From NCBI GenBank assembly GCA_007693595.1, contig REDI01000047.1, positions 62,001 through 126,000 on the forward strand: a DNA stretch of 64,000 nucleotides, written 5' to 3'. Source of the stretch: Deltaproteobacteria bacterium. Its GTDB lineage: Bacteria; Myxococcota_A; UBA796; GCA-2862545. The position numbers and the translations under genes were made by a program. Position 1 is the first letter of the stretch; each line of letters begins with the position of its first letter. The notes below the pieces were generated by a model. That model saw only the letters and a list, made by a program, of their open reading frames with translations. It was not told where the DNA came from and searched no databases. Positions 1-64,000 of this stretch are shown here, in pieces.

Positions 1-2
1 TC

Positions 3-404
3 GACGGCACCATCGGCTGCCTGGTCAATGGGGCCGGTCTGGCCATGTCGACCATGGACATCATCAAGTACAAGGGCGGTGAGCCCGCGAACTTCCTCGA
101 TGTGGGCGGCGGCGCCAAGAAGGAACAGGTGGTGGCAGCCTTCAAGCTGATCACTAAGGATCCGCGAGTTAACGCTATCCTCGTCAACATCTTCGGCGGG
201 ATCATGAAGTGCGATGTCATCGCCGAGGGCGTGCTCGCCGCGGTCGAAGAGGTCGGGCTCGAGGTGCCGCTGGTCGTCCGGCTGTCCGGCACGAACGCGG
301 AGCTCGGTCGCAAGATCATCGACGCTTCCGACCTCAATGTCATCACTGCAACCGACCTCAACGAGGCCGGCGAGAAGGCGGTCCAAGCCGCCAAGGGGGC
401 CTGA
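3..404 (+). CDS. sucC: Succinyl-CoA synthetase beta subunit, C-terminal part
   Basis: This is the C-terminal 133 codons of the ADP-forming succinate-CoA ligase beta subunit; the 5' end lies outside the window. The subunit binds nucleotide and succinate in the TCA-cycle step from succinyl-CoA to succinate. The visible segment contains the family-typical [19 protein letters not shown] and [15 protein letters not shown] stretches and the [10 protein letters not shown] loop near the end, all in frame from base 3. The stop is two bases before the sucD start, so the two subunits are co-transcribed and probably translationally coupled, as is usual for sucCD. Nothing visible is missing or broken. Confidence 0.97.
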
Positions 405-406
405 GT

Positions 407-1279
407 ATGGCGATCCTCATCGACAAGAACACGCGCGTACTAGTCCAGGGCATCACCGGGAAGTCCGGGGCCTTTCACACCCAGCAGATGATGGCTTATG
501 GCTCCAACATCGTCGCGGGTGCCGTCCCGGGCAAGGGCGGGCAGCGCTTCGAAGACAAGGTCGCCGTCTTCGACGGTGTGGCCGAGGCAATGGCCGAGAC
601 CGGCGCCAACGTCAGCGTCATCTTCGTGCCGCCGCCCTTCGCGGCCGACTCCATCATGGAGGCGGTGGACGCCGGCATCGAGCTGGTCATCTGCATCACC
701 GAGGGCATCCCTGTCGCCGACATGGTCAAGGTCTGGCGCTTTATGGATGGAAAGGAGACCCGCCTGATCGGGCCCAACTGTCCTGGCGTCATCACCCCCG
801 AGCAGTGCAAGATCGGCATCATGCCCGGTCACATCCACCGTCCGGGACGGGTGGGGGTGCTGTCGCGTTCCGGCACGCTCACCTACGAGGCGGTCGCTCA
901 GCTCTCGGCCGTTGGCTATGGCCAGTCCACGGCGGTCGGCATCGGTGGCGACCCGATCATCGGTACCAAGTTCATTGACGTGCTCGAGCTCTTCAACGCC
1001 GACGACGACACCGACGCGGTGATCATGATCGGCGAGATCGGGGGCACCGCCGAAGAAGAGGCGGCGGCTTGGATCAAGGAGCACATGAGTAAGCCCGTGG
1101 TGAGCTTCATCGCGGGCGCGACCGCCCCTCCGGGCCGACGGATGGGGCACGCGGGCGCGATCGTCAGCGGCGGGCAGGGCACGGCGGAGTCCAAGTTCAA
1201 GGCCCTCTCCGAAGCCGGGGTGCACATCGTCCGCAGCCCGGCGGAGATGGGTGTCATGATGCGTGAGGTCCTCGGCTGA
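407..1279 (+). CDS. sucD: Succinyl-CoA synthetase alpha subunit
   Basis: This 290-residue protein is a full-length alpha subunit, the usual size for the family. It binds CoA and carries the phosphohistidine intermediate. The N-terminal CoA-binding Rossmann region shows [16 protein letters not shown]. The middle has [12 protein letters not shown], and the active-site histidine sits in [20 protein letters not shown] at about residue 248. The ATG at 407 follows the sucC stop by two bases; a longer in-frame extension would read back through sucC in another frame and is rejected. The gene ends directly against a convergent HAD hydrolase, with no intergenic room for a conventional terminator. Confidence 0.98.
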
Positions 1280-1948
1280 TCAGCCGGGGCCGATGGGCCT
1301 GTCCGCGTCGAGGAGCGCCCACAGGGTGTCCAGCGTGGGCAGGACCACATCGGCGTGCGTTAGGCGGCTCGGCTCGTAGGAGGTCGTCACCGCGGCGGTA
1401 AAGCAGCCAGCCGCCACCGCGGCTTGGATGCCGCTCGGGCTGTCTTCGACAGCGATGCAGGAGCTGGGGGTCAGCCCGAGCGCCTCGGCCGCTGCGAGGT
1501 AGACGTCCGGGGCGGGCTTGCCCCGTGCCACGTTGCCCCGGTGCCTCACGACCGGCAGCCGCTCCGAGAGACCTGCAGAGGCCAGGAAGGGGTAGGGCAT
1601 GAGGCTGGCGGTTGCGACGGCGATGGGGAGCTTGCGCGCGTCGGCCTCGTCGAGAAAATCGACGACGCCTGGCAGCGGCTCGCAGCCACCCGTGGCGAGC
1701 AGCTCGTAGACCAGCTCGGCCTTACGGCGCATCAAGGTCTCTCGATCGGACCGCTCCCCGAGGATCCTGCGAAGGACCGCCTCACGGGAGAGGCCGACGA
1801 CCTCGTCCTCGAAGCGCTCCGGCTCGAGGTGGATCCCTTGCTCGGCGAAGAGTTGCTGCCAGGCCTCGAAGTGAACCTCTTGGGAGTCGACGAGCACGCC
1901 GTCCATGTCGAGGAGCAGGCCACGGAGGGGGTGGGGTAGGGCGGTCAT
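1280..1948 (-). CDS. HAD-superfamily hydrolase (phosphoglucomutase/phosphatase-like)
   Basis: This 222-residue HAD hydrolase has motif I as LLLDMDGVLVDS (nucleophile Asp14, acid/base Asp16), a helical cap, the motif II region as VATASLMPYP, the motif III lysine in RGKPAPDVYL, and motif IV as CIAVEDSPSGIQAA. This pattern matches the beta-phosphoglucomutase / 2-deoxyglucose-6-phosphatase group, so a small phosphorylated sugar is a likely substrate, but the exact one cannot be read from sequence. Its ATG overlaps the stop of the upstream sulfotransferase gene (ATGA at 1945-1948), making it the last gene of a three-gene minus-strand cassette. Its stop abuts the sucD stop. Confidence 0.9.
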   Translation of the reverse strand: MTALPHPLRGLLLDMDGVLVDSQEVHFEAWQQLFAEQGIHLEPERFEDEVVGLSREAVLRRILGERSDRETLMRRKAELVYELLATGGCEPLPGVVDFLDEADARKLPIAVATASLMPYPFLASAGLSERLPVVRHRGNVARGKPAPDVYLAAAEALGLTPSSCIAVEDSPSGIQAAVAAGCFTAAVTTSYEPSRLTHADVVLPTLDTLWALLDADRPIGPG

Positions 1949-2790
1949 GGGTGCCCGTAGCCCGCGGCGGCAGGGGTGTCAGGTCGGGGCGTCGCGAGGT
2001 ACCTTGCGCGCCACTGTGCGCTCAGCGTGTCCGCCTGAGGCTTGAGACTCGGGGCTGCCAGAGCCTCGACCGGGGACTCGCCGAGAGCCTTCAGCACCCG
2101 GTTGACGCAGGCGAGGGGATCTGCGCAGAGCTCCTCGTAGGTGAGGGTGAGCCGGGGATGGATCCCAGCCCGTCGCCACCGCGCCTTCCAGTCGTTCTCG
2201 GCGAGGATCAGGGCATCGACCGTCGCGCGGATCGCGCGAGGGTCGTACCGAGCGGGGAGGAGGCCGGGGGCGTGGGAAGCCCAGCGCCCGGTCTGCCGGG
2301 CTCGCACCCACGACAGGGCTTGGCCTATACGGTCCTCACGGCGGAGGTGGATCCAGTGGATCGGGCCGAGGACCGACTCCAGATCGCCCTGGCCGAGCCA
2401 GCGCACCAGGTGGTGATGGTGCAGTTTGAGCCCGAACCAACCCGAGGGGCCACTCCGCCGCGAGCGGAGTTCGTTGAGGTACCGCCTCAGGGCGGGCTGG
2501 GGCAGTGGGCCTCCAGCGAGGGCGCGCCTGCTCGATCGGGCCGAGCCGTGCAGGAGCCATCCGGGGCCGAGGCGCAGCGTCCAGTCTCTGAGCTGCGCGG
2601 GGTTGAGGTACTCGCGCGGTGCCCCGACTCGCTCCGTGGACCACAGGGCGTGGCACAGCAAGGTGCTTCCACAGCGGGGTGTACTGGCGATGACGTAGGT
2701 GCGGGGAGCCACCGTGGGTCGGGGTAGATCGTGCTCGACGCGGTTGCGGAGCTTCAGGAAGGAGGTACGTCCGAGCGGGCGCTCACGCAC
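1945..2790 (-). CDS. Stf0-type sulfotransferase
   Basis: This protein of about 281 residues has a PAPS 5'-phosphosulfate-binding loop near its N-terminus (IASTPRCGSTLLCHAL, about residues 32-47). A family-typical PREYLNP segment follows, and later IHLRREDRIGQALSW, which resembles the 3'-phosphate-binding and dimer region of trehalose 2-sulfotransferase (Stf0). It should move a sulfuryl group from PAPS to a sugar or lipid hydroxyl; the acceptor is unknown. No ATG is available, so I chose the GTG at 2788-2790, which overlaps the stop of the PDZ gene (GTGCGTGA). The 3' end overlaps the HAD gene by ATGA. The order PDZ, sulfotransferase, phosphatase suggests one short operon. Confidence 0.8.
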   Translation of the reverse strand: MRERPLGRTSFLKLRNRVEHDLPRPTVAPRTYVIASTPRCGSTLLCHALWSTERVGAPREYLNPAQLRDWTLRLGPGWLLHGSARSSRRALAGGPLPQPALRRYLNELRSRRSGPSGWFGLKLHHHHLVRWLGQGDLESVLGPIHWIHLRREDRIGQALSWVRARQTGRWASHAPGLLPARYDPRAIRATVDALILAENDWKARWRRAGIHPRLTLTYEELCADPLACVNRVLKALGESPVEALAAPSLKPQADTLSAQWRARYLATPRPDTPAAAGYGHP

Positions 2791-3826
2791 GGGGGAGGAC
2801 CTCCCAGATCCCGCGATCAGCGCCGAGCTGAAGGCTGGGGCGAAGGGCCGCGTTCGCGGCGGGGGGCACCTGGAGGACGACCACGGCGTCGTGGTCGGGA
2901 TCGGGCTCGACGGCGATGCCGAGCTCGACCAGGGCTCCGAAGAGGCCGTAGGCCGCGTCCTGGTCGAGGAGGAGGAGTCGCACGGCGCTGAGGCTGGGCT
3001 GCAGGTCAGAGGGCGCGACCGCGGTGAGGCTGACGCTGCGTCGCTCTCCGCCGCGCTCGAAGTCCAGATCGCGGAGCTGATCGGAGGCGCTGGCGAGGGC
3101 GGCCTGGGCCGCCTGGGCGGTGAGCCCGCCCAGCGGGGCACCGTCGACGAGGAGCAGGAGATCGCCCGGCTCGATCTGACCCGCGGCGGGGCCCTGTGGA
3201 TGGACGGCGCTCACCCGCAGTCCGCGTTCCTCGGGCTCGCAGCGCAGGCCGAGCACGCCGGGGCTATCGGCGCGAGGTCGTGCCCGCCCGGTGGAGCGAC
3301 GGGTCGGGGGCTCGGGAACGTGCTGCAGCAGCGGGGGGGCTGAGTTCGAGCTCACCAGCGAAGGGTCGGGTGGCGGTGCGGTCGGACGGGTCGGAGCGGG
3401 CTGCGGCGCTGCCTGAGGGGCTCGGGTTTGCTGGAGGGCCAGGTGCAGCCGGGGGAGGGCCGCGGCGGCGAGGGTGCCCCATCGGTGCTCGAAGCTCGAC
3501 CTCCACCACGTCAGGGCGGCCTGCGGGTCCTGTTCGAGGTGGTCGAGTCCCATCGCCAGATCCGAGGTGATCCCGTGCAGGAGCGTCGTCAGGGTTGGCG
3601 CGTGTCCCTCGAGGGCCCCGAAGCCGGGCCAGCTCGAGGGGAGCGAAGATCCCTCGAGCTGCTCTGGGTGGTGTGACGAGGGGGGCAGCCTCAGCCCGGC
3701 CCCGTAGAGGTGGACGAGGTGGGCGGTGAAGGCTTCGATGCGCGTGGGGAGTGGAAGATCGGAGGCTCCTTCGACGAGGAGGATCCAACCGCGGACGGCG
3801 TCGGTGAAGGTCTTGAGATCGCTCAT
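2783..3826 (-). CDS. PDZ-domain protein of unknown function
   Basis: This 347-residue protein has three parts. The N-terminal region of about 120 residues is probably helical, rich in Trp and Leu, and has no signal peptide. A proline- and alanine-rich linker follows (about 130-190). A PDZ-like module comes next (about 200-275), with the turn [19 protein letters not shown] typical of the carboxylate-binding fold. The C-terminal 70 residues resemble no family I recognise. The ATG at 3826 (MSDLKTF) was chosen because the longer frame upstream is low-complexity and runs into the ndk promoter region. It is the first gene of the minus-strand cassette with the sulfotransferase and HAD genes. A scaffolding role is inferred only from the PDZ fold. 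Confidence 0.75.
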
Positions 3827-3944
3827 GTCCCCAGCATGGCACAGCCGAGGGTCCGATGCACGGTCGTCACGTGCGAGATGGGCCCCATCGGTTACGCGCG
3901 GCGGCCACAGCCGGGCTGATGCCCGTCCGACCCTGGAGTGCCCC

Positions 3945-4367
3945 ATGGCTATCGAGACCACCCTGTCCATCCTCAAGCCCGACGCCGTCGAGCGCAACCT
4001 CGTCGGTAAGATTATCGCCCGCTTCGAAGAAGAGGGACTTCGTCCCGTCGCGATCCGCCGCATGCACCTCTCCCGCGCCGACGCCGAGGGCTTCTACGCC
4101 GTCCACAAGGAGCGCCCCTTCTTCGGCGAGCTGGTCGAGTTCATGACCCGGAGCCCGGTGGTCGTCATGGCCCTCCGCGGCGAGAACGCCGTCGCGCGCA
4201 ATCGCGAGATCATGGGGGCGACCAACCCCGCCGAGGCGGCCGAGGGCACCCTGCGCAAGCTCTACGCCAAGAGCATCGGGGAGAACACTGTGCACGGCTC
4301 CGACAGCGCCGAGAACGCAGCGATCGAGGTGGCTTACTTCTTCCGAACCACCGAGGTCAACGGCTGA
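3945..4367 (+). CDS. ndk: Nucleoside diphosphate kinase
   Basis: This 140-residue enzyme moves the gamma-phosphate between nucleoside tri- and diphosphates through a phosphohistidine. It begins [19 protein letters not shown], the usual NDK start with the nucleotide-contacting lysine. The catalytic histidine is His117 within [12 protein letters not shown], which is an intact active-site signature. Length and all core motifs match the family. The start is fixed by homology, since the residues before the ATG at 3945 have no NDK character. In related bacteria ndk often lies next to sucCD; here a minus-strand cassette separates them. The 3' end overlaps a convergent MFS gene by 11 bases. Confidence 0.98.
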
Positions 4368-5511
4368 GCTCGCTCCGGCGGGAGCGGGCGGTCCACACGC
4401 TCGCGATCGCCAGCGCGAGGGCGCAGCAGCCCAGGGCGCTGGCGATCCAGAACAACCAGGGCGTGGGGCGACTCTCCACGACCCAGCTCCCGATCGCGTT
4501 CCCGATCCCTGCCCCGAGTCCCCCGACGGCTGCGGCCAGCAGCCCCTGGGCTCCGCCGGTCAGCTTGCGCGGAACCTGCTGGGTGAGCAGGGCCACCGCG
4601 GCCACCCAGAAGGCGCCGAAGGCGACCCCGTGGGCGAGCTGGATCGCCACGAGCCCCCAGGGCGAGGTGATCCAGGCTGTGAGCAGCCACCGGGGGATGT
4701 TGAGGGCGATGGCGAAGAGCAGCAATGTGGGGGCGCCGAACCTCGCCATGAGCCGGCCCGCGATCGAGAAGACACCGATCTCGACGCTCACCCCCAGAAC
4801 GGTCGCGATCCCCGTCCAGATCATGCCGTGCCCCAGGGCGTCGAGATGGACGGCGAAGAATCCGTCGTAGAGGGCGATCCCCGCGAAGTGGACCGCGGAC
4901 GCAGCCAGCAGGAGCAGTGGGGAGGGCGACGAGATCGCGGCGAGCAGCCCTTCGGGCCTCGGGGGGCGCTGCGGGGGGGCTGCGCTGGAGAGCCCCCGTG
5001 CAGCCCAGAGCAGCCCTATCGCCAGGAAGAGGCCGACCAGGAGCGGAGAGAGGCCCAGGTGGTCCCGAAGCGACCCCGCGATGAGCACGGCCAGAAGGAA
5101 ACCGAGCGAACCCCACCGACGGATCTGGGCGTATTGACCTGGGTCGTGCTCGACGACGCGCAGGGAGGCTGCGTCGACCAGGGGCGCGATCCCAGCGTGG
5201 CCCGCCGCGAGCAACACCACGCCCAGCACCGCGACGATGGCGCCGAGCTTGGGCAGGGTGACGATCAGGCCTGCGACTATCAGGGCTGCGGCGGCCAGGA
5301 CGACGGGGCGCGCCCTGCCGAGTCGATCCGACGCCAGCCCCCAGAGCGGTCCCAGTCCCACCCGAAGGAGGGGCGCGCTGATCAGCGCGAGGAGGAGGGC
5401 AATGCCACTCATATCTCGCGCACGAAGCTCGAGGGCGAGGTACGGAAAGACGGCTCCAAGGCTCGCGAAAGAGAGCCCCTGAAGCAGCCCGAGCCGCGTT
5501 CGCGGCGTCAT
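4357..5511 (-). CDS. MFS transporter
   Basis: This 384-residue integral membrane protein has about 12 hydrophobic segments in two halves. The loop between segments 2 and 3 carries [12 protein letters not shown], the major facilitator motif A (G-x-x-x-D-R-x-G-R). The first membrane segment ([21 protein letters not shown]) and the overall layout resemble the LacY-like / nucleoside-transporter-like MFS group, which includes the 3-phenylpropionate permease family. The substrate cannot be assigned. It is transcribed alone on the minus strand, and its last 11 bases overlap the end of ndk. No regulator is adjacent. Confidence 0.88.
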
Positions 5512-5579
5512 GACAGGCCCGGCGCTGTCGCGAGGGGCTCGCGGGGAGCGAGCGCGTTAAGGGGCGCCCTGGAGGCTTC

Positions 5580-6368
5580 ATGGGCTCGGATGGCTATCAC
5601 CTGTCGCTCAATCTCTCGCGGGAGCTGTGGCAGGAGTTGCTCTCGGCGGCTCTGCCGATCGAGCTCACCAAGGGCCAGATGGACCTCACGGGTAACGCTC
5701 GAGCGATCGTGCGCCAGCTCGGGGTGCGGGAGCGGGTGTCGGGGCTGCTCGAGGACCGTCGCTCGCCTCGCGCGCTCCTCCAGGTGCGCGATCGGGCGCG
5801 CGCGGTGTGGCACCGTCGTCGCGAGGGGGTCTATCGCCGGGTCAACGATCTGATCCGTATCGAAGGCACCTGGCGTGTTGAGCTCGACGACCTGGGCACC
5901 GAGCTTCGCTACGGGCGCCAGCGGGTCTCGGCGGATGCGTTCGTCAAAGGCGTGGCCGAGGGCAAGATCGTCCTCCTCAAAGAGAACGTCGAGATCCCCT
6001 TCGTGCTCGAGCGTCGGCTCGGCGCCTCCGTCACCCTCAAAGACATCCACTACGACGAGGGACACCGGGCCGTCATCGGCAGCCTGGGCGATCTCGCGGT
6101 ACACATCGGCGACCATGCGGCGCTTCAGCTCGTCTCCAGGCTGGCGGAGTACCTGCTCGAACAGCAGGTGCCTAGGGTCAACCCCGTGCCCATCCTCAAG
6201 CGCGATCAGGTCGAAGAGCTGGTGTCGCCGGTCGGCGGTCCGCTCAAGACCCGCATGTCGGTCGACGATCTGGTCTTGGTGATCGATGAAAACGACATGG
6301 CGCTCAAGGTCCGGTTCGGGTTCTCGAACCTTCAGATCCCCGATCAGCAGTCCCAGGAAGAAGCCTAG
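5580..6368 (+). CDS. Conserved-looking protein of unknown function
   Basis: I do not recognise this 262-residue soluble protein. It has no signal peptide or membrane segment. It alternates amphipathic helices (VRQLGVRERVSGLLEDRR) with beta-rich stretches (WRVELDDLGTELRYGRQRV) and ends in an acidic segment (VDDLVLVIDENDMALKV). A GGAGG ribosome-binding site sits about six bases before the ATG at 5580, and the codon use looks like that of its neighbours, so it is very likely a real gene. It stands between two minus-strand genes, so it has its own promoter, which I could not place. No function is offered. Confidence 0.8.
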   Translation: MGSDGYHLSLNLSRELWQELLSAALPIELTKGQMDLTGNARAIVRQLGVRERVSGLLEDRRSPRALLQVRDRARAVWHRRREGVYRRVNDLIRIEGTWRVELDDLGTELRYGRQRVSADAFVKGVAEGKIVLLKENVEIPFVLERRLGASVTLKDIHYDEGHRAVIGSLGDLAVHIGDHAALQLVSRLAEYLLEQQVPRVNPVPILKRDQVEELVSPVGGPLKTRMSVDDLVLVIDENDMALKVRFGFSNLQIPDQQSQEEA

Positions 6369-6407
6369 CGTACTCTACCGAAGCCTGCCCTCACGCCTCA
6401 TGCGGCG

Positions 6408-8444
6408 CTACGCGGGGTTTTCGTCGTTTAGGGTGCTCGAGAGCGGACCCAGGCGGGCCCAGGGGACGTCTTCGCTGTGCTTGGCGAGGCCTGGGCGACG
6501 CGTGAGGACCTCGCAGCCGCTCTTGGTGACCAGGACCGTGTGTTCGAACTGCGCGGAGGGAGAGCGGTCGCGGGTGAGCACCGTCCAGCCGTCGTCGAGG
6601 TGCTCGATGGCGCGGCCGCCCAGGTTGATCATGGGCTCGATGGTGAAGGTCATGCCCTTCTCGAGGCGGGCCCCGGTTCCGGGCTTGCCGTAGTGGAGGA
6701 TGGTGGGCTCGTCGTGGAAGATGCGGTGGATGCCGTGGCCTGTGTATTCGCGGACGACCGAACAGCCCTTGGCCTCGGCGTGAGCCTGGATGGCCGCGCC
6801 GATGTCGCCGACTCGGGCGCCGGGCTTGACCTGCGCGATGCCGAGCTCCAGGCACTCGCGGGTGACCTCGACAAGGTGCTTGATCTGGGGAGGGGGCTCG
6901 CCGATGTAGAAGGTGAGGCTGGTGTCGCCGTGAAAGCCGTTCTGGGCAGGGAGTAGGGTCGTGACATCGACGTTGATGATGTCACCATCTTTGAGGACCT
7001 GGGGTCCGGGGATGCCGTGGCAGACGACCTCGTTGACCGAGGTGCACACCGACTTGGGGAAGCCCTTGTAGTTGAGCGGGGAGGGATAGGCGCCGTGCGA
7101 CACGATGAACTCGTGCACGAGCGTGTTGATGTCGTCGGTGGTCATGCCCGCTTTGAGGTGCTCGCCGACCATCATCAGGGTCTCGGCGGCGAGCCGGCAG
7201 GATTTGCGCATCTCGTCGATCTCAGAGGCACTCAGGACCTTTCTTCGGCGTAGCAGCCTCATGTCTTCTCCGGGTCGCGGCTCGGGGAAGGCGGCCCGTC
7301 GCGCGTTTTGGGGGCGAGGGGGGGGCGCCATGCCGAGGGATGACAGCGTGTTCGGCGCAGGGGTAACGCGGTCCAGGGGCTCAGCCACACTGCGTCGGGC
7401 GTACTTCCAGAGCAGTTCCGCCGCGAGGCGGAGGCCATCGGCATGCCGGACGGCCGCGATGACGGGTCGAAGCGCCTCGCGCTGCGCCTCTCCCGCGGGA
7501 CCCAGCAGGGTGCAGAGCTCGTCCACCAGTCGAGAGGGATCGAGGTCTTGCAGGTGCTCCGGCACGATCGGGCGTCCCGCCAGGATGTTTGGGAGCGCGA
7601 TCCACGGAGTGTTGAGCAGCGGGCGTCCGAGGAGGTAGGTGATGGGATGCACGCGGTAAAGCACCACCTGAGGGATGCCCGCGGTGGCGAGCTCCAAGGT
7701 GATTGTACCGCTCGCGACCAGCGCGGCGTGGGGCGTTACCGAGCCCAGATCCGCCACAAGGCGACACCCGAGCGGGGCGAGGGTCTCGGGGTTCAGCCCT
7801 GGCGCACGGAGGCACAACAGCTCGACCTCGGGGCGACGTGCGCGCATCAGGGAGACGACCTTGGCGAGGACTGGGAGGTGGCGATGGAGCTCGCTCGGGC
7901 GACTGCCCGGGGCGATCAGGATTGTCGGGTTGCCTGCTGGACGGGGTCCCCAGGCGCGCGCGGCGGGGTGGCCGATGAAGGTGGACGGCACTCGGTGTTT
8001 GGCGAGGAGGGAGGGCTCGAAGGGGAGCAAGCAGAGCACGTGATCCACGCTGCGTCTCAACGTGCGCACCCGCCATGGCCTCGAGGCCCAGATCTGTGGG
8101 CAGACAGCGTGCACGACCGGGATCCCGCGCCGCTTCGCCTCGCGCGCGATGGGGAGGTGTAGGCCTGGGCTGTCGACCGTGACCAAGAGGTCTGGGCGGT
8201 CATCGAGGGCGCGGAGCAGGCGCCGCCGGTGTCGGAGGAGTCGTGGAAGATGTCCGACCAGCTCGATCAGCCCTGAGGCGGTCGCGTCGGAGGCGGGCGC
8301 GAGCAGCCCTGCACCCTCGGCGACCAAGGCAGGACCCGCTGCGGCGCGGACCTCGCGCAGCGCTCCTTGCTCGCGCATGGCCCGGAGCAACGCGGCCCCG
8401 AGGGCATCACCGCTCGGCTCGGCGGTCGCGAGGATCAGCCGCAT
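6408..8444 (-). CDS. lpxB-map: Lipid-A-disaccharide synthase / methionine aminopeptidase in one reading frame
   Basis: One open frame of 678 codons encodes two complete enzymes. Residues 1 to about 345 are LpxB, the glycosyltransferase joining UDP-diacylglucosamine and lipid X. They show ATAEPSGDALGAAL at the start, APGSRPSELHRHLP, and the NILAGRPIVPE motif. Residues 395-678 are type I methionine aminopeptidase, with metal ligands in NVDVTTLLP, HGDTSLTF, TGHGIHRIFH, TIEPMI and QFEHTVLVT. The roughly 50-residue join is low-complexity and rich in Pro and Arg. A ribosome-binding site and ATG inside the frame (7262) could start MetAP separately. The join contains an eight-G run (7318-7325); a one-base change there would end LpxB with ATGA over the MetAP start. 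So this may be a true fusion, or two genes joined by an indel. Confidence 0.85.
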   Translation of the reverse strand: MRLILATAEPSGDALGAALLRAMREQGALREVRAAAGPALVAEGAGLLAPASDATASGLIELVGHLPRLLRHRRRLLRALDDRPDLLVTVDSPGLHLPIAREAKRRGIPVVHAVCPQIWASRPWRVRTLRRSVDHVLCLLPFEPSLLAKHRVPSTFIGHPAARAWGPRPAGNPTILIAPGSRPSELHRHLPVLAKVVSLMRARRPEVELLCLRAPGLNPETLAPLGCRLVADLGSVTPHAALVASGTITLELATAGIPQVVLYRVHPITYLLGRPLLNTPWIALPNILAGRPIVPEHLQDLDPSRLVDELCTLLGPAGEAQREALRPVIAAVRHADGLRLAAELLWKYARRSVAEPLDRVTPAPNTLSSLGMAPPPRPQNARRAAFPEPRPGEDMRLLRRRKVLSASEIDEMRKSCRLAAETLMMVGEHLKAGMTTDDINTLVHEFIVSHGAYPSPLNYKGFPKSVCTSVNEVVCHGIPGPQVLKDGDIINVDVTTLLPAQNGFHGDTSLTFYIGEPPPQIKHLVEVTRECLELGIAQVKPGARVGDIGAAIQAHAEAKGCSVVREYTGHGIHRIFHDEPTILHYGKPGTGARLEKGMTFTIEPMINLGGRAIEHLDDGWTVLTRDRSPSAQFEHTVLVTKSGCEVLTRRPGLAKHSEDVPWARLGPLSSTLNDENPA
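7260..7271 (-). promoter_or_regulatory. Internal ribosome-binding site and ATG for MetAP
   Basis: On the minus strand GGAGA (7267-7271) lies four bases before an ATG (7260-7262) that begins MRLLRRRKVLSA, a natural N-terminus for methionine aminopeptidase (284 residues, 6408-7262). MetAP could therefore be made as a separate protein even if the upstream frame stays open. Confidence 0.6.
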
Positions 8445-8499
8445 CGACGTGGGCTCTCGGAACGGCCCCGCTCAGGGCGAGGCTCGATTGAGGCCCGGC

Positions 8500-10218
8500 T
8501 CAGCAGTCTGGAGTGTGCGCGGCGGAGAAGAGGAAGCCACCCTGATCCGCTGCCGTGGCGGCGAAGCTCACCCAGCCTTGCACCGTGTCGTTGGGCACGT
8601 TGCGCAGTCCTTCGACGATGTTCTCGCACTCTTCGGGGGTGATGTGCCAGGGGTGGTCGGCGGCGAACTTGAAGAGGGGCGGCCGACCATCGGCGGGGCG
8701 AACGGCGCGATCGCGGGCGGTGAGCCGCATCCAAGTGTCGCGCCATCGACTGAACTCGGGGGACTCGGGCACCGGAGGAGACTCGACCTGAAGGCGGCGG
8801 CAGCATCGATCGGTCCACCGACCGAGATCGGGGGTGCGCAGATCGGTGTCGACCACGCCAAGGTTGGTCATGACCTCGACCAAGGCGGAGAGCTCGTCGG
8901 CGCTGAGCTTGTAGTCCTGACCTTCGAGGAGGGTCTTGCACTGGACCTCGCTGGCGCCATGGATCTTGAACGACAGCACGCCCAAGGCGTAGGGCTCGCC
9001 GGTGGGCCGGTAGAGGCCGACCTCGACGGGAGCTTCGGCGACGATCCGGGCTTCGCCGTGCACTTGCAGGTTGAAGTCGCCCGGGAGCTCGAGGTTGTCG
9101 AAGCGGGCTTCGCGGGTTTGGTTCTTGCGGTTCTCGAAGAGCACGACGGTCTGGTCGCCGATGGTCACCCGATCGATCGACACCGCGTCGTGAGCCGTCG
9201 CGCGGATGACGAAGCCGTGGCAAGGACCACCACGGTTGACGACGTCCATCTCTTGCACGAACGGGCCGGGCTTGAGATCGAGGTGAAGGTCGCGCAGGGT
9301 GAGGACCGGCGGCTCGGCAGCCTTGGGCGCCTCGCCGATGCGCATGTCGAGGGGCTCGGTCACCCACTTGCCTTCCTCGCTCAGGCGACCCACGATCACG
9401 ACGCGGCCGTCGGTCACGATGAATCGATCGCGATCCGGCCCGATGCCCGTCGCGACGTCGACCTGGTCGAGGCCGCAGGGGTCGAGCTCTTCGATGATGT
9501 CGAGCGACTGGGCGTCGAGGCGACGGATGCGGAAGTAGCCGTCGCTCAGGCCCGCATGGAGCAGGGTGCCGTCGGCGAGCCACTGGACCTCGCCCTTGGC
9601 GCCGGTCGAGAGCATGGAGCCACGATGAGCGCCGGTGGGACCGAAGCGCATGAGCACGCCTTGCTGTCCGCCGAGCACCACCTGCACCAGGAAGCCGGTC
9701 TGGGTGACGAGGGCGTCGATGTTGGCGTCGTCGGTGGTGGGGACGCGGATGGCCTGGGAGAGCTCGTTCGCCCCTTTGCGCAGCGCGGTGATGATGCCCG
9801 TGCCGTGGTCGGCCAGGCAGACCCCGTAGGGGCTGCTGGTCAGGCTGAAGGGCTTGGAGCCCTGCCCGAGCTTGCGGCCCCGGCTGAAGGGCGCGCTGCC
9901 CGGCGACCAGAGCTCGCGGAAGTCGGTCCGTACCGCCTTGGGCACGGCGTAGGGCTTGCCCCAGACCCAGCCTTCATCGGCGTGACGGAGGGGGACGAGG
10001 TTGGCTCCGGCGCGGCGCGATGGCATGCGCACGCCGACGACTCGGCCTTCGCAGCGGGCGACGGCGACGCAGTCGTTCGGCACGCTGCCGCCGAGCACGC
10101 GAGAGCTCCAGCGGGCGGCGGTAGCGCCGGCTTCGTGTTGGTGGAAGTCATCGGACTGGACGGTCAGGCCGTCGCGGGTCTCGATCACGTGGGTCTGACC
10201 ATCGGTCCAGACGCGCAT
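8500..10218 (-). CDS. Large protein of unknown function, possibly beta-propeller-like
   Basis: This 572-residue protein has no signal peptide and no membrane segments. The N-terminal half (about 1-330) is a run of short beta-strand-like segments with repeated Gly/Asp turns, such as KPFSLTSSPYGVCLADHGTG and GEVQWLADGTLLHAG. That would fit a WD/YncE-like propeller, but I see no diagnostic repeat. The C-terminal half has a beta-rich section (VVLFENRKNQTREARFDN) and a helical tail with scattered cysteines. The start is decided by AAAGGAGG three to four bases before the ATG at 10218; the longer frame upstream lacks such a site and crosses a palindrome (10272-10286). No function is assigned. Confidence 0.8.
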   Translation of the reverse strand: MRVWTDGQTHVIETRDGLTVQSDDFHQHEAGATAARWSSRVLGGSVPNDCVAVARCEGRVVGVRMPSRRAGANLVPLRHADEGWVWGKPYAVPKAVRTDFRELWSPGSAPFSRGRKLGQGSKPFSLTSSPYGVCLADHGTGIITALRKGANELSQAIRVPTTDDANIDALVTQTGFLVQVVLGGQQGVLMRFGPTGAHRGSMLSTGAKGEVQWLADGTLLHAGLSDGYFRIRRLDAQSLDIIEELDPCGLDQVDVATGIGPDRDRFIVTDGRVVIVGRLSEEGKWVTEPLDMRIGEAPKAAEPPVLTLRDLHLDLKPGPFVQEMDVVNRGGPCHGFVIRATAHDAVSIDRVTIGDQTVVLFENRKNQTREARFDNLELPGDFNLQVHGEARIVAEAPVEVGLYRPTGEPYALGVLSFKIHGASEVQCKTLLEGQDYKLSADELSALVEVMTNLGVVDTDLRTPDLGRWTDRCCRRLQVESPPVPESPEFSRWRDTWMRLTARDRAVRPADGRPPLFKFAADHPWHITPEECENIVEGLRNVPNDTVQGWVSFAATAADQGGFLFSAAHTPDC

Positions 10219-10271
10219 GTGCCTCCTTTGTATGCATGAGCGGTGGGGTGAGATGACCCCGATGCGGCGGC

Positions 10272-10286
10272 ACAGGTTTAACCTGT
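10272..10286. promoter_or_regulatory. 15-bp perfect inverted repeat, possible operator
   Basis: ACAGGTT and AACCTGT flank a single T, giving a perfect two-fold symmetric site. It lies 54-68 bases upstream of the start at 10218, a usual place for a repressor site, in an otherwise unoccupied 226-base intergenic stretch. No regulator gene is adjacent, so the binding protein is unknown. Confidence 0.4.
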
Positions 10287-10444
10287 TCGGGGGCGGGGCG
10301 GGAGGAAATGATCCTCGCTTGTCGCTGTGGCCGATGATGCCGATAATCCTAGGGTCCCGACCGCCCTCCAGAACGGCCTTCATCACCCTAGAGGCCCCTT
10401 GGCGCGTCGAATGCTCACGAGTTCTTGACGAGGACCCGTAGGTC

Positions 10445-11026
10445 TCAGACGAAGAGGTCGGTGAGCAAGGCGGCGACCAGCACCGGAACGGTGAGGCCCA
10501 GGGCGGAGCCGATCAGGTAGGGGCGAAAGCGGAGCGTGGTGAGGGCGAGGGTGACGTTCAGCGGGGCGGATGCCTGAAAGAACGTGCGCAGCACCACGAG
10601 GGTGATCAGAGGGCGGCGCTCCAGACCCTCGAGCATGCGGCGGGCCCAGGGGTGGTCGATTCCACCCAGCGCGCGGCCTCCCATGAAGCGGGCGATGGTG
10701 AAGGTGGTACACGAGGCCGTGAGCGCCCCCAGCCAGCCCACTCCCGAGCCTAGCAGGGGCCCCCAGGCCACGATGGCGACCACGATCATGACCATGGCTG
10801 GGACGTGAAGGAGGTTGAGCACGCAGCAGGCGAGGATGAAGATCACCACCCCTGCCCAGCCGTAGGCCAGCACCGAGGTTCGGATCGTCTCGACATCGAG
10901 CGACTCGAGAAGACCTGTCTGCCACGCCACCACCCACGCGATCAGCAGCGCGACGATCAAGGTCGCCACGCGCAGCACCGCCTTGCGACGATCGACGAAG
11001 CGTCGGAGCTTGGTCCAGGCCTTCAC
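10445..11026 (-). CDS. VTT-domain (DedA/TVP38-like) membrane protein
   Basis: This 193-residue protein has an N-terminal Arg/Lys-rich segment, a first membrane helix (VATLIVALLIAWVVAW), and then the VTT (SNARE-associated, TVP38/DedA) core. The core includes PAMVMIVVAIVAWGPLLGSG, a re-entrant-like GALTASCTTFTIARFMGG, the conserved glycine and arginine segment, and VVLRTFFQASAPLNVTLA. Family members are thought to move or scramble lipids or polyprenyl phosphate; the substrate here is unknown. The start is a GTG at 11024-11026 preceded by AAGGACG. The gene is transcribed alone, back to back with the lipoprotein gene at 11246. Confidence 0.85.
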   Translation of the reverse strand: MKAWTKLRRFVDRRKAVLRVATLIVALLIAWVVAWQTGLLESLDVETIRTSVLAYGWAGVVIFILACCVLNLLHVPAMVMIVVAIVAWGPLLGSGVGWLGALTASCTTFTIARFMGGRALGGIDHPWARRMLEGLERRPLITLVVLRTFFQASAPLNVTLALTTLRFRPYLIGSALGLTVPVLVAALLTDLFV

Positions 11027-11213
11027 GGGGCGTCCTTGGGTCGAGGGGCCGGATCGCTAACCCGAAACCCTCCGTTGTCACGGCCCTCCCCTCGCGGAGG
11101 ATCGGAGGGAGGTCTCTCCTTGGCAGGGGCCGCCCTGTCGGAGCGGGCGCCTCCTGCTGGGGGAGCGTTGAGATCGCGAAGACTGTTGACGCTGCAGGGG
11201 GCAGATTCCGGGC

Positions 11214-11219
11214 TATACT
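11214..11219 (+). promoter_or_regulatory. Candidate -10 box (TATACT)
   Basis: TATACT stands out in this GC-rich background, 27 bases before the lipoprotein ATG at 11246. A TTGACG hexamer occurs at 11186-11191, but the 22-base gap is too long for a standard sigma-70 pair, so the -35 element is uncertain. Confidence 0.4.
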
Positions 11220-11245
11220 CCCTAAGTAGACCCCTAGGAGGAGCG

Positions 11246-11854
<609 letters not shown>

Positions 11855-11959
11855 CTCCGCGCGGCTTGTCGCCCCGGCGGGGGCTCGCGAGGGGCGGTGT
11901 TCGCGTCCCTCGGCGTCTGCCGGTCCTGGCGTATCGACGATATGGAGCCGAGGATCGGG

Positions 11960-13102
11960 TCAGCGCCTACGGCGCAGGGCGAGCAGTCCGAACAATCCGA
12001 ACAGGGGGAGGGCTCCTGATGGACTGGCGGACGCAGCGCATCCACAGGCCCGACCCTCTTCTTCGCTCGAGGGGGGCGGGGGCACAATGCCGGCGACCGT
12101 ACACCAAGAGCGACTCTCGTCCTCGCAGCGCGAGGTCATCTCGTCGTCGATCCAGTCGAGATAGTAGTCGACGCGCGTGTCGACTCCGCCCGTGTTCTCG
12201 CACAGGTTCATGTCCCAGGTGTGCGAGGTCGCGCCGATGACCCGCCAGTCGGTCGCCCGGTTCGACACGACCTCGAGGTAGGTGGGGCCGCCGGAGTCCC
12301 CCTGGCACTTGCGGCTCGACTCGGGCCCGACGCCGACCTGAAACTCGGTCTCACCCACCTCGCCGATGAAGCTCTCGGCGATGTGCTTGATCGCCACCTT
12401 CCCAGGCTCGGGCTGCTGTCCCGGAGGGACGGGCTCCTGGTTGCCCCAGCCGACGATGGTGACGGGCTTGTCGGTCTGGAGCTGCTCGGCCTCGCCGGCC
12501 CGGATGAGGTAGCCGTGGGGGATGTCGGTGACGGGCTCTTCGAGGAAGACCAGCGCGATATCATGGTTTCGTGCTGTTCCAAGTTGGATGTTTCGAGCGC
12601 CGACCCAGCTCGGGTGCATGACGAAGTCCCAGGACGCGTGTGCGTGGCTGGGGAGCTCAGAGGGGCCTCCGAGTCCATACATGGACAGGTCGACCTCGGG
12701 GGTCCAGGCGTAGATAACTTCGTCGATGTTCGCGATGCCGCCGGTCTGCTCATTGAGGAGGTCTTCGTCGACGCAGTGAGCGGCGGTGAGCACCACGTCG
12801 GGCGCGATGAGGGTGGAGCTGCACATGAACATGACGACGTCGAAGCTCATGCCGAAGGCGCTGCCCGTGATCTTGGCCAACAGGCCGCCCGACATCGGGA
12901 ACTCATCGACCGTGGCTTCGCGACCGTTGATGATGAAGGCATCGTCGCGGTCGCCGATGGCCTCGGATATCCAGGGGCCGAGCTCGGGCTGGTCGAGATC
13001 CGGGGTGCTGGGTCCATCGTTGAGCTCATCGCCAAGAGTAGGGGGTTCCCAGGCCAAGGCGGGCATGCTCACAAGACAGAGACAAAGGGCGGTCGAACGC
13101 AT
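11960..13102 (-). CDS. Secreted trypsin-like serine protease with MYXO-CTERM tail
   Basis: This 380-residue S1-family endopeptidase has a signal peptide (LCLCLVSMPALA), a short acidic propeptide, and the start of the mature chain at IINGREATVDEFP. The triad is visible as His in VVLTAAHC, Asp in RNHDIALVFL and Ser in KCQGDSGGP. The protein ends with a proline-rich linker, ACGCAAS, a hydrophobic stretch (LPLFGLFGLLAL) and RRRR, the layout of a MYXO-CTERM sorting tail, which suggests cell-surface anchoring or processing. A GGAGG site precedes the ATG at 13102. It is a tandem paralogue of the gene at 13237-14484 and shares an 18-bp motif 57 bases upstream. Confidence 0.93.
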   Translation of the reverse strand: MRSTALCLCLVSMPALAWEPPTLGDELNDGPSTPDLDQPELGPWISEAIGDRDDAFIINGREATVDEFPMSGGLLAKITGSAFGMSFDVVMFMCSSTLIAPDVVLTAAHCVDEDLLNEQTGGIANIDEVIYAWTPEVDLSMYGLGGPSELPSHAHASWDFVMHPSWVGARNIQLGTARNHDIALVFLEEPVTDIPHGYLIRAGEAEQLQTDKPVTIVGWGNQEPVPPGQQPEPGKVAIKHIAESFIGEVGETEFQVGVGPESSRKCQGDSGGPTYLEVVSNRATDWRVIGATSHTWDMNLCENTGGVDTRVDYYLDWIDDEMTSRCEDESRSWCTVAGIVPPPPSSEEEGRACGCAASASPSGALPLFGLFGLLALRRRR

Positions 13103-13159
13103 GGGCTTCCTCCGAAGGAGGGATGGTAGCGCGAGATTGGGCCGGTGCCCACCGAAGGG

Positions 13160-13177
13160 TTCAAGGCTTGTGTCAAG
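13160..13177 (-). promoter_or_regulatory. 18-bp motif shared with the paralogous protease promoter, copy 1
   Basis: The minus strand reads CTTGACACAAGCCTTGAA, 16 of 18 identical to the copy at 14543-14560. It ends 57 bases before its start codon; the other copy ends 58 bases before its own. It holds a CTTGA direct repeat and a TTGACA that could act as a -35 box. A GGCTTG/CAAGCC inverted repeat overlaps it. Confidence 0.55.
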
Positions 13178-13236
13178 CCCTGCAAGTCCGCTTGGGCCGG
13201 ATCGTCTGGGCCGCGGTCGGGGGTCGGCTCAGCGCG

Positions 13237-14484
13237 TCAGCGAAGTCGGCGCCGCCGGATCGCCACCGCCCCGAGCAGCATAAGGACGGCCCAGGGAGCG
13301 GTTGCCTGCTGGAGGTTCGAGCAGCCACACCCGCCCCTCTCGTTGGCTTCGCTGGAGTCGGCCTGCGCGTCGTCGTCCTCGGTGCCGGGATCCTCGTCGT
13401 CGGGCTCGGGCTCGTGGGGATCGGGTTCGGAGTCATCGGGCTCGGCGGGGGTCCACTCCTCGAGCACGTCTTGGTGCTCGGGCCCTACGATGCCGGGGAC
13501 CTCACACCACGAGCGGCTGCCGTCGTCGCAGCGGGCGGTCATTTCCTCGTCGATCCACTCGAGGTAGGGGTCGACTCGGGTGTCGACCCCGCCGGTGTTC
13601 TGGCATTGGGTCTCGTCATAGGCGTGCGAGGTGACGCCGATGACGCGCCAGCCGTGGTCGACCTCGCTCTCGACCTGAAGGAAGGTCGGCCCCCCGGAGT
13701 CTCCCTGGCACTTTCGGCTCGAGTCGGGTCCCACGCCGACCTGGAACTCGAAAGGACCTACCTCGCCGAGGAAGCTCTCGGCGATCTGCTTGATCGACAC
13801 GCTACCGGGCGGAGGCTCCTCGAAGAGGCCCACGGGCTGCTGGAGACCCCAACCGACGATGGTAACGGGAACATCGGTGTCGATCAGCTCGGCCTCCTGG
13901 GGGGTTGGCAGGAAGCCGACCGGCACGCCATGGATCGGACGATCGAGGAAGAGCAGGGCGATGTCGTGGTTCTGGGCGATGCCGACCTGGAGGCCCCCGC
14001 CGCCGACCCAGTCTGGGTGCATCGCGGCCTCCCAGCCAGCGTGTGCGTGGCTCGGTAGGACGTTGGTGCCCCCGATCCCGTAGGCTGAGAGGTCCACCTG
14101 TTGAGACCAGGCGACCGTGAGGTCGTCGACCTGCATGAGCCCGAAGCTCTGTTCTTCGAGGATGGCTTCGTCGACGCAGTGGGCAGCGGTGAGCACGACG
14201 TCGGGCGCGATCAGGGTCGAGCTGCACAGGAACATGACGGAGTCGAGGGGGCTTCCGAGCATTGAACCTCGGACATGGCCGAGCAGGCCGCCGGTCATGG
14301 GAAAGTCGTCGATGGTGGCGTCGCGGCCGTTGATGATGAAGCCCTCTTCTGCGTCATCGGTCTCGGGTTGACCGGGAGCGCCTGGGCCGGATGCAGAGTC
14401 GTCGCCTTCGCCGCCGAGCGTCGGGGCAGCGAGGGCGGACACCGGGCAGAGCAGCGCGGCGAGGATGAGGGGATAGCGCTTCAT
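13237..14484 (-). CDS. Secreted trypsin-like serine protease with MYXO-CTERM tail (paralogue)
   Basis: This 415-residue S1-family protease is clearly a duplicate of the downstream gene. It has a signal peptide (LILAALLCPVSALA), mature start IINGRDATIDDFP, and a triad in VVLTAAHC, QNHDIALLFL and KCQGDSGGPTF. Between the catalytic domain and the tail lies a 50-residue Asp/Glu/Pro-rich spacer that the sister protein lacks at this length. The tail is GGCGCSNL, a hydrophobic segment (WAVLMLLGAVAI) and RRRRLR, again MYXO-CTERM-like. GGAGG precedes the ATG at 14484. It is divergent from the metallo-beta-lactamase gene at 14582, and both promoters must fit in 97 bases that also hold the shared 18-bp motif. 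Confidence 0.93.
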   Translation of the reverse strand: MKRYPLILAALLCPVSALAAPTLGGEGDDSASGPGAPGQPETDDAEEGFIINGRDATIDDFPMTGGLLGHVRGSMLGSPLDSVMFLCSSTLIAPDVVLTAAHCVDEAILEEQSFGLMQVDDLTVAWSQQVDLSAYGIGGTNVLPSHAHAGWEAAMHPDWVGGGGLQVGIAQNHDIALLFLDRPIHGVPVGFLPTPQEAELIDTDVPVTIVGWGLQQPVGLFEEPPPGSVSIKQIAESFLGEVGPFEFQVGVGPDSSRKCQGDSGGPTFLQVESEVDHGWRVIGVTSHAYDETQCQNTGGVDTRVDPYLEWIDEEMTARCDDGSRSWCEVPGIVGPEHQDVLEEWTPAEPDDSEPDPHEPEPDDEDPGTEDDDAQADSSEANERGGCGCSNLQQATAPWAVLMLLGAVAIRRRRLR

Positions 14485-14542
14485 GGGGACCTCCGTGATG
14501 TGGGACCCTTAGCGTGTCGCGGGCCGCGCCACGGCCTTGAGC

Positions 14543-14560
14543 TTCAAGGGTTATGTCAAG
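14543..14560 (-). promoter_or_regulatory. 18-bp motif shared with the paralogous protease promoter, copy 2
   Basis: The minus strand reads CTTGACATAACCCTTGAA, 58 bases before the protease start. It lies in the divergent intergenic region, so it could also affect the gene at 14582. Flanking CTTGA/TCAAG segments add further two-fold symmetry. Confidence 0.55.
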
Positions 14561-14581
14561 GTTCTTGATGGAGGAGCACCG

Positions 14582-15460
14582 TTGAGCCTGACGATCACTT
14601 TCCTGGGGACGGGAGGGGCGTTCACCGACTTTCGTGTGAACTACCACAATAACGCCCTCATCTCGACCGAGGAAGGGCCCGTCTTGATCGACTGCGGAGG
14701 CACCGCGCCCCAAGCGCTCCGCGAGCTCGGCCTTCGCTGCTCCGACGTCGCGGCCGTGATCCTGACCCACCTGCACGGGGATCACGTCGGGGGCCTGGAG
14801 CAGCTCGTATGGGAGCGCACGTATGGCGTGCCGGGGGGGGCGGTCCCTATCCCTCTCTGGGCCGATCCCAGCGTCCTCTCGGGTGCCCGGAGCGTAGTCG
14901 AACCCCAGATCGGCCTCTACACCTGCCCCGCGCGGGGGCTGCGGGACGATGGCTGGGCGGCCCTGATCGCCCACCGCTCGGTGCGCGGGGGCCACGGGTG
15001 CGCCGATGATGGAGCCGAGCCCTTCACCATCGGGGGCGTCCAGTTCTCGCTCCACGCCACGCCTCACGTCTCGAGTGATGTGGCGGGAAAGCCTTGTTTT
15101 GGCGTTCGTGTCCGCAAGGGTGATGCCGAGCTTTATTTCACCAGCGACACCGAGTTCCGCTCCGACATCGGCGACCGCTTCTCGCGCGCTCAGGCTCTCT
15201 TCCACGACACCACCTTCCAACCCAGGTTTCCCGGAACGGTCCATACCCACTACGAAGAGCTGCTCAACCTGCCCCCCGCGGTCCGTCGACGGGTGGTTCT
15301 CATGCACTTCACCGAGGTCCCGCCGGGGATCTCGGTGCAAGGTGATGGGTTCGCGGGTGCTGCCCAGCGCCTTCAGTCCTGGAGGGTCGCGCCCCAAGGG
15401 GCGCCCGCGCCGGTGGTCATCGATCGCTCGGCGCTGCTCGGGCGACGGGGGTCCAGCTGA
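14582..15460 (+). CDS. Metallo-beta-lactamase-fold hydrolase (RNase Z-like)
   Basis: This 292-residue protein starts LSLTITFLGTGGAFTDFRVN, the typical beta-CASP/RNase Z-type opening. It carries the di-zinc motif LTHLHGDHVGGL, with further ligands in ATPHVSSDV, FTSDTEF / LFHDTTFQ and LMHFTE. The fold supports a phosphodiesterase or hydrolase. True RNase Z has a longer flexible arm, so I call it only RNase Z-like. The start is a TTG at 14582-14584 with GGAGGA six bases upstream; the farther TTG at 14537 lacks a site and lies inside the shared 18-bp motif region. Its last 44 bases overlap the convergent cyclo-ligase gene. Confidence 0.85.
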   Translation: MSLTITFLGTGGAFTDFRVNYHNNALISTEEGPVLIDCGGTAPQALRELGLRCSDVAAVILTHLHGDHVGGLEQLVWERTYGVPGGAVPIPLWADPSVLSGARSVVEPQIGLYTCPARGLRDDGWAALIAHRSVRGGHGCADDGAEPFTIGGVQFSLHATPHVSSDVAGKPCFGVRVRKGDAELYFTSDTEFRSDIGDRFSRAQALFHDTTFQPRFPGTVHTHYEELLNLPPAVRRRVVLMHFTEVPPGISVQGDGFAGAAQRLQSWRVAPQGAPAPVVIDRSALLGRRGSS

Positions 15461-16016
15461 ACCCGCTCCGGGTCAGGAGCGCGTGGACCGGCTGGTCGAA
15501 GGGTTCGACCGGCAGGTCTGGGTGGATCTGCTCCTCTAGGCCTATCCACACCCGCCGGGCGCGGGTGAGCTGGGGCAGCGAGCGGTCGTAGTAGCCCCCG
15601 CCGTAGCCGATCCGGAACCCGCGCCGATCGACGACCAGGGCGGGTACCACGACGAGATCGATCGACTCGGGGTGGACCGTGGGGGCGTCCGGGCCGGGCT
15701 CGGGGACCCCGAAGTCGCTGGGGATCAGGGGCTCTCCAGCGCGGTAAGCTCGCCACAGGAGGGGGGCGGCTCGGCGGGCGACGACCGGCAGCGCCACCGT
15801 GCCGCCCTGGCGATGCACGCGCTCGAGGAGCGGTCGGAGGTCGGGCTCACCCGGCATGGCGGCGTACAGGGCGACGGTCGCGGCGTCGCGGAGCAGGGGG
15901 GCGTCGAGAAGGTGGCCGACCGCAGCCGCGATGGCCGCGCGCCGCTCGCTCTCATCGAGGGCGTCGCGCCAGGCTCGGAGCTCGCGCCGTAGGGTACGCT
16001 TTCGTTGGGGTGACAT
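15417..16016 (-). CDS. 5-formyltetrahydrofolate cyclo-ligase
   Basis: This 199-residue protein is the usual size for the ATP-dependent enzyme that turns 5-formyl-THF into 5,10-methenyl-THF in folate metabolism. The signature GYGGGYYDRSLP (ATP/Mg-binding) is intact, with the family-typical ALYAAMPGEPD in the N-terminal half and PVHALLT near the end. The chosen start is the ATG at 16016 (MSPQRKRTLRREL); a GTG at 16022 would add two residues. Neither has a clear ribosome-binding site. The gene is divergent from the STAND regulator, with about 65 bases between them, and overlaps the hydrolase gene at its 3' end. Confidence 0.93.
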   Translation of the reverse strand: MSPQRKRTLRRELRAWRDALDESERRAAIAAAVGHLLDAPLLRDAATVALYAAMPGEPDLRPLLERVHRQGGTVALPVVARRAAPLLWRAYRAGEPLIPSDFGVPEPGPDAPTVHPESIDLVVVPALVVDRRGFRIGYGGGYYDRSLPQLTRARRVWIGLEEQIHPDLPVEPFDQPVHALLTRSGFSWTPVARAAPSDR

Positions 16017-16071
16017 ACGCACATCTAGCGCTATGCCTGCTCCGTAGCCACCCCGCGCCGTCCCCCACCGC

Positions 16072-16077
16072 TATGCT
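16072..16077 (+). promoter_or_regulatory. Candidate -10 box (TATGCT) giving a leaderless start
   Basis: TATGCT ends eight bases before the GTG at 16086, which has no ribosome-binding site. Transcription would begin at or beside the start codon, so the STAND-regulator mRNA may be leaderless. I see no good -35. Confidence 0.35.
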
Positions 16078-16085
16078 CGCCCCTC

Positions 16086-19000
16086 GTGAGACGGACGTTC
16101 GCCATACCCGGTGGCTGGGTCGACCTCGACGCACGCTGCTTGGTGCGTCAGGGTCAGGTCGTGCGCCTGTCCAGGCCCGAGGTCCGCCTGCTCACGAGGC
16201 TCCTCGCGACCCAGCGGACCCTCGTCGAGGTCGAAGATCTAGCTCAGGTCTTGGGGATCGAGCCGTCGGGGCGCGCCGAGGTCCTGGTTTTGCTTCGTCG
16301 GCTCCAGCACGCCCTCTCCGCCGAGGAAGGCACCCGCTCGGTCCTAAGGATCCGCGAGGACGAAGCCGCGGGGATCTGGCTCCCCCGCGCAGGGCGCGTT
16401 CCGACCTCCGAGGCGCTGCTCGTCGGGATAGGCTTCGACGCGCGCCGGCTGGCCTTTCGGGAGCGGCCTGAACAGACCTCCAGCACCTGGCACCGCGAGC
16501 GTCAGCGGTGGGAAGCCTTCGCGGTCAACGTCGGAGGTGTGGTCGTGGAAGAGGGGGCGGCGGCGATGGTGATCGAGGTCGCACCGAACCCTGGCCTGCT
16601 CGACGAGCTTCGAGGCGCGCTGGGCTCCGGAGGCGATGGCGCGGTGCGGCTAGCGGTCCACGCTTTCCGTTGGGTCGATGGGGGCTGGGAAGCATCGGTT
16701 GAGGCGGCCATCGCGGAGCTCAGCCCCCTGTGGGAGCGCGCGGTCCGCGGGCACCTTCTGCTCTCGGACGAAGCGCGACGGGTCCTCGGGAGGCGGGGTC
16801 AGGCTCATCCGCTCGGCGTCGTTCAGCTCGCCGACGACGCCTCGCCACAGAGCGTCTGGGCGGTCGAGGGCCCGCCTCACCTCCTGCCGGCCTCGGCGAT
16901 CGCGAACTTGCCGGTCGCGCCGCCGGTTCCCGAGCGGGTCGAGGAGCTTCAAGCTGTCCTCTCGGCGCTTGAGGGGGGGGTGGGGGCGGTCGTCCTGCAC
17001 GGGCCAGGCGGATCGGGAAAGACCGACCTGGCGCTCGCCGTCGCCGATCGCGCCCGTGTCTGGCTTCGTGGACGTGGGGGCGTTCGCTTCGTCCGATTGC
17101 CGGCGACAGGTGGCCGGCTCGATGAGCTCGTCGCCAGTGAGCTCGGCATGGCGGGGGCCCCCGATGAGGCGGAGGCGGTCGCTCGTGCGCTGGGACAGCT
17201 CGGCGAGGCGCTGCTCGTGATCGACGGCTTTGAGCGGTCCGGCCAAGGTTCGCTCGACATGGTAGAGCGCTGGCGGAGAAGGGCGCCCCGGTGTGCGGTC
17301 CTGCTCACCGCCCCGGAGCCCCTTCGACTCTCGGGGGCCATGCAGGTCCTCATACGGCCTTGGAGCGACGAGGTGGCGGCCGAGGCGCTCGTGCATCGTC
17401 TCCTCCGCCGCGGCGTTCAGGTGCGGCCGAGCGATCACGAGGCCGTCGTGCACCTCAGTCGCGCCGTGGGGGGGTTGCCGCACGGACTGGCGGTGACGGC
17501 GGGGCTGGTGGCCTCTCTGGGCTTCGACGAGGCTTCTCGGAAGATCTCTCGAGCGACGCAGGGTGAGATCGTGCCTGAGCGTCAGATGGCGCTCGCCCTG
17601 GAGCAAGCGCGGCATCACCTCTCGGGCTCGATGAGCCAGGCGCTCGACCGCCTGGCGGTCTTGCGCGGTGACTTCGACGTGGCGACGGCCTCGGTCGTCG
17701 TCGAGGGGGCGCACGACGTGGCGGACGCGCTCGTGACCCTCACGGACTTCGGCCTGCTTCGGTACCGAGTCGACGCGATCCTGGGTCAGCTCCGGCTCTC
17801 GGTGCCCGGCCCGGTGCGACACCTGGCGCAGGAGCGTCTCCCTCGCGCGGAGCGCCGGCGTATCCGAAGGCGTGCCCTCGAAGATCTGGCGCGAAGGGGT
17901 GTGGAGTGGAGTCGGATCCTCCACTCGGGGCGCGCGGAGCGCCTCGCGCTGAGGCGGCTGGTCCTCGCCCGAGACGAGCTGCTTGCCGCCATCGAAGAGC
18001 CCCCGGAGGCGCTCGACGTGGACACCCTCGTGCTCGGGATGCTGCGCTTGACCGAGCTCGGCCGGCTGGGGCTGGGCCAGCTCACCCGTACCCTCGTTGG
18101 CCTGCCCTGTACCCCGGCGGTCGCCCTCGCTCGAGCTCGAGGCTGTCTGGCCGAAGGTCGAGCCGAGGCGGCGCTCCGTTGGGCCGAAGAAGCCCTGAGC
18201 GCGAGCGGCGGGATCGCCGAAGAAGCCATGATCGTGCACCTTCACGCGCGCGCTGCCTCGCTCGCGGAGTCCCGAGCGGCGCTGGGCCGACGGATCTTGA
18301 GTTGGGAAGATAAGGTCCTTCCTCGGCACCTCGGCGCGATTGGCGCGTTTCTGGACGCGCTCCTCGCCTTTGGAATGACGGGCGACGCTCTCCACCTGGC
18401 GGAGCGTGCCCTCTCGGTCGCACGCGAACGGGGCTCGGTCTGGCGGTCACGGGTCATCGAGGTCCACCTCTTCCGGGCTCGCGCGGTGAGCGGGCGGGTG
18501 CGACGGCGCGATCGACGCGAGCTCGTCCACGCCATCGACGAGCTGCAAGCGCTGGGGGACCATCGAACGGCAGCCACCGCTCTACACTGGCTCGTCCGCC
18601 ACGAGGCCGCAGCGGGGCGCGCCGAGAGCGCCCTGCTGATCCTCGACCGGGTTCAGAGCTACCTCGACACCTACGCCAACGCCGCAGTTCAGCAACTCCT
18701 CGTCCTCGACCGCGCGCGAGCATGTGCCCTCGCAGGTCGCCCGGTCGATGCGCGCCGGGCCCACGCTCAGCTGGAGTCCCGCAGTGAACTGGCCGGGCGC
18801 CTGCCCATGGGGGTGCGAGCGCTCGACGCCGCGTTGATCGAGTTGGTTGACGGCCGCCCCGACGCGGCCAAGCTCCTGCTCCGCCTGGTGCGGCGAGAGG
18901 ACACACCGGAGGTTTACGCAGCGATAGGGGAGCTGCTTCATCGCCTCTGTGCGGGCTGGACTGGGGAGCCGATGCCGCTGCCTGCGGCTTCGGTGCGGCC

Positions 19001-19199
19001 GGTTTCGGGGGAGCGAGCCCTGCGAGAGATCGTGCGAGCGTGGGACGATCCGAGCGCCTTGGACGCAGCGGTCGAGCGGGCCTCTATCCAGCCGGTGAGC
19101 AGGACGCCCGAGCTCATGGGGGTGGTGCTCCGTGCGCTGATCGCCGCGGCACGTCGACACCGGCTCGCCGAACCAGCCGATCAGGGGGGCGAGGAGTAA
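16086..19199 (+). CDS. STAND-family regulator: winged helix, NTPase, helical repeats
   Basis: This 1037-residue cytoplasmic protein is probably a transcriptional or signalling regulator. Residues 1-100 resemble an OmpR-type winged helix (VVRLSRPEVRLLTRLLATQ). Residues 115-280 look like a degenerate class III cyclase-type module (HLLLSDEARRVLG, then a region like the usual lG..~L element), without visible metal-binding aspartates. A STAND/AAA-type ATPase follows, with Walker A GPGGSGKTDLA at about 306 and Walker B LLVIDGFE at about 375. The remaining 550 residues are TPR-like helical repeats rich in Ala/Leu/Arg. The start is a GTG with no ribosome-binding site but a -10-like TATGCT just upstream. 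It lies 36 bases before a lipoprotein gene and could regulate it. Confidence 0.85.
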   Translation: MRRTFAIPGGWVDLDARCLVRQGQVVRLSRPEVRLLTRLLATQRTLVEVEDLAQVLGIEPSGRAEVLVLLRRLQHALSAEEGTRSVLRIREDEAAGIWLPRAGRVPTSEALLVGIGFDARRLAFRERPEQTSSTWHRERQRWEAFAVNVGGVVVEEGAAAMVIEVAPNPGLLDELRGALGSGGDGAVRLAVHAFRWVDGGWEASVEAAIAELSPLWERAVRGHLLLSDEARRVLGRRGQAHPLGVVQLADDASPQSVWAVEGPPHLLPASAIANLPVAPPVPERVEELQAVLSALEGGVGAVVLHGPGGSGKTDLALAVADRARVWLRGRGGVRFVRLPATGGRLDELVASELGMAGAPDEAEAVARALGQLGEALLVIDGFERSGQGSLDMVERWRRRAPRCAVLLTAPEPLRLSGAMQVLIRPWSDEVAAEALVHRLLRRGVQVRPSDHEAVVHLSRAVGGLPHGLAVTAGLVASLGFDEASRKISRATQGEIVPERQMALALEQARHHLSGSMSQALDRLAVLRGDFDVATASVVVEGAHDVADALVTLTDFGLLRYRVDAILGQLRLSVPGPVRHLAQERLPRAERRRIRRRALEDLARRGVEWSRILHSGRAERLALRRLVLARDELLAAIEEPPEALDVDTLVLGMLRLTELGRLGLGQLTRTLVGLPCTPAVALARARGCLAEGRAEAALRWAEEALSASGGIAEEAMIVHLHARAASLAESRAALGRRILSWEDKVLPRHLGAIGAFLDALLAFGMTGDALHLAERALSVARERGSVWRSRVIEVHLFRARAVSGRVRRRDRRELVHAIDELQALGDHRTAATALHWLVRHEAAAGRAESALLILDRVQSYLDTYANAAVQQLLVLDRARACALAGRPVDARRAHAQLESRSELAGRLPMGVRALDAALIELVDGRPDAAKLLLRLVRREDTPEVYAAIGELLHRLCAGWTGEPMPLPAASVRPVSGERALREIVRAWDDPSALDAAVERASIQPVSRTPELMGVVLRALIAAARRHRLAEPADQGGEE

Positions 19200-19235
19200 G
19201 CACCGCGTTAGGATCGGAGAGATCTTGGAGGTCGT

Positions 19236-21170
19236 ATGGTCCGCGCCGTCGCCGTCTTCTTCGCCCTCGCTACGCTCGGCTGTCGGCCGGTCCCAGACTG
19301 GGACTTCGAGGCGTGCGATGCCTTCGATGAGTCCCTGTGCGCGCTTCCGTGGCCGAGCGACTACCAGGCCGTCCCCGACGCCTCGACCGAGACCGGCTGG
19401 CAGGTGCGCCTGATCGAGCAGAACCTCCCCATCAATGTCGATGGCATCGGAGTCCGAACCGACTTTTTCAACGAGAGAGATGGCTTCTCGATCGGCACGC
19501 CCGCGCTGGCGTCCTTCGGGCCCGTCGATCTCGAACGCCTGCCTGGGCATGCGACTATCGAGCGATACCTTCAGGGCGATGTCGAGTCGATCCTCCTCGA
19601 TGTGCGCACCGGCGAGCGGCTGGCTCACTGGGTCGAGCTCGACGCCCACGCGGCCGATCCCGAAGACCGGCTCCTGATCCTCTGGCCCGCCAAGGCGCTG
19701 GACTTCGGTGGCCACTACCTCGTCGCCTATCGTAATCTACGCGACCCCGAGGGCGCCGACATCGCGCCCAGCACCGCCTTCGCCGCCATTCGCGACAACA
19801 TCCCCTCCAGCCGCGACGAGATCGAGGGGCGTCGGCGCCACTACGAACAGGTGATCTTTCCCGCCCTCGAAGAGCAAGGCTTCGCTCGTGACGATCTGAC
19901 CCTCGCCTGGGACTTCCACACCTCCTCGCGGACCTCGTCGCTGGGCCGGATGGAGCAGATCCGCGACGACGCGCTGGAGTGGGCAGGGCCCAGCGGGCCC
20001 CCCTACGAGGTCATCGACACCGAGGAGTTCGACTGCGACGATCCGGACCAGCACACCTTCCGCATGATCCGCGGCCGCTTCACCGTGCCCAACTACACCG
20101 ACGCGGTCGGCATCAACAGCGTGCTGAACCGCGACGAGCAAGGTCGTCCCTTCGCCGAGGGCGAGCGTAGGCCGCCCTTCTTGGTCCGGGTCCCTTGCTC
20201 GCTCAAGAACGATCCAGAGCCAGCGTTCGTGCTGCAGTATGGCCACGGCCTGCTCGGAACGGAGCGCGAGGCCCGTGCCGGCTGGATCGGGCGCTTCCTC
20301 AATGAGAACCGCATGCTGCTCTTCGCCTCTCCCTGGACGGGCATGGCCACCGAAGACTCCGGCGCCATCGCCCTGATGATCGTACAAGACATCGGCCGGT
20401 TTGCCATCGTGCCCGAGCGAAGTATGCAAGGCTTCGTCGAGAAGACGCTGGCGGCCCGGATGGCCATGGGCGGGCTGGCGAGCGACGAGCTCCTGACCAT
20501 CGACGGCACACCCCTCATCCAGCCCGGCGTCTCACAGCTCGGCTACTATGGAATCTCCCAGGGGGGGATCCTCGGGGGCGCGTACATGGGGCTGTCGCCG
20601 GACATCGAGCGTGGGGTGCTCAGCGTCGCCGGGGCGCCCTACCCCTTGCTCTTGCCGCGCTCGACCAACTTCGGGCCTTTCTTCCAGATCCTCCAGACCA
20701 TGTACGAAGCCGAGATCGAGCAGATGTTCCTCATCCACGCGCTCTTCATCCACCTGTGGGATGTGGGCGAGTCGGTGGGCTGGAGCCACGACCTCTTGGA
20801 TCCGCCCGAGGGGATCCCGCAGAAGCGACTCTTGCTCCAGGCGGGAATGGCCGACGCTCAGGTCGCGATCGAGGGCAGTCGGTACCAGGCGCGCTCCGTT
20901 CAGGCCGCGATGGTGGCTCCGGTCGTCAACGAGATCTACGGCCTGCCCATCCTCGAGGGCGATCTGAACCGCACGACCTACGTGGAGTACGACTACGGGA
21001 TCCCCGCGGTGCCCGACACGAACCTTCCTCCCGAGAACGACAACCCCGCCCACGAGTGCGTGCGCCGTACCCCTGCGGCCCAACAGCAGGTCGTGCACTT
21101 CCTCAGAACGGGTGAGGTCCGTAACTTCTGCGAGGGTCCGTGCGTCTATACCGTCGAAGAGGGGTGTTAG
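19236..21170 (+). CDS. Lipoprotein with alpha/beta-hydrolase fold
   Basis: This 644-residue protein has a lipoprotein signal (MVRAVAVFFALATLGC, acyl Cys16). The C-terminal two thirds carry an alpha/beta-hydrolase fold: an oxyanion-type FVLQYGHGLLGTERE, a nucleophile elbow YYGISQGGILGG (Ser in G-x-S-x-G), and late Asp/His candidates. It is probably an outer-membrane-anchored esterase or lipase; the substrate is unknown. The last 40 residues contain four cysteines that may pair as disulfides. GGAGG lies seven bases before the ATG at 19236. It follows the STAND regulator by 36 bases and precedes the flavoprotein gene by 19, so the three may be co-transcribed. Confidence 0.83.
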   Translation: MVRAVAVFFALATLGCRPVPDWDFEACDAFDESLCALPWPSDYQAVPDASTETGWQVRLIEQNLPINVDGIGVRTDFFNERDGFSIGTPALASFGPVDLERLPGHATIERYLQGDVESILLDVRTGERLAHWVELDAHAADPEDRLLILWPAKALDFGGHYLVAYRNLRDPEGADIAPSTAFAAIRDNIPSSRDEIEGRRRHYEQVIFPALEEQGFARDDLTLAWDFHTSSRTSSLGRMEQIRDDALEWAGPSGPPYEVIDTEEFDCDDPDQHTFRMIRGRFTVPNYTDAVGINSVLNRDEQGRPFAEGERRPPFLVRVPCSLKNDPEPAFVLQYGHGLLGTEREARAGWIGRFLNENRMLLFASPWTGMATEDSGAIALMIVQDIGRFAIVPERSMQGFVEKTLAARMAMGGLASDELLTIDGTPLIQPGVSQLGYYGISQGGILGGAYMGLSPDIERGVLSVAGAPYPLLLPRSTNFGPFFQILQTMYEAEIEQMFLIHALFIHLWDVGESVGWSHDLLDPPEGIPQKRLLLQAGMADAQVAIEGSRYQARSVQAAMVAPVVNEIYGLPILEGDLNRTTYVEYDYGIPAVPDTNLPPENDNPAHECVRRTPAAQQQVVHFLRTGEVRNFCEGPCVYTVEEGC

Positions 21171-21189
21171 CTCATCCCAGGCACTCGAG

Positions 21190-23412
21190 GTGCGCGTGGA
21201 TCTCTCACAGATAGGCTCCAGATTTGGGTTCTCACCCTGGCTTAGCGTCGAGCCGCGGCCCAGGGTCGACCGGAACTACCGCGCCGAGGTCGAGGGCGTC
21301 TATGTGGTGGGAGACCTGGTCGACGCCTCGGTGATCAAGACGGCGCTGCGGCAGGGCCGGTCGGTGGGACAGCGCATCGTCGAGGAGCTTGGGGCGAGCA
21401 GCGGCGATCCCGATCTGCTCGACGTGGTGATCGTCGGCGCGGGGCCGGCAGGCATCGCTGCGGCCGAGGCGGTGTGCGAGGCGGGGCTGCGCTGCGTGGT
21501 GATCGAGCGGGCCCAGCCCTTCCACACCATTCATGCCTTTCCGGTCGGCAAGCCGATCTTCTCGGAGCCGCGCGAGCTCGACAACCCCTCGGGGCTCCCC
21601 TTCACCGACGCGTCCAAAGAAGACCTGGCCGCGCGATGGGAGCGGTGGCTGGCCTCATCCGACGTCCCCGTTCACTGGCCCGAGCAGGTCGAGGCCCTCG
21701 CCCGCGACGGGGATCAGCTCGTGGTGCGAACCACGGTCGGAGCGGAGGGCCGATCCGATGGGAGTCAGGCTGTCCAAGCGGCGGATCGGGCTGCCGGTGC
21801 GCGCAACACCTACCGCGCGCGACGGGTGGTGATCGCGGTCGGAAAGCGAGGCTCGGTCCGCACCCTCGGGGTGCCGGGCGAAGAGCTCGACAAGGTACGC
21901 TACGCCCTTGTCGAGCCCCGCGACCACGAAGGGCAGCGGGTGCTGGTGGTCGGAGGAGGGGACTCCGCGGTCGAGGCCGCCATCGCCACCGCCGAGGCCG
22001 GCGCCGAGGTCACCTTGTCCTACCGACGAGCCGAGCTCAGTCGCCCCAAGCAGGGCAACCTCGATCGGCTGAACGCCCTCATCGATCAAGGGCGGGTAAC
22101 CTTCCTCCCAAACTCCCAGGTCCGGCGGATCACCTCCGATCACGTCGAGATCGAGGGACCCCAGGGCACGAACTCGCTGCCCAACGACCGGGTCTTGCTC
22201 TTGCTCGGCGCCACCGCTCCCCGTGCGCTGCTGCGCCAGCTCGGGATCCGCATGGAGGGCGAGCTTCGCCTTCGCCGACTGGCCTGGGTCTTGGGCTTCG
22301 TGGCGCTGGTCTACGTCTACTATGTGCTCAAGCTCGACAACGGACTTTGGCCCTTCGGCGAAGGGCACGTCCTGGGCTTCGTGCCCGAGCTCATCGAGCT
22401 CGATCTAGGGTTTCGTACCGTCGACGCCGGGTTCTGGGGCACGGTGATCTACTCGGCGCTGGTCGCAGGCTTCGGCATCGAGGCCCTCCTGAAGTACCGC
22501 GACAGCGCGGTCCAGCGCGCGCGATACCGGAGTTTGCTCAGCTTTCAGCTCTTCTTCCTCTTTGCTATCCCCGAGCTGCTCATTCCGGGGCTGCACGCCT
22601 TGGCTGGAGCGCTGGGGGCCTCGGCCGGTCACCCCGTCGCCGCGGTCACCGCTCAAGGCTGGGCATTCTACGGGCTCTCGGTGCCGTGGCCCCTCTCGGT
22701 CTGGTCGCTGGTCCACTATCCCGCCGCCGAAGATCCTTCGGCCGTCTGGGCGGCGATCTTGTGGACGGGGCTCGGGGCGCTGGTGAGCTTCGGGGTGATC
22801 CCGCTCTATGTCTGGCGCAATAACGAGAAGTTCTGCTCTTACCTATGCGGATGCGGCGGCCTCGCCGAGACGCTGGGCGACCGCTGGAGACACCTCGCGC
22901 CTCGTGGGCCGGGGAGCCGGCGAATGGAGTGGGCGGGTGTGGTTGTCCTGTTCATGGCAGTCCCGGTGACGGCCCTGCTCGTCAGCGACGCCTGGCAGCT
23001 CCTCTCTGGCGCGTTCTGGACCGACAGCAAGGTCTTTGCCCAGACCTGGTACGCGCTGATGGTCGACTTCGTGCTCGCCGGGCTGGTCGGGGTCGCGCTG
23101 TACCCTGTGCTCGGCAACCGACTGTGGTGCCGCTTCTTCTGCCCGCTGCGCGCCTATATGGAGGGCGTGGCGCGCTACGTGGGTCGGCTAGCGATCCAGT
23201 CTGACGACCGCTGCATCTCGTGCGGCGAGTGCACGCGGGCCTGCCAGATGGGCATCGAGGTCCAGCGCTTCGCCGAGCTTCAGATCCCCGTTCAAAACGC
23301 CAACTCCGCCTGCATTCAGTGTGGGATCTGCGTCTACGTCTGTCCGATGGACGTGCTCGAACTCGGCGAGCTGCGCGAGGGGCAGCGCGAGGTCCGGGTC
23401 GCGGGGCTCTGA
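21190..23412 (+). CDS. Membrane flavoprotein / 4Fe-4S oxidoreductase
   Basis: This protein of about 740 residues joins soluble NAD(P)H/FAD and membrane iron-sulfur parts. The first 70 residues hold a GVYVVGDLVDASVIKTALRQ segment, like the FAD-contact end of thioredoxin reductase-type enzymes. A Rossmann FAD site follows (VVIVGAGPAGIAAAEA), then a second dinucleotide site (VLVVGGGDSAVEAA). The C-terminal half has about six membrane helices, CSYLCGCGG and WCRFFCPLRAYME, and two 4Fe-4S clusters (CISCGECTRACQMG, CIQCGICVYVCP), a NapH/NosR-like layout. It probably passes electrons from NAD(P)H to a membrane or periplasmic acceptor. The start is uncertain: GTG at 21190 is chosen, with GTG 21196 and GTG 21112 (overlapping the hydrolase gene) as alternatives. 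Confidence 0.85.
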   Translation: MRVDLSQIGSRFGFSPWLSVEPRPRVDRNYRAEVEGVYVVGDLVDASVIKTALRQGRSVGQRIVEELGASSGDPDLLDVVIVGAGPAGIAAAEAVCEAGLRCVVIERAQPFHTIHAFPVGKPIFSEPRELDNPSGLPFTDASKEDLAARWERWLASSDVPVHWPEQVEALARDGDQLVVRTTVGAEGRSDGSQAVQAADRAAGARNTYRARRVVIAVGKRGSVRTLGVPGEELDKVRYALVEPRDHEGQRVLVVGGGDSAVEAAIATAEAGAEVTLSYRRAELSRPKQGNLDRLNALIDQGRVTFLPNSQVRRITSDHVEIEGPQGTNSLPNDRVLLLLGATAPRALLRQLGIRMEGELRLRRLAWVLGFVALVYVYYVLKLDNGLWPFGEGHVLGFVPELIELDLGFRTVDAGFWGTVIYSALVAGFGIEALLKYRDSAVQRARYRSLLSFQLFFLFAIPELLIPGLHALAGALGASAGHPVAAVTAQGWAFYGLSVPWPLSVWSLVHYPAAEDPSAVWAAILWTGLGALVSFGVIPLYVWRNNEKFCSYLCGCGGLAETLGDRWRHLAPRGPGSRRMEWAGVVVLFMAVPVTALLVSDAWQLLSGAFWTDSKVFAQTWYALMVDFVLAGLVGVALYPVLGNRLWCRFFCPLRAYMEGVARYVGRLAIQSDDRCISCGECTRACQMGIEVQRFAELQIPVQNANSACIQCGICVYVCPMDVLELGELREGQREVRVAGL

Positions 23413-25365
23413 CTACTCCGCGTCGAGCATCTTGCCGAAGAACTGCATCTCGAGGGCGGTGGCGACGTCGCGGTTCTCTTTGCGGCGGAAGCCGTGGCCC
23501 TCGTTCTCGGCGCGCAGGTACCACACGGTGCGGCCCTCGCTGCGCACGGCCTCGACGATCTGCTCCGCCTCGCCGATGGGGACGCGGGGATCGTTGGCCC
23601 CGTGGACGACGAAGAGGGGAGGGGTGATCTCGGTGGCGCGACGCAGCGGCGAGATCGACTGGAGGAAGGCGCGCATCTCGGGGTCTCGCTCGTCTCCGTA
23701 CTCGACGCGGCGAAGATCCCTTCGGTAGCTCTTGGTGTTCTCGAGGAAGGTGATGAAGTCACTGATCCCGACGACGTTCAGCCCGGCCGCGAGACGATCC
23801 CCGAAGTGGATCATGGATGCGAGCACCATGTAGCCGCCGTAGCTGCCGCCGCGCACGCCGACCCGTCCCTCATCGAGGGTGGGCTCCTTCGCGATCCAGT
23901 CGAGCAGGGTGCCGATGTCTTTGACGCTGTCCTCGCGCTTCTCGGCGTTGTCGAGGGTGAGGAAGGTCTTGCCGTAGCCTCGGCTGCCGCGCACGTTCGG
24001 TACGAGCACGGCACAGCCGACCTCCTTCACGAGGACCTGATAGGTCGAGGCCAGAAAGGGGCGCGACTGGCTCTCGGGGCCGCCGTGGATGCTGATCACG
24101 ACGGGGTGGGGGCCGGGGCCTTCGGGGCGGTAGAGCATGGCGTCGAGCTCGAGGCCGTCGAAGCTGGTCCAGGTGATCAGCTCGGGCTCGACGAAGCTGC
24201 TGGGATCGAGGCCGCCGGTCTCGCTCTGGGTCCAGCGCGTGGCGTGGTCGCGGCGCACGTCGAGAGTCCAGGCGTCGCTGGGCGAGGTGGCGCCGAAGAC
24301 CGAGAGGCCGAGGAGCCGGGGGTTCTGCTTGTGAAAGCTGAGGTTCGAGACCCGTCCCGCCGGCAGGCTGGTGGGCTCGGTACGCCGCTTGCGGCGGGTG
24401 TCGAACAGGAAGAGCTTGCTGTAGCCCCGCTCGTTGACCGAGAAGGCGAGGGTGCGTCCGTCGGGCGACAGCGTGAAGCCCTCGACATCCCAGGTCAGAT
24501 CGGGCGCGAGGGGGGTGAGCTCGGACGAGACGAGGTCGAAGGTGTAGAGGCTCTGAAACTCCCCCTCGTGGTCGCTCGTGAAGTAGACGGTGCGGCCGTC
24601 GGGGGCCAAGGTCCCGCCGCTCACCGCCACATCGCCCTCGGCGCTCAGCCGACGGCGCTCCTTGGTCTTCAGGTCGACTTGGTACAGGGCGCTGCGGGTG
24701 ATGCTCTCGTAGTGGAACATCAGCACGGAACGATCGCCGGGCCCCCAGTCGGTCAGGCGCCACATGCCTTGGTTCTCAACGGTGAGCTGTGCGCTGTTGG
24801 GCTGGGCGGTCTGGCCGAGGTAGAGATCGAAGTCGGTGCCGTTTCGGGCTGTGCTGAAGAAGGCGAAGCGGGCGCCGTCGGGCGACCACGAGAAGCCCTC
24901 GTTTCGCGAGGCCCCGTCGGTGAGCAGGGTTCGGGCCCCGCTCTTTCGATCGAGCAGCTCGTACTGCCAGGCCTCGTTCCCGCCGACATCGCGCTGGGTC
25001 ACGACCAGATCGGGGTTGGTGGGATGAGGGATGGCCGAGGCGATCGGCTCGGCCTCGAAGGTGAGTTGGACGCGGGCGCCGCCGGGCTGTGCGACGTGGT
25101 GGAGCTGGGCGGTCGCGCCGAAGCGGGTGAGGACGTAGAGTCCGCCGTCTTCAGCAGCCGACAAGCCCGAGAAACTCGCGCTCCGAAAGGCCTGCCAGGG
25201 CTGGAGCCGATCGACGATCTGCTGATCGACCTCTGGGATGTCCTGGAAGCGCAAGGCGCCGTCGACCCGCACCCGCGGCGCAGGGACCTCGGGGGCTTCA
25301 GGGAGCGGCTCGACGAGGGGGGAGGCGAGGGAGAGGCTCAGCGAAGCGAGCAGGATCGAAAGCAT
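23413..25365 (-). CDS. Secreted S9-family prolyl-oligopeptidase-like peptidase
   Basis: This 650-residue protein has a signal peptide (MLSILLASLSLSLA). A WD40/PD40-type beta propeller follows (about 60-380), with repeats such as GFSWSPDGARFAFFS and GFTLSPDGRTLAFSV. The catalytic alpha/beta domain (about 390-650) has HGGPESQSRP, nucleophile Ser in VGVRGGSYGGYMVLA, Asp in HGANDPRVPIG and His in NEGHGFRRKEN. It matches dipeptidyl/acylaminoacyl peptidases and would cut short peptides outside the cytoplasm. The ATG at 25365 with GGAG seven bases upstream is preferred over the GTG at 25377. It lies 12 bases after the stop of the membrane-protein gene upstream and ends directly against the convergent flavoprotein gene. 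Confidence 0.92.
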   Translation of the reverse strand: MLSILLASLSLSLASPLVEPLPEAPEVPAPRVRVDGALRFQDIPEVDQQIVDRLQPWQAFRSASFSGLSAAEDGGLYVLTRFGATAQLHHVAQPGGARVQLTFEAEPIASAIPHPTNPDLVVTQRDVGGNEAWQYELLDRKSGARTLLTDGASRNEGFSWSPDGARFAFFSTARNGTDFDLYLGQTAQPNSAQLTVENQGMWRLTDWGPGDRSVLMFHYESITRSALYQVDLKTKERRRLSAEGDVAVSGGTLAPDGRTVYFTSDHEGEFQSLYTFDLVSSELTPLAPDLTWDVEGFTLSPDGRTLAFSVNERGYSKLFLFDTRRKRRTEPTSLPAGRVSNLSFHKQNPRLLGLSVFGATSPSDAWTLDVRRDHATRWTQSETGGLDPSSFVEPELITWTSFDGLELDAMLYRPEGPGPHPVVISIHGGPESQSRPFLASTYQVLVKEVGCAVLVPNVRGSRGYGKTFLTLDNAEKREDSVKDIGTLLDWIAKEPTLDEGRVGVRGGSYGGYMVLASMIHFGDRLAAGLNVVGISDFITFLENTKSYRRDLRRVEYGDERDPEMRAFLQSISPLRRATEITPPLFVVHGANDPRVPIGEAEQIVEAVRSEGRTVWYLRAENEGHGFRRKENRDVATALEMQFFGKMLDAE

Positions 25366-25377
25366 AGGAAGCTCCAC

Positions 25378-25965
25378 TCAAGGGGATCGAGGTGACCAGA
25401 ACAGGCCCGCGAGCGCGGCGGCGCCGACGACCCAAGCCGCGGCGCCTGGGATCTGCAACGCGGGGCCGGGGTAACCTCCGATGAGCTGGCTTGCTGCCCA
25501 GAGCGTGGGCAGCACGAAGCCAGCGAGATCGGCGAGATGGGCGAAGCGACGTCGGTTGGACAGTCGGTGTACCCGGCCGATCCAGGCGAAGCCGAAGCCC
25601 AGACTGGCGATGGATACGGGAAAGGCGAGCCATCGGAGCGCGCGGCGGAGGAGCCCCGTGGGCTCAGCGTAGGCGGTTCCCGACGTGACGAGCACGCTCA
25701 GCGCGGCGAGCGCGATGAGCACCCCTTGCCCGACCCGGTGTTCTCTCGCGCCGTCGGTCGGTCGAGGCCAGGCGAGCACGATGGCGGCCGCGAGGAAGGC
25801 GCAGGAGAGCCAGAGGACGGCGATCGAGCCTTCGACGTGGGTGAGAGGGCGGGGCACCGTACTCAGGTGGAGCGTAGGAGCCCCGATCCACGTGGCGCCC
25901 AGAAGGGTCCCACCCAGCCACCGCCGGACGGTCGAAGCGGGTGCTTGGGGGGCGGGGGAGGTCAT
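25378..25965 (-). CDS. Multi-pass membrane protein of unknown function
   Basis: This protein of about 195 residues has five to six hydrophobic helices (for example AVLWLSCAFLAAAIVLAW, GVLIALAALSVLVTSGTA, AAAWVVGAAALAGLFW) joined by short Arg-rich cytoplasmic loops. I do not recognise the family. The ATG at 25965 (MTSPAPQAP) is preferred; a GTG two codons upstream is possible, and neither has an obvious ribosome-binding site. It is immediately upstream of the S9 peptidase on the same strand, so the two are likely co-transcribed, but there is no direct functional link. Confidence 0.65.
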   Translation of the reverse strand: MTSPAPQAPASTVRRWLGGTLLGATWIGAPTLHLSTVPRPLTHVEGSIAVLWLSCAFLAAAIVLAWPRPTDGAREHRVGQGVLIALAALSVLVTSGTAYAEPTGLLRRALRWLAFPVSIASLGFGFAWIGRVHRLSNRRRFAHLADLAGFVLPTLWAASQLIGGYPGPALQIPGAAAWVVGAAALAGLFWSPRSP

Positions 25966-26025
25966 GACCACGCGGGGGATGCAGAGATCGCGGAAGAGCG
26001 AGGAGAAGAGGGGCTCTGTGGACGG

Positions 26026-26295
26026 CTAGCCACCCAGGAGCGCCATTCCGACGCCAGCGCAGCACGCCAGGCCGTAGATCACCAGGGCTAGCACCAGGAG
26101 GACGGTCGAGACGATACCGAGGATCCGCCCGGCCTGACCCAGGCCGCTGGGCTCGACGCCCCATGCCTGGCAGTCGCGGACGTAGGCTTGGCCCATGATG
26201 AACGCGACGGGTCCCAAGAGCTGACAGGCCAAGACACTCACGAGCCCCACGGCGAAGATGACGACGCCTCGGCTCTCAAGGGCTTGTTCATTCAT
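26026..26295 (-). CDS. Small DUF4190-like membrane protein
   Basis: This 89-residue protein has two membrane helices. The first is VVIFAVGLVSVLACQLLGP, followed by VAFIMGQAYVRDCQAWGV. The second helix, GRILGIVSTVLLVLALVIY, follows a short Gly-rich loop. The pattern (first helix, P-x-A-x-x-M-G, amphipathic loop, A-G-R-I-L-G-I) fits DUF4190-type small proteins of unknown role. It is a clear paralogue of the gene just upstream (26440-26712). GAGG lies about nine bases before the ATG at 26295. Confidence 0.7.
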   Translation of the reverse strand: MNEQALESRGVVIFAVGLVSVLACQLLGPVAFIMGQAYVRDCQAWGVEPSGLGQAGRILGIVSTVLLVLALVIYGLACCAGVGMALLGG

Positions 26296-26439
26296 GATGC
26301 GGACCTCGGGTGGGCGTGGAGCGCGACGGACATGAGGGGGGCCCAGCCGAACGACGGAAGGGCGTCCGACATCGGGCTCAAGCACGTCGTCGGCACGGAG
26401 CCTGGCGCGTGGCGGATGGTTTCCCCGTCTGTTGGCGGA

Positions 26440-26712
26440 CTAGATCCCCGAAGCGAGCACGGCGACGACCACAAGCAGGTAAATCCCCAGGAACGCGAGA
26501 CTGATCGCGAAGAGAACGGTTCCCACGATCCCGAGGATCCGGCCCGCGACCCCCAGACCATCGGGCTGGATATCGAAGGCCTTGCACTGTGCGACGTACT
26601 TATTGCCCATGACCATCGCCACGGGAGCCAAGATCTGACAGGCGGTCAGACCCATCAGGCCCAAGACGAAGACGATGACAGCTTGGTTCTTGTGGTTGGA
26701 CTCGTCGATCAT
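26440..26712 (-). CDS. Small DUF4190-like membrane protein (paralogue)
   Basis: This 90-residue two-helix membrane protein has the same plan as its neighbour: VFVLGLMGLTACQILAPVAM, MGNKYVAQCKA, and GRILGIVGTVLFAISLAFLG. The two differ at many positions, so the duplication is old. GAGG precedes the ATG at 26712, and a well-spaced -35/-10 pair lies at 26734-26762. The second copy is 144 bases downstream and may be read from the same promoter. Confidence 0.72.
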   Translation of the reverse strand: MIDESNHKNQAVIVFVLGLMGLTACQILAPVAMVMGNKYVAQCKAFDIQPDGLGVAGRILGIVGTVLFAISLAFLGIYLLVVVAVLASGI

Positions 26713-26733
26713 GGCTACCTCGGAATGGCCGCG

Positions 26734-26762
26734 AAGGTAGCTCAGGCATCGAGAAGAGGCAA
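26734..26762 (-). promoter_or_regulatory. Candidate sigma-70-type promoter (TTGCCT-17-TACCTT)
   Basis: On the minus strand TTGCCT (26757-26762) and TACCTT (26734-26739) are separated by exactly 17 bases and end 21 bases before the ATG at 26712. This is a reasonable promoter for the small membrane protein gene. Confidence 0.45.
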
Positions 26763-26856
26763 CTCACTCCGGCGGGTTCCCCTGTCCTCGTGCCGGGCGA
26801 GGGCCCCCATGACGTCCCCTGGTACGCGGCCTGGGGGAAGGTGGCATGATGCGACC

Positions 26857-28362
26857 ATGCGCGCCGTCCTCGATCGGATCTCCGACCTGCTCCTCCGCTG
26901 GGATCGCCTCACGGGGCGTCCGGCCTACCGTGCCGTTGGCGTCGCGGCCGGAGCGCTCGGTCTTGTCGGCTGGTTGCTCCTGACGCCGCCGGCGGCTGTC
27001 CCCCTCCCCGCGTGGCAGGTGGCGGGGGTCGGCGGGTTGATGGCGCTGTGGTGGGTCGGCCGGGTGCTTCCGATGTGGATCACGGGCTTGGTGCCCGTGC
27101 TGGCCTTTCCGGGGCTGGGGGTCCAGAGTCTCGGTGAGGTCGGGCTGGCTTATGCGCACCCGCTGAACTTGCTCATGCTCGGCGGCCTGCTGCTCGGGCA
27201 CGGGGTGGAGCGGGTCGGGCTTCATCATCGGCTGGTGGCCCTCGTGTTGTCCCCGGCGTGGGTCCGGGAGAGTCCACGCCGGGTGATCTTCGCCATGATG
27301 GCGGTCACTGCACTTCTGTCGGGCATCTTGTCCAACACCGCGACGACCCTGATGCTCCTGCCGCTCGCGCTCGCGCTCGGTCGGCGGTGCACGGAGGATC
27401 CGCGGCAACGAGGTGCCTTTGTGCTCGCCTTGGCGTTTGCCGCCACCCTCGGAGGGGCCTCGACCTTGGTGGGTACGCCACCCAACGCCGTGCTGGCCTC
27501 GCTGGAGCCTCGGGTGAGCTTCGCCTCGTGGATGCTGCTGGGGGTGCCCTTCGTGCTGGGCGGCCTGCCGCTGGCTCACCTTGTCGTCACGCGGGTCGCC
27601 GTGCCCTTGCCCGCGAAGTTCGAGAGCCCGCCGATCGCTCCGCCCCGGTCGGGATGGTCGGGGGCGGAGCGGGGGGTGGTCGGGGTGCTCCTCGTGGCGC
27701 TCGCCTTGTGGGTGACCCGGCGCAGCGTGCTGCTCGGCGAGGGGCTGGAGCTGCCGGGCTGGGAGCGCCTCGTCCCGCCCTGGCTCTCGCAGGATGCCTG
27801 GGTGGCGCTGGCCGCTGCGACCGTGCTCTTCGTGCTGCCGGTCCCGACCTCGACCTCGGGGCGCTTCGTGCTCGAGCCGCGCCGGCTGGCACGGGGGGTG
27901 CCGTGGTCGGTGCTGCTCTTGCTCGGGGGAGGCTTCGCCCTCGCCGCCGCCATCGAGGGCTCGGGGCTGACCGCGACGCTGGCGCAGTCCACGGTGGCGA
28001 TCGGAGCGGTTCACGGGTCTGGAGGATGGGGTCCCTTGTTCGCGCTCGTGCTGATCGGAGGGCTGATCACCGGGCTCACCGAGGTCGCCAGCAACACCGC
28101 CACGAGCCAGATCCTGCTGCCGGTCCTGGCCGCCGGGGCGGTCGCCGCGGAGATCGATCCCCTCCTGTGGATGGTCCCGGCCACCCTCTCGGCCTCTTGC
28201 GCCTTCATGATGCCCGTCGCCACCGCCCCCAACGCGATCGCCTGCGAGGCCGGAGGGGTGGCACCCGCCGACCTGGCCTGGGCTGGCCTCTGGCTCAACG
28301 GCGCCGCCCTGATCTGGGCCGTCTTCCTGAGCTGGTGGCTCACACCTCTGATCTATGGCTGA
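26857..28362 (+). CDS. DASS-family sodium/anion symporter
   Basis: This 501-residue protein has about 11-12 membrane helices. It shows both internal SNT motifs of divalent anion:sodium symporters, SGILSNTATTLMLLP in the first half and EVASNTATSQILLP in the second, plus GGASTLVGTPPNAVL and the matching MPVATAPNAIACEAG. These bind sodium and the substrate carboxylates, so a dicarboxylate, citrate, sulfate or phosphate substrate is likely. The family's usual length is 450-600. The start at ATG 26857 is the first good methionine; the longer upstream frame reads antisense through the paralogous small membrane protein genes and is rejected. No regulator is adjacent. Confidence 0.92.
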   Translation: MRAVLDRISDLLLRWDRLTGRPAYRAVGVAAGALGLVGWLLLTPPAAVPLPAWQVAGVGGLMALWWVGRVLPMWITGLVPVLAFPGLGVQSLGEVGLAYAHPLNLLMLGGLLLGHGVERVGLHHRLVALVLSPAWVRESPRRVIFAMMAVTALLSGILSNTATTLMLLPLALALGRRCTEDPRQRGAFVLALAFAATLGGASTLVGTPPNAVLASLEPRVSFASWMLLGVPFVLGGLPLAHLVVTRVAVPLPAKFESPPIAPPRSGWSGAERGVVGVLLVALALWVTRRSVLLGEGLELPGWERLVPPWLSQDAWVALAAATVLFVLPVPTSTSGRFVLEPRRLARGVPWSVLLLLGGGFALAAAIEGSGLTATLAQSTVAIGAVHGSGGWGPLFALVLIGGLITGLTEVASNTATSQILLPVLAAGAVAAEIDPLLWMVPATLSASCAFMMPVATAPNAIACEAGGVAPADLAWAGLWLNGAALIWAVFLSWWLTPLIYG

Positions 28363-28527
28363 GTTCGGTTGGCGAGCCGCGGTCTGGCGCAACACCCCAT
28401 CGCTGACCCTTCGAGTCGGGCTTGCCCTGTTCGAAGGGAGTCCCCCAGCCGCGAGGAAGGGTCTTGTCCACCTCGCTGGCCTTGAGGGCCGGATCGGCGT
28501 AGGCATGGGGTCTTGCTCGGAGTGTCC

Positions 28528-30381
28528 ATGGTCGCGAATCGTGCCATCCTCTCGCTCATGCTCCTGCTCATGCTCGGTGGCTGCGCGCTCAAGGCGCCTC
28601 CGGTGGCGAAGACTTCGGAGCCGGAGCCCGCTTCGACGGGGGCCGAGGCCTCGGCGTCGGGTGGGATCGAGGCCGAGGCGGCGGTCGGGGTGCGCCACGA
28701 GGGGTTGGGGCAGGTCTTCATCCGCCACTGGCGGACGACGATGGAGCGGCACCCGACCTGGGCGAGCGCGCTAGGCCACGAGGCCTATGATGGGCGGCTG
28801 AGCGATCCGAGCGCCGCGGCGGACGAGGCTTGGTTCTCGGCCTTGCAGGGCTTCCGTGACGAGGCGGCGGCGATCCCGGACGGCGAGCTCTACGCCGTCG
28901 ACTCGGTCTCGCGCGATCTCTTCGTCGAACAGCTCGATCACGCGCTCGGCCAGCGGGTCTGCGACTTCAACGCATGGACCGTCTCGGCGCGCTACAACCC
29001 TTATACGATGGCTTCGAGCCTGCCGATGGACCTGCCGGTCACCACTCCGGCCCGTGCTCAGGCCACCTTGTCGCGGCTTCGGGCCCTGCCAGATCTCGTC
29101 CGGCAGGAGGCGTCGAACCTGCGCAGGGGTCTCGCGAAGGGGGCCGTCGCGAACGCGACCTCGGTAGGCAAGGTCGTGGATCAGCTCTCGGCCGAGCTGG
29201 AGCGGCCGGCGGATCAGTGGCCCTTGTGGCGGGCGGTCTCGGATGCCAGCGGCCTGTCCGAGTCCGAGCACGAGGCCTTCGCCTCCGAGGTGAATGCGCT
29301 GATCGAGGGCCCTATCCGCGAGGCCTTCCTCGCCTACCTCGAGGTCCTGCGCGACGAGGTCCTCCCTCAGGCCCGCCCCGACGATCGAGGGGGTCTGGTG
29401 CACCTCTCTTTCGGAAAGGAATGTTACGCCGCCTTGATCGCACGGTACACGACCCTGCCCGATCTCACGGCCGAAGAGATCCACCAGACCGGCCTCGCCG
29501 AGCTCGAGTCCATCCACGACGAGTTTCGAGCCCTGGGTAATTCTGCTCTGGGGACGGGAGATCTCGAGCAGATCTTCGAGCGACTGCGCACCGATCCCGA
29601 GCTCTACTTCACCACCGAAGACGAGGTAGAGCAGGCGGCGCAGCAGGCCCTCGACCGCGCCCGGGAGGCGATGGGGGCGTGGTTCGGCCGGCTCCCTCAA
29701 CGCGAGTGCATCGTCGAGCGGATCCCAGCGCACGAAGCGCCTTTCACTACGATCGCCTATTATCGTCCTCCTACCCGAAACAAGCCGGGGCGCTACGCCA
29801 TCAATACCTACGCTCCCCAGACCCGACCGCGGCACGAGGCCGAGGTCTTGGCCTTTCATGAGTCCATCCCCGGACACCACCTCCAGATCGCCATCGCCCA
29901 GGAGCTCGACGAGCTCCCCGCCTTCCGGCGTCACGAAGGCATGACGGTCTTCGTCGAGGGCTGGGCGCTCTACACCGAGCGTCTGTCCGACGAGATGGGC
30001 CTGTATTCCGATGACCTCTCGCGGCTGGGCATGCTGTCTTTCGATGCCTGGCGCGCGGCGCGGCTCGTGGTCGACACCGGGCTGCACCACAAGGGTTGGT
30101 CGCGGGATCAGGCCGAGGCCTTCATGGCGAAGAACACCCCGCTGGCCGCCAACAACATCGAGAACGAGGTCGATCGGTACCTCACGACGCCGGGGCAAGC
30201 CCTCGCCTACAAGACGGGGCAGATCGAGATCCGCCGCCTGCGCGCCGAGGCCGAGGAGGCCCTGGGCGATCGCTTCGATCTGGTGGCCTTTCACGATCTG
30301 ATCCTCGGCGGGGGAGCGGTCAGCTTGCCCGTCCTTCGCCGCCAGGTTGCGCTGTGGGTCGAGGCGATGCAGGAGCCTTGA
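28528..30381 (+). CDS. DUF885 lipoprotein, putative zinc metallopeptidase
   Basis: This 617-residue lipoprotein (signal LSLMLLLMLGGC) belongs to the DUF885 group of HExxPGHH proteins. The zinc motif is AFHESIPGHHLQI at about residue 445, with a probable third ligand in VFVEGWALYTERL about 45 residues later. It is thought to be a peptidase, probably acting on oligopeptides in the periplasm; the exact cleavage is not readable. A 40-residue Glu/Ala/Pro linker follows the acylated cysteine. The ATG at 28528 is preferred, with GGAG seven bases upstream; TTG 28513 and GTG 28522 are weaker. It stands alone between the DASS gene and sucA. Confidence 0.88.
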   Translation: MVANRAILSLMLLLMLGGCALKAPPVAKTSEPEPASTGAEASASGGIEAEAAVGVRHEGLGQVFIRHWRTTMERHPTWASALGHEAYDGRLSDPSAAADEAWFSALQGFRDEAAAIPDGELYAVDSVSRDLFVEQLDHALGQRVCDFNAWTVSARYNPYTMASSLPMDLPVTTPARAQATLSRLRALPDLVRQEASNLRRGLAKGAVANATSVGKVVDQLSAELERPADQWPLWRAVSDASGLSESEHEAFASEVNALIEGPIREAFLAYLEVLRDEVLPQARPDDRGGLVHLSFGKECYAALIARYTTLPDLTAEEIHQTGLAELESIHDEFRALGNSALGTGDLEQIFERLRTDPELYFTTEDEVEQAAQQALDRAREAMGAWFGRLPQRECIVERIPAHEAPFTTIAYYRPPTRNKPGRYAINTYAPQTRPRHEAEVLAFHESIPGHHLQIAIAQELDELPAFRRHEGMTVFVEGWALYTERLSDEMGLYSDDLSRLGMLSFDAWRAARLVVDTGLHHKGWSRDQAEAFMAKNTPLAANNIENEVDRYLTTPGQALAYKTGQIEIRRLRAEAEEALGDRFDLVAFHDLILGGGAVSLPVLRRQVALWVEAMQEP

Positions 30382-30455
30382 GGCGTCCATGTCCCTCATG
30401 CGTCGGTGGCGGAACAGGTTAGGGCTCAGGCCTACCCCTGCAGCGAGGACGCAAC

Positions 30456-33365
<2,910 letters not shown>

Positions 33366-33400
33366 GCATCCTCGAACCTGTGTGAGCAGGCCCTCCTGAG

Positions 33401-33465
33401 GCGCGGAGCGGTGTTGCCGGTTCCGCGCAGCCGGCTAGCCTGCTGACCGGCGCCTGCGTAGGCGC
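33401..33465 (+). other. Two predicted hairpins between sucA and sucB
   Basis: The arms GCGCGGA (33401-33407) and TCCGCGC (33422-33428) form a seven-base-pair stem. A second stem pairs GCGCCT (33450-33455) with AGGCGC (33460-33465) around a GCGT loop. No T-tract follows, so these are not typical rho-independent terminators; attenuation, RNA processing or stabilisation are possible. Confidence 0.4.
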
Positions 33466-33518
33466 ATCCCCGGAGCGCAGCGCCTCATCGCTCGCTTCCC
33501 ACCGTCAGGAGTAGGGTC

Positions 33519-34715
33519 ATGGCCGTCGACCTCAAGGTCCCCCAGATCGGAGAGTCCGTTTCTTCCGTGTTCATCGCCGGTTGGCTCAAGCAGCCCGGCG
33601 ACGCCGTCAAGGCGGGTGAGGGGGTGGTCGAGGTCGACTCCGACAAGGCCTCCATGGAGGTCCCCAGCCCCGTCGATGGCGTGCTCACCGAGCAGCTCGT
33701 CGAAGAAGGCGACGAGGTCGAGATCACCGTGGTGCTCGGCCGCATCGAAGAAGGCGCCGCCGCCTCGCCCTCCAAGCCTGCCAAGGGTGAGCCCTCCAAG
33801 GGTGAGCCCGAAGCCTCCGAGCCGGAGCCTCCCGGCTCCGGGGGAGTCAAGGCGGGTCCCGCTGCCCGCCGCGAGGCGCACGACAAAGGGGTCGCGCTGG
33901 CCGACGTCAAGGGCACGGGCCGTGGTGGCCGAGTGACCTCCGACGACGTGCGCGGCGCCGGCAGCGCTCCGGCTGCCAAGCCCAGCCTTCCCAAGTCCGA
34001 CCCCTCCGAGCAGGCGGCCCGCGAAGAGCGCGTCAAGATGACCCCGATGCGGCGCACCATCGCCCGGCGGCTGCTCGAGGCCAAGCAGACCACCGCCATG
34101 CTCACCACCTTCAACGAAGCCGACATGAGCGGCATCATGGGCCTGCGCAAGACCCACCAGGATCGCTTCGTCGACAAGTATGGCGTCAAGCTCGGCTTCA
34201 TGAGTTTCTTCGTCAAGGCAACGGTCGAGGCCCTCAAGGCCTTCCCGGCGGTCAACGCCGAGATCGACGGCAACGAGATCGTCTACAAGAACTACTACAA
34301 CGTCGGCGTGGCGGTCAGCACCCCCAAGGGGCTGGTCGTGCCCATCGTGCGCGACGCCGACACCCTCTCTTTCGCCGAGACCGAGATCGCCATCAATGAG
34401 CTCGCCCTCCGCGCCCGCGACGGCAAGCTCATGCCCGACGACTTTGCGGGGGGGACCTTTACGATAAGCAATGGTGGCGTCTTCGGCAGCCTCATGAGCA
34501 CCCCGATCCTCAACCTGCCCCAAGTCGGGATCCTCGGCATGCACACGATCCAGCGTCGCCCGGTCGCCATCGGCGACAAGGTCGAGGTCCGACCCATGAT
34601 GTACCTGGCGCTGTCTTACGACCACCGGATCATCGACGGCCGCGAGGCGGTGAGCTTCCTGGTCCGTATCAAGGAGCTCGTCGAGAACCCCGAGCGGATC
34701 CTGCTCGAGATCTGA
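33519..34715 (+). CDS. sucB: 2-oxoglutarate dehydrogenase E2 (dihydrolipoyl succinyltransferase)
   Basis: This 398-residue E2 protein has one lipoyl domain (residues 1-80; lipoyl-lysine Lys43 in [11 protein letters not shown]), a Pro/Ser/Glu-rich linker, and a peripheral-subunit-binding domain ([17 protein letters not shown]...[11 protein letters not shown]). The C-terminal catalytic domain contains [15 protein letters not shown] with His369 and the conserved Asp. It transfers succinyl groups from E1 to CoA and forms the core of the complex. GGAG precedes the ATG at 33519 by about nine bases. It lies between sucA and an oxidoreductase gene; E3 (lpd) is not in the window. Confidence 0.97.
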
Positions 34716-34719
34716 TCCC

Positions 34720-35721
34720 ATGCGCGCGATCCGCATCGCCGAACACGGTGGGCCCGAGGTGCTCGAGCGGGTGGATCTGCCCGATCCCGAGCCCGGTGCG
34801 GATCAGGTCCGGGTGCGGGTGAGCCATGTGGGCCTGAACCACCTCGATGTCTGGGTGCGCCGAGGGGTGCCCGGGCACCGCTTTCCGCTCCCGCTCATCC
34901 CCGGCAGCGACATCGCGGGCGTCCGCGAAGATACGGGCGAGCCCGTGGTGATCTTCCCGGCGAAGGTGGATCTGACCGATCCCGCCAGCATGCGGGGGCG
35001 TGCCGACCTCTCGCGTTCCTTCAAGATCCGGGGCGAGAACACCGACGGCGGCTGTTGCGAGGTCGTGTTGGCCTCCCCCCACGAGCTGCTGCCCCTAGGG
35101 GAGCTCGATCCGGGCCGGGCGGCCTCGCTGCCGCTCTCGCTGCTCACGGCCTGGCACATGCTGGTCGGAAGAGCGCGGATCGCGCCGGGTCAGACAGTGC
35201 TGGTCCAGGCGGGGGCTGGGGGGGTCGCCTCGTTGGCGATCCAGATCGCGGTGGCCTGCGGAGCACGGGTCTTCGCGACCGCCTCCACCCCCGCCAAGCG
35301 GGCCTTGTGTGAGCAGCTCGGGGCCGAGCGCGCCGTCGCCTACGAAGACACGGTCGCGCAGGTCAAGGCGTGGACCGGGGGCGAGGGGGTCGATCTGGTG
35401 GTCGAACATGTCGGCGCGGCCACCTGGGCTGCGTCGATCCGAGCGGTGCGATGGGGCGGAACGGTCGTGACTTGCGGGGCGACCGCGGGCCACGAGGTGC
35501 GCTTGAACCTGCGCGCCCTGTTCTTCAAGCAGCTCTCGCTGCTCGGCAGCACGATGGGCACGCCGGGCGAGCTCGCTCAGGCCTGGTCGCTGGTGCAGGC
35601 GGGCCGGATCCAGCCGGTCGTCGACGAGATCCTCCCCATGAGTGAGCTGGGACGGGCCCACGAGCGCATCGAAGCCCGCGAGGTCCTGGGCAAGCTCGTG
35701 GTATCGCAAGATCTGGGCTGA
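34720..35721 (+). CDS. NAD(P)H quinone/alcohol oxidoreductase, medium-chain family
   Basis: This 333-residue medium-chain dehydrogenase/reductase has a GroES-like N-terminus (RVSHVGLNHLDVWVRRG, PLIPGSDIAGVRED), an NAD(P)-binding VQAGAGGVASLAIQIAVACGA, and the usual C-terminal GRAHERIEAREVLGKLVV. The classical catalytic zinc ligand set is incomplete: the first Cys and the His are not in the expected places, which points to the zinc-free quinone oxidoreductase-like branch. It starts four bases after the sucB stop, so it is probably in the suc operon, a position that may be incidental or link it to redox balance. Confidence 0.87.
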   Translation: MRAIRIAEHGGPEVLERVDLPDPEPGADQVRVRVSHVGLNHLDVWVRRGVPGHRFPLPLIPGSDIAGVREDTGEPVVIFPAKVDLTDPASMRGRADLSRSFKIRGENTDGGCCEVVLASPHELLPLGELDPGRAASLPLSLLTAWHMLVGRARIAPGQTVLVQAGAGGVASLAIQIAVACGARVFATASTPAKRALCEQLGAERAVAYEDTVAQVKAWTGGEGVDLVVEHVGAATWAASIRAVRWGGTVVTCGATAGHEVRLNLRALFFKQLSLLGSTMGTPGELAQAWSLVQAGRIQPVVDEILPMSELGRAHERIEAREVLGKLVVSQDLG

Positions 35722-35836
35722 GGGCGCTCCGAGGCCAGCCCCCAAGAGATGGCAGGATGGTCCTAGACACCAGCTACGGTTACGCCTTGTGGGTCCGAGA
35801 CCCCCACGACCCTTATGAGCGATGGAGCCGCCTGGC

Positions 35837-37435
35837 ATGCCCAGACCCCAGATCACGGCCGAGACCCTCCATGTCGACGATCTCGTCTCGAAGGCGCTGC
35901 GGGGTCGGATCAGGGTACCACGCTTCCAGCGTGGGCTGCGCTGGCGCGACACCGATGTGCGGCAGCTCTTCGACAGCATTCATCGAGGCTTCCCAATCGG
36001 TACCCTGCTCATGTGGAAGCGCTCCGCCAAGTCCGCGACCCTGCAGTTCGGCCCGGTCGAGGTCCACGCGCCCTCCGACGAGGAGGCGTGGTGGGTGGTC
36101 GACGGCCAGCAGCGCTTGACGAGCCTGGTCGCCGGCCTATGCCACCCTCGCATCGCCGATACAGACGACCCCTTCGTGGTCTACTTCGATCTTGAGGACC
36201 ACGAGGGTAGCGACCCCTTCTTCCGGCCCAACCGTCTGCGCCCGGTCACGCCCTACAGTCTGCCCCTCGCGGTCTGCTATGACTCCGTCGCCTTCCAAGA
36301 GTGGCTGTTCGACTTTGTCCAGAGAACTGGAGACAAGGATCGAATCGCCCAAGCGAGCGCCGTCCAGGCTCGGCTCCGCAACTATCGGGTTCCGGTCTAT
36401 GTCGTAGAGACCGAAGACTTCGACGTCGCGCGTCAGATCTTCTTGCGGGTCAATCGAGCGGGTCGACGGATCGAGGCTCACGAGGTCTTCGCCGCGTTGG
36501 CGCCTCAGGCTGCTCAGCAGGATCTACGCCCCGAGTCCATCGCGGGTCGCTTCCAAGAGCGGTTCGGCGACATCGAGCCGAACGTGGTCGCTAAGGCGGC
36601 CAAGGCCCTCGTCTCGGACGAGGTCACCCGGAGCGATCTTCACCCGAACCCGCCGAACCACGAGGCATGGATGCAGGATACCGAGCGGGCCTTGTGTGCT
36701 GCCGTCGACTTCCTACGGAGCTGCGGGATGTCCCATGCTCGGCTCCTTCCGTCGGTGCCCACCCCCCTCGTCACCCTGACCCGCTTCTTCCACCGGCATC
36801 CCGAACCCCATGAGCGAAACCGGCGGCTGCTCCAGCGCTGGCTGTGGCGTGGTTTCTTCGCAGACGCGCTGGGCTCCGACGCCAAGACCTTGCGGCGGTC
36901 CGTGGTCGCGGTGGGTGACGACGAGAGCCACTCGGTGCAAGAGCTCCTGTCGAAGGTCCCTAAGAAGGCCTCCCCTGTTTGGCCCAAGCGCTTCGACGCG
37001 CGACACGGCATGGCGCGGCTCGCCGCCATGCTGATGGCGCTCGAGGAGCCCTTTCCCCCGGAGCCCATGATCTCGCGCTCCGATGACGAGGCCCATTCCC
37101 ACAGCGACGTCTTCGGCTGGCTGCAGGCTCATGGGGCGCACGTCTTCTGCCGGCTTCCGGGCGCCAGCAACAGCCCGGCGGCGCGCTTCCTGGTCCCAGG
37201 AACCAGCGCGGCTCGGCTTCGGGATCAGCTCCTCACCTGGGCGGAGTTGGATCTGGAGCATCCTGGGCTGCGCTCCCACCTCGTCTCACCCGAGGCCGCC
37301 CAAGCGCTCCTCGACGGCGATCCCGCCGGATGCGTCGCCTACCGCGCTGAGACTCTCTCGACCATCGCGGAGAAGTGGTACCTCGCCCGTGCCGAGCCGG
37401 ATCACTCCGATCGCCCGCCCCTGGACCTCTCATGA
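35837..37435 (+). CDS. DUF262 (GmrSD/ParB-like) domain protein
   Basis: This 532-residue protein has an N-terminal DUF262 region, with VPRFQRGLRWRDTDVRQLFDSI and VDGQQRLTSLVAGL at about residues 88-101. DUF262 is found in the type IV restriction enzyme GmrSD and in phosphorothioation-linked defence proteins, where it acts with nucleotides or DNA. The C-terminal 250 residues do not show a clear DUF1524 HNH site, although SHLVSPEAAQALL and an Asn-containing ASNSPAARFLV sit where that domain would be. The ATG at 35837 has GGAG nine bases before it; an ATG at 35822 is an alternative. The stop overlaps the start of a HipA-like gene (ATGA), so the pair is translationally coupled. Confidence 0.8.
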   Translation: MPRPQITAETLHVDDLVSKALRGRIRVPRFQRGLRWRDTDVRQLFDSIHRGFPIGTLLMWKRSAKSATLQFGPVEVHAPSDEEAWWVVDGQQRLTSLVAGLCHPRIADTDDPFVVYFDLEDHEGSDPFFRPNRLRPVTPYSLPLAVCYDSVAFQEWLFDFVQRTGDKDRIAQASAVQARLRNYRVPVYVVETEDFDVARQIFLRVNRAGRRIEAHEVFAALAPQAAQQDLRPESIAGRFQERFGDIEPNVVAKAAKALVSDEVTRSDLHPNPPNHEAWMQDTERALCAAVDFLRSCGMSHARLLPSVPTPLVTLTRFFHRHPEPHERNRRLLQRWLWRGFFADALGSDAKTLRRSVVAVGDDESHSVQELLSKVPKKASPVWPKRFDARHGMARLAAMLMALEEPFPPEPMISRSDDEAHSHSDVFGWLQAHGAHVFCRLPGASNSPAARFLVPGTSAARLRDQLLTWAELDLEHPGLRSHLVSPEAAQALLDGDPAGCVAYRAETLSTIAEKWYLARAEPDHSDRPPLDLS

Positions 37436-38628
37436 GCGGCCGCGCGCTGCGCGTGAGCGTCGGGGGGCAGTTGGTGGGGCACCTCTGGTACGACGGGCGG
37501 CGGTCGACCTTTCAGCTTCATGAGTCCTACCTCGACGCCCCGCGACGCCAAGTGCTGGGGCAGCACTTCGAAGACCGACTCCATCGCGTTGCCAGGAGCT
37601 GCAAGGGCTTCTATCCCTGGTTCGAGAACGCGCTCCCCGAGCGAGGGGGGGCGCTGCGACGACTCGTGTCCCGTGACCTGGACATGTCCGACGACGACAG
37701 CTTTGAGCTCCTCGAGAAGCTGGGTCGTGATCTTCCGGGGGCGGTCGAGATTGTCGGTGATGTCTCTATGGACGCCCCAAGGCCCCACGTCACGGAGCCG
37801 GAGCTGGGGTCCTTGAACACGCATCGGTTCTCGCTCGGCGGGTACCAGCTCAAGTTCTCGCTCTCTGGCACCCCCGACCGGCTGACCTTCGAACATCGCG
37901 ACGCGCGAGGCTCATCCTGGATCGCGAAGGTGGGTACCGAAGCCTTCCCAGGGCTTGCCGAGAACGAGCACGCCATTTTGTCATGGTGCCGTGCGGCTCG
38001 CTTCGACGTGCCCGAGACCCACGTGGTACCGCTTGAGAGCTTGCCGCTTTCCGGTTCGCTGCCCCGGGTCCCCACCGCCTTTTTGATCCGTCGCTACGAT
38101 CGCGTACAGGGTCGAAGGGTCCATCAAGAAGACTTCGCGCAAGTACTCAACGTACCTCCAGCGCGCAAGTACGACGCGACCGACAGCGCCGGCCTCGTCA
38201 AGCTGGCTCATCAAGTTCTGGGTCCTTCGGGCGCCGAGGAGGCGCTACGCCGGCTCGTGGTCGTCTTGGCGACGGGCAACGGCGACGCCCACCTCAAGAA
38301 CTGGTCTCTGACCTATCCCGACGGCCAGAACCCGACGTGGTCGCCCCTGTACGATCAGGTGGCGACCGTCGCCTTTCCCTCGGTCTCGAAGACGCTCGCC
38401 CTGCGGATCGGCTCGGCGAAACACCTCCACGAAGTGAGCGTAGACCATCTGCATTGGGTCGCCTCCAAGGTCGGGATCGGCGCTCCTCGGTGCGACGAGC
38501 TGGTCGAGGAGACGCTGGGACGCTTGCGCAGCACCTTCCCTGAGATCGGCATGCCGCACGCTCTAGAGGACCTGCTGCCCGCCCACTGGTCGAGGGTACC
38601 CTTGCTGCGAGCGCATGGGCTTCGTTGA
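37432..38628 (+). CDS. HipA-like serine/threonine kinase
   Basis: This 398-residue protein covers the full HipA plan: an N-terminal couple-type domain (RVSVGGQLVGHLWYDG ... PWFENALPERGGALR), the regulatory loop FSLGGYQLKFSL, and a kinase core. The core has GNGDAHLKNWSL at residues 282-293 (catalytic Asp285 and Asn290 in HipA numbering logic) and the metal-binding Asp of LYDQVATVAF. All key residues look intact, so an active kinase is expected; HipA phosphorylates tRNA synthetases to stop growth. No HipB-type HTH antitoxin gene is adjacent. Instead its start overlaps the DUF262 gene, so the partner may be that protein. Confidence 0.85.
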   Translation: MSGRALRVSVGGQLVGHLWYDGRRSTFQLHESYLDAPRRQVLGQHFEDRLHRVARSCKGFYPWFENALPERGGALRRLVSRDLDMSDDDSFELLEKLGRDLPGAVEIVGDVSMDAPRPHVTEPELGSLNTHRFSLGGYQLKFSLSGTPDRLTFEHRDARGSSWIAKVGTEAFPGLAENEHAILSWCRAARFDVPETHVVPLESLPLSGSLPRVPTAFLIRRYDRVQGRRVHQEDFAQVLNVPPARKYDATDSAGLVKLAHQVLGPSGAEEALRRLVVVLATGNGDAHLKNWSLTYPDGQNPTWSPLYDQVATVAFPSVSKTLALRIGSAKHLHEVSVDHLHWVASKVGIGAPRCDELVEETLGRLRSTFPEIGMPHALEDLLPAHWSRVPLLRAHGLR

Positions 38629-38732
38629 GGTAGCGTCGGCGATGGTCGGGGCTACGGTGGTGCCGCGGATCGCGCGGGGTTGGAGCGCTGCGACGACTCG
38701 TGTCCCGTCCTCGGCCTTGGGGACCGCGCTCC

Positions 38733-38760
38733 TTGACACGGACGGCTGGCGGACTAGGAG
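38733..38760 (+). promoter_or_regulatory. Candidate promoter (TTGACA-16-TAGGAG)
   Basis: TTGACA at 38733-38738 and TAGGAG at 38755-38760 are 16 bases apart and lie 42 bases before the lipoprotein ATG at 38802. The TAGGnn-type -10 recurs upstream of several genes in this window. Confidence 0.5.
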
Positions 38761-38801
38761 GATCCTTCTTCGAACCTCGGCGACGCATCTACGGAGCACC
38801 C

Positions 38802-39494
38802 ATGGCGCGCCATCCACGGCTCCTCGCGGTGCCCTGCGCCGCAGCCATCCTCTTGAGCGCCTCCGCCTGCATGACGCAGCGTCTCGCCGGCGATCTCGAG
38901 CGCTTCGATCCGATGGCGCGCCTTCCCGAGATGTCGGAGCACGCGGGCGATGGCGCCCAGCTTCAGCTCATGAGCCTGAAGGGCGTGCGTCCCGACGGCC
39001 GGATCGACCTCACGGATCGCCAGGTCGATGGCAGCGCGCAGTACATCTTTGTGCGACCGTCGGAGCCGCCGCGCGATGCGCCGCCGGTGGGGGCCGGGGG
39101 TTCCATCGATGGCCGCTGGCAGCGACGGGTCCTGGTCCTCGCGGAGCGTAGGGGGTCGCACGTCACGCGCCGAGGGGGACCAGAAGGTACCCATTTTCGA
39201 CGCTCTCGTGGCCTCCTCGTCTCCCCCTTCGAGGTCGAGGCCGGCCGCGTCGACGCCACCCAGCCTCCACCACACTGCGATCTCTCGGCGATCTTTCAAG
39301 AGGCCATCCGCCAAGGTGCCCCCGGCGAGAACGTCGTGGCGCGGGTCACGTACTCGGCGGGGGATGAAGGCTCCGAGCCCAGCTATGTGCTTCATATTCC
39401 TGGCACGGAGGTGCGGCTGGTCTTCACCGCCTCCTGCGAGCTCCACCCCGCCAGCGAGCGACTCCAGCGCTTGAGGATGGAGTCGACGAGGTGA
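38802..39494 (+). CDS. Lipoprotein of unknown function
   Basis: This 230-residue protein has a lipoprotein signal (LLAVPCAAAILLSASAC, acylated Cys22 or so). The mature part has no domain I recognise. It begins with a polar helix (QRLAGDLERFDPMARL) and has an Arg/Gly-rich middle and a beta-rich end (PSYVLHIPGTEVRLVFTAS). It contains two cysteines after the lipid site, which may pair. GGAG is six bases before the ATG at 38802, and a promoter fits at 38733-38760, so it is an independent unit after the HipA-like gene. No function is assigned. Confidence 0.75.
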   Translation: MARHPRLLAVPCAAAILLSASACMTQRLAGDLERFDPMARLPEMSEHAGDGAQLQLMSLKGVRPDGRIDLTDRQVDGSAQYIFVRPSEPPRDAPPVGAGGSIDGRWQRRVLVLAERRGSHVTRRGGPEGTHFRRSRGLLVSPFEVEAGRVDATQPPPHCDLSAIFQEAIRQGAPGENVVARVTYSAGDEGSEPSYVLHIPGTEVRLVFTASCELHPASERLQRLRMESTR

Positions 39495-39522
39495 GGACCG
39501 TTGAGCTCGCCCTGCGTCGGGC

Positions 39523-40005
39523 TCAGACGATCTGCAACACCTCGACCTCGACCGGACCCTCGGGCCGCGTCACCGTGGCGCCTTCCCCCTGGGTCAGGCC
39601 GAGCAGAGGGCGCACGACGGGGGCGTTGGGCGAGACCACGATCACCTCCCCCTCGTCGCTGGGCAGCCGAAGCCCTGCAACTCCGGGGAGCACGAGGAGG
39701 ATCTGCGCTTCATCGCGCGCGTCGAGGAGCGTGACCAGGGCGCCGACCGTGACCCGATCTCGCGGATCGGGCGGGATCCGGTCGAGCAGCTCCAGGGCTT
39801 CTTGAAGGCTCTGGATGCGCCGGCCGAGGCCGTGGGCGAGGTAGCCCTGGCTCGAGACGGCGGCGCGCTCGCCTCGGTTGGCGGGCCGGTCCTGGTCGAT
39901 CCGGGTGCCCGAGGTGGCGTCGTCGCGCGAAGATCGCAGCTCGGCGATCTGCCGCTCCAGGCGCGTCCTCACCGCCTGGAGCAGCGCGGCCTTGACCGAG
40001 CTCAC
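39523..40005 (-). CDS. GreA/GreB-family transcription factor-like protein
   Basis: This 160-residue protein has an N-terminal coiled-coil hairpin (about 1-75) and a C-terminal GreA/GreB beta domain (VGALVTLLDARDEAQILLVLPG ... VIVVSPNAPVVRPLLGL). The hairpin tip lacks the GreA GDLSENAEY motif and instead has an Asp/Arg-rich segment followed by SSQGYLAHGLGRRIQ. This places it in the divergent Gre-like group rather than with standard GreA, so it may bind the RNA polymerase secondary channel without the usual transcript-cleavage role. The start is a GTG overlapping the stop of the ABC-F gene (GTGA), which couples the two. Confidence 0.85.
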   Translation of the reverse strand: MSSVKAALLQAVRTRLERQIAELRSSRDDATSGTRIDQDRPANRGERAAVSSQGYLAHGLGRRIQSLQEALELLDRIPPDPRDRVTVGALVTLLDARDEAQILLVLPGVAGLRLPSDEGEVIVVSPNAPVVRPLLGLTQGEGATVTRPEGPVEVEVLQIV

Positions 40006-41660
40006 CGGGAGCCTCGCTTGCGCTGGCGCTTGCCGGCCCGCTCCGTGGCGACCACGGCGTCGACGTCGAGGTGGTCGCGCTCGGTGTAGCGCACGAAGTC
40101 TTGGTAGCTGCCCTTGAAGTCTCGGACCCCCGAGGGGCTGATCTCGACGATCCGGGTCGCGACCTGCTCGACGAGCCAGCGGTCGTGGCTGACCAGGATC
40201 AAGGTACCCTCGTAGCTTCGGAGCGCCTTCGCGAGGGACTCGATGCCCTCGAGGTCGAGGTGGTTGGTGGGCTCGTCCATCACCAGCACGTTGGGCTCCG
40301 ACGCCGCGATCTTGGCGAAGAGCAGCCGCATCCCCTCGCCGCCCGAGAGATGCTGCACCGGCTTGTCGCAGTCTTCGCGGGTGAACAGCACCGCCGCGAG
40401 CCGTCCGATCACCCCGCCCTGGCCTTCGTCGGGGATGGTCTCCCACAGGCTGGTCATGACCGTGCCGGTGGGGTCGCCCAGAGCCTCGGTGTGATCTTGG
40501 GGAGCGTAGCCGACGTGGGTCTCGTAGCCCCAAGCCACCTCGCCCTGATCGGGCTGCACCTCACCCATGAGGATCTTGAGCAGGGTGGACTTGCCGATCC
40601 CGTTGGGCCCGATGATCGCCACCTTCTCGCCCCGGATCACCTCGATATCGATGCCGTCGAGCACGAGCTTGTCGCCGTAGCGCTTGCCGAGGTCTCGGGC
40701 CTCGACCACCACCCGGCCGCTGTGGCGCCTGGGGTGGAAGGCGAGGTGAGGGTGCCGTCGAGAGGTGCGCGGGAGCTGGGTGATCTCGATCTTCTCGAGC
40801 TGTTTCTTGCGGCTGTTCGCCTGACGGGCCTTGGTGGCCTTGGCGGAGAAACGGGCGATGAAGGCCTTATGATCGTCGATCTCTTGCTGGCGCTTGTCGA
40901 TCTCGGCTTCCTGTCGGGTTCGTTCCTCCTCTTTTTGAGCTTCGAAGGCGGTGTAGTTGCCCTTGTAGACCATGACCCGCTCATAGTCGACGTCGAGGAT
41001 GTGGGTGCAGGCGGCGTCGAGGAAGCGGCGGTCGTGGCTGACGATGACGGCCAGGCCCCGGAAGCTGGCGAGAAAGTCCTCGAGCCACTTCACCGCGAGG
41101 ATGTCGAGGTGGTTGGTGGGCTCGTCGAGGAAGATGATGTCGGGCTCCGAAGCGAGCACCTTGGCGAGGAGGACCCGGAGCTTGAAGCCTCCTGAGAGGG
41201 TGCGCAGAGGCTGCTCGTGCACCGCCACAGGCACCCCCAGGCCCTCCAAGATCTCGCCGGCTCGGGCCTCGTAGGCGTAGCCATCGAAGCGCAGCACGAT
41301 GTCTTCGAGCTGGCTGTACCGATCCTCGTCGAAGTAGGTCTCGGCCTCGGCGAGCACCTTCTCTTTCTCGACCATCGCCCGCCAGAGCTCTTCGTTTCCC
41401 ATCATCACGACGTGCAGGATCGGCACGTCGTCGTACTGGAAGTGATCTTGCTCCAGGGTCCCGATCCGCGCGTTCTTGCGGCAGGTGATGCTGCCTTGGG
41501 TCGAGCTCTCGTCGCCGCAGAGCAGCCGGAGCAGGGTCGACTTGCCCGACCCGTTTGCGCCGACCAGGCCATAGCGCTGGCCCGCGTCGAGCTGAAGGTT
41601 CACGTCTTCGAACAGGGTCTGGCCGCCGAACTGCATGGCGACGTCGGTTGCGGTGAGCAT
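40002..41660 (-). CDS. ABC-F ATPase, YbiT-like
   Basis: This 552-residue protein has two ABC nucleotide-binding domains and no membrane segment. Domain 1 has Walker A GANGSGKST (about 37-45) and the signature LSGGFKLR; domain 2 has GPNGIGKST and HLSGGEGMR. Both have DEPTNHLD as Walker B/D-loop. The linker is a charged helical pair (FEAQKEEERTRQEAEIDKRQ) typical of ABC-F proteins that act on the ribosome. The first domain, with MQFGGQTLFEDVNLQLDAG and the NEELW arm region, most resembles YbiT. Expected to bind the ribosomal E-site and control translation. GAGGA precedes the ATG at 41660. It is coupled to the Gre-like gene downstream. Confidence 0.93.
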   Translation of the reverse strand: MLTATDVAMQFGGQTLFEDVNLQLDAGQRYGLVGANGSGKSTLLRLLCGDESSTQGSITCRKNARIGTLEQDHFQYDDVPILHVVMMGNEELWRAMVEKEKVLAEAETYFDEDRYSQLEDIVLRFDGYAYEARAGEILEGLGVPVAVHEQPLRTLSGGFKLRVLLAKVLASEPDIIFLDEPTNHLDILAVKWLEDFLASFRGLAVIVSHDRRFLDAACTHILDVDYERVMVYKGNYTAFEAQKEEERTRQEAEIDKRQQEIDDHKAFIARFSAKATKARQANSRKKQLEKIEITQLPRTSRRHPHLAFHPRRHSGRVVVEARDLGKRYGDKLVLDGIDIEVIRGEKVAIIGPNGIGKSTLLKILMGEVQPDQGEVAWGYETHVGYAPQDHTEALGDPTGTVMTSLWETIPDEGQGGVIGRLAAVLFTREDCDKPVQHLSGGEGMRLLFAKIAASEPNVLVMDEPTNHLDLEGIESLAKALRSYEGTLILVSHDRWLVEQVATRIVEISPSGVRDFKGSYQDFVRYTERDHLDVDAVVATERAGKRQRKRGSR

Positions 41661-41743
41661 CGGGTCCTCGGGCTGCCAGCGCGGGACTAACCCATCGGAG
41701 GCTCCGGGGTGCCCACCTCGCCTCCCAGGACCTCGTCGTGCGG

Positions 41744-41749
41744 TAGGAT
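41744..41749 (+). promoter_or_regulatory. Candidate -10 box (TAGGAT) close to the start codon
   Basis: TAGGAT ends six bases before the ATG at 41756, so transcription would start at or near the A of the ATG. The mRNA could be leaderless. No convincing -35 is seen. Confidence 0.35.
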
Positions 41750-41755
41750 GAGCGC

Positions 41756-42421
41756 ATGAAGCGTTCCATGAACCTCGTCCTGGTCCCCTCGCGCCTCCGC
41801 TGCACCCTCTTCGCCGGTGCATGGCTGCTGGCGGGGTGTCCCTCCGCCCGCTCCCCCGACGCGCCCCAGGCCCACGAGGCGCCTCCCACGACCGAGGCCC
41901 AGGAGCCGGCCCAGGCCTCGGCGCAGCCCGCCCCCCCCGCTGAGGAGCGTCCGAGCTCGGGCATCTCCGTCGAAGTCCTGGACGCCCAGCGGGCCTCGCT
42001 GGCCGACGCCTCCTCCTGGGAGGAGCTCGATGCGCAGCTCGCCGACCTCCGCCGCCTGCTACGCGACGCCCACGATCTCCCCGTCACCGATCGCTTCCGC
42101 CTCCAGTCCGCCATCGCCTCCGAGGCGGCCCGCTGGGCCAAGGGGCGCTCCGATCGCCAGGGCCTCGGTCGGGGGGAGGCCTGCGTGGCCAATAGCCAGT
42201 GCGCGGACGGGGTCTGTGCGGGACCGGGCTGCGTCCCAGGGCGCTGGACCTGCCGCGTGCCGGTCCAGCCGGATGAGCCGATCACCACCGACATGCGGAC
42301 GGTCTGCTTGTGCTCGGGGATGACCTACCAGGGCTCATCGAGCCACATCTCGACCTTCCGCGTCTATGAAGTGCGTGGAGCCTGCCCCGAGGGGCTGGGT
42401 CGCCCCAGGCTTCGGCCGTGA
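41756..42421 (+). CDS. Lipoprotein with cysteine-rich C-terminus
   Basis: This 221-residue protein has a lipoprotein signal (CTLFAGAWLLAGC, acylated Cys about 28), a Pro/Ala-rich linker of about 40 residues, a helical segment (SLADASSWEELDAQLADLRR), and a C-terminal cysteine-rich domain. The latter has CVANSQCADGVCAGPGCVPG and later CLCSG and ACPEG, about nine cysteines after the lipidated one that probably form disulfides outside the cell. The motif spacing is like small Cys-rich repeats of secreted myxobacterial proteins. No function is assigned. The start at 41756 lies directly after a -10-like TAGGAT. Confidence 0.75.
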   Translation: MKRSMNLVLVPSRLRCTLFAGAWLLAGCPSARSPDAPQAHEAPPTTEAQEPAQASAQPAPPAEERPSSGISVEVLDAQRASLADASSWEELDAQLADLRRLLRDAHDLPVTDRFRLQSAIASEAARWAKGRSDRQGLGRGEACVANSQCADGVCAGPGCVPGRWTCRVPVQPDEPITTDMRTVCLCSGMTYQGSSSHISTFRVYEVRGACPEGLGRPRLRP

Positions 42422-42549
42422 GTCGCGGAGCTAGCAGCCCTGGCGCGTATAGGGATGTCCTTCTATCACAGCGAGGCATGGGTTGACGGTAGGGGTTGTC
42501 CGTGGGAGAGGGGTGATCGCCGAGCAATCTGCGACCCCCGTCCGACCAC

Positions 42550-44100
42550 TCAGTCCGCTGGCCGCTCCATCCACAGCGCATAGAATCGGGTGATCAGCGG
42601 CCCGGGGCCCTCATCGGCCAGCGGCACCCAGCGGAGGCCCTCGACCTTGAAGGGTAGGGCCTCGGCGAGGGTCGCGGGGGTGTAAGCGCGGGCCTGCAGG
42701 TGGTGATCGCGGCTCCGGGCGAGGGCGCGGACCGCGTGCCAGGAGCTCCTGGCGAGGTGCTGGGCGGTGAGGTCGGCTCCGAGGGTCTCGGCGAGGGGCG
42801 CGATCCGGGCTAGCAGCCCGCAGGCGTGGGCGACCTGGGCGAGCTGCGAGAACTGGATCGCGACTTCGGGGTGATCGAGCTGAGTCGCCTCCGCAGGCAG
42901 GCCGTCGAGAGTGCCGAACTCCGAGATCCAGGCTTGTCCACCGGGGGCGAGCACCCTCGCGATCTCTTGGATGAAGCGCCACGCGCCCACGTTGACGAGG
43001 TGGGGTACGTCCGGGAGGGTGAGGCCGAGCCGCTCCGCGAGGGCCAGGGCCTCTGTGGGGGCGCCCTCGGCGGGCTCGGAGGGATCGACGGGCACGCTGC
43101 TCATGTCAGCGATCACCTCGTTGCTGAGGAGCAGGGGCACGCTCCGGTCGGCGAAGGGGAGCGCCAGGCCGTCGGCGAGCACACCGTGGGTCGTGGAGGC
43201 GGTGCGCGCTTGGGTGCGCAGCAGCTCGGGGCTGAGGTCGACGCGCACGTAGGGTCCAGTGGGCCCCGCCGCGCGCAGGTCTCGGGCGAGCTCGCCGGTT
43301 CCACAGCCGACTTCGACGACGGGGGTGTGATCGGTCAGCGCCCCCGCCCTGCGCAAGGCTTCACCCAAGGCGGCGCCGTAGGGGCGGTTCCTCAGGGCGG
43401 GGTGGGGTGGGGCGAGGGCGTGGGCGACGGTGGTCTCGCGGTCGTCGAAGTGGGTCTGTCCGTCGGTGATCTCGTGGAGGTGGTACCAAGTCAGCGTGGT
43501 CTCGCCGGTCGGGCCATGGAGGTGCTCGGGGCGGCTGTTGGCGGGGCGTGGCAAATCGACGAGCCGCTCAAGCCCCGGATCGCGGGATCGAGGTGGCGTG
43601 TCGCGAAGCTGGAGGGCCTGGAGCTCAGGGCCGGTCAGCGCGGCGCAGAGGGCCTGCACGTCGAGGAGGGTGAGGCCGGCGCGATCGGCGATCTGCGCGA
43701 TGGTGCGGCTGTCGTTGATGCAGGTCCAGATCTTGTGGGCGCGCGGGCCGAGCCGAAAGGTGCGGTAGCCGTGTCCTCCGGGACCTCGGAAGCCAGGGAC
43801 GGGCAGCCAGAGGGAGGCCTCGTCCGGCAGGGTGAGCACGAGCCGGGATCGGGTCGGGATCAGATCGGGCCAGGGTGGACGAGGGGAGCCAGCGAGCAGA
43901 TAATGCCGATCGAGGCGCTGCCGTAGGCCCGTGAGTCGCGGCGCGTCGGGCTGGGCGAGCAGCATGCTCAAGGACTGGTGGTGTAGTCGCACGTGGCGCC
44001 CGGTGATCCCGTGCCAGAGCACGACGTCATCCCCGTCTCTCCACCACCACACCCCGAGCTGAAAGTGCTCCTGGGGCGCGGGATCAGCCTGCCAGCTCAT
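42550..44100 (-). CDS. Class I SAM-dependent methyltransferase with N-terminal domain
   Basis: This 516-residue protein has an N-terminal region of about 170 residues. It includes FRLGPRAHKIWTCINDSRTI, an element like PqqD-type or winged-helix peptide-binding domains. The class I methyltransferase fold begins near residue 250: motif I VVEVGCGTGELARDL, the acidic motif II near YVRVDLSPELL, motif IV LLLSNEVIADM, then IARVLAPGGQAWISEFG. It would use S-adenosylmethionine; the acceptor is unknown. The start at ATG 44100 lacks a strong ribosome-binding site. It is downstream of the repeat protein gene on the same strand (11 bases) and could be co-transcribed. Confidence 0.82.
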   Translation of the reverse strand: MSWQADPAPQEHFQLGVWWWRDGDDVVLWHGITGRHVRLHHQSLSMLLAQPDAPRLTGLRQRLDRHYLLAGSPRPPWPDLIPTRSRLVLTLPDEASLWLPVPGFRGPGGHGYRTFRLGPRAHKIWTCINDSRTIAQIADRAGLTLLDVQALCAALTGPELQALQLRDTPPRSRDPGLERLVDLPRPANSRPEHLHGPTGETTLTWYHLHEITDGQTHFDDRETTVAHALAPPHPALRNRPYGAALGEALRRAGALTDHTPVVEVGCGTGELARDLRAAGPTGPYVRVDLSPELLRTQARTASTTHGVLADGLALPFADRSVPLLLSNEVIADMSSVPVDPSEPAEGAPTEALALAERLGLTLPDVPHLVNVGAWRFIQEIARVLAPGGQAWISEFGTLDGLPAEATQLDHPEVAIQFSQLAQVAHACGLLARIAPLAETLGADLTAQHLARSSWHAVRALARSRDHHLQARAYTPATLAEALPFKVEGLRWVPLADEGPGPLITRFYALWMERPAD

Positions 44101-44111
44101 GCTCTGGCTCC

Positions 44112-45917
44112 CTAGAGGTCGCGCTTGGGCGGGTCTGCTGGGCTTGGTGGGGCGGGCGCGGCCGGCGTGGTCGGAGCGTCGTCCGCGGAGGGCTCGCCGG
44201 ACGGGGTCTCCGCCTCGTTGGGAGGGGGCTCGGGTTCGAAGAGGTCGGTCCGGCCGGTGCTCGGACTCGGCTCTTCCCGCTCGATCGTCCGCTTTTCGAG
44301 GGCGCGCCGTGCGGCGAGGGCAGGATCGGGACGGGTCGATCGGCCGCCGAGCTGGGCTCGGAGCGCGGCGGCACGTTGCAGCACATCGTCGGTGGAGCGG
44401 GGGCCTGCGGCGGCCTCGGCCTGGATGCGGGCCAGCCGATCCGCACCGCTCTCGAGGCCGCGATCGGGGGTGGGCTGACGGCGGTCCTCGGCGGCCTGCA
44501 TGAGACGTCGTGCCGCCGCGAGGGGATCGGCCTCGGCGCGGCGCTGGCCTTCGGCGTAGGCTTCGTCGGCCATCGCGCGGATCCGGGCGAGCTCGGCGAC
44601 CCGGTCGAAGCCTTCGGGCTTGGCGCCAGCGCTCACCCGAGCCTGCCTTGCGCGGGCGAGGGCGGCTTCGGCGGGGGGGAGGTGGGCGAAGGGGTCCGGC
44701 TCAAGCGGACCCGTCTCGCCGCGGGCCTGCCTTGCGCGAGCGAGGGCGGCTTCGGCAGGAGGGAGGTGGCTGAACGCGTCGGGTGTCGGATCACCCACCC
44801 CTCGAGCTCTGCGCGCCCGTGCGATGGCCGCCTCGGCGGGGGGAAGGTGGCTGAACTCGTCCTGTTCTGGTGTGTCGGGTTCGCCGCGGGCCTGTCTCGC
44901 GCGGGCGAGGGCCGCCTCGGCGGGGTCGAGGTCGGCGAAGGGGTCGTCTTGGGGTGTGTCGGGTTCGCCGCGGGCCTGTCTCGCGCGGGCGAGGGCCGCC
45001 TCGGCGGGGTCGAGGTCGGCGAAGGGGTCGTCTTGGGGTGTGTCGGGTTCGCCGCGGGCCTGTCTCGCGCGGGCGAGGGCCGCCTCGGCGGGGTCGAGGT
45101 CGGCGAAGGGGTCGTCTTGGGGTGTGTCGGGTTCGCCGCGGGCCTGTCTCGCGCGGGCGAGGGCCGCCTCGGCGGGGTCGAGGTCGGCGAAGGGGTCGTC
45201 TTGGGGTGTGTCGGGTTCGCCGCGGGCCTGTCTCGCGCGGGCGAGGGCCGCCTCGGCGGGGTCGAGGTCGGCTGCGGGGGGAGGCTCATCGAGCTCGGTC
45301 CCGTCGGGGTCGGCCGCGGGCTCGGTCGGGTCGGCTCGAGCGTCTTCTGCTTCCTCGCGAGCGCCTTCGTCGAAGGCGGTGGCCCGGGCCGCTGCGGCTC
45401 GGGCGAGGGCCTCGCTGGCCGCGTCGAGTCCACCGCTGCCGGATCGGGCGGAGCGCATCGCCTCGAGCTGGGCGCGTGCGGAGGCGCGGCGCTCCTCGGC
45501 CTCGGCCTCGCGCTGAGCCCGGGCCTCTTCGTCTTCGGTGTCGTCGTCGCTCGTGGAGGAGGGCCCGACGCCTGCGCGCTGAAAGGCCTGCTCTCCCGCC
45601 TCGGTCAGCCCGGCTGCCCACTCGGGCTCTTCGCCTTCGGTGACCGGGAGGCCACTCGCGGCGCGGCGCGCCTCGGCTTCGCGCGCGCGGGCCGTGATCC
45701 GAGCCTCGGCGTCGCCGAGCGCGCCATCGAGCGCTTGCTTCGCCCGCTCGCTCGCCTGTCCCACGGCGGCGCGCGCCCCGGTCGTGACCCCGTCGACCAG
45801 GCGGCGACCGGCCTCGCGCGCGGCGGCCTCGCCGATCTTTCGCCCGAGCTCGTCGGTCAAGCCACCGCCTTGGGTGTCGGTCTTCTCGCTTGGTCCCTTC
45901 GTCTCATCCTTGGACAT
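44112..45917 (-). CDS. Acidic/alanine-rich protein with 28-residue tandem repeats
   Basis: This 601-residue soluble protein has no signal peptide. Residues 1-210 are helical and charged (KIGEAAAREAGRRLVDGVTTG). The centre holds eight copies of a roughly 28-residue unit built on PAEAALARARQARGEPDT, with five near-identical copies followed by three that have drifted (HLPPAEAA...). The C-terminus is Pro/Glu/Asp-rich. The repeats look like alternating helix and loop, perhaps forming a long stalk or interaction platform. Codon use in the repeats is biased, as expected for a recent expansion. It overlaps the acetyltransferase gene by 14 bases upstream. Function unknown. Confidence 0.8.
   Translation of the reverse strand: MSKDETKGPSEKTDTQGGGLTDELGRKIGEAAAREAGRRLVDGVTTGARAAVGQASERAKQALDGALGDAEARITARAREAEARRAASGLPVTEGEEPEWAAGLTEAGEQAFQRAGVGPSSTSDDDTEDEEARAQREAEAEERRASARAQLEAMRSARSGSGGLDAASEALARAAAARATAFDEGAREEAEDARADPTEPAADPDGTELDEPPPAADLDPAEAALARARQARGEPDTPQDDPFADLDPAEAALARARQARGEPDTPQDDPFADLDPAEAALARARQARGEPDTPQDDPFADLDPAEAALARARQARGEPDTPQDDPFADLDPAEAALARARQARGEPDTPEQDEFSHLPPAEAAIARARRARGVGDPTPDAFSHLPPAEAALARARQARGETGPLEPDPFAHLPPAEAALARARQARVSAGAKPEGFDRVAELARIRAMADEAYAEGQRRAEADPLAAARRLMQAAEDRRQPTPDRGLESGADRLARIQAEAAAGPRSTDDVLQRAAALRAQLGGRSTRPDPALAARRALEKRTIEREEPSPSTGRTDLFEPEPPPNEAETPSGEPSADDAPTTPAAPAPPSPADPPKRDL
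44637..45269 (-). repeat. 84-bp tandem repeat array, eight units
   Basis: Five units (44850-45269) repeat with an exact 84-base period and are nearly identical; three more (44637-44849) are diverged and one is 81 bases. All stay in frame in the protein at 44112-45917. Identical units at DNA level suggest recent expansion by slippage or recombination. Confidence 0.95.
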
Positions 45918-46470
45918 CGATCGCTCCAGCCTGGGGGTCTCGGATCATGCGTATGTGGGGCCCGACGTCGGGGATGTCGAAGGTCTCGCCTCGGCGCTGC
46001 CAGCCCTGCCGCTCGTAGAACGAAGCGGCGCTCGTGCGTGCATTGCACCACATCGGCTCGCCAACCTCTACCTCGATGGCCGAGAGCAGCGCCTTTCCGA
46101 CGCCCCGGCCTTGGTGCTCGGGGTGCACCGCCATGCCTCGGAGCTGCCAGCGCGGCCCGTCACCCTGGGGAAAGGGCCGGCCCAGCACGGTGGCGATGCC
46201 GATGATCTGTCCGCTCTGTCGTACCGCCCAGTGTCGGGTCGCGTCTTCGTTGTCGCCCTCGAAGTGGGCGCTGGCGCGGGGGCGCCCCTGCCGGAGGACC
46301 TGGTGGCGAAGGTCGATGATCTCGGGGGTCCTGGCGCGGTCGATGCTCAAGGGTGCGGTGAGCTTTCGCACCGCGGTCGCGGGAGCCCCCAAGATGCCGC
46401 GCACGATCGCCCCGAAGAGCCCGAACATGACGGTCAGGATGGTGGTGAAGATGCGCTCGATCGGGTTCAT
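45904..46470 (-). CDS. GNAT acetyltransferase with N-terminal membrane segment
   Basis: This 188-residue protein begins with a hydrophobic stretch (FTTILTVMFGLFGAIVRGILG) that could be a membrane anchor, followed by a GNAT domain. The acetyl-CoA-binding motif is LRGMAVHPEHQGRGVGKALL (Q-x-x-G-x-G/A), and the fold ends with the usual ASFYERQGW. An acetyl group would go to an amine whose identity is unknown. An anchor at this end is unusual for GNAT enzymes; a later start inside the frame would remove it. The ATG at 46470 is the first. The gene overlaps the repeat-protein gene by 14 bases. Confidence 0.83.
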   Translation of the reverse strand: MNPIERIFTTILTVMFGLFGAIVRGILGAPATAVRKLTAPLSIDRARTPEIIDLRHQVLRQGRPRASAHFEGDNEDATRHWAVRQSGQIIGIATVLGRPFPQGDGPRWQLRGMAVHPEHQGRGVGKALLSAIEVEVGEPMWCNARTSAASFYERQGWQRRGETFDIPDVGPHIRMIRDPQAGAIDVQG

Positions 46471-46528
46471 GCTCCGAGGCTAGCCCGCTCCGTCCACGCG
46501 GACCGCCTCGGTTCCTCGGCCCGACGCG

Positions 46529-46557
46529 ACGACACAGGGGAGCTTCAGCGTTAGGCT
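46529..46557 (+). promoter_or_regulatory. Candidate promoter (ACGACA-17-TAGGCT)
   Basis: ACGACA (46529-46534) and TAGGCT (46552-46557) are separated by 17 bases and end 20 bases before the ATG at 46578. The downstream GGAG fits as the ribosome-binding site. Confidence 0.4.
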
Positions 46558-46577
46558 CGCCCCTCGCTGGAGCCTCG

Positions 46578-48032
46578 ATGCGATTCAAGAGTGTTGTGTT
46601 GCTCGGACTGCTGCTCTCGGTGTCGAGCGCCGGTCCTCCTACGTCCCGCGTTCAGGCTGAAGCGCCGGGTCTGGAGCCCCTCGAGCCGGCCGTCGCCTGG
46701 GAGCGCGGTCATGTCGTGCTCGACGGGGCGACGGTGTGGACGGTGGCGGGCGAGGTGCTCTCGCCGGGCTGGGTCGAGATCGACGAGGGACGGATCCTTC
46801 GAGTGGGCGCGGGCCAGGCGCCGAGCGTGCAGGGGGCCCAGGTGCTCGACGTGCAAGGAAAGCACCTCACACCTGGCTTGATCGACACGCACTCCCACCT
46901 TGGGGTCTACCCTTCCCCCCGAGTTCAGGCGCACGCCGATGGCAACGAGGCCACCAAGCCCGTCACCGCGGGCGTGTGGGCGGAGCACTCGGTCTGGCCT
47001 CAGGATCCGGGCTTTCGCAGGGCGGTCGAGGGTGGGGTGACCGCGCTGCAGATCCTCCCAGGCTCGGCCAACCTGGTCGGCGGGCGTGGCGTCGTGCTCC
47101 AGTTGCTACCCGCCCGTGGGGCGCGGGCCATGCGCTTCCCCGGCGCCCCCGAGACCGTCAAGCTCGCCTGTGGCGAGAACCCCAAGCGCGTCTACCAGAG
47201 CCGAGGGCCCTCCACGCGCATGGGCAACCTCTACGGCCAGCGCAAGGCCTTCATCGAGGCCGAAGCCTATCGCAAGAAGTGGAAGAAGTACGAAGATAAG
47301 GCCAAGAAGTCTCGCGAGGAGCGCGAGGCCTGGAAGCGCGACAACGCCCGCCGACTCGAGCGGGGTCGCGACCCCAAAGATCCCAAACCGTCAGGGCCCG
47401 GCGATCCGCCCACGAGGGACCTCGACAAGGACACGCTGGCCGGGGTGCTCGATGGCACGATCCTCCCGCAGATCCATTGCTATCGTGCCGACGACATGAT
47501 CTCGATGCTCCAGGTCGCCCAAGAGTTCGACTTTCGGGTTCGATCCTTTCATCATGCGGTCGAGGCCTACAAGATCCGCGACATCCTCGCGGAGCACGAG
47601 GTCTCGGTCAGCACGTGGGCCGACTGGTGGGGCTTCAAGCTCGAAGCCCACGACGCGATCATGGCTAACGCCGCTCTGGTGCACGCCGCGGGGGGGCGGG
47701 CCGTGATCCACTCCGACTCCGAGATCGGCATCCAGCGCCTCAACCAAGAGGCGGCCAAGGCTCTCCGAGCGGGGCGCGAGCTCGGGCTCGATCTCTCCGA
47801 GTCCGATGCCTTGTCTTGGATCACGACCAACGCGGCTTGGACGCTGGGCATCGACGACCAGACTGGAGCGATCGTCGAGGGTCTGCGCGCGGATCTGGTC
47901 GTATGGAGCGGCCCGCCCCTCAGCGTCTACAGCGAGCCTGAGCGGGTCTACATCGACGGGGTGCCGACCCTCGGCGCCGAGGTCGAGATCGAGCACTCCG
48001 ACTTCATGATCGGCCTGGAGGTGGTTCCATGA
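46578..48032 (+). CDS. Secreted amidohydrolase (imidazolonepropionase-like)
   Basis: This 484-residue protein has a signal peptide (VVLLGLLLSVSSAGPPTS). The amidohydrolase fold has GKHLTPGLIDTHSHLGVYP (metal-binding H-x-H), further ligand candidates in IRSFHHAVEAYK-type and HAAGGRAVIHSDSEIG (the Asp after the His), and the C-terminal ADLVVWSGPP that closes the composite sandwich. It belongs with the imidazolonepropionase-like secreted amidohydrolases; the substrate is unknown. A Lys/Glu-rich helical insert (AYRKKWKKYEDKAKKSREER) sits in the middle and is unusual. The stop overlaps the next amidohydrolase gene (ATGA). Confidence 0.88.
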   Translation: MRFKSVVLLGLLLSVSSAGPPTSRVQAEAPGLEPLEPAVAWERGHVVLDGATVWTVAGEVLSPGWVEIDEGRILRVGAGQAPSVQGAQVLDVQGKHLTPGLIDTHSHLGVYPSPRVQAHADGNEATKPVTAGVWAEHSVWPQDPGFRRAVEGGVTALQILPGSANLVGGRGVVLQLLPARGARAMRFPGAPETVKLACGENPKRVYQSRGPSTRMGNLYGQRKAFIEAEAYRKKWKKYEDKAKKSREEREAWKRDNARRLERGRDPKDPKPSGPGDPPTRDLDKDTLAGVLDGTILPQIHCYRADDMISMLQVAQEFDFRVRSFHHAVEAYKIRDILAEHEVSVSTWADWWGFKLEAHDAIMANAALVHAAGGRAVIHSDSEIGIQRLNQEAAKALRAGRELGLDLSESDALSWITTNAAWTLGIDDQTGAIVEGLRADLVVWSGPPLSVYSEPERVYIDGVPTLGAEVEIEHSDFMIGLEVVP

Positions 48033-49336
48033 GGCGCCTGCTCTTTTTGGGGCTCTTCACCGTCGCGCCTGCGCTTGCGGGCCCAGATCGGCACCTCCTT
48101 CCTCCCGAGCTGAACGATGCAGACTGCGTAGCCTTCTTGCCTCTGAAGGGCGAAGCTCGCGTGGTGCTGCCCGAGGGCGAGCGTTCGGGCGAAGTGGGGG
48201 TCGTGGTCGCGGGTGAGCGTATCATCGAAGTCGAACCGTCCGATGAGCTCCTCCGCCGGGGAGATCGGGTGCAGCACCGCGGTACCCCCTGCGCGGTGGT
48301 CGACATCACAGACCAAACCCTCATGCCGGGTTTGGTCGAGCTCAACACCCAGCTCGGACTCGTCGAGATCAGCGCCGAGTCGTCGACCGACCAGAGCGGC
48401 GCTGGCCGTGGTCGGATCCGAGCCTTTCTCCGTGTGGACGAGGTCTACGATCCAAGCTCCATCGCGATCCCGGTGCAGCGGGTCGAGGGCATCACCTCAG
48501 CGATGGTGCAGCCCAAGAAGGGGCTGGTCAGCGGGCGGGCCGCCTTCTTCGATCTGGCGGGCCAGACTCAGGCCGAGGCGAGAGCCAGCGCGATCGAGCC
48601 GGTCGTCGTCCGCATGCCGAGCTCGAACCGGGGCGCGGCGATCGCCGACCTCCATGAGCTCCTGCTCGACACCGCGCTCTATGTGCGGAACACCAACGCC
48701 TTCGATCAGAACCGCTTTCGACCGACGCGGGCGGATCGTCTTGATCTCGAGGCGATGATCCCGGTGCTCCGTGGGCAACAGCCGCTGCTCGTGCACGCGG
48801 ACCGCGCGGCGGACGTCGAGGCCCTACTCCGCCTCCAAGGTGAGTTCGGTCTTCGCATGGTGCTCGTGGGGGGCGCAGAGGCCTGGCGGCACGGGCCCGC
48901 CCTGGCCAAGGCGGGGGTGCCGGTCGTCGTCGACCCTCTCGTCTACGGTCCTGGCACCTTCGATCAGATGCACGCACGCCCCGACAACGCGGCCTTGCTC
49001 GCCGAAGCGGGGGTAACCGTCGTCCTCTCGAGTGGATCGACCCACAACGCGCGCACCTTGCGGCAGGTGGCTGGCAACGCCGTGCGTGGCGGCCTCGACC
49101 GCGAGGTGGCGCTGCGGGCGATCAGCACCTACCCCGCCGAGATCGCCGGCTCCGACCGTGGGCGCATCGCTCCCGGACAGGTCGCGAACCTGGTGGTCTT
49201 CGACGGCGATCCCCTGGAGCCGCTCACCAGCACGACCTTCGTGATGATCCGTGGCCGACCCATCCCCCTCGACAGCCGGCCGTGGCGCCTAACCCTGCGT
49301 TACCTCTCCATGCCTCTGCCGGCGCCTCAGGACTAG
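48029..49336 (+). CDS. Amidohydrolase-like secreted protein lacking HxH
   Basis: This 435-residue protein has a signal peptide (LLFLGLFTVAPALAG) and is a diverged paralogue or partner of the gene before it. It keeps the fold (LMPGLVELNTQLGLVEIS, GIAPGQVANLVVFDGDPLEPL end sandwich). At the first metal motif it has ELNTQLG where an active enzyme has D-x-H-x-H, so that metal pair is gone. A late SSGSTHNARTLRQ partly resembles the catalytic-Asp region. It could be a non-catalytic partner of the upstream enzyme. The two are translationally coupled through ATGA at 48029-48032. Confidence 0.8.
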   Translation: MRRLLFLGLFTVAPALAGPDRHLLPPELNDADCVAFLPLKGEARVVLPEGERSGEVGVVVAGERIIEVEPSDELLRRGDRVQHRGTPCAVVDITDQTLMPGLVELNTQLGLVEISAESSTDQSGAGRGRIRAFLRVDEVYDPSSIAIPVQRVEGITSAMVQPKKGLVSGRAAFFDLAGQTQAEARASAIEPVVVRMPSSNRGAAIADLHELLLDTALYVRNTNAFDQNRFRPTRADRLDLEAMIPVLRGQQPLLVHADRAADVEALLRLQGEFGLRMVLVGGAEAWRHGPALAKAGVPVVVDPLVYGPGTFDQMHARPDNAALLAEAGVTVVLSSGSTHNARTLRQVAGNAVRGGLDREVALRAISTYPAEIAGSDRGRIAPGQVANLVVFDGDPLEPLTSTTFVMIRGRPIPLDSRPWRLTLRYLSMPLPAPQD

Positions 49337-49361
49337 CCAGAGCGCGGCGCCGACGGTGCGG

Positions 49362-51161
49362 TCAGGGAAGGACCGCGACGGGGGACTTCGTCGACGTGCT
49401 CCATCGGTCGAAGACGACGTCCTCGCCCAGGACGACGCCGACTTGGTAGTCGAAGGAGGTGCTACGAAGTCGATCGTGTGGGATGGAGCAGGTCAGGTCT
49501 TGGCGTAGCGGGACGTAGACATAGTTGGTGACCTCGGCGTCGTGGGCGGGGCGGAAGCGGCACAGGATCTCGGGCCAATCCCTCACCGCTTCGCGCGCCC
49601 AGACGCGGAGCTGGTCGCGCTCGACCCGGACGCTGAGCAAGGGAAGCTTAGGGAGTTCCTTGGCCCGCGCGTGAAGCATCGCCTCCATGTGGCGCACGAC
49701 GAGGTCGAGATCGAAGTCGCAGCGTTCGGCGATGGCGCTCCAGAGTGACAGACCCGTGACCCGTCGGAGCCCGAACTCGCGCTGGGCCTCGAGCACGCAT
49801 CGTCGGGTGGGTGCCCCTCCGAAGTCGTCGAGCGCCGCCACGAAGGCTTGTCCGATGGGGTAGACCTGAGCGAGGTCGCGCTCTCGTCTGAAGAGGTTGT
49901 CCTCGACGAGCAGGGCGAAGCTCACAGGATCCCGACGGTGGATGGCGGCGGCGATGTCGGGGAGGGGATCGCGCCCTTGGAGCTTGGCTTCGACCCAGCT
50001 CGCGAGTCCTTCCTCGAAGAAGCGGTTGTGGCTTCGGAGACGCCAGGCCGCGGGGCCGGAGAGGTGAAAGGAGTGTGCATGGGTGAGCTCGTGAGCGACA
50101 ATATAGAGGCTTGTCTCTTGTTCGACGCGGATCCGGCCGCCGGTGAAGACCCCGGCGTGGTTCTCGGCGGCGCCGAGGAGCTCGACATCGAGGCTGAGCG
50201 GGTCGGGCTGGTCCAGCAGCGCGCCGACTCTGGCCGAGATCTCGTCGATCTCTGCGGCGATGGCCAGGGCGTGGTCCGCGTGGGGATCGCGATACAAGAC
50301 GCGCAGATGTTCGGTGGTGTGGACCTGTATACCTTGGGTGATCAGCGTCGGGGCAAAGGTCAGAAGGATGAAGCTCGCGACGCCTCCGATCGCCAACAGC
50401 GCGAGCGTCATCACCCCGGCAGTCACGATCCGAACCGCTCCGGTGGCCCAGGAGCCTTGCTTGAGCAAGAACGCGCCTGGTCCGAGGAAGAGCAAGAAGG
50501 AGCTCAGCGCGCCGAGGAGACCTAGGACCGGCCAAACCACCAGGGGGCCTGGCGGGTGCGTCGGCGCGCGGAGGTCCAGCACCACCTGGCCCCAGCCCCC
50601 CGACATGGGCATGTACTCTTGAAGCGGCGGGTAGACGACGGAGATCATGCCGAGCATGACGAAGGCAACGACCAGCACGCCCCAGGCGAGCACCCGAAAC
50701 CAAGAGAGCACGAGCCCCAGGCCGTACCCGGCGACGCAGGGCGTGATCAAGATGAGGTTCTGATAGAGGATCGGCCAGAGGCCTTCGCTCTCGGGTAGTC
50801 CCGGCGCGAGCCAGAGTTGGACGAGGTCCAAGAACATGGACGTGCCGATCCACGCGGAGCAGGGCAAGGCGCCGGCCACGGTCTTGGAGAGAAAGATCCC
50901 GCTTCGGGAGGTGGGAAGGCTGTCGAGGAACTCGACCTGCCCCTCGGCGACCTCGGGGGCGACGAGGGTGTGACCGATGGCAAAGGTAATAATGAAGAGG
51001 AGAAAGGCGGCGAAAGAGCCGCTAGCAACCCGGGAGGACATGCCGTCGAGGGTGAGCGAGGAGTCGAAGAGACGCAGGGTCACGTCGAGCGCCAAGAGCG
51101 CGAAGATCGCGATCCAGTGGGGCCACAGGGAGGAGGAGTCCTTGAGGAAGAGCGCGATCAT
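49362..51161 (-). CDS. ABC-2-type permease fused to a HExxH peptidase domain
   Basis: This 599-residue protein has about seven membrane helices in residues 1-275 (for example SFAAFLLFIITFAIGHTLVA, VLAWGVLVVAFVMLGMISVVY). A peptidase-like domain of about 320 residues follows, with HELTH at 357-361 and a third zinc ligand in FFEEGLASWVE (Glu384), the gluzincin pattern. An odd number of helices would place that domain in the periplasm; this is an inference. A zinc peptidase within an ABC exporter subunit may process or release its own cargo. It overlaps the upstream permease gene by one base (TGATG) and is the last gene of an operon with that permease and an ATPase. Confidence 0.85.
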   Translation of the reverse strand: MIALFLKDSSSLWPHWIAIFALLALDVTLRLFDSSLTLDGMSSRVASGSFAAFLLFIITFAIGHTLVAPEVAEGQVEFLDSLPTSRSGIFLSKTVAGALPCSAWIGTSMFLDLVQLWLAPGLPESEGLWPILYQNLILITPCVAGYGLGLVLSWFRVLAWGVLVVAFVMLGMISVVYPPLQEYMPMSGGWGQVVLDLRAPTHPPGPLVVWPVLGLLGALSSFLLFLGPGAFLLKQGSWATGAVRIVTAGVMTLALLAIGGVASFILLTFAPTLITQGIQVHTTEHLRVLYRDPHADHALAIAAEIDEISARVGALLDQPDPLSLDVELLGAAENHAGVFTGGRIRVEQETSLYIVAHELTHAHSFHLSGPAAWRLRSHNRFFEEGLASWVEAKLQGRDPLPDIAAAIHRRDPVSFALLVEDNLFRRERDLAQVYPIGQAFVAALDDFGGAPTRRCVLEAQREFGLRRVTGLSLWSAIAERCDFDLDLVVRHMEAMLHARAKELPKLPLLSVRVERDQLRVWAREAVRDWPEILCRFRPAHDAEVTNYVYVPLRQDLTCSIPHDRLRSTSFDYQVGVVLGEDVVFDRWSTSTKSPVAVLP

Positions 51162-52894
51162 CAGCGCACCGCCACGCCGCTCGAGTGCCAGCCCTCAAGC
51201 GAAGGATCGAAGAGGACAAGCTCCACGGCGAGTGGCTGAGAGAGGCTGAAGTCCAGCGGAAGGTCTGCGTCGTGCTCGGTGGCGTGCAGTCTCCAGGGCC
51301 TCGTGTCGCGTGGCCGTCGCTCCAGGTCATCGAGGGCCTGGCGGCGAAGGACGGCGCCTGGAGGGGTCTCGTGGCTGAACAGGGCGACCAGCACGCCCTG
51401 ATCGATCTCGATCTCGACCTTGGGAAGGGCTCGTCGTGGCGCTCGACCTTCGGCCCAGCTCTGGGAGGGCCCCGCCCCACACCGCGCCCGCATCCAGCCT
51501 TCGGGCAGGGTCCAAGAGGCCCACAGAGAGGCCAGGAGTCCCGATGCGCGACGGGTCGAGAAGGCGTGGCGCAGGACGCAGGGTGCGGAGTCCCCGAGGC
51601 TCTGGAGTCGAGCGACGGCCACGGCCTCGGCGACGTCGCGCCCGGCCGATAGTCGCTGCCCCGGATGGTCGGCTGTGGGATCCTCGACCCACGCCAGGCG
51701 CCGCTCGAGCGCGCTGGAAGGACGAACCCAGCCCGGCGCACCGTGGGCCAGGGCGTCGAGATCCGGGTGGATCAGGCCCAGGCTGCCCGCCTGTTCCTGA
51801 AGGACATACGTTGCGATCTCGCGCGCGAGGCTCTGGGTGGGGCCGTCGGGATCGACGAGCAGGGCGAGCTCGGCTCCACCGCCCGGAGGGAGGCGGATGT
51901 GGCGATCGAGCCCCCGCGGGCTGGGGTACAGCAAGACCGATGGCCAGGCCTCGACGCCGACGACCTCGCCGAGATCATCCAAGATAGAGGCCGCCTCTTG
52001 ACCTACCTCTCGGAGCTGCCCCCCTCCGGACAGGTGAACGACGGCGTGGGTGGCAGGTACGGGCTGGGTGAGCTGGAGCGGAGGACGGGAGGGCGCGATC
52101 GCGAGCAGGATCGGCTCGAGGGTGAGCACCAGGATCATGCCGAGCATGACCGTGGCGCGCTGTCGGGCGTTGGAGACGCCGTACCATCGATCGGGAAACA
52201 TTCCACCCTTGAAGGCGGCGATCGAGAACCCCAGTACGAGGGCGCCCACCGTCCAGGCGAGGGTGATCGGGACGGCGCCGTAGGGGGGAAGGCTCCGCCC
52301 ATGATCGAGGGGCTCAGCGAGCACGGCGTGCCACATCAGGCTTGAGAAGGCGTTGCTTACCCAGCCCGCGCCGATGGAGGAGGCGCCTGCGAGCAAGGCC
52401 CACCACAGCAGCCAGCGCCACCGGCCGAACCAAGCGACAGCGAAGGACACGGCGTGCCAGGCCACCATGTAGAGGCCACACTGCCAGTGGAGCTGCAACA
52501 GCCACCAGCCGGGTAGCCCTTGCATGCGCAGGGCGAGGAGCGCGGTGGTCATCAAGGTCAGCTCCGTCAGGAGCAGGGTGAGGCCCAGGCCCATGAGGTA
52601 GGGCACGCCGAGGCGGAGCGGCGTGGAGAGAGGTAAGGCAGCCAGGAACTCAGAGGTGCCATCGGCGAGGTCGCGGGCCACCAAGCGCTCGTTAATCAGG
52701 ATCACCACCAGAGGTCCCAGGTAGTAGAGTGCGCCCACCCCGGCATCGATCACGCTGTTCTCGGATCGGATCAATACCGAGCTCCACGCCGTGACCAGCA
52801 GCGCCGCGAACAGCAGTCCGGCCCAGACCAGCATGCCCAGGTGGTGCACCAGGTTCTTGAGCACCAGGGCGGCGACGACCCGAAGGGCGGTCAT
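51161..52894 (-). CDS. ABC-2-type permease with degenerate peptidase-like domain
   Basis: This 577-residue protein has the same two-part plan as its downstream neighbour: about seven membrane helices (MLVWAGLLFAALLVTAW, AVPITLAWTVGALVLGFSIA) and a soluble C-terminal domain. Where the neighbour has HELTH it has REIAT (in SLAREIATYVLQEQ), and where the neighbour has EEGLASWVE it has ERRLAWVED. The flanking sequence still matches, so it is a homologous domain that has lost its zinc site. The two probably form a heterodimeric exporter with one active and one structural peptidase-like lobe. Its start overlaps the ATPase gene's stop (ATGA at 52891-52894). Confidence 0.82.
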   Translation of the reverse strand: MTALRVVAALVLKNLVHHLGMLVWAGLLFAALLVTAWSSVLIRSENSVIDAGVGALYYLGPLVVILINERLVARDLADGTSEFLAALPLSTPLRLGVPYLMGLGLTLLLTELTLMTTALLALRMQGLPGWWLLQLHWQCGLYMVAWHAVSFAVAWFGRWRWLLWWALLAGASSIGAGWVSNAFSSLMWHAVLAEPLDHGRSLPPYGAVPITLAWTVGALVLGFSIAAFKGGMFPDRWYGVSNARQRATVMLGMILVLTLEPILLAIAPSRPPLQLTQPVPATHAVVHLSGGGQLREVGQEAASILDDLGEVVGVEAWPSVLLYPSPRGLDRHIRLPPGGGAELALLVDPDGPTQSLAREIATYVLQEQAGSLGLIHPDLDALAHGAPGWVRPSSALERRLAWVEDPTADHPGQRLSAGRDVAEAVAVARLQSLGDSAPCVLRHAFSTRRASGLLASLWASWTLPEGWMRARCGAGPSQSWAEGRAPRRALPKVEIEIDQGVLVALFSHETPPGAVLRRQALDDLERRPRDTRPWRLHATEHDADLPLDFSLSQPLAVELVLFDPSLEGWHSSGVAVR

Positions 52895-53724
52895 GCGTCT
52901 TGCCGCGCGATGGCCACGAAGGCCTCTTCGAGAGAGACGCTTGCGGTCATGAGGTCGCGCCAGATCTCAGGGTCGCCCCAGCCGATCACGCCACGATCAT
53001 CTTCATGAAGCGCCAGCGCTCCCTCGGGGAGCTGGCCCACCCTGCGCACCCGCGCGGCGAAGTCCGAGACCGAACCCTGAAAGAAGATGCGTCCGTCGTG
53101 AAGGATGCCGACCTGGTCGCCGATGTCGACGACCTCGCTGACGGTGTGGGTGCTGAACACGACCGTGCAGTCCCCCTCATCGACCGTCTGGCGCAAGAGA
53201 TCCAGGATCTCGCGTCGGGTCACGGGATCGACGCCGGCGGTGGGCTCGTCGAGCAGCAGGAGGGGAGGCCGGTGGGCCAGGGCGAGCGCCATCGCCAGCT
53301 TCATGCGGGTGCCTCCCGACAGGGTCCCGACCCGCTGGTTCGGCTCGATCGAGAGCCGCTCGAGCAGCGAGGCGAAATAGGAGGGATCCCAGGTCGGATA
53401 GAAGGCACCGACGAAGCGGCCCAGGGTTCGCACCTTCATCCAAGGGTAGAAGTGCTGCTGCTGGCTGACGTAGCCGATCCTTCGTCGCTGCCTGGGCCGG
53501 GTACGCCGGATGCGGTGCCCGTCTAAGGCCATGGTCCCACCATGGGGCGAGAGGATCCCTACGAGCATCCGGAGCGTGGTGGTCTTCCCGGCGCCGTTAC
53601 GCCCGAGGAAGCCGTAGATAACACCACGAGGAACGCGAAGATCGAGGCCCTTTATGACCTGGCGTGAACCGAAGCGGCGGATCAGCCCCTCGGTCGTCAC
53701 GGCGAGCTCCGTGTCTCTGTCCAC
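52891..53724 (-). CDS. ABC transporter ATP-binding protein
   Basis: This 277-residue ATPase has Walker A GRNGAGKTTTL (about residue 42), signature TLSGGTRMKLAMAL, Walker B LLLLDEPTAGVDP and the switch His in VVFSTHTVSEV. It has the C-terminal extension typical of ABC-2 exporter ATPases (GVIGWGDPEIWRDLM). It is the first gene of the operon, coupled by ATGA to the first permease and then to the permease-peptidase, so it surely powers that heterodimeric exporter. The N-terminus starts MDRDTELAVTTEGL with a GGAGG-like site upstream. Confidence 0.93.
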   Translation of the reverse strand: MDRDTELAVTTEGLIRRFGSRQVIKGLDLRVPRGVIYGFLGRNGAGKTTTLRMLVGILSPHGGTMALDGHRIRRTRPRQRRRIGYVSQQQHFYPWMKVRTLGRFVGAFYPTWDPSYFASLLERLSIEPNQRVGTLSGGTRMKLAMALALAHRPPLLLLDEPTAGVDPVTRREILDLLRQTVDEGDCTVVFSTHTVSEVVDIGDQVGILHDGRIFFQGSVSDFAARVRRVGQLPEGALALHEDDRGVIGWGDPEIWRDLMTASVSLEEAFVAIARQDA

Positions 53725-53780
53725 CTGCGCCTCCCTGCGCTACCCGCGGGACTCTACCGCAAGAGGAAGAAGGAGGCGAA

Positions 53781-55187
53781 CTACCAGCTTCCGCCTACCC
53801 GGAATCCGGCTTGGGTCTGCCCGACGAAGGCGGTCACGCCCAGTCCGGCGCCGCCCAACATCAGCGCGCCGCTGCTGACCACCAAGGCGTTGGCCGTTGT
53901 GCGGCGAGACCGGAGGTCCGCGGAGGTATAGCCAGGGCTGGGGGTGCCGTTTGCGACCCCGGCTGCGACCCCGTACAGCCCGCCGCCGACCGCGACCAGC
54001 CCTGCTCCCGTACCGAGGATCGGGATGTTCAGCCCGTCGCGTCCGCCGCTCGGCTTCTCTTTGGGCGGCGGAGCTGTGATGTCTTTGCCCTTGGGCGGTG
54101 GGGCGGGACCATCGGTGGCGTCGGCCTTGCCGTCGGGGTCCTCGGCGGTGGGAGTGCCCTCCTTGGACGGGTCGGCCTTGGTCTCGTCGCCTGTGGGCTT
54201 GACCTTGCTGGTCTCGGTGGTGGTGCGCTCGCCGGCACCGACGCGGCGGGTGACCGTGGTGGTGAAGCCCTCTTCGTCGACCTCGGGATCGGGCTTGGAG
54301 GTGTCGGCGGCGGCGACTGTGGCGCTCTTGGCGTCGTCGTCGTCGGTGACGACCGCGGGCTCGTCGTCGGGGATCGGCGGGTCGGGCTCGTCGGGGGGGG
54401 AGACGTCGAGATCGATGTCGAGTCCAGGGTCGTCGTCGTCGTCGCCCATCATGGCGGCGATGTCGGACTCGTCGAGACGGCGCGCCGCTTCGAGCTCCTT
54501 GTGCAGGTCGGGGGCCTTGGTGTGGCTCTGGCCGGCCCACCACTTCGCGACCTTGTAGGGCTTTCCACCCTTCTGCACGAACTTCTGGGTGACGCTGTCG
54601 TTGAACTCCACCCCGTTCAGCCAGAAGCCCTCGACCCACTCGCCGTTGCGGTCGAAGACCTGCACCAGGGAGCGAACATTCTCGTAGCTTGTGGGCTTCT
54701 GGATCAGGCGGCCGTTCATGAGGACCACTCCGCGCTTGGGAGGCACGGCGTGCCCGTCGAAGGTCACGGGGGGGATGTCGAGGGTGTCGATGTCTCGGAC
54801 GACGAGGCGCAAGGGGTGGGTCGGTCCGATGTCCTCGGGAAAGGAGTTCCCGTTGACCGAGAGCGCCACGAGCATCCACTCCGCGGCGTTATCCATCTTT
54901 TGGTCGAAGAAATACATCTGCGCGCGTAGGGTCGCGAAGCGCGCGAGCTCCTGCGGCGTGACGGGGCTCGTGATGCACCGGGCTTGCTTTTCGGCGGTCT
55001 CGGCCTGGTAGCGCGCTTCGTTCATGTCGAAGTCGTCGAAGGCCTTTTCGATCGCCGCCATCTGGTCGCGGAACTCCTCGATGGAGTACGGGTTGCACAT
55101 CTCGTACACCGCGTGAGCCGGCTCAGCAGCGAAGAGGCTCGCCGCGAGGAGGGGTAGGGTCAAGGCGATGGAGCCAGCGCCGCGCAT
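53781..55187 (-). CDS. Secreted acidic protein with C-terminal membrane segments, unknown
   Basis: This 468-residue protein has a signal peptide (LTLPLLAASLFAAEPAHA) and a structured N-terminal half of about 200 residues (VYEMCNPYSIEEFRDQMAAI and later PKRGVVLMNGRLIQ). A 130-residue Asp/Pro/Thr/Lys-rich low-complexity region follows, and two hydrophobic segments near the end (ILGTGAGLVAVGGGLYGVAAG, ALVVSSGALMLGGAGLGVTAF) could be a hairpin anchor. The two halves together suggest a periplasmic domain on a flexible stalk. I do not recognise the family. A GGAGG site precedes the ATG at 55187. It follows the ABC operon's ATPase gene by about 60 bases on the same strand. Confidence 0.75.
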   Translation of the reverse strand: MRGAGSIALTLPLLAASLFAAEPAHAVYEMCNPYSIEEFRDQMAAIEKAFDDFDMNEARYQAETAEKQARCITSPVTPQELARFATLRAQMYFFDQKMDNAAEWMLVALSVNGNSFPEDIGPTHPLRLVVRDIDTLDIPPVTFDGHAVPPKRGVVLMNGRLIQKPTSYENVRSLVQVFDRNGEWVEGFWLNGVEFNDSVTQKFVQKGGKPYKVAKWWAGQSHTKAPDLHKELEAARRLDESDIAAMMGDDDDDPGLDIDLDVSPPDEPDPPIPDDEPAVVTDDDDAKSATVAAADTSKPDPEVDEEGFTTTVTRRVGAGERTTTETSKVKPTGDETKADPSKEGTPTAEDPDGKADATDGPAPPPKGKDITAPPPKEKPSGGRDGLNIPILGTGAGLVAVGGGLYGVAAGVANGTPSPGYTSADLRSRRTTANALVVSSGALMLGGAGLGVTAFVGQTQAGFRVGGSW

Positions 55188-55265
55188 AAGGCCTCCGCGA
55201 TCGGTCGCCCGAGTGTAGCATCGGACTCGCCCCCTTGTTGAGCCCGTGATCGGAGGTCGGCGATC

Positions 55266-55778
55266 TTAGGCGATGGCCGCGTCACCTGGGGAAGCTTGTG
55301 GTGCTGGGGTGGGCTGGGTAGCCTCGGTGGGCTGGCGCGTACCCATGACGTGATCGAAGAAGGGGTGAGTGACACACCAGTTCATGTCTGGGTTTCGGCC
55401 CATATGGTGATCGACGTGCCAGGGGAGATGCTCCACCGCCCAAGCCGGGTCGAGGTGGGACTTCTTGTGCACCTGATAGTAGCGCACCGCGCTGTAGATC
55501 ACGGTGCCAGTGAAGAACGGCGCGACCGGAGCGAGCGGGAGGTGCAGGGCGGTGGCCGCGGCGAGGGTCCAGACCTCGCGACGTCGGGCCTTGGTGGCCC
55601 AGAAGGGCTTCTCGTAGTCCGGGTCGTAGAAGTCGTTCAACACCGAGGCCCGGTGGTGGTCGTGCATGTGAAAGCTCCAGAAACGATCTCGCTTTCTCCC
55701 CATGTCATGCAGGACGACCTTGTGGATGGCCCACTCCAGGGCGTTGGCGTAGGCAAGGCCGATAGGGATGCCGATCAT
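55266..55778 (-). CDS. Fatty acid hydroxylase / sterol desaturase-family protein
   Basis: This protein of about 170 residues has several membrane helices and the histidine clusters of the di-iron fatty acid hydroxylase group: WAIHKVVLH, HMHDHH, HKKSHLD and HVDHHMG, roughly in order and spacing. The usual enzyme adds a hydroxyl group to a lipid chain or converts a sterol/carotenoid using di-iron and O2. It is shorter than many members, perhaps the minimal core. The start is the ATG at 55778, with AAGGAGG five bases upstream; longer starts lack a site. The promoter has a nested palindrome (55797-55828), so it is probably repressor-controlled. Confidence 0.85.
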   Translation of the reverse strand: MIGIPIGLAYANALEWAIHKVVLHDMGRKRDRFWSFHMHDHHRASVLNDFYDPDYEKPFWATKARRREVWTLAAATALHLPLAPVAPFFTGTVIYSAVRYYQVHKKSHLDPAWAVEHLPWHVDHHMGRNPDMNWCVTHPFFDHVMGTRQPTEATQPTPAPQASPGDAAIA

Positions 55779-55796
55779 CGAGACCTCCTTCATCAA

Positions 55797-55828
55797 TGAC
55801 GTTCATGTCAATAATGACACATTCGTCA
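55797..55828. promoter_or_regulatory. Nested inverted repeat, probable operator
   Basis: Outer arms TGACG (55797-55801) and CGTCA (55824-55828) enclose inner arms TGTCA (55806-55810) and TGACA (55815-55819) around a four-base ATAA centre, with four-base spacers on each side. This 32-bp site overlaps the -10 box and spacer of the hydroxylase promoter, a layout typical of repressor operators. Confidence 0.6.
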
Positions 55829-55839
55829 CTGTTTGGCAA
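55811..55839 (-). promoter_or_regulatory. Candidate promoter (TTGCCA-17-CATTAT)
   Basis: On the minus strand TTGCCA (55834-55839) and CATTAT (55811-55816) are exactly 17 bases apart. The -10 box is inside the nested palindrome, about 33 bases before the ATG at 55778. Confidence 0.5.
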
Positions 55840-55908
55840 GCCCTCCTCGGCCGGCCCCGAGAGATCACCCTACAATCATCGAAAGGCCCGCTGCCTTGCG
55901 GCGTGAAC

Positions 55909-56157
55909 TCAAGGGAGGAGCACGGTGAGCGTCCATCCTCGGGCGTCCTCGGCGCTGATCAGGGCTTGGTTGGCCTCGATCTCGTCGAGGCTCGCGACGA
56001 TCTCGCGCGCCTCGAGGGCGCCTCGCAGGCGTCGCTCGGTGGCGGGGGTGCGTGGCAGCCACACCTCGAAGGCGTTGGCCCGCAAGTGCTTGACCCGCGC
56101 CTCGGGGAAGGGGATGAAGCGCTGCCGGACTAAGAGTTCGAAGACGGGCCCCGCCAT
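55909..56157 (-). CDS. Small protein coupled to thiD, unknown
   Basis: This 82-residue protein reads [20 protein letters not shown] and so on, with alternating charged and hydrophobic residues and no signal peptide or membrane helix. The ATG at 56157 overlaps the thiD stop by one base (TGATG), so it is translated with thiD, which argues that it is real despite its size. It might be a partner of ThiD or a small independent domain. The frame continues upstream in the thiD gene but without coding character, so 56157 is the likely start. Confidence 0.6.
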   Translation of the reverse strand: MAGPVFELLVRQRFIPFPEARVKHLRANAFEVWLPRTPATERRLRGALEAREIVASLDEIEANQALISAEDARGWTLTVLLP

Positions 56158-56972
56158 CAGCGGTCGTCCACGGGGAAGATCCCGGAGCCTTCCAGAAACC
56201 AGAAGTGATGGGTCGGACCGTGGCCTGAGCCCAAGGGCAGCCCGTGCACGATGGCGCCGTGGACGTAGCGCTTGGCGCGGTCGACGGCCTCGATGAGCGG
56301 GAGACCGCGTGCGAGCCCCGCAGCGATCGCCGAGGCGAGGGTGCAGCCGGTGCCATGGGTGTGGGGGCTGTCGATCCTCGGCGTCTGAAAGATATGGGAT
56401 GCCGCGCCATCGAAGAGGACGTCGGTGGCATGCTCGCCGTCGAGGTGGCCCCCTTTGACCAGCGCCGCCTTGCAGCCGAGCTCGCACAAGGCCTTGGCCG
56501 CTCGAGAGGCCTCGTCGAGGGTGTTGACCTCGAAGCCGACCAGCCGCGCCGCCTCGTGGGCGTTGGGGGTGATGAGGGTGGCGAGGGGCAGCAGCTCGGC
56601 GATGAGGGCGCCGACTGCTTGATCGTCGATGAGGGGGAAGCCGGACTTCGAGATCATGACCGGGTCGAGCACCATGGGCGGACCCCGGCGCTCGCGCAGC
56701 ACCTCGGCGATGGTCCGGATCAGCTCTGCCGTTCCCAGCATGCCTGTCTTGACGGCGCCGACGGGCAGATCGTCGAAGACCGCGAGGAGCTGCTGTCGAA
56801 CGAGGGAGGCCGGGAGCACGAGGGACTCGCGGACCTCGGTGGTGTTCTGGGCGGTGATGGCGGTGATGACGGACATTCCGAACACGCCGTTTGCTTGAAA
56901 GGCCTTGAGGTCGGCCTGGATCCCGGCGCCACCTCCCGAGTCGGAGCCGGCGATGGTGAGAGCGGTATGCAA
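56157..56972 (-). CDS. thiD: Hydroxymethylpyrimidine (phosphate) kinase
   Basis: This 271-residue protein matches the family length. It phosphorylates HMP and HMP-phosphate in thiamine synthesis. It begins [19 protein letters not shown], the classic ThiD opening, and has the anion-hole region [19 protein letters not shown] with the catalytic Asp/Gly set. [12 protein letters not shown] and [13 protein letters not shown] are also family-typical. The start is a TTG at 56970-56972 with GAGGTG five bases before it; upstream in-frame methionines would add residues with no ThiD character. The gene is coupled to the small ORF downstream and faces the trmO gene. Confidence 0.93.
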
Positions 56973-57161
56973 GGGAGCACCTCGGGGAAGACCGTCGAAG
57001 GGTCGGGAGGGGTCGAGCCGAGCGGCCACGTGAGATAGGGGGCGGGCGGTCGGCGCAGACGGGGGGCTCCGCTGGCCCCAGGCGGGGCTGAGGACCACGG
57101 CGGTCGAGCCGTCCCGACACCCGCTGCCCTAATCCATCCCCCGATGCCTCGCCTGCGGAGC

Positions 57162-57857
57162 ATGACCTTGCTCACCCTACATCCGATAGGCTTCGTCCAG
57201 ACTCCTTATCCCGACAAGCGCTCGGTGCCGCGTCAGCCGGGGCTCGTGCCCGCAGCGACCGGGAGGCTCCGCCTGCGTGACGATCTGGTCGGCGGGACCC
57301 TCGGCCTCCAAGGCTGCTCGCATGTCTGGCTGCTGTGGTGGTTCGATCGCTCGCCCAAGGGGCGCGCCAAGGTGCGGCCTCCGCGCCTTGGGGGCAACAA
57401 GCGGATCGGGGTCTTCGCCACGCGCGCGCCGGTCCGTCCCAACCCGGTGGGGATCTCGGTCTGTCCGCTCCTCGGCCTCGAAGACGACGGAGCGGTCTTG
57501 GTGCTCGGAGGGGTCGATCTTGTTGACGGTACACCGATCTTCGACATCAAGCCATACCTTCCGTACGCGGACTCCTACCCCTCCGCTCGCCTGCCCTGGG
57601 TGCCGGGCCCTCCAACCCAGGTGCCGGTCCGGTGGCAGCCCGACGCGGAGCGGGCCCTCATCGAGAGGCCCGATCTGCGCACGCTCATCGAGCAGGTCCT
57701 CGCGCAAGATCCGCGGCCGGGCAACCACAAGGCCGAGCATCGCTTCGATGGGCTCGACGCCGACCGAGAGTATTATACCAACCTAATGGATCGTAGGATC
57801 TACTGGCGCTTCAGCGAGGGAGGGGTGACCGTGCTGCGGGTGGGCTCACCAGGGTAG
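57162..57857 (+). CDS. trmO: tRNA (adenine37-N6)-methyltransferase TrmO
   Basis: This 231-residue protein begins MTLLTLHPIGFVQTPYPDK and SVPRQPGLVPAA, like the E. coli TrmO opening. The SAM-binding region has GNKRIGVFATRAPVRPNPVG and later GLDADREYYTN. TrmO methylates N6 of t6A37 in certain tRNAs. The start at ATG 57162 fits the family N-terminus best; the ATG at 57144 adds six residues and is possible. Neither has a good ribosome-binding site. The 3' end overlaps the convergent SDR gene by 12 bases. Confidence 0.88.
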   Translation: MTLLTLHPIGFVQTPYPDKRSVPRQPGLVPAATGRLRLRDDLVGGTLGLQGCSHVWLLWWFDRSPKGRAKVRPPRLGGNKRIGVFATRAPVRPNPVGISVCPLLGLEDDGAVLVLGGVDLVDGTPIFDIKPYLPYADSYPSARLPWVPGPPTQVPVRWQPDAERALIERPDLRTLIEQVLAQDPRPGNHKAEHRFDGLDADREYYTNLMDRRIYWRFSEGGVTVLRVGSPG

Positions 57858-58505
57858 GGGCTCGCCGTTGGCGTGTAGAAAGCGACCGCTCTGCTCCGGG
57901 CTCAGCTCGTCGATGCGCGCGATGAGGGCCGCGGCGGCCTCGTCGGCGTCCCAGTTGCCTCGGCCGCCCGTCATGTCGGTGCGCACGTAGCCGGGGTGGA
58001 GCAGCACCACGCTCACGCCCTGGCCGCGCAGGTCGAGGGCGAGGGACTTTCCTGCGGCGTTGACAGCCGCCTTGGACATTCGGTATCCGTAGGCCCCGCC
58101 CGAGGTGTTGTCTTCGATCGAGCCCATGCGGGAGGTGATGATCGCGATCTTGCTACCAGATTGGAGTAGGCTGCGCAGGGCAGCGACCACCCGCAGGGGA
58201 CCCAGGGCGTTGACCTCGAACTGAAGGCGCATCGCCGGGAGATCGAGATCATCGAGGCCGCTTCGACGCAGGACGCCCGCGTTGAGAATCAAGGTGTCGA
58301 TCGGGGTGTCTCCGAGGGAGTGGGCCAGGGCGTTGACGCTGCTTGAGTCCGTGATCTCGAGGCTCTCTTGCTGCACACCCAGGGCGTCGAGCGCGGGAGC
58401 GGGGCTGCGGCGGGTCGCGATCACGCGCTCGCCGCGCGCTTGGAGCTGGCGTGCGAGCTCGAGGCCGATCCCTCGGTTGGCGCCGGTGATCAGGGTGGTG
58501 GTCAT
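57846..58505 (-). CDS. Short-chain dehydrogenase/reductase
   Basis: This 219-residue SDR has the Rossmann motif TLITGANRGIGLELARQ, the structural NAG (LNAGVLRRSG), a catalytic Ser in IAIITSRMGSI and the Y-x-x-x-K pair in GYRMSKAAVNA. NAD(P)-dependent oxidation or reduction of an alcohol or carbonyl is expected; the substrate is unknown. The length is short but complete. The stop overlaps trmO's 3' end, and the start overlaps the potassium-channel gene by ATGA (58502-58505), so the channel and SDR are translated together, an odd pairing. Confidence 0.9.
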   Translation of the reverse strand: MTTTLITGANRGIGLELARQLQARGERVIATRRSPAPALDALGVQQESLEITDSSSVNALAHSLGDTPIDTLILNAGVLRRSGLDDLDLPAMRLQFEVNALGPLRVVAALRSLLQSGSKIAIITSRMGSIEDNTSGGAYGYRMSKAAVNAAGKSLALDLRGQGVSVVLLHPGYVRTDMTGGRGNWDADEAAAALIARIDELSPEQSGRFLHANGEPLPW

Positions 58506-59512
58506 GCATTCCTCGGGGTGTTGGTGTGGGATGAAGGGCTGTGCAGGTGCTCGCCACAGTGAGGGCAGTAGGCGAAGGGCTTGGGCTCTACGGGTGGGGT
58601 AGCGGAGGAGTCTTCGTCGGGACCTTCACCATCTTCGAGCTGTTCTGCGAACCCAGCAGCCAGGATCCCCGTGGGAATGGCGACGAAGCCGACGCCGAGT
58701 AGCGCCACCATCCCGGCGATGACCTTTCCGATCCAGGTGGAGGGCACCACGTCGCCGTAGCCGACGCTGGTGAGGGTGATGACCGCCCACCACATCGATG
58801 AGGGGATGCTGCGAAAGGGATCCTCGGGGTTGGAAGAGAGCACTTGTCGCCCGTCCTCCAGGGTCAAGAGCACGACCTCGTGCTCGGCGAAGTAGATGCC
58901 GGTCGCCGAGACGAGCATCAGCAGCACCAAGATGAAGGAGGCCATGGCGAGCTGTTCGCTCTTGCGCTGAAGCACGGAGAACAAGGTGAAGATCGCGACG
59001 GAGTACCGGCCCATCTTGAGCACGCGAACCAGACGAAAGAGTCGGATTGCGCGAAGGATCCGAAGGTCGACCGCGATGATCATCGGCAGGTAGAAGGGGA
59101 TGAGGGCCAAAAGGTCGACCATCGCCATGAAGGAGCGCACATACCGAAGGCGTGAGCGCCACGGATGCCGTGGGTCGAGCAAGAGGTCGGCGACCCAGAT
59201 CCGCAGCACGTACTCCACGGTGAAGATCAAGCTCGAGAAGAACTCGAACGTGAACAAGAAATCCGCGTACTGGCTGGTATAGGCGCGCTCGGTCTCGGCG
59301 ATCACCGCCACCACGTTCGCGGCGATGAGTAGGATGATCCCCGTGTCGATCCAGGAACGCTCGTTTTCGCCGGGAAAGAGGGCCTTGAAAACCCGAACCT
59401 TGAGCTTGACCCAGCCGGTGGGAGGCGAGCTCAAGATCGCGTCGCGCGCGGCGGCGGCAGCCTCGGGCTCCGAGAGCAACTTATCGCGGCGTGGTAGGTT
59501 GTGTGAAGGCAT
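58502..59512 (-). CDS. Voltage-gated potassium channel (Kch-type) with zinc-knuckle-like tail
   Basis: This protein of about 336 residues has six membrane helices. The S4 voltage sensor reads DLRILRAIRLFRLVRVLKMG with arginines every third residue, and the pore has the selectivity filter TSVGYGD with MWWAVITL before it. S6 ends VGFVAIPTGILAAGF. An acidic linker leads to a C-terminal YCPHCGEHLH segment, which looks like a small metal-binding site and is not part of the standard channel. The ATG at 59512 is preferred over the GTG at 59521. The SDR gene is coupled to it through an ATGA overlap. Confidence 0.92.
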   Translation of the reverse strand: MPSHNLPRRDKLLSEPEAAAAARDAILSSPPTGWVKLKVRVFKALFPGENERSWIDTGIILLIAANVVAVIAETERAYTSQYADFLFTFEFFSSLIFTVEYVLRIWVADLLLDPRHPWRSRLRYVRSFMAMVDLLALIPFYLPMIIAVDLRILRAIRLFRLVRVLKMGRYSVAIFTLFSVLQRKSEQLAMASFILVLLMLVSATGIYFAEHEVVLLTLEDGRQVLSSNPEDPFRSIPSSMWWAVITLTSVGYGDVVPSTWIGKVIAGMVALLGVGFVAIPTGILAAGFAEQLEDGEGPDEDSSATPPVEPKPFAYCPHCGEHLHSPSSHTNTPRNA

Positions 59513-59545
59513 GAGGCTCACGGGCTGCGGGCGAAGACCGTTGCC

Positions 59546-60433
59546 TTACGCGTTCGTCTCGGGTTCCGCAAGGTTGGCGGCGGCGAGGGGCTGGAAGACC
59601 TCGCGGATCAGCGCTAGGGTGCGCGGATCGACCAACAATCCAGCGTGGCCAACTCCGGGAAGATCGACCGCTTCACTTCCGATCAGGTGGCAGGTCTCTT
59701 TGGGGTAGACCACATAGTCTGCCGTTCCCGCCACGGTGATCGTTCGCGCCTCGGGTAGCAGCTCGGCGAGGGTGGGGAGTTCCAGGACCCAAGCCGACTT
59801 GCGATGGAGCCCCTTGGCCTCTGGGATGCGCCGCAGCGGCCCTCGGGAGGCCGCCGTGCCGTGATGGGGGCTGCCCAGGGTCACCACGGTGCGAACCCTC
59901 GGTCGCAGCTCGGGATGGTCGCGGAGGATCTGACGAAAGAGCAGCCCCCCCATGCTGTGGCAGATCACGTCGATGGGACCTTCAGGGACCTCGAGGAGCA
60001 GCTCCGCGAAGCGCTCGGCTAGTCGATCGGCGTAGCGCTCCGGGGCGCGGCCCGGTCGGCCCAGGTTGATCGCGATCGAGGAGCGCCCCAGGCCATAGAG
60101 CACACTACGAATGCGGGAGAAGTTGGTGCGATCTTGGGTGAATCCATGAACACAGAACACGGGTGGGAGCCGATCGTCGGCGAAGGGTACCGCCCTTGGA
60201 CCCCACTCAGCCTTGTAGGTCATCAGGCGAAGGATGGCAGCACCTTCCAGGATCCAGGCTCGGATCCGATCGCCCCACGTCGGCCCGTCCGGGAGTTCGA
60301 GCCCCTTGTGGCGGTGGTATCGGACGAAGCGCCACCAGGTCCCGGTGAACCAGACGGCCAGAGCGATCGCCGCCCCTCCCAGGGCCAGGGAGAGCACGAT
60401 GAGGAGGACGGCGGCGACGAAGAGCAGCGGCAT
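59546..60433 (-). CDS. Membrane-anchored lipase-like alpha/beta hydrolase
   Basis: This 295-residue protein has one N-terminal membrane helix (LLIVLSLALGGAAIALAVWF) and an alpha/beta-hydrolase domain. The domain has oxyanion HGFTQDRTNF, nucleophile elbow DVICHSMGGLLF, and catalytic Asp and His candidates in the C-terminal third (GTADYVVYPKE, GVGHAGLLVD). The family is triacylglycerol-lipase/PGAP1-like, so an esterase or lipase facing one side of the membrane is likely. It follows the GH57 gene by 6 bases on the same strand and is probably in the same operon. Confidence 0.85.
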   Translation of the reverse strand: MPLLFVAAVLLIVLSLALGGAAIALAVWFTGTWWRFVRYHRHKGLELPDGPTWGDRIRAWILEGAAILRLMTYKAEWGPRAVPFADDRLPPVFCVHGFTQDRTNFSRIRSVLYGLGRSSIAINLGRPGRAPERYADRLAERFAELLLEVPEGPIDVICHSMGGLLFRQILRDHPELRPRVRTVVTLGSPHHGTAASRGPLRRIPEAKGLHRKSAWVLELPTLAELLPEARTITVAGTADYVVYPKETCHLIGSEAVDLPGVGHAGLLVDPRTLALIREVFQPLAAANLAEPETNA

Positions 60434-60439
60434 CGAGGG

Positions 60440-62746
60440 TCAGTCTAAGCCGGTCTCAGGCGAGACCCTGAGGGTCTGGCCGAGCTCTTGGCGAGCCTGC
60501 TCCCAGCTCTCGCCCTGCGTTTGAGGCTCCGAGAGCAGCGCCAAGGCCCGGTTCTGGGTCTCCCAGAGGTCAGGCTCCAGCCCTGTCCTTCGGACGATGT
60601 GGATCCGGTGGCATAGGGCTCGAGCGGTGGAAGGGTCGGTCGGGTCGAGGGCCTGCGTGAGCGCGCGGAGGCCCTCCTGGGCGGCCTCGCGAAGATCTTG
60701 GGTGCTGCGCAGCTCCGCCGCGAGCTCGGGGAGGTCGTCGGAGATGGGCTGGGTGGAGCGGAGGGCCTCCCGCAGGCGGTCGCGAGCGCAGATCGACGCA
60801 GCGAAACGAACGATGGACGGGGCCGAGGCGTCGGGGTTGGGAAGGGCGCTAGCGTTTCGTCGCCAGGCGAGCCCCATGTGGCTCGCGGCGCGGTCGAGCT
60901 CCAGCGTGGCCGCGGAGGCGATGCGCTGCCAGTCGAGCGTTCGGAGCTGTTCGACCCCCTGCACCACCTGAGGCCAGCGCGAGAGCACGGTGGCGGTCGC
61001 CTCGGGCTCGAGGGCGCGCAGGATGGCCTCGAGCGCTTCCCCCGTGTCGGGGCGGGCGGCGGACCAGCTCCGCTCCGGCCCGTCCAGACTCGCGGCGATC
61101 ACGGAGGTTTGATGGCCGGTGCGCGCCTCGCGCACCTCGAGCCGGACGATCCGTAGGGAGCCGTCGGGGCGGGGGCGCTGGATCTGCTCGACCTCACGAA
61201 AGGAGAAGCACCGCCACGTCGTGGTCGGCAGGTAGAGGTTTACGAGCTCGCGGTGCGCGGCGGCGCGGAGGGCGTCGAAGCGCTCGGGGTTCACGCGGGT
61301 ACGCATCAGATCGACCCCGGTGCCCAGGCTGGGATCGTTGCTGCGCGCCAGCTCCAGGTCGACGAGGAAGGGGCCGAGCAGGTCCTCGTCGGGCCACAGG
61401 CGGCTCGCGAGATCGATGGCGTAGCGGGCGTAGGCCAAGTTCTGAACGGGCTCCAGACCGCCTAAGTCGTCGAAGAACCAAGCGCAGCTCGTGTACATCA
61501 GCATGCGATGGTGTTGGATCTCGAGCAAGGTCCGAGCACGGACGCGCTCGGATGCCGAGAGGGGTCGCAGGGCGTGCCGATCGAGCCAGTCCTCGACCTT
61601 GTGGGGCTCCAGCAGCACCTCGACGTAGGCATCGCGCGCCGCCCAGGGATCGACCAAGAGGGCGCTGGCGTCTCGCTCGTAGCGAAGATCGAGGGCCGCT
61701 CGGAGGTGATCGAAGGCCCGACGCAATGGGCCTCGCCAGGCCTGTCGAAACCGAGGCGGGCCCCCGGTGCGACAGCCGCAGTCCGCGCGCCACCGCTCGA
61801 CGCCGTGCACACAGCTCCAGGAGGAGGGGGAGTGGATCTCGAGCGCCCAGGTCGGAGGGTGCGCGGCGAGGAAGGGTCCGTAGGGCAGGATCGCGTCGTC
61901 GGCGCGACCGCGACGGATGGCCCACGCCAGCGCCATCTCGCCCTTGAGGTGATGGTGGCCGTAGCTCTCGCCATCGGTGGCGATGCTGGCGAGCTGGTCG
62001 GGCTGGGGGGCGACGCCGCGCAGGCGCTCGTACAGGGCGTCGCCGCGCTCGAGCAGGCGCTCGAAGGCGACCGCCTGGCTGACTGGACCGTCGTAGATGA
62101 AGACCGCGATACGCGCGCCACTAGGGAGCTCGACCTGGTAGGGCCGCCGTGGGTCAGGGCCGCCAGGATCGAGCTCGTGACGTCGGCCCTCGGGCGAGAT
62201 CACCGCCTTGGCCTGCTGAGGCGCGAGCACGGTGAAGGTGACCTCTTGCTCGGCCAGGGCCTCGAGGGTTCGCAGGTCGACGGCACACTCGGGCAGCCAC
62301 ATCCCGCGGGCCCTACGCCCGAAGGTGTGCTCGAAGTCGGCGAGGCCCCAGCGGATCTGGGTGCGCAGGTCCCGATCGCTGCACAGGGGCAGGATCGGGT
62401 GGTTGTAGGCCTGGGCCATCGCCACCCCCTCGCCCCATCGCTCCTGAGCCTCGCGGTCGGCGTGCACGATCGCCTGGAGGGTCTCGGGCGCGTGGCGCCG
62501 GAGCCAGCGCACGAGGGTCGGCCCAAAGTCGAAGCTGATCCAGCCGTAGGTGTTGATGGCCTCGGTGATGGCGCCGTGCCGGTCCAGCACCCGCGCGGCG
62601 GTGTTCGCCCGGTAGCACTCCTGGTGGATGCGGTCGTTCCAGTCGTGGGCTGGGGCGGCGCTGGGCTGCCGCGGCACGATGTCGAGCCAGGGGTTGTCGC
62701 GGGGCGGTTGATAGAAGTGACCGTGAATGCAGATCTGGCCGGCCAT
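60440..62746 (-). CDS. Glycoside hydrolase family 57 protein with C-terminal extension
   Basis: This 768-residue protein opens QICIHGHFYQPPRDNPWLD, the GH57 signature. The likely nucleophile is Glu153 in GMWLPECAVD, and the acid is Asp258 in SIATDGESYGHHH. After residue 450 comes a helical extension of the DUF3536 type (EIQHHRMLMYTSCAWFFDDLGG). GH57 enzymes cut or transfer alpha-1,4/1,6 glucans. Its start overlaps the glgB stop (TGATG at 62746), and both enzymes act on storage glucans, so this is a glycogen-metabolism pair. The lipase-like gene follows by six bases. Confidence 0.9.
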   Translation of the reverse strand: MAGQICIHGHFYQPPRDNPWLDIVPRQPSAAPAHDWNDRIHQECYRANTAARVLDRHGAITEAINTYGWISFDFGPTLVRWLRRHAPETLQAIVHADREAQERWGEGVAMAQAYNHPILPLCSDRDLRTQIRWGLADFEHTFGRRARGMWLPECAVDLRTLEALAEQEVTFTVLAPQQAKAVISPEGRRHELDPGGPDPRRPYQVELPSGARIAVFIYDGPVSQAVAFERLLERGDALYERLRGVAPQPDQLASIATDGESYGHHHLKGEMALAWAIRRGRADDAILPYGPFLAAHPPTWALEIHSPSSWSCVHGVERWRADCGCRTGGPPRFRQAWRGPLRRAFDHLRAALDLRYERDASALLVDPWAARDAYVEVLLEPHKVEDWLDRHALRPLSASERVRARTLLEIQHHRMLMYTSCAWFFDDLGGLEPVQNLAYARYAIDLASRLWPDEDLLGPFLVDLELARSNDPSLGTGVDLMRTRVNPERFDALRAAAHRELVNLYLPTTTWRCFSFREVEQIQRPRPDGSLRIVRLEVREARTGHQTSVIAASLDGPERSWSAARPDTGEALEAILRALEPEATATVLSRWPQVVQGVEQLRTLDWQRIASAATLELDRAASHMGLAWRRNASALPNPDASAPSIVRFAASICARDRLREALRSTQPISDDLPELAAELRSTQDLREAAQEGLRALTQALDPTDPSTARALCHRIHIVRRTGLEPDLWETQNRALALLSEPQTQGESWEQARQELGQTLRVSPETGLD

Positions 62747-63999
62747 CAGGGCTCCGGGGAGGCGTTAGGGGCGCGCAGCCAGAGCGCGCCCAGGGGGGGG
62801 AGGGTCAGGTCGAGGCTCTGAGCGTGCCCATGGGAGGGGACCGGCTCGGTCGAGACGGGCTTGGGCGGCCGCAGATCGCTGCCACCGAAGCGGCCTTGGT
62901 CCGTGTCGAGCAAGAGCTCCCAGGCTCCGGGATGGGGGACCCCGATCCGGTAGCTCGGTCGAGGTACGGGAGTAAAGTGCAGCACGCAGACGATCTCGGC
63001 GCCTTCGCCCAGGGGATCGCGCCTCCGCCAGATCAAGACACTGGAGGCGGTGTCGTCTCCGGCGATCCAGGCGAAGCCTTCGGGCTCGCAGTCGCCTCGA
63101 TGCAAGGCGGGCTCCGCAACGTAGTGAGCGTTGAGGGTCGCGATCAGCGCGACGAGGCCACGGTGCTCGGGTCGATCGAGGAGGCACCAGTCTACCTCGG
63201 CTTCGTGGGCCCACTCTCGCTCCTGCCCGATCTCGCCTCCCATGAAGAGCAGCTTCTTGCCGGGGGTGGACCACTGGGCGGCGAAGAGCAGTCGCAGGTT
63301 CGCCAGCTTCTGCCAAGGATCGCCAGGCATCTTGCCAAAGAGCGAGCCTTTGCCGTGCACCACCTCGTCGTGAGAGAGGGGCAAGGCGAAGTTCTCGGAG
63401 AAGGCGTAGACCGAGCGGAAGGTGAGCCGGTCGTGGTGGTGGCGCCGATGGATCGGATCTTCGCTGAGGTAGGCGAGGGTGTCGTGCATCCAGCCCATGT
63501 CCCACTTGAAGCCGAAACCCAAGCCCCCCTCCCAGGTGGGGCGGCTGACCTTGGGCCAGGCGGTGGACTCTTCGGCCCAGGTCTGGATGTCGGGGAACTC
63601 GGCGTAGACCGCCGCGTTGATCTGCTGGAGGAGCGCCACGGCGTCCAGGTCTTCGCGACCGCCGTGCGCGTTGGGGAGCCACTCGCCCTCGGCGCGGGAA
63701 TAGTCGAGGTAGAGCATCGAGGCGACAGCGTCGAAGCGCAGCCCGTCGGCGTGATACTCGGAGAGCCAGTAGAGGGCAGCAGCCGTGAGGAAGGTTCGCA
63801 CTTCGGGGCGACCGTAGTCGAAGATGCAGGTCTTCCAGTCGGGGTGCAGCCCGCGCCTTGGGTCCGCGTGCTCGTAGAGCGGCTCCCCATCGAAGCGGGC
63901 CAGCGCCCAGTCGTCGCTGGGGAAGTGGGCGGGCACGAAGTCGAGGATGACCCCGATCCCCGCTTGGTGGAGGCCGTCGATCAGCGCTTTGAGACCGTC
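62746..63999 (-). CDS. glgB: 1,4-alpha-glucan branching enzyme, C-terminal part
   Basis: This is the C-terminal 417 residues of a GH13 branching enzyme; the 5' end lies beyond the window. The visible motifs are [10 protein letters not shown] (region I), [15 protein letters not shown] (catalytic Asp), [15 protein letters not shown] (catalytic Glu) and [13 protein letters not shown] (third acid), as in GlgB, which makes alpha-1,6 branches in glycogen. The C-terminal beta domain follows. It is coupled to the GH57 gene downstream and starts the operon visible at the right edge. Confidence 0.96.
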
Positions 64000-64000
64000 G

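Follow-up and report, generated by a model that had tools for sequence, protein, structure and literature searches.

A DUF262 protein without the HNH-type motif occupies the antitoxin position beside a HipA kinase in a conserved gene pair

The window analysed here, a stretch of 64,000 nucleotides from contig REDI01000047.1 of a Deltaproteobacteria bacterium (GTDB phylum Myxococcota_A), carries two overlapping genes that encode a DUF262 protein (P0001) and a HipA kinase (P0002). The features of this locus are:

35837..37435, + strand: DUF262 (GmrSD_N, ParB/Srx-like) protein P0001, 532 aa (PF03235; full-length match to PDC-M55C)
36101..36115, + strand: DGQQR motif, P0001 residues 89-93, the DUF262 nucleotide-binding/hydrolysis motif (read from the sequence)
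36503..37432, + strand: C-terminal helical half of P0001, residues 223-532, in which the HNH-type HHIxP motif is absent (Pfam, motif count)
37432..37435, + strand: ATGA overlap, with the HipA start inside the DUF262 stop (read from the sequence)
37432..38628, + strand: HipA kinase P0002, 398 aa, N-terminal subdomain and core kinase (PF07804, PF13657)
38275..38301, + strand: HipA catalytic loop GNGDAHLKN (read from the sequence)
38350..38355, + strand: Mg-binding YD of LYDQVAT in HipA (read from the sequence; Y307 and D308)

The coordinates, the ATGA overlap and the motifs VDGQQRLTS, GNGDAHLKN and LYDQVAT given in a preliminary description of this locus are all present in the sequence as claimed there, and its remark that no HipB lies beside the kinase is borne out, as Pfam found no HTH or HipB gene in ten flanking frames on both strands. 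An alternative ATG start of P0001 is possible at 35822, 15 bases upstream. The layout is hipBA-like, in that the partner gene lies upstream of the kinase, overlaps it and is transcribed in the same direction. Upstream of the pair are sucA (assigned by reading of the frame and matched in relatives), sucB and a zinc-type dehydrogenase gene (adh), while downstream an ORF without a Pfam match is followed by an ABC-F gene. Scans for promoters, terminators and repeats around the pair gave nothing beyond shuffled sequence. In the source genome P0002 is the only HipA_C match, and profile A1 for DUF262 likewise has a single match (E 0.001).

The kinase is a full-length HipA. Pfam assigns it HipA_C (PF07804, 1.6e-41) together with Couple_hipA, the HipA N-terminal domain (PF13657, 3.6e-17), phmmer leads from it to HipT and HipA structures, and the top matches of its AlphaFold2 model are the HipA structures 4pu5, 4pu4 and 3dnt. 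The catalytic motif N.D.H.KN is kept in all 40 paired kinases that we compared, Y307 and D308 are invariant in the 16-row alignment A2, and the serine preceding the Gly-rich loop is a serine in 32 of the 40.

Residues 14-220 of P0001 constitute a GmrSD_N/DUF262 domain (Pfam PF03235, E 1.8e-26), and the protein matches the PADLOC model PDC-M55C (PDLC04709) over 504 residues (8-511; E 7.8e-62). Weak PADLOC matches were obtained to PD-T4-2_A and to NsnA (we take the Nsn models to be those of Menshen), a PHROGs search returned only families of unknown function, and phmmer led to BrxU. Pfam listed no match at E up to 1 to the DUF1524/HNH nuclease domain (PF07510) in P0001, and no HTH. The same combination of a kept nucleotide motif and a missing nuclease motif runs through the relatives that are linked to a HipA: DGQQR is present in 44 of 44 such proteins, and HHIxP in none of them. 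In M55C-type proteins the two motifs occur in 4 and 0 of 14, respectively, and in distant DUF262 proteins in 58 and 56 of 60, the 58 being a product of how the search was constructed. Since the scan of named genomes itself searched for DGQQR, the counts for named-genome loci are biased, whereas the 29 rows from the window's phylum are free of that bias.

The AlphaFold2 model of P0001 (pLDDT 87.1) has BrxU as its best match (Foldseek 4.2e-10), with SspE next. The superposition on BrxU reaches a Z of 15.7 over 455 residues with an rmsd of 13.3, meaning that the domains match and that their relative placement differs. In this predicted model the C-terminal half aligns by fold to BrxU and to the CTD of SspE. 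Given this match despite the missing HNH motif, the C-terminal half may be a dead relative, or relic, of a nuclease domain.

Relatives of P0001 at E 1e-10 or better were found in 46 of 377 genomes of the window's phylum. In 60 fetched neighbourhoods, the frames were screened with profiles that we had built up from P0001 and P0002; six weak P0001 matches (G244, G063:C665, G074, G241, G085:C32 and G158) were left out, and the DUF262 tree of 63 rows omits a DUF262 fragment of 259 aa in L046. A HipA gene lies directly downstream on the same strand in 29 of the 33 rows of one DUF262 clade (support 90), the window included, and in none of the 29 informative rows among the 30 outside it. The four clade rows without a scored HipA are L033 (at a contig end), L043, L047 and L087 (short); among the 29 rows with HipA, that of L045 runs off the contig. 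The HipA label changes 3 times on the tree, compared with a mean of 21 when shuffled. In many pairs the two genes overlap by exactly four bases, and in the others they overlap or nearly touch. L043 and L047 are DUF262 genes of the clade or its edge that have no HipA; upstream of the L047 gene there is a PDC-M55A-like gene.

The other 28 pairs of the phylum come from 23 genomes, so that, judged by the loci found, the pair is present in 24 of 377. The nearest relative of the window pair belongs to another family of the phylum (54% and 50% identical), and 4 of 4 family relatives with the sucA-sucB-adh run have no such pair behind adh. The patchy distribution, these empty sites and the nearest relative in another family speak for an accessory, movable character of the pair.

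The co-occurrence in other genomes that the preliminary description had proposed as a check was also found outside this phylum. Among 80 loci from named genomes, HipA is directly downstream in 15 of the 17 closest and in 0 of the 63 more distant ones, some of which are cut by contig ends; the split between 17 and 63 corresponds to a drop in matched length (>320 residues against <260). The 15 pairs, one of which (L108) has a HipA interrupted by a stop, belong to six phyla, namely Acidobacteriota, Actinomycetota, Thermomicrobiota, Pseudomonadota, Planctomycetota and Myxococcota. The actinobacterial L097 and L101 have a DUF262 gene without HipA or any HipA remnant and, together with L043 and L047, they indicate that the sensor can stand alone. 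None of 17 viral-contig loci carried the pair, all of them being distant DUF262 genes, and none of 56 plasmid records covered 80% of P0001.

The same position upstream of the kinase can be held by HipB. In a contrast set of the best-scored 30 PF07804 loci of the phylum, a choice that favours HipB-linked kinases and was inspected over about 1.5 kb of flank, 27 had a small XRE-like frame directly upstream and none had DUF262. A tree of 70 kinases places every one of the 40 DUF262-linked HipAs in a group of 41 (support 99), apart from E. coli HipA. A profile search for this HipA branch gave 30 loci, of which 22 had DUF262 upstream and 5 had a HipB-like gene in the same place (the HipB frames were judged by eye, and for L217 the HTH part rests on that of L215, a near relative); the remaining ones were a truncated orphan (L260) and two loci cut by contig ends. 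DUF262 and HipB therefore exclude one another as upstream partner in this branch, and this either-or choice between HipB and DUF262 within one kinase branch is the best indication that DUF262 takes over the function of HipB. Four HipB-linked kinases (L250, L251, L252 and L258) nest in the DUF262-linked group (support 95/83), and on these tree positions they are best read as a partner exchange in one lineage. A separate origin of these four kinases was also considered and is not established, as a single DUF262-linked clade was not rejected (AU p 0.386).

The two genes also show correlated histories. For 40 DUF262-HipA pairs the paired trees gave a Pearson correlation of 0.76, a value reached in 0 of 2000 permutations; this comparison and the HipA trees omit L036, L045, L072 and L108, in which HipA is broken or cut. 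The correlation means that the genes travel together, by descent or by transfer, and it could also reflect plain vertical inheritance. In the damaged pairs HipA is broken and DUF262 open, by a frameshift in L036, a truncation in L072 (first ~50 residues) and a stop in L108, in a tally that looked for damage on the HipA side. A harmful HipA next to a harmless DUF262 protein would leave this pattern. Decay does not always take this course, as shown by L260, a HipA fragment without a partner. The stop in L108 (7671-8933, Frankia sp. AiPa1) is a single in-frame one near the border between the N-subdomain and the core kinase. In hipBST, HipS and HipT are split at this border, and the L108 stop may be decay or a real split.

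The closest DUF262 relatives of the HipA-linked clade are PDC-M55C proteins, which form neighbouring clades in the tree and share common descent with it. Many DUF262 genes of these clades lie in three-gene ATPase-B-DUF262 operons (L090, L085, L086, L059, L063, L056, L091 and others), and most of the DUF262 proteins in such M55-like operons lack DGQQR. L090, the operon tested in full, matched PDC-M55A (AAA ATPase, 3e-42), PDC-M55B (3.4e-16) and PDC-M55C (4.5e-68); A-like genes related to these were counted in 13 loci, B-like ones in 10. Beside the window pair, whose neighbours are the dehydrogenase gene and ORFs without a Pfam match, PDC-M55 A and B genes are absent, and of the 28 HipA-linked loci fetched a single one had M55A-like genes close by. 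In that locus, L084 (G024:C53, 4352-13643), less than 2 kb separates a DUF262-HipA pair from a set of three PDC-M55-like genes, with the M55A-like gene adjoining a second DUF262 gene; two systems with a common DUF262 component are thus neighbours there. No third conserved gene of the module was found. Upstream genes considered as possible parts, a fatty-acid desaturase in L040 and L045 and RuvB in L036, are unrelated to each other or to M55B.

A location in defence islands, which the preliminary description had also suggested checking, is not what the neighbourhoods show, with L084 as the one clear exception. We compared 123 neighbours on 14 module contigs, a set that does not contain L084, the one locus with an M55-like system, with 123 control genes at a PADLOC threshold of E 1e-20; the controls were drawn at random from 139 genes that lie in 15-kb stretches of the same contigs, at a distance of about 20 kb or more. 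Among the commonest 25 of 37 and 27 families, there was no defence enrichment beyond models of the Ser/Thr-kinase type, with 4 neighbour proteins against 1 control. The 115 neighbours in named genomes matched 5 PADLOC models with one protein each, again without defence enrichment, and by Pfam they were mostly metabolic, with two transposase families of two proteins each and one McrBC.

Several known systems resemble parts of this arrangement. Like hipBA of E. coli and S. oneidensis, the pair has a full-length HipA as second gene, an overlapping upstream partner, and the same fold and catalytic motifs, but its partner is a 532-aa DUF262 protein rather than a small HTH protein, and E. coli HipA belongs to another clade. 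P0001 resembles component C of PDC-M55, a candidate defence system in PADLOC (A, an ATPase; B; C, DUF262), over almost its whole length, whereas A and B are absent beside HipA-linked DUF262 genes and the M55C-type proteins seldom carry DGQQR; PDC-M55 is not named in the literature searched. The type IV restriction proteins BrxU, SspE and GmrSD share the DUF262 fold with DGQQR, and differ in that here the HNH nuclease motif is missing and a separate kinase gene is present instead. HipA-homologous kinases with exchanged partners are described by Gerdes et al. 2021 (PMC8262856), whose text names ten gene organisations with partners that include HipS, HIRAN, Stl-like and resolvase-like proteins, from a survey that kept kinases with an adjacent and in general DNA-binding putative antitoxin; the text searched contains no DUF262 partner. 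According to PMC10952713, Menshen, Dazbog and PD-T4-2 are defence systems in which a DUF262 protein without the DUF1524 nuclease domain stands next to another effector, which is not a HipA kinase and in Menshen is a predicted OLD nuclease. Similarly, PMC11980606 describes ptuXYZ, where a nuclease-less DUF262 protein shares an operon with a toxin, although there with an ATPase and a BECR-fold RNase and here with HipA. For SspE, PMC13251355 reports that recognition of phosphorothioate DNA leads to GTP hydrolysis through the DGQQR arginine, which licenses the HNH nuclease; DUF262 is presented as a sensor coupled to an effector through NTP hydrolysis (PMC13251355, PMC10952713). We found no description of the DUF262-HipA pair in the openly available article texts searched.

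The explanation we lean towards, with moderate confidence, is that the two genes form one module in which a nuclease-less, NTP-driven DUF262 sensor in the antitoxin's place controls a HipA toxin. We infer such a sensor-antitoxin and kinase toxin because P0001 is the same kind of sensor as the SspE- and Menshen-type DUF262 proteins, coupled here to HipA. In SspE and BrxU, an NTP step is coupled to the recognition of DNA with particular modifications and licenses the C-terminal HNH nuclease. The DUF262 protein, which takes HipB's gene position, would also take its role, by binding HipA during co-translation and holding the kinase idle. The ParB/Srx-like N-terminal domain with its DGQQR motif would bind and hydrolyse NTP and, as the nuclease motif is missing, the signal would be passed to HipA in place of the nuclease, so that HipA would be released or activated. 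Known HipA and HipT kinases phosphorylate translation factors such as aminoacyl-tRNA synthetase, and the target of P0002 in the cell would probably be a translation factor of this type, whose phosphorylation would arrest growth.

A more specific version, which we offer tentatively, would make the module a new class of abortive-infection system: the modified-DNA-sensing NTPase known from type IV restriction would have shed its nuclease and would license HipA in trans, with DUF262 doubling as the antitoxin. A role in phage defence is plausible, although most neighbours are not defence genes, and the putative benefit could extend to other invading DNA. Of the defence or toxin-antitoxin module envisaged in the preliminary description, the conserved two-gene unit without HipB and with DUF262 in the antitoxin position has stood, but a context of defence genes has not. 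Two findings that it named as counting against it, a lack of synteny in other genomes and an overlooked HipB-like gene, did not turn up.

A plain toxin-antitoxin pair, in which DUF262 would have replaced HipB and would merely sequester HipA, serving stability or stress tolerance with no sensing of foreign DNA, is rather unlikely in our estimation. DUF262 does stand where HipB stands, the pair is a loner among housekeeping genes, and broken HipA genes lie beside open DUF262 genes; yet a mere inhibitor needs no NTPase site, and DGQQR is kept in 44 of 44, also in the 29 of 29 phylum rows, whose selection did not involve the motif. Moreover, as Pfam detects no HTH in P0001, autoregulation would need another route.

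It is improbable that the roles are reversed and HipA phosphorylates and regulates DUF262 as the real effector. None of the 44 HipA-linked DUF262 proteins has the HNH-type motif, and the remaining kinases of the HipA branch in question are linked to HipB, even though DUF262 members without HipA exist (L043, L047, L097 and L101), the P0001 model has a BrxU-like overall fold and ParB/Srx-fold proteins may, according to PMC4619093, have nuclease activity of their own. We give still less credence to a housekeeping signalling pair that is neither toxin nor defence; the metabolic surroundings (sucA, sucB and adh) would suit it, but the distribution across the phylum is patchy, the 4 relatives with the same run lack the pair after adh, and the nearest relative is in another family. 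Chance adjacency is refuted by the conserved synteny in several phyla, the correlated paired trees and the retention of the motifs.

For HipA, the founding persistence kinase, it is still not clear which natural signal releases it from its partner. The pair is an exchanged-partner HipA module whose new element is the DUF262 partner, and it suggests an apparently undescribed way to restrain and switch on a HipA-type kinase. If a DUF262 sensor controls HipA as we favour, the partner in this HipA branch would be a sensor that depends on nucleotides and not a repressor that binds DNA, which would supply a concrete candidate trigger (NTP state or modified DNA), and the DUF262 sensor of type IV restriction would be combinable with an effector other than a nuclease. 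Surveys of HipA that require a neighbouring, generally DNA-binding antitoxin would tend to miss the DUF262-linked family. Were the abortive-infection version true, the recognition of foreign or wrongly modified DNA would be linked to growth arrest by a protein kinase. Elsewhere in the window, 44112-45917 on the - strand encodes a protein in which a tandem repeat (DLDPAEAALARARQARGEPDTPQDDPFA) recurs about five times in near-identical form, besides further copies that have diverged.

Follow-up and report, generated by a model that had tools for sequence, protein, structure and literature searches.

The fusion of a peptidase to an ABC-2 permease has been on record since 2013, when M. xanthus Q1D520 (TC 3.A.1.145.1) was reported to join an ABC-2 protein to an M1 domain at its C-terminus (PMC3924187). 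Q1D520 is a single protein of 1200 residues whose sole peptidase domain has been placed in M1, and its 13 predicted helices would be compatible with a 6+7 arrangement and a periplasmic peptidase. A search of the open-access literature turned up no study of how such permease-peptidase fusions function. Peptidase domains also occur on the PCAT/AMS and HlyB ABC exporters, among which a degenerate form has been reused for substrate recruitment, the C39-like domain of HlyB recruiting its substrate without cutting it (PMC6363468, PMC8277102). The PCAT/AMS domain is a cysteine protease that sits at the N-terminus of a type IV exporter and acts on the cytoplasmic side, and the live and dead forms found in PCAT and HlyB belong to different transporters.

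Here we analyse a three-gene cassette from some myxobacteria and their relatives that resembles Q1D520 and TC 3.A.1.145 in joining an ABC-2 permease to a C-terminal gluzincin domain with a predicted zinc site, and that offers, in the Sandaracinaceae, a defined case for studying the function of the uncharacterised TC 3.A.1.145 permease-peptidase fusions. Unlike Q1D520, as judged from its published description, the cassette encodes two seven-helix half-permeases with a domain on each, one of them dead, and its live domain is not M1; a split into two half-permeases that consistently pair a live with a dead copy, together with a gluzincin outside M1, is not described for Q1D520. The cassette differs from PCAT/AMS and HlyB in that its peptidase domain is a C-terminal gluzincin and in that its live and dead forms would be paired in one transporter; no match to a C39 domain is found in the live homologues. 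The initial annotation could put no name to this layout; that it has no precedent is not supported, given both the permease with a C-terminal M1 peptidase in M. xanthus (PMC3924187) and the active and degenerate peptidase domains already known on PCAT and HlyB (PMC6363468, PMC8277102), and the permease-peptidase fusion as such is not new. M1 genes were surveyed for such a fusion in seven genomes and in 14 further regions, and none proved to be joined to a permease.

One ATPase and two seven-helix permeases

The window, by which we mean the whole 64,000-nucleotide stretch of DNA analysed, belongs to contig 63 in an assembly of 4.9 Mb that is 98% complete. Three genes on its minus strand (49362-53724) encode an ABC ATPase subunit (P0003; 52891-53724, 277 aa, GTG start), a middle permease (P0002; 51161-52894, 577 aa) and a last permease (P0001; 49362-51161, 599 aa), and all features of these genes given below lie on the same strand. 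The ATPase and middle permease genes overlap by four bases (ATGA, 52891-52894) and the two permease genes by one (TGATG, at 51161); on re-reading the sequence, these coordinates and tight overlaps prove to be correct as first annotated. We use live for the last-gene permease, which has an HExxH motif, and dead for the middle-gene permease, which does not. Searches of the window proteins alone against Pfam and NCBIfam give a weak ABC-2 match and generic ATPase matches, and name nothing else.

P0003 carries Walker A (GRNGAGKTT), signature (LSGGTRMK) and Walker B (LLLLDEPTAG) motifs and matches Pfam ABC_tran with an E of 3.3e-30, and a homologue is present at all 16 loci at which we find the cassette. 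Its matches to PmtA ATPases (1e-49) and lantibiotic-protection ATPases (7e-38) are both far under the family cut-offs, and the substrate is not identifiable from such generic ABC-family scores. PADLOC returns generic ATPase matches on P0003 only, and a defence-system label was rejected.

Hydropathy and models predict seven helices in the ABC-2 part of the last permease (residues 1-276; 50334-51161) and in that of the middle permease (residues 1-270; 52085-52894), in line with the roughly seven membrane helices and C-terminal region of about 300 residues first annotated for each. Residues 1-230 of the last permease match the permease fold of NosY of NosDFY with a Z of 16.6 (218 residues, 3.7 Å), and the middle permease does so with a Z of 16.5 (222 residues, 3.7 Å), with ABCG and efflux pumps scoring almost as high as NosY against the middle-gene model. 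The likeness to NosFY(D) is confined to this fold, NosY having no peptidase head, unlike the cassette permeases, and NosD being a separate protein. Pfam ABC2_membrane_2 is recovered at E ≤ 1, as a weak match, in 10 of 12 live homologues (best E 3.5e-11) and in 7 of 12 dead ones (best E 3.2e-9). The cassette thus combines an ABC-2 permease fold (the two NosY matches) with a cognate ATPase (ABC_tran) and agrees with the ABC-2 type exporters, which are recognised by this fold with its cytoplasmic coupling loop and by such an ATPase.

Counts of Lys plus Arg per sequence reach 4.0-4.3 in the TM2-3 loop and 3.5-3.7 in the TM6-7 loop, both predicted inside, versus 0.4-2.0 in the outside loops, all for loops that differ in length, and the excess holds for most predicted inside loops. 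The stretch just after helix 7 bears a net charge of -2.8 in both permeases. Both C-terminal domains are most likely periplasmic, as had been argued from an odd helix count, an argument with which the seven predicted helices and the loop charges agree.

Fold of the two C-terminal domains

By its AlphaFold2 model, computed with six homologues (mean pLDDT 75), the product of the last gene is an ABC-2 half-permease extended by an extra helix and a gluzincin-fold domain. Foldseek and VIA-align matches of the model identify residues 277-505 (49647-50333) as a predicted gluzincin metallopeptidase domain: the segment from about residue 270 to 505 aligns with collagenase 8jt1 (VIA-align Z 14.8, 209 residues, 3.5 Å) and with the M1 peptidase 6ifg (Z 14.5, 210 residues, 3.5 Å), and Foldseek lists M1 aminopeptidases at an E of 1.1e-4. 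In the model the HExxH motif sits on a helix, with a downstream Glu, inside a gluzincin fold, the arrangement by which gluzincins are recognised. The motif reads HELTH (357-361; 50079-50093) and is predicted to bind zinc and to be catalytic; E384, in an EEG (383-385; 50007-50015), is the likely third zinc ligand, and Y434 (49860-49862) is a candidate catalytic tyrosine. The E358-Y434 spacing is 76 residues, and the spacing of E242 and Y315, mutated in the M30 lugdulysin according to the title of 7bb9, is 73. The protein ends in a predicted beta-sandwich (506-599; 49362-49646, stop included) with invariant R537 and W587. The initial annotation had read HELTH at 357-361 and FFEEGLASWVE at 381-391 as a gluzincin zinc site and had proposed structure prediction as a check; both motifs are where it put them, the predicted fold is that of a gluzincin metallopeptidase, and the zinc-site residues are invariant (see below).

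An M1 family label for the domain was rejected, as the HExxH-to-Glu spacing is 20-22 in 16/16 copies and not 18, the GXMEN exopeptidase motif is missing in the live copies, and PF01433 is unmatched at E ≤ 1 in 12 live homologues. A sequence search of the PDB with the live profile gives matches at E 0.43 and 0.97 only, to M1 enzymes around HExxH.

The C-terminal region of the middle permease (residues 271-577; 51161-52084, stop included) would hold a degenerate gluzincin-like domain and a beta-sandwich, as judged from hhalign and from a poor model in which residues 370-487 fall below pLDDT 50 and VIA structure matches span residues 1-276 only. hhalign aligns the dead and live C-domains end to end with an E of 3e-7, versus 0.36-0.99 for 20 column-shuffled controls, and comparison of the two permease-part profiles gives an E of 5e-20. 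At the level of profiles, the dead C-domain is most likely a degenerate relative of the live one. The model, the alignment and the profile comparison point to helix 353-369 (51788-51838), which contains REIAT, as the equivalent of the HExxH helix. The degenerate site that had been annotated here stands in part: the REIAT helix (SLAREIATYVLQ) is in place to within about one helical turn, but the pairing of ERRLAWVED with FFEEGLASWVE is not upheld, the profile alignment instead setting FFEEGLASW opposite ALAHGAPGW (about 380-388 of the middle protein).

Conservation and history of the live/dead pair

We find the cassette at 16 loci, in two myxobacterial families and one further MAG, with homologues in 6/21 genomes of the window's own family (f1) and in 9/10 genomes of a second family (f43), which belongs to another class of the same phylum. 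The sixteenth locus, in the single MAG, came from a profile search of genome contigs; the contig scan with an alignment returned six loci, five of them already known from other searches, the same scan with the P0001 sequence alone found nothing, and tblastn against plasmids gave no cassette homologue. Near copies among the loci (L060/L082, L061/L063 and L064/L079) bring the number of independent lineages nearer to 13, and partial profile matches such as L083 and L085, which are other HExxH proteins without a permease part, were set aside.

The order ATPase-dead-live is kept at 16/16 loci, and the dead and live genes overlap in nearly all. HExxH occurs at the same position in 16/16 live copies and in 0/16 middle copies, a pattern that is more than chance, and H357, E358, H361, R380, E384, G385, A387 and Y434 are invariant in 12/12 aligned live copies, with live homologues 20-38% identical to the window protein across the two families. 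Whether the motif would prove to be lost at random, with no synteny, or conserved together with its degenerate partner had been left by the initial annotation to a search of other genomes; both the motif and the pairing are conserved in two families. One genome (G012) is exceptional in that an aldo/keto reductase and other unrelated genes, one of them on the opposite strand, lie between the dead and live genes, both of which are kept; because of this arrangement, co-transcription of the cassette is not universal. The same interval (L020:8134-9609) encodes a protein with many short Cys/Asp repeats (CGVCDxDPTNDC).

A tree of the permease parts places every live copy in one group and every dead copy in another (support 100/99), and the two families separate inside each group; this tree is unrooted, carries a long-branch warning and does not set the ancestral form. 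Since it divides live from dead copies first and the families only within each, the pair appears to predate the split of the two families or to have moved jointly between them. Within f1, the live C-domain is somewhat more conserved than its own permease part (33% vs 28%) and the dead C-domain is less so (24% vs 31%), the pattern to be expected from catalysis being retained by the live copy and relaxed in the dead one.

Proposed mechanism and gene neighbourhood

The conserved pairing of an intact with a lost zinc site suggests a pump whose substrates are peptides, which it would cut immediately beyond the inner membrane. We give an even chance to a single inner-membrane ABC transporter with live and dead periplasmic heads, by which a peptide would be exported or extracted and then cut by the live head. 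In the complex that we infer, an ATPase homodimer and a heterodimer of two related, distinct ABC-2 permeases would form one transporter, and helix 7 of each permease would carry its gluzincin-type domain into the periplasm, so that each complex would have two heads, one a functional zinc peptidase and the other dead. ATP-driven movement of the permease pair would export a peptide or extract one that is inserted in the membrane; the dead head would assist in its binding or positioning, and cleavage at the periplasmic face would fall to the live head. By analogy, the C39-like domain of HlyB is the nearest experimental parallel for such a dead head. More tentatively, the cassette may represent a new class of ABC transporter in which the dead partner is obligate in the heterodimer, with the ATPase cycle handing a peptide drawn from the membrane or the cytoplasm from the dead head, as receptor, to the live, cutting head. 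If the proposed mechanism holds, a single machine facing the periplasm would both use energy to move peptides and cleave them, and its enzyme/pseudoenzyme pair would apparently have become fixed before the two myxobacterial families diverged.

A conserved cargo gene was sought in the flanks (about 3-8 kb) of the 16 loci and none was found, only the three cassette genes being common to all; several flank matches between loci are shadow frames of core genes. A TetR gene lies directly upstream of the ATPase in 4/9 f43 loci, and a BlaI repressor and an M56 BlaR1-like peptidase lie near the cassette at two f1 loci. Because no conserved cargo gene is nearby and repressor genes stand beside some copies, these data favour an environmental or general substrate, e.g., membrane-active peptides, over a dedicated precursor.

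LanFEG transporters consist of one ATPase and two different ABC-2 permeases, are not known to carry peptidase domains and reside within lantibiotic clusters. The cassette has this composition of one ATPase and two distinct ABC-2 permeases, and could serve in resistance in the manner of LanFEG or Bce transporters, pulling antimicrobial peptides out of the membrane for the live head to destroy. We consider such a detoxification role unlikely: the similarity of P0003 to lantibiotic-protection and PmtA ATPases, the TetR or BlaI/BlaR1 genes beside 6/16 copies and the lack of a conserved cargo gene are all consistent with it, but the ATPase scores are generic and under cut-off, the regulators occur at a minority of loci, and a non-exhaustive scan of the flanks revealed no genes for bacteriocins or lanthipeptides.

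ABC machinery can also do mechanical work, as when FtsEX drives cell-wall hydrolases and NosFY drives NosD. A cassette of this kind would transport nothing, ATP hydrolysis driving the periplasmic heads while the live head processes an envelope protein. That NosY of NosDFY is the nearest permease fold and that the heads are covalently attached, and periplasmic by prediction, would fit this doubtful reading; however, NosY may merely be the best-solved ABC-2 half-permease of this size, and ABCG and efflux pumps score nearly equally. Dedicated secretion and maturation, in which a self-made peptide or lipoprotein would lose its leader to the live head after export, finds an analogy in the PCAT exporters, but no cargo gene is shared by the 16 loci over flanks of about 3-8 kb, and we consider it improbable. 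A vestigial zinc site, with two heads that serve for binding only and an HExxH that has survived by chance, is highly improbable given that the full ligand set, R380 and Y434 do not vary across two families whose live copies are 20-38% identical to the window protein.

Several neighbouring genes merit a brief description. The BlaR1-type M56 peptidase genes near two cassettes (L018:3409-4842 and L021:10628-12460) adjoin BlaI-like repressors, and the M56 peptidase of L018 also has a C-terminal transglycosylase SLT domain; we know of no other M56-SLT fusion of this kind. In the window, another minus-strand gene (53781-55187) lies 56 bases upstream of the ATPase and could be co-transcribed with the cassette; its product, of 468 aa, probably has a signal peptide, is unmatched in Pfam and has no homologue at the other loci. 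Convergent with the cassette are two overlapping amidohydrolase-family genes (46578-49336, plus strand), both of which match Amidohydro_1/3 and neither of which has a homologue near other loci at the threshold used. Further along the window, a minus-strand ORF (44112-45917) contains, at 44814-45272, an 84-base unit repeated five and a half times with a 96% match, so that the low-complexity protein it encodes has a repeat of 28 residues (DLDPAEAALARARQARGEPDTPQDDPFA).
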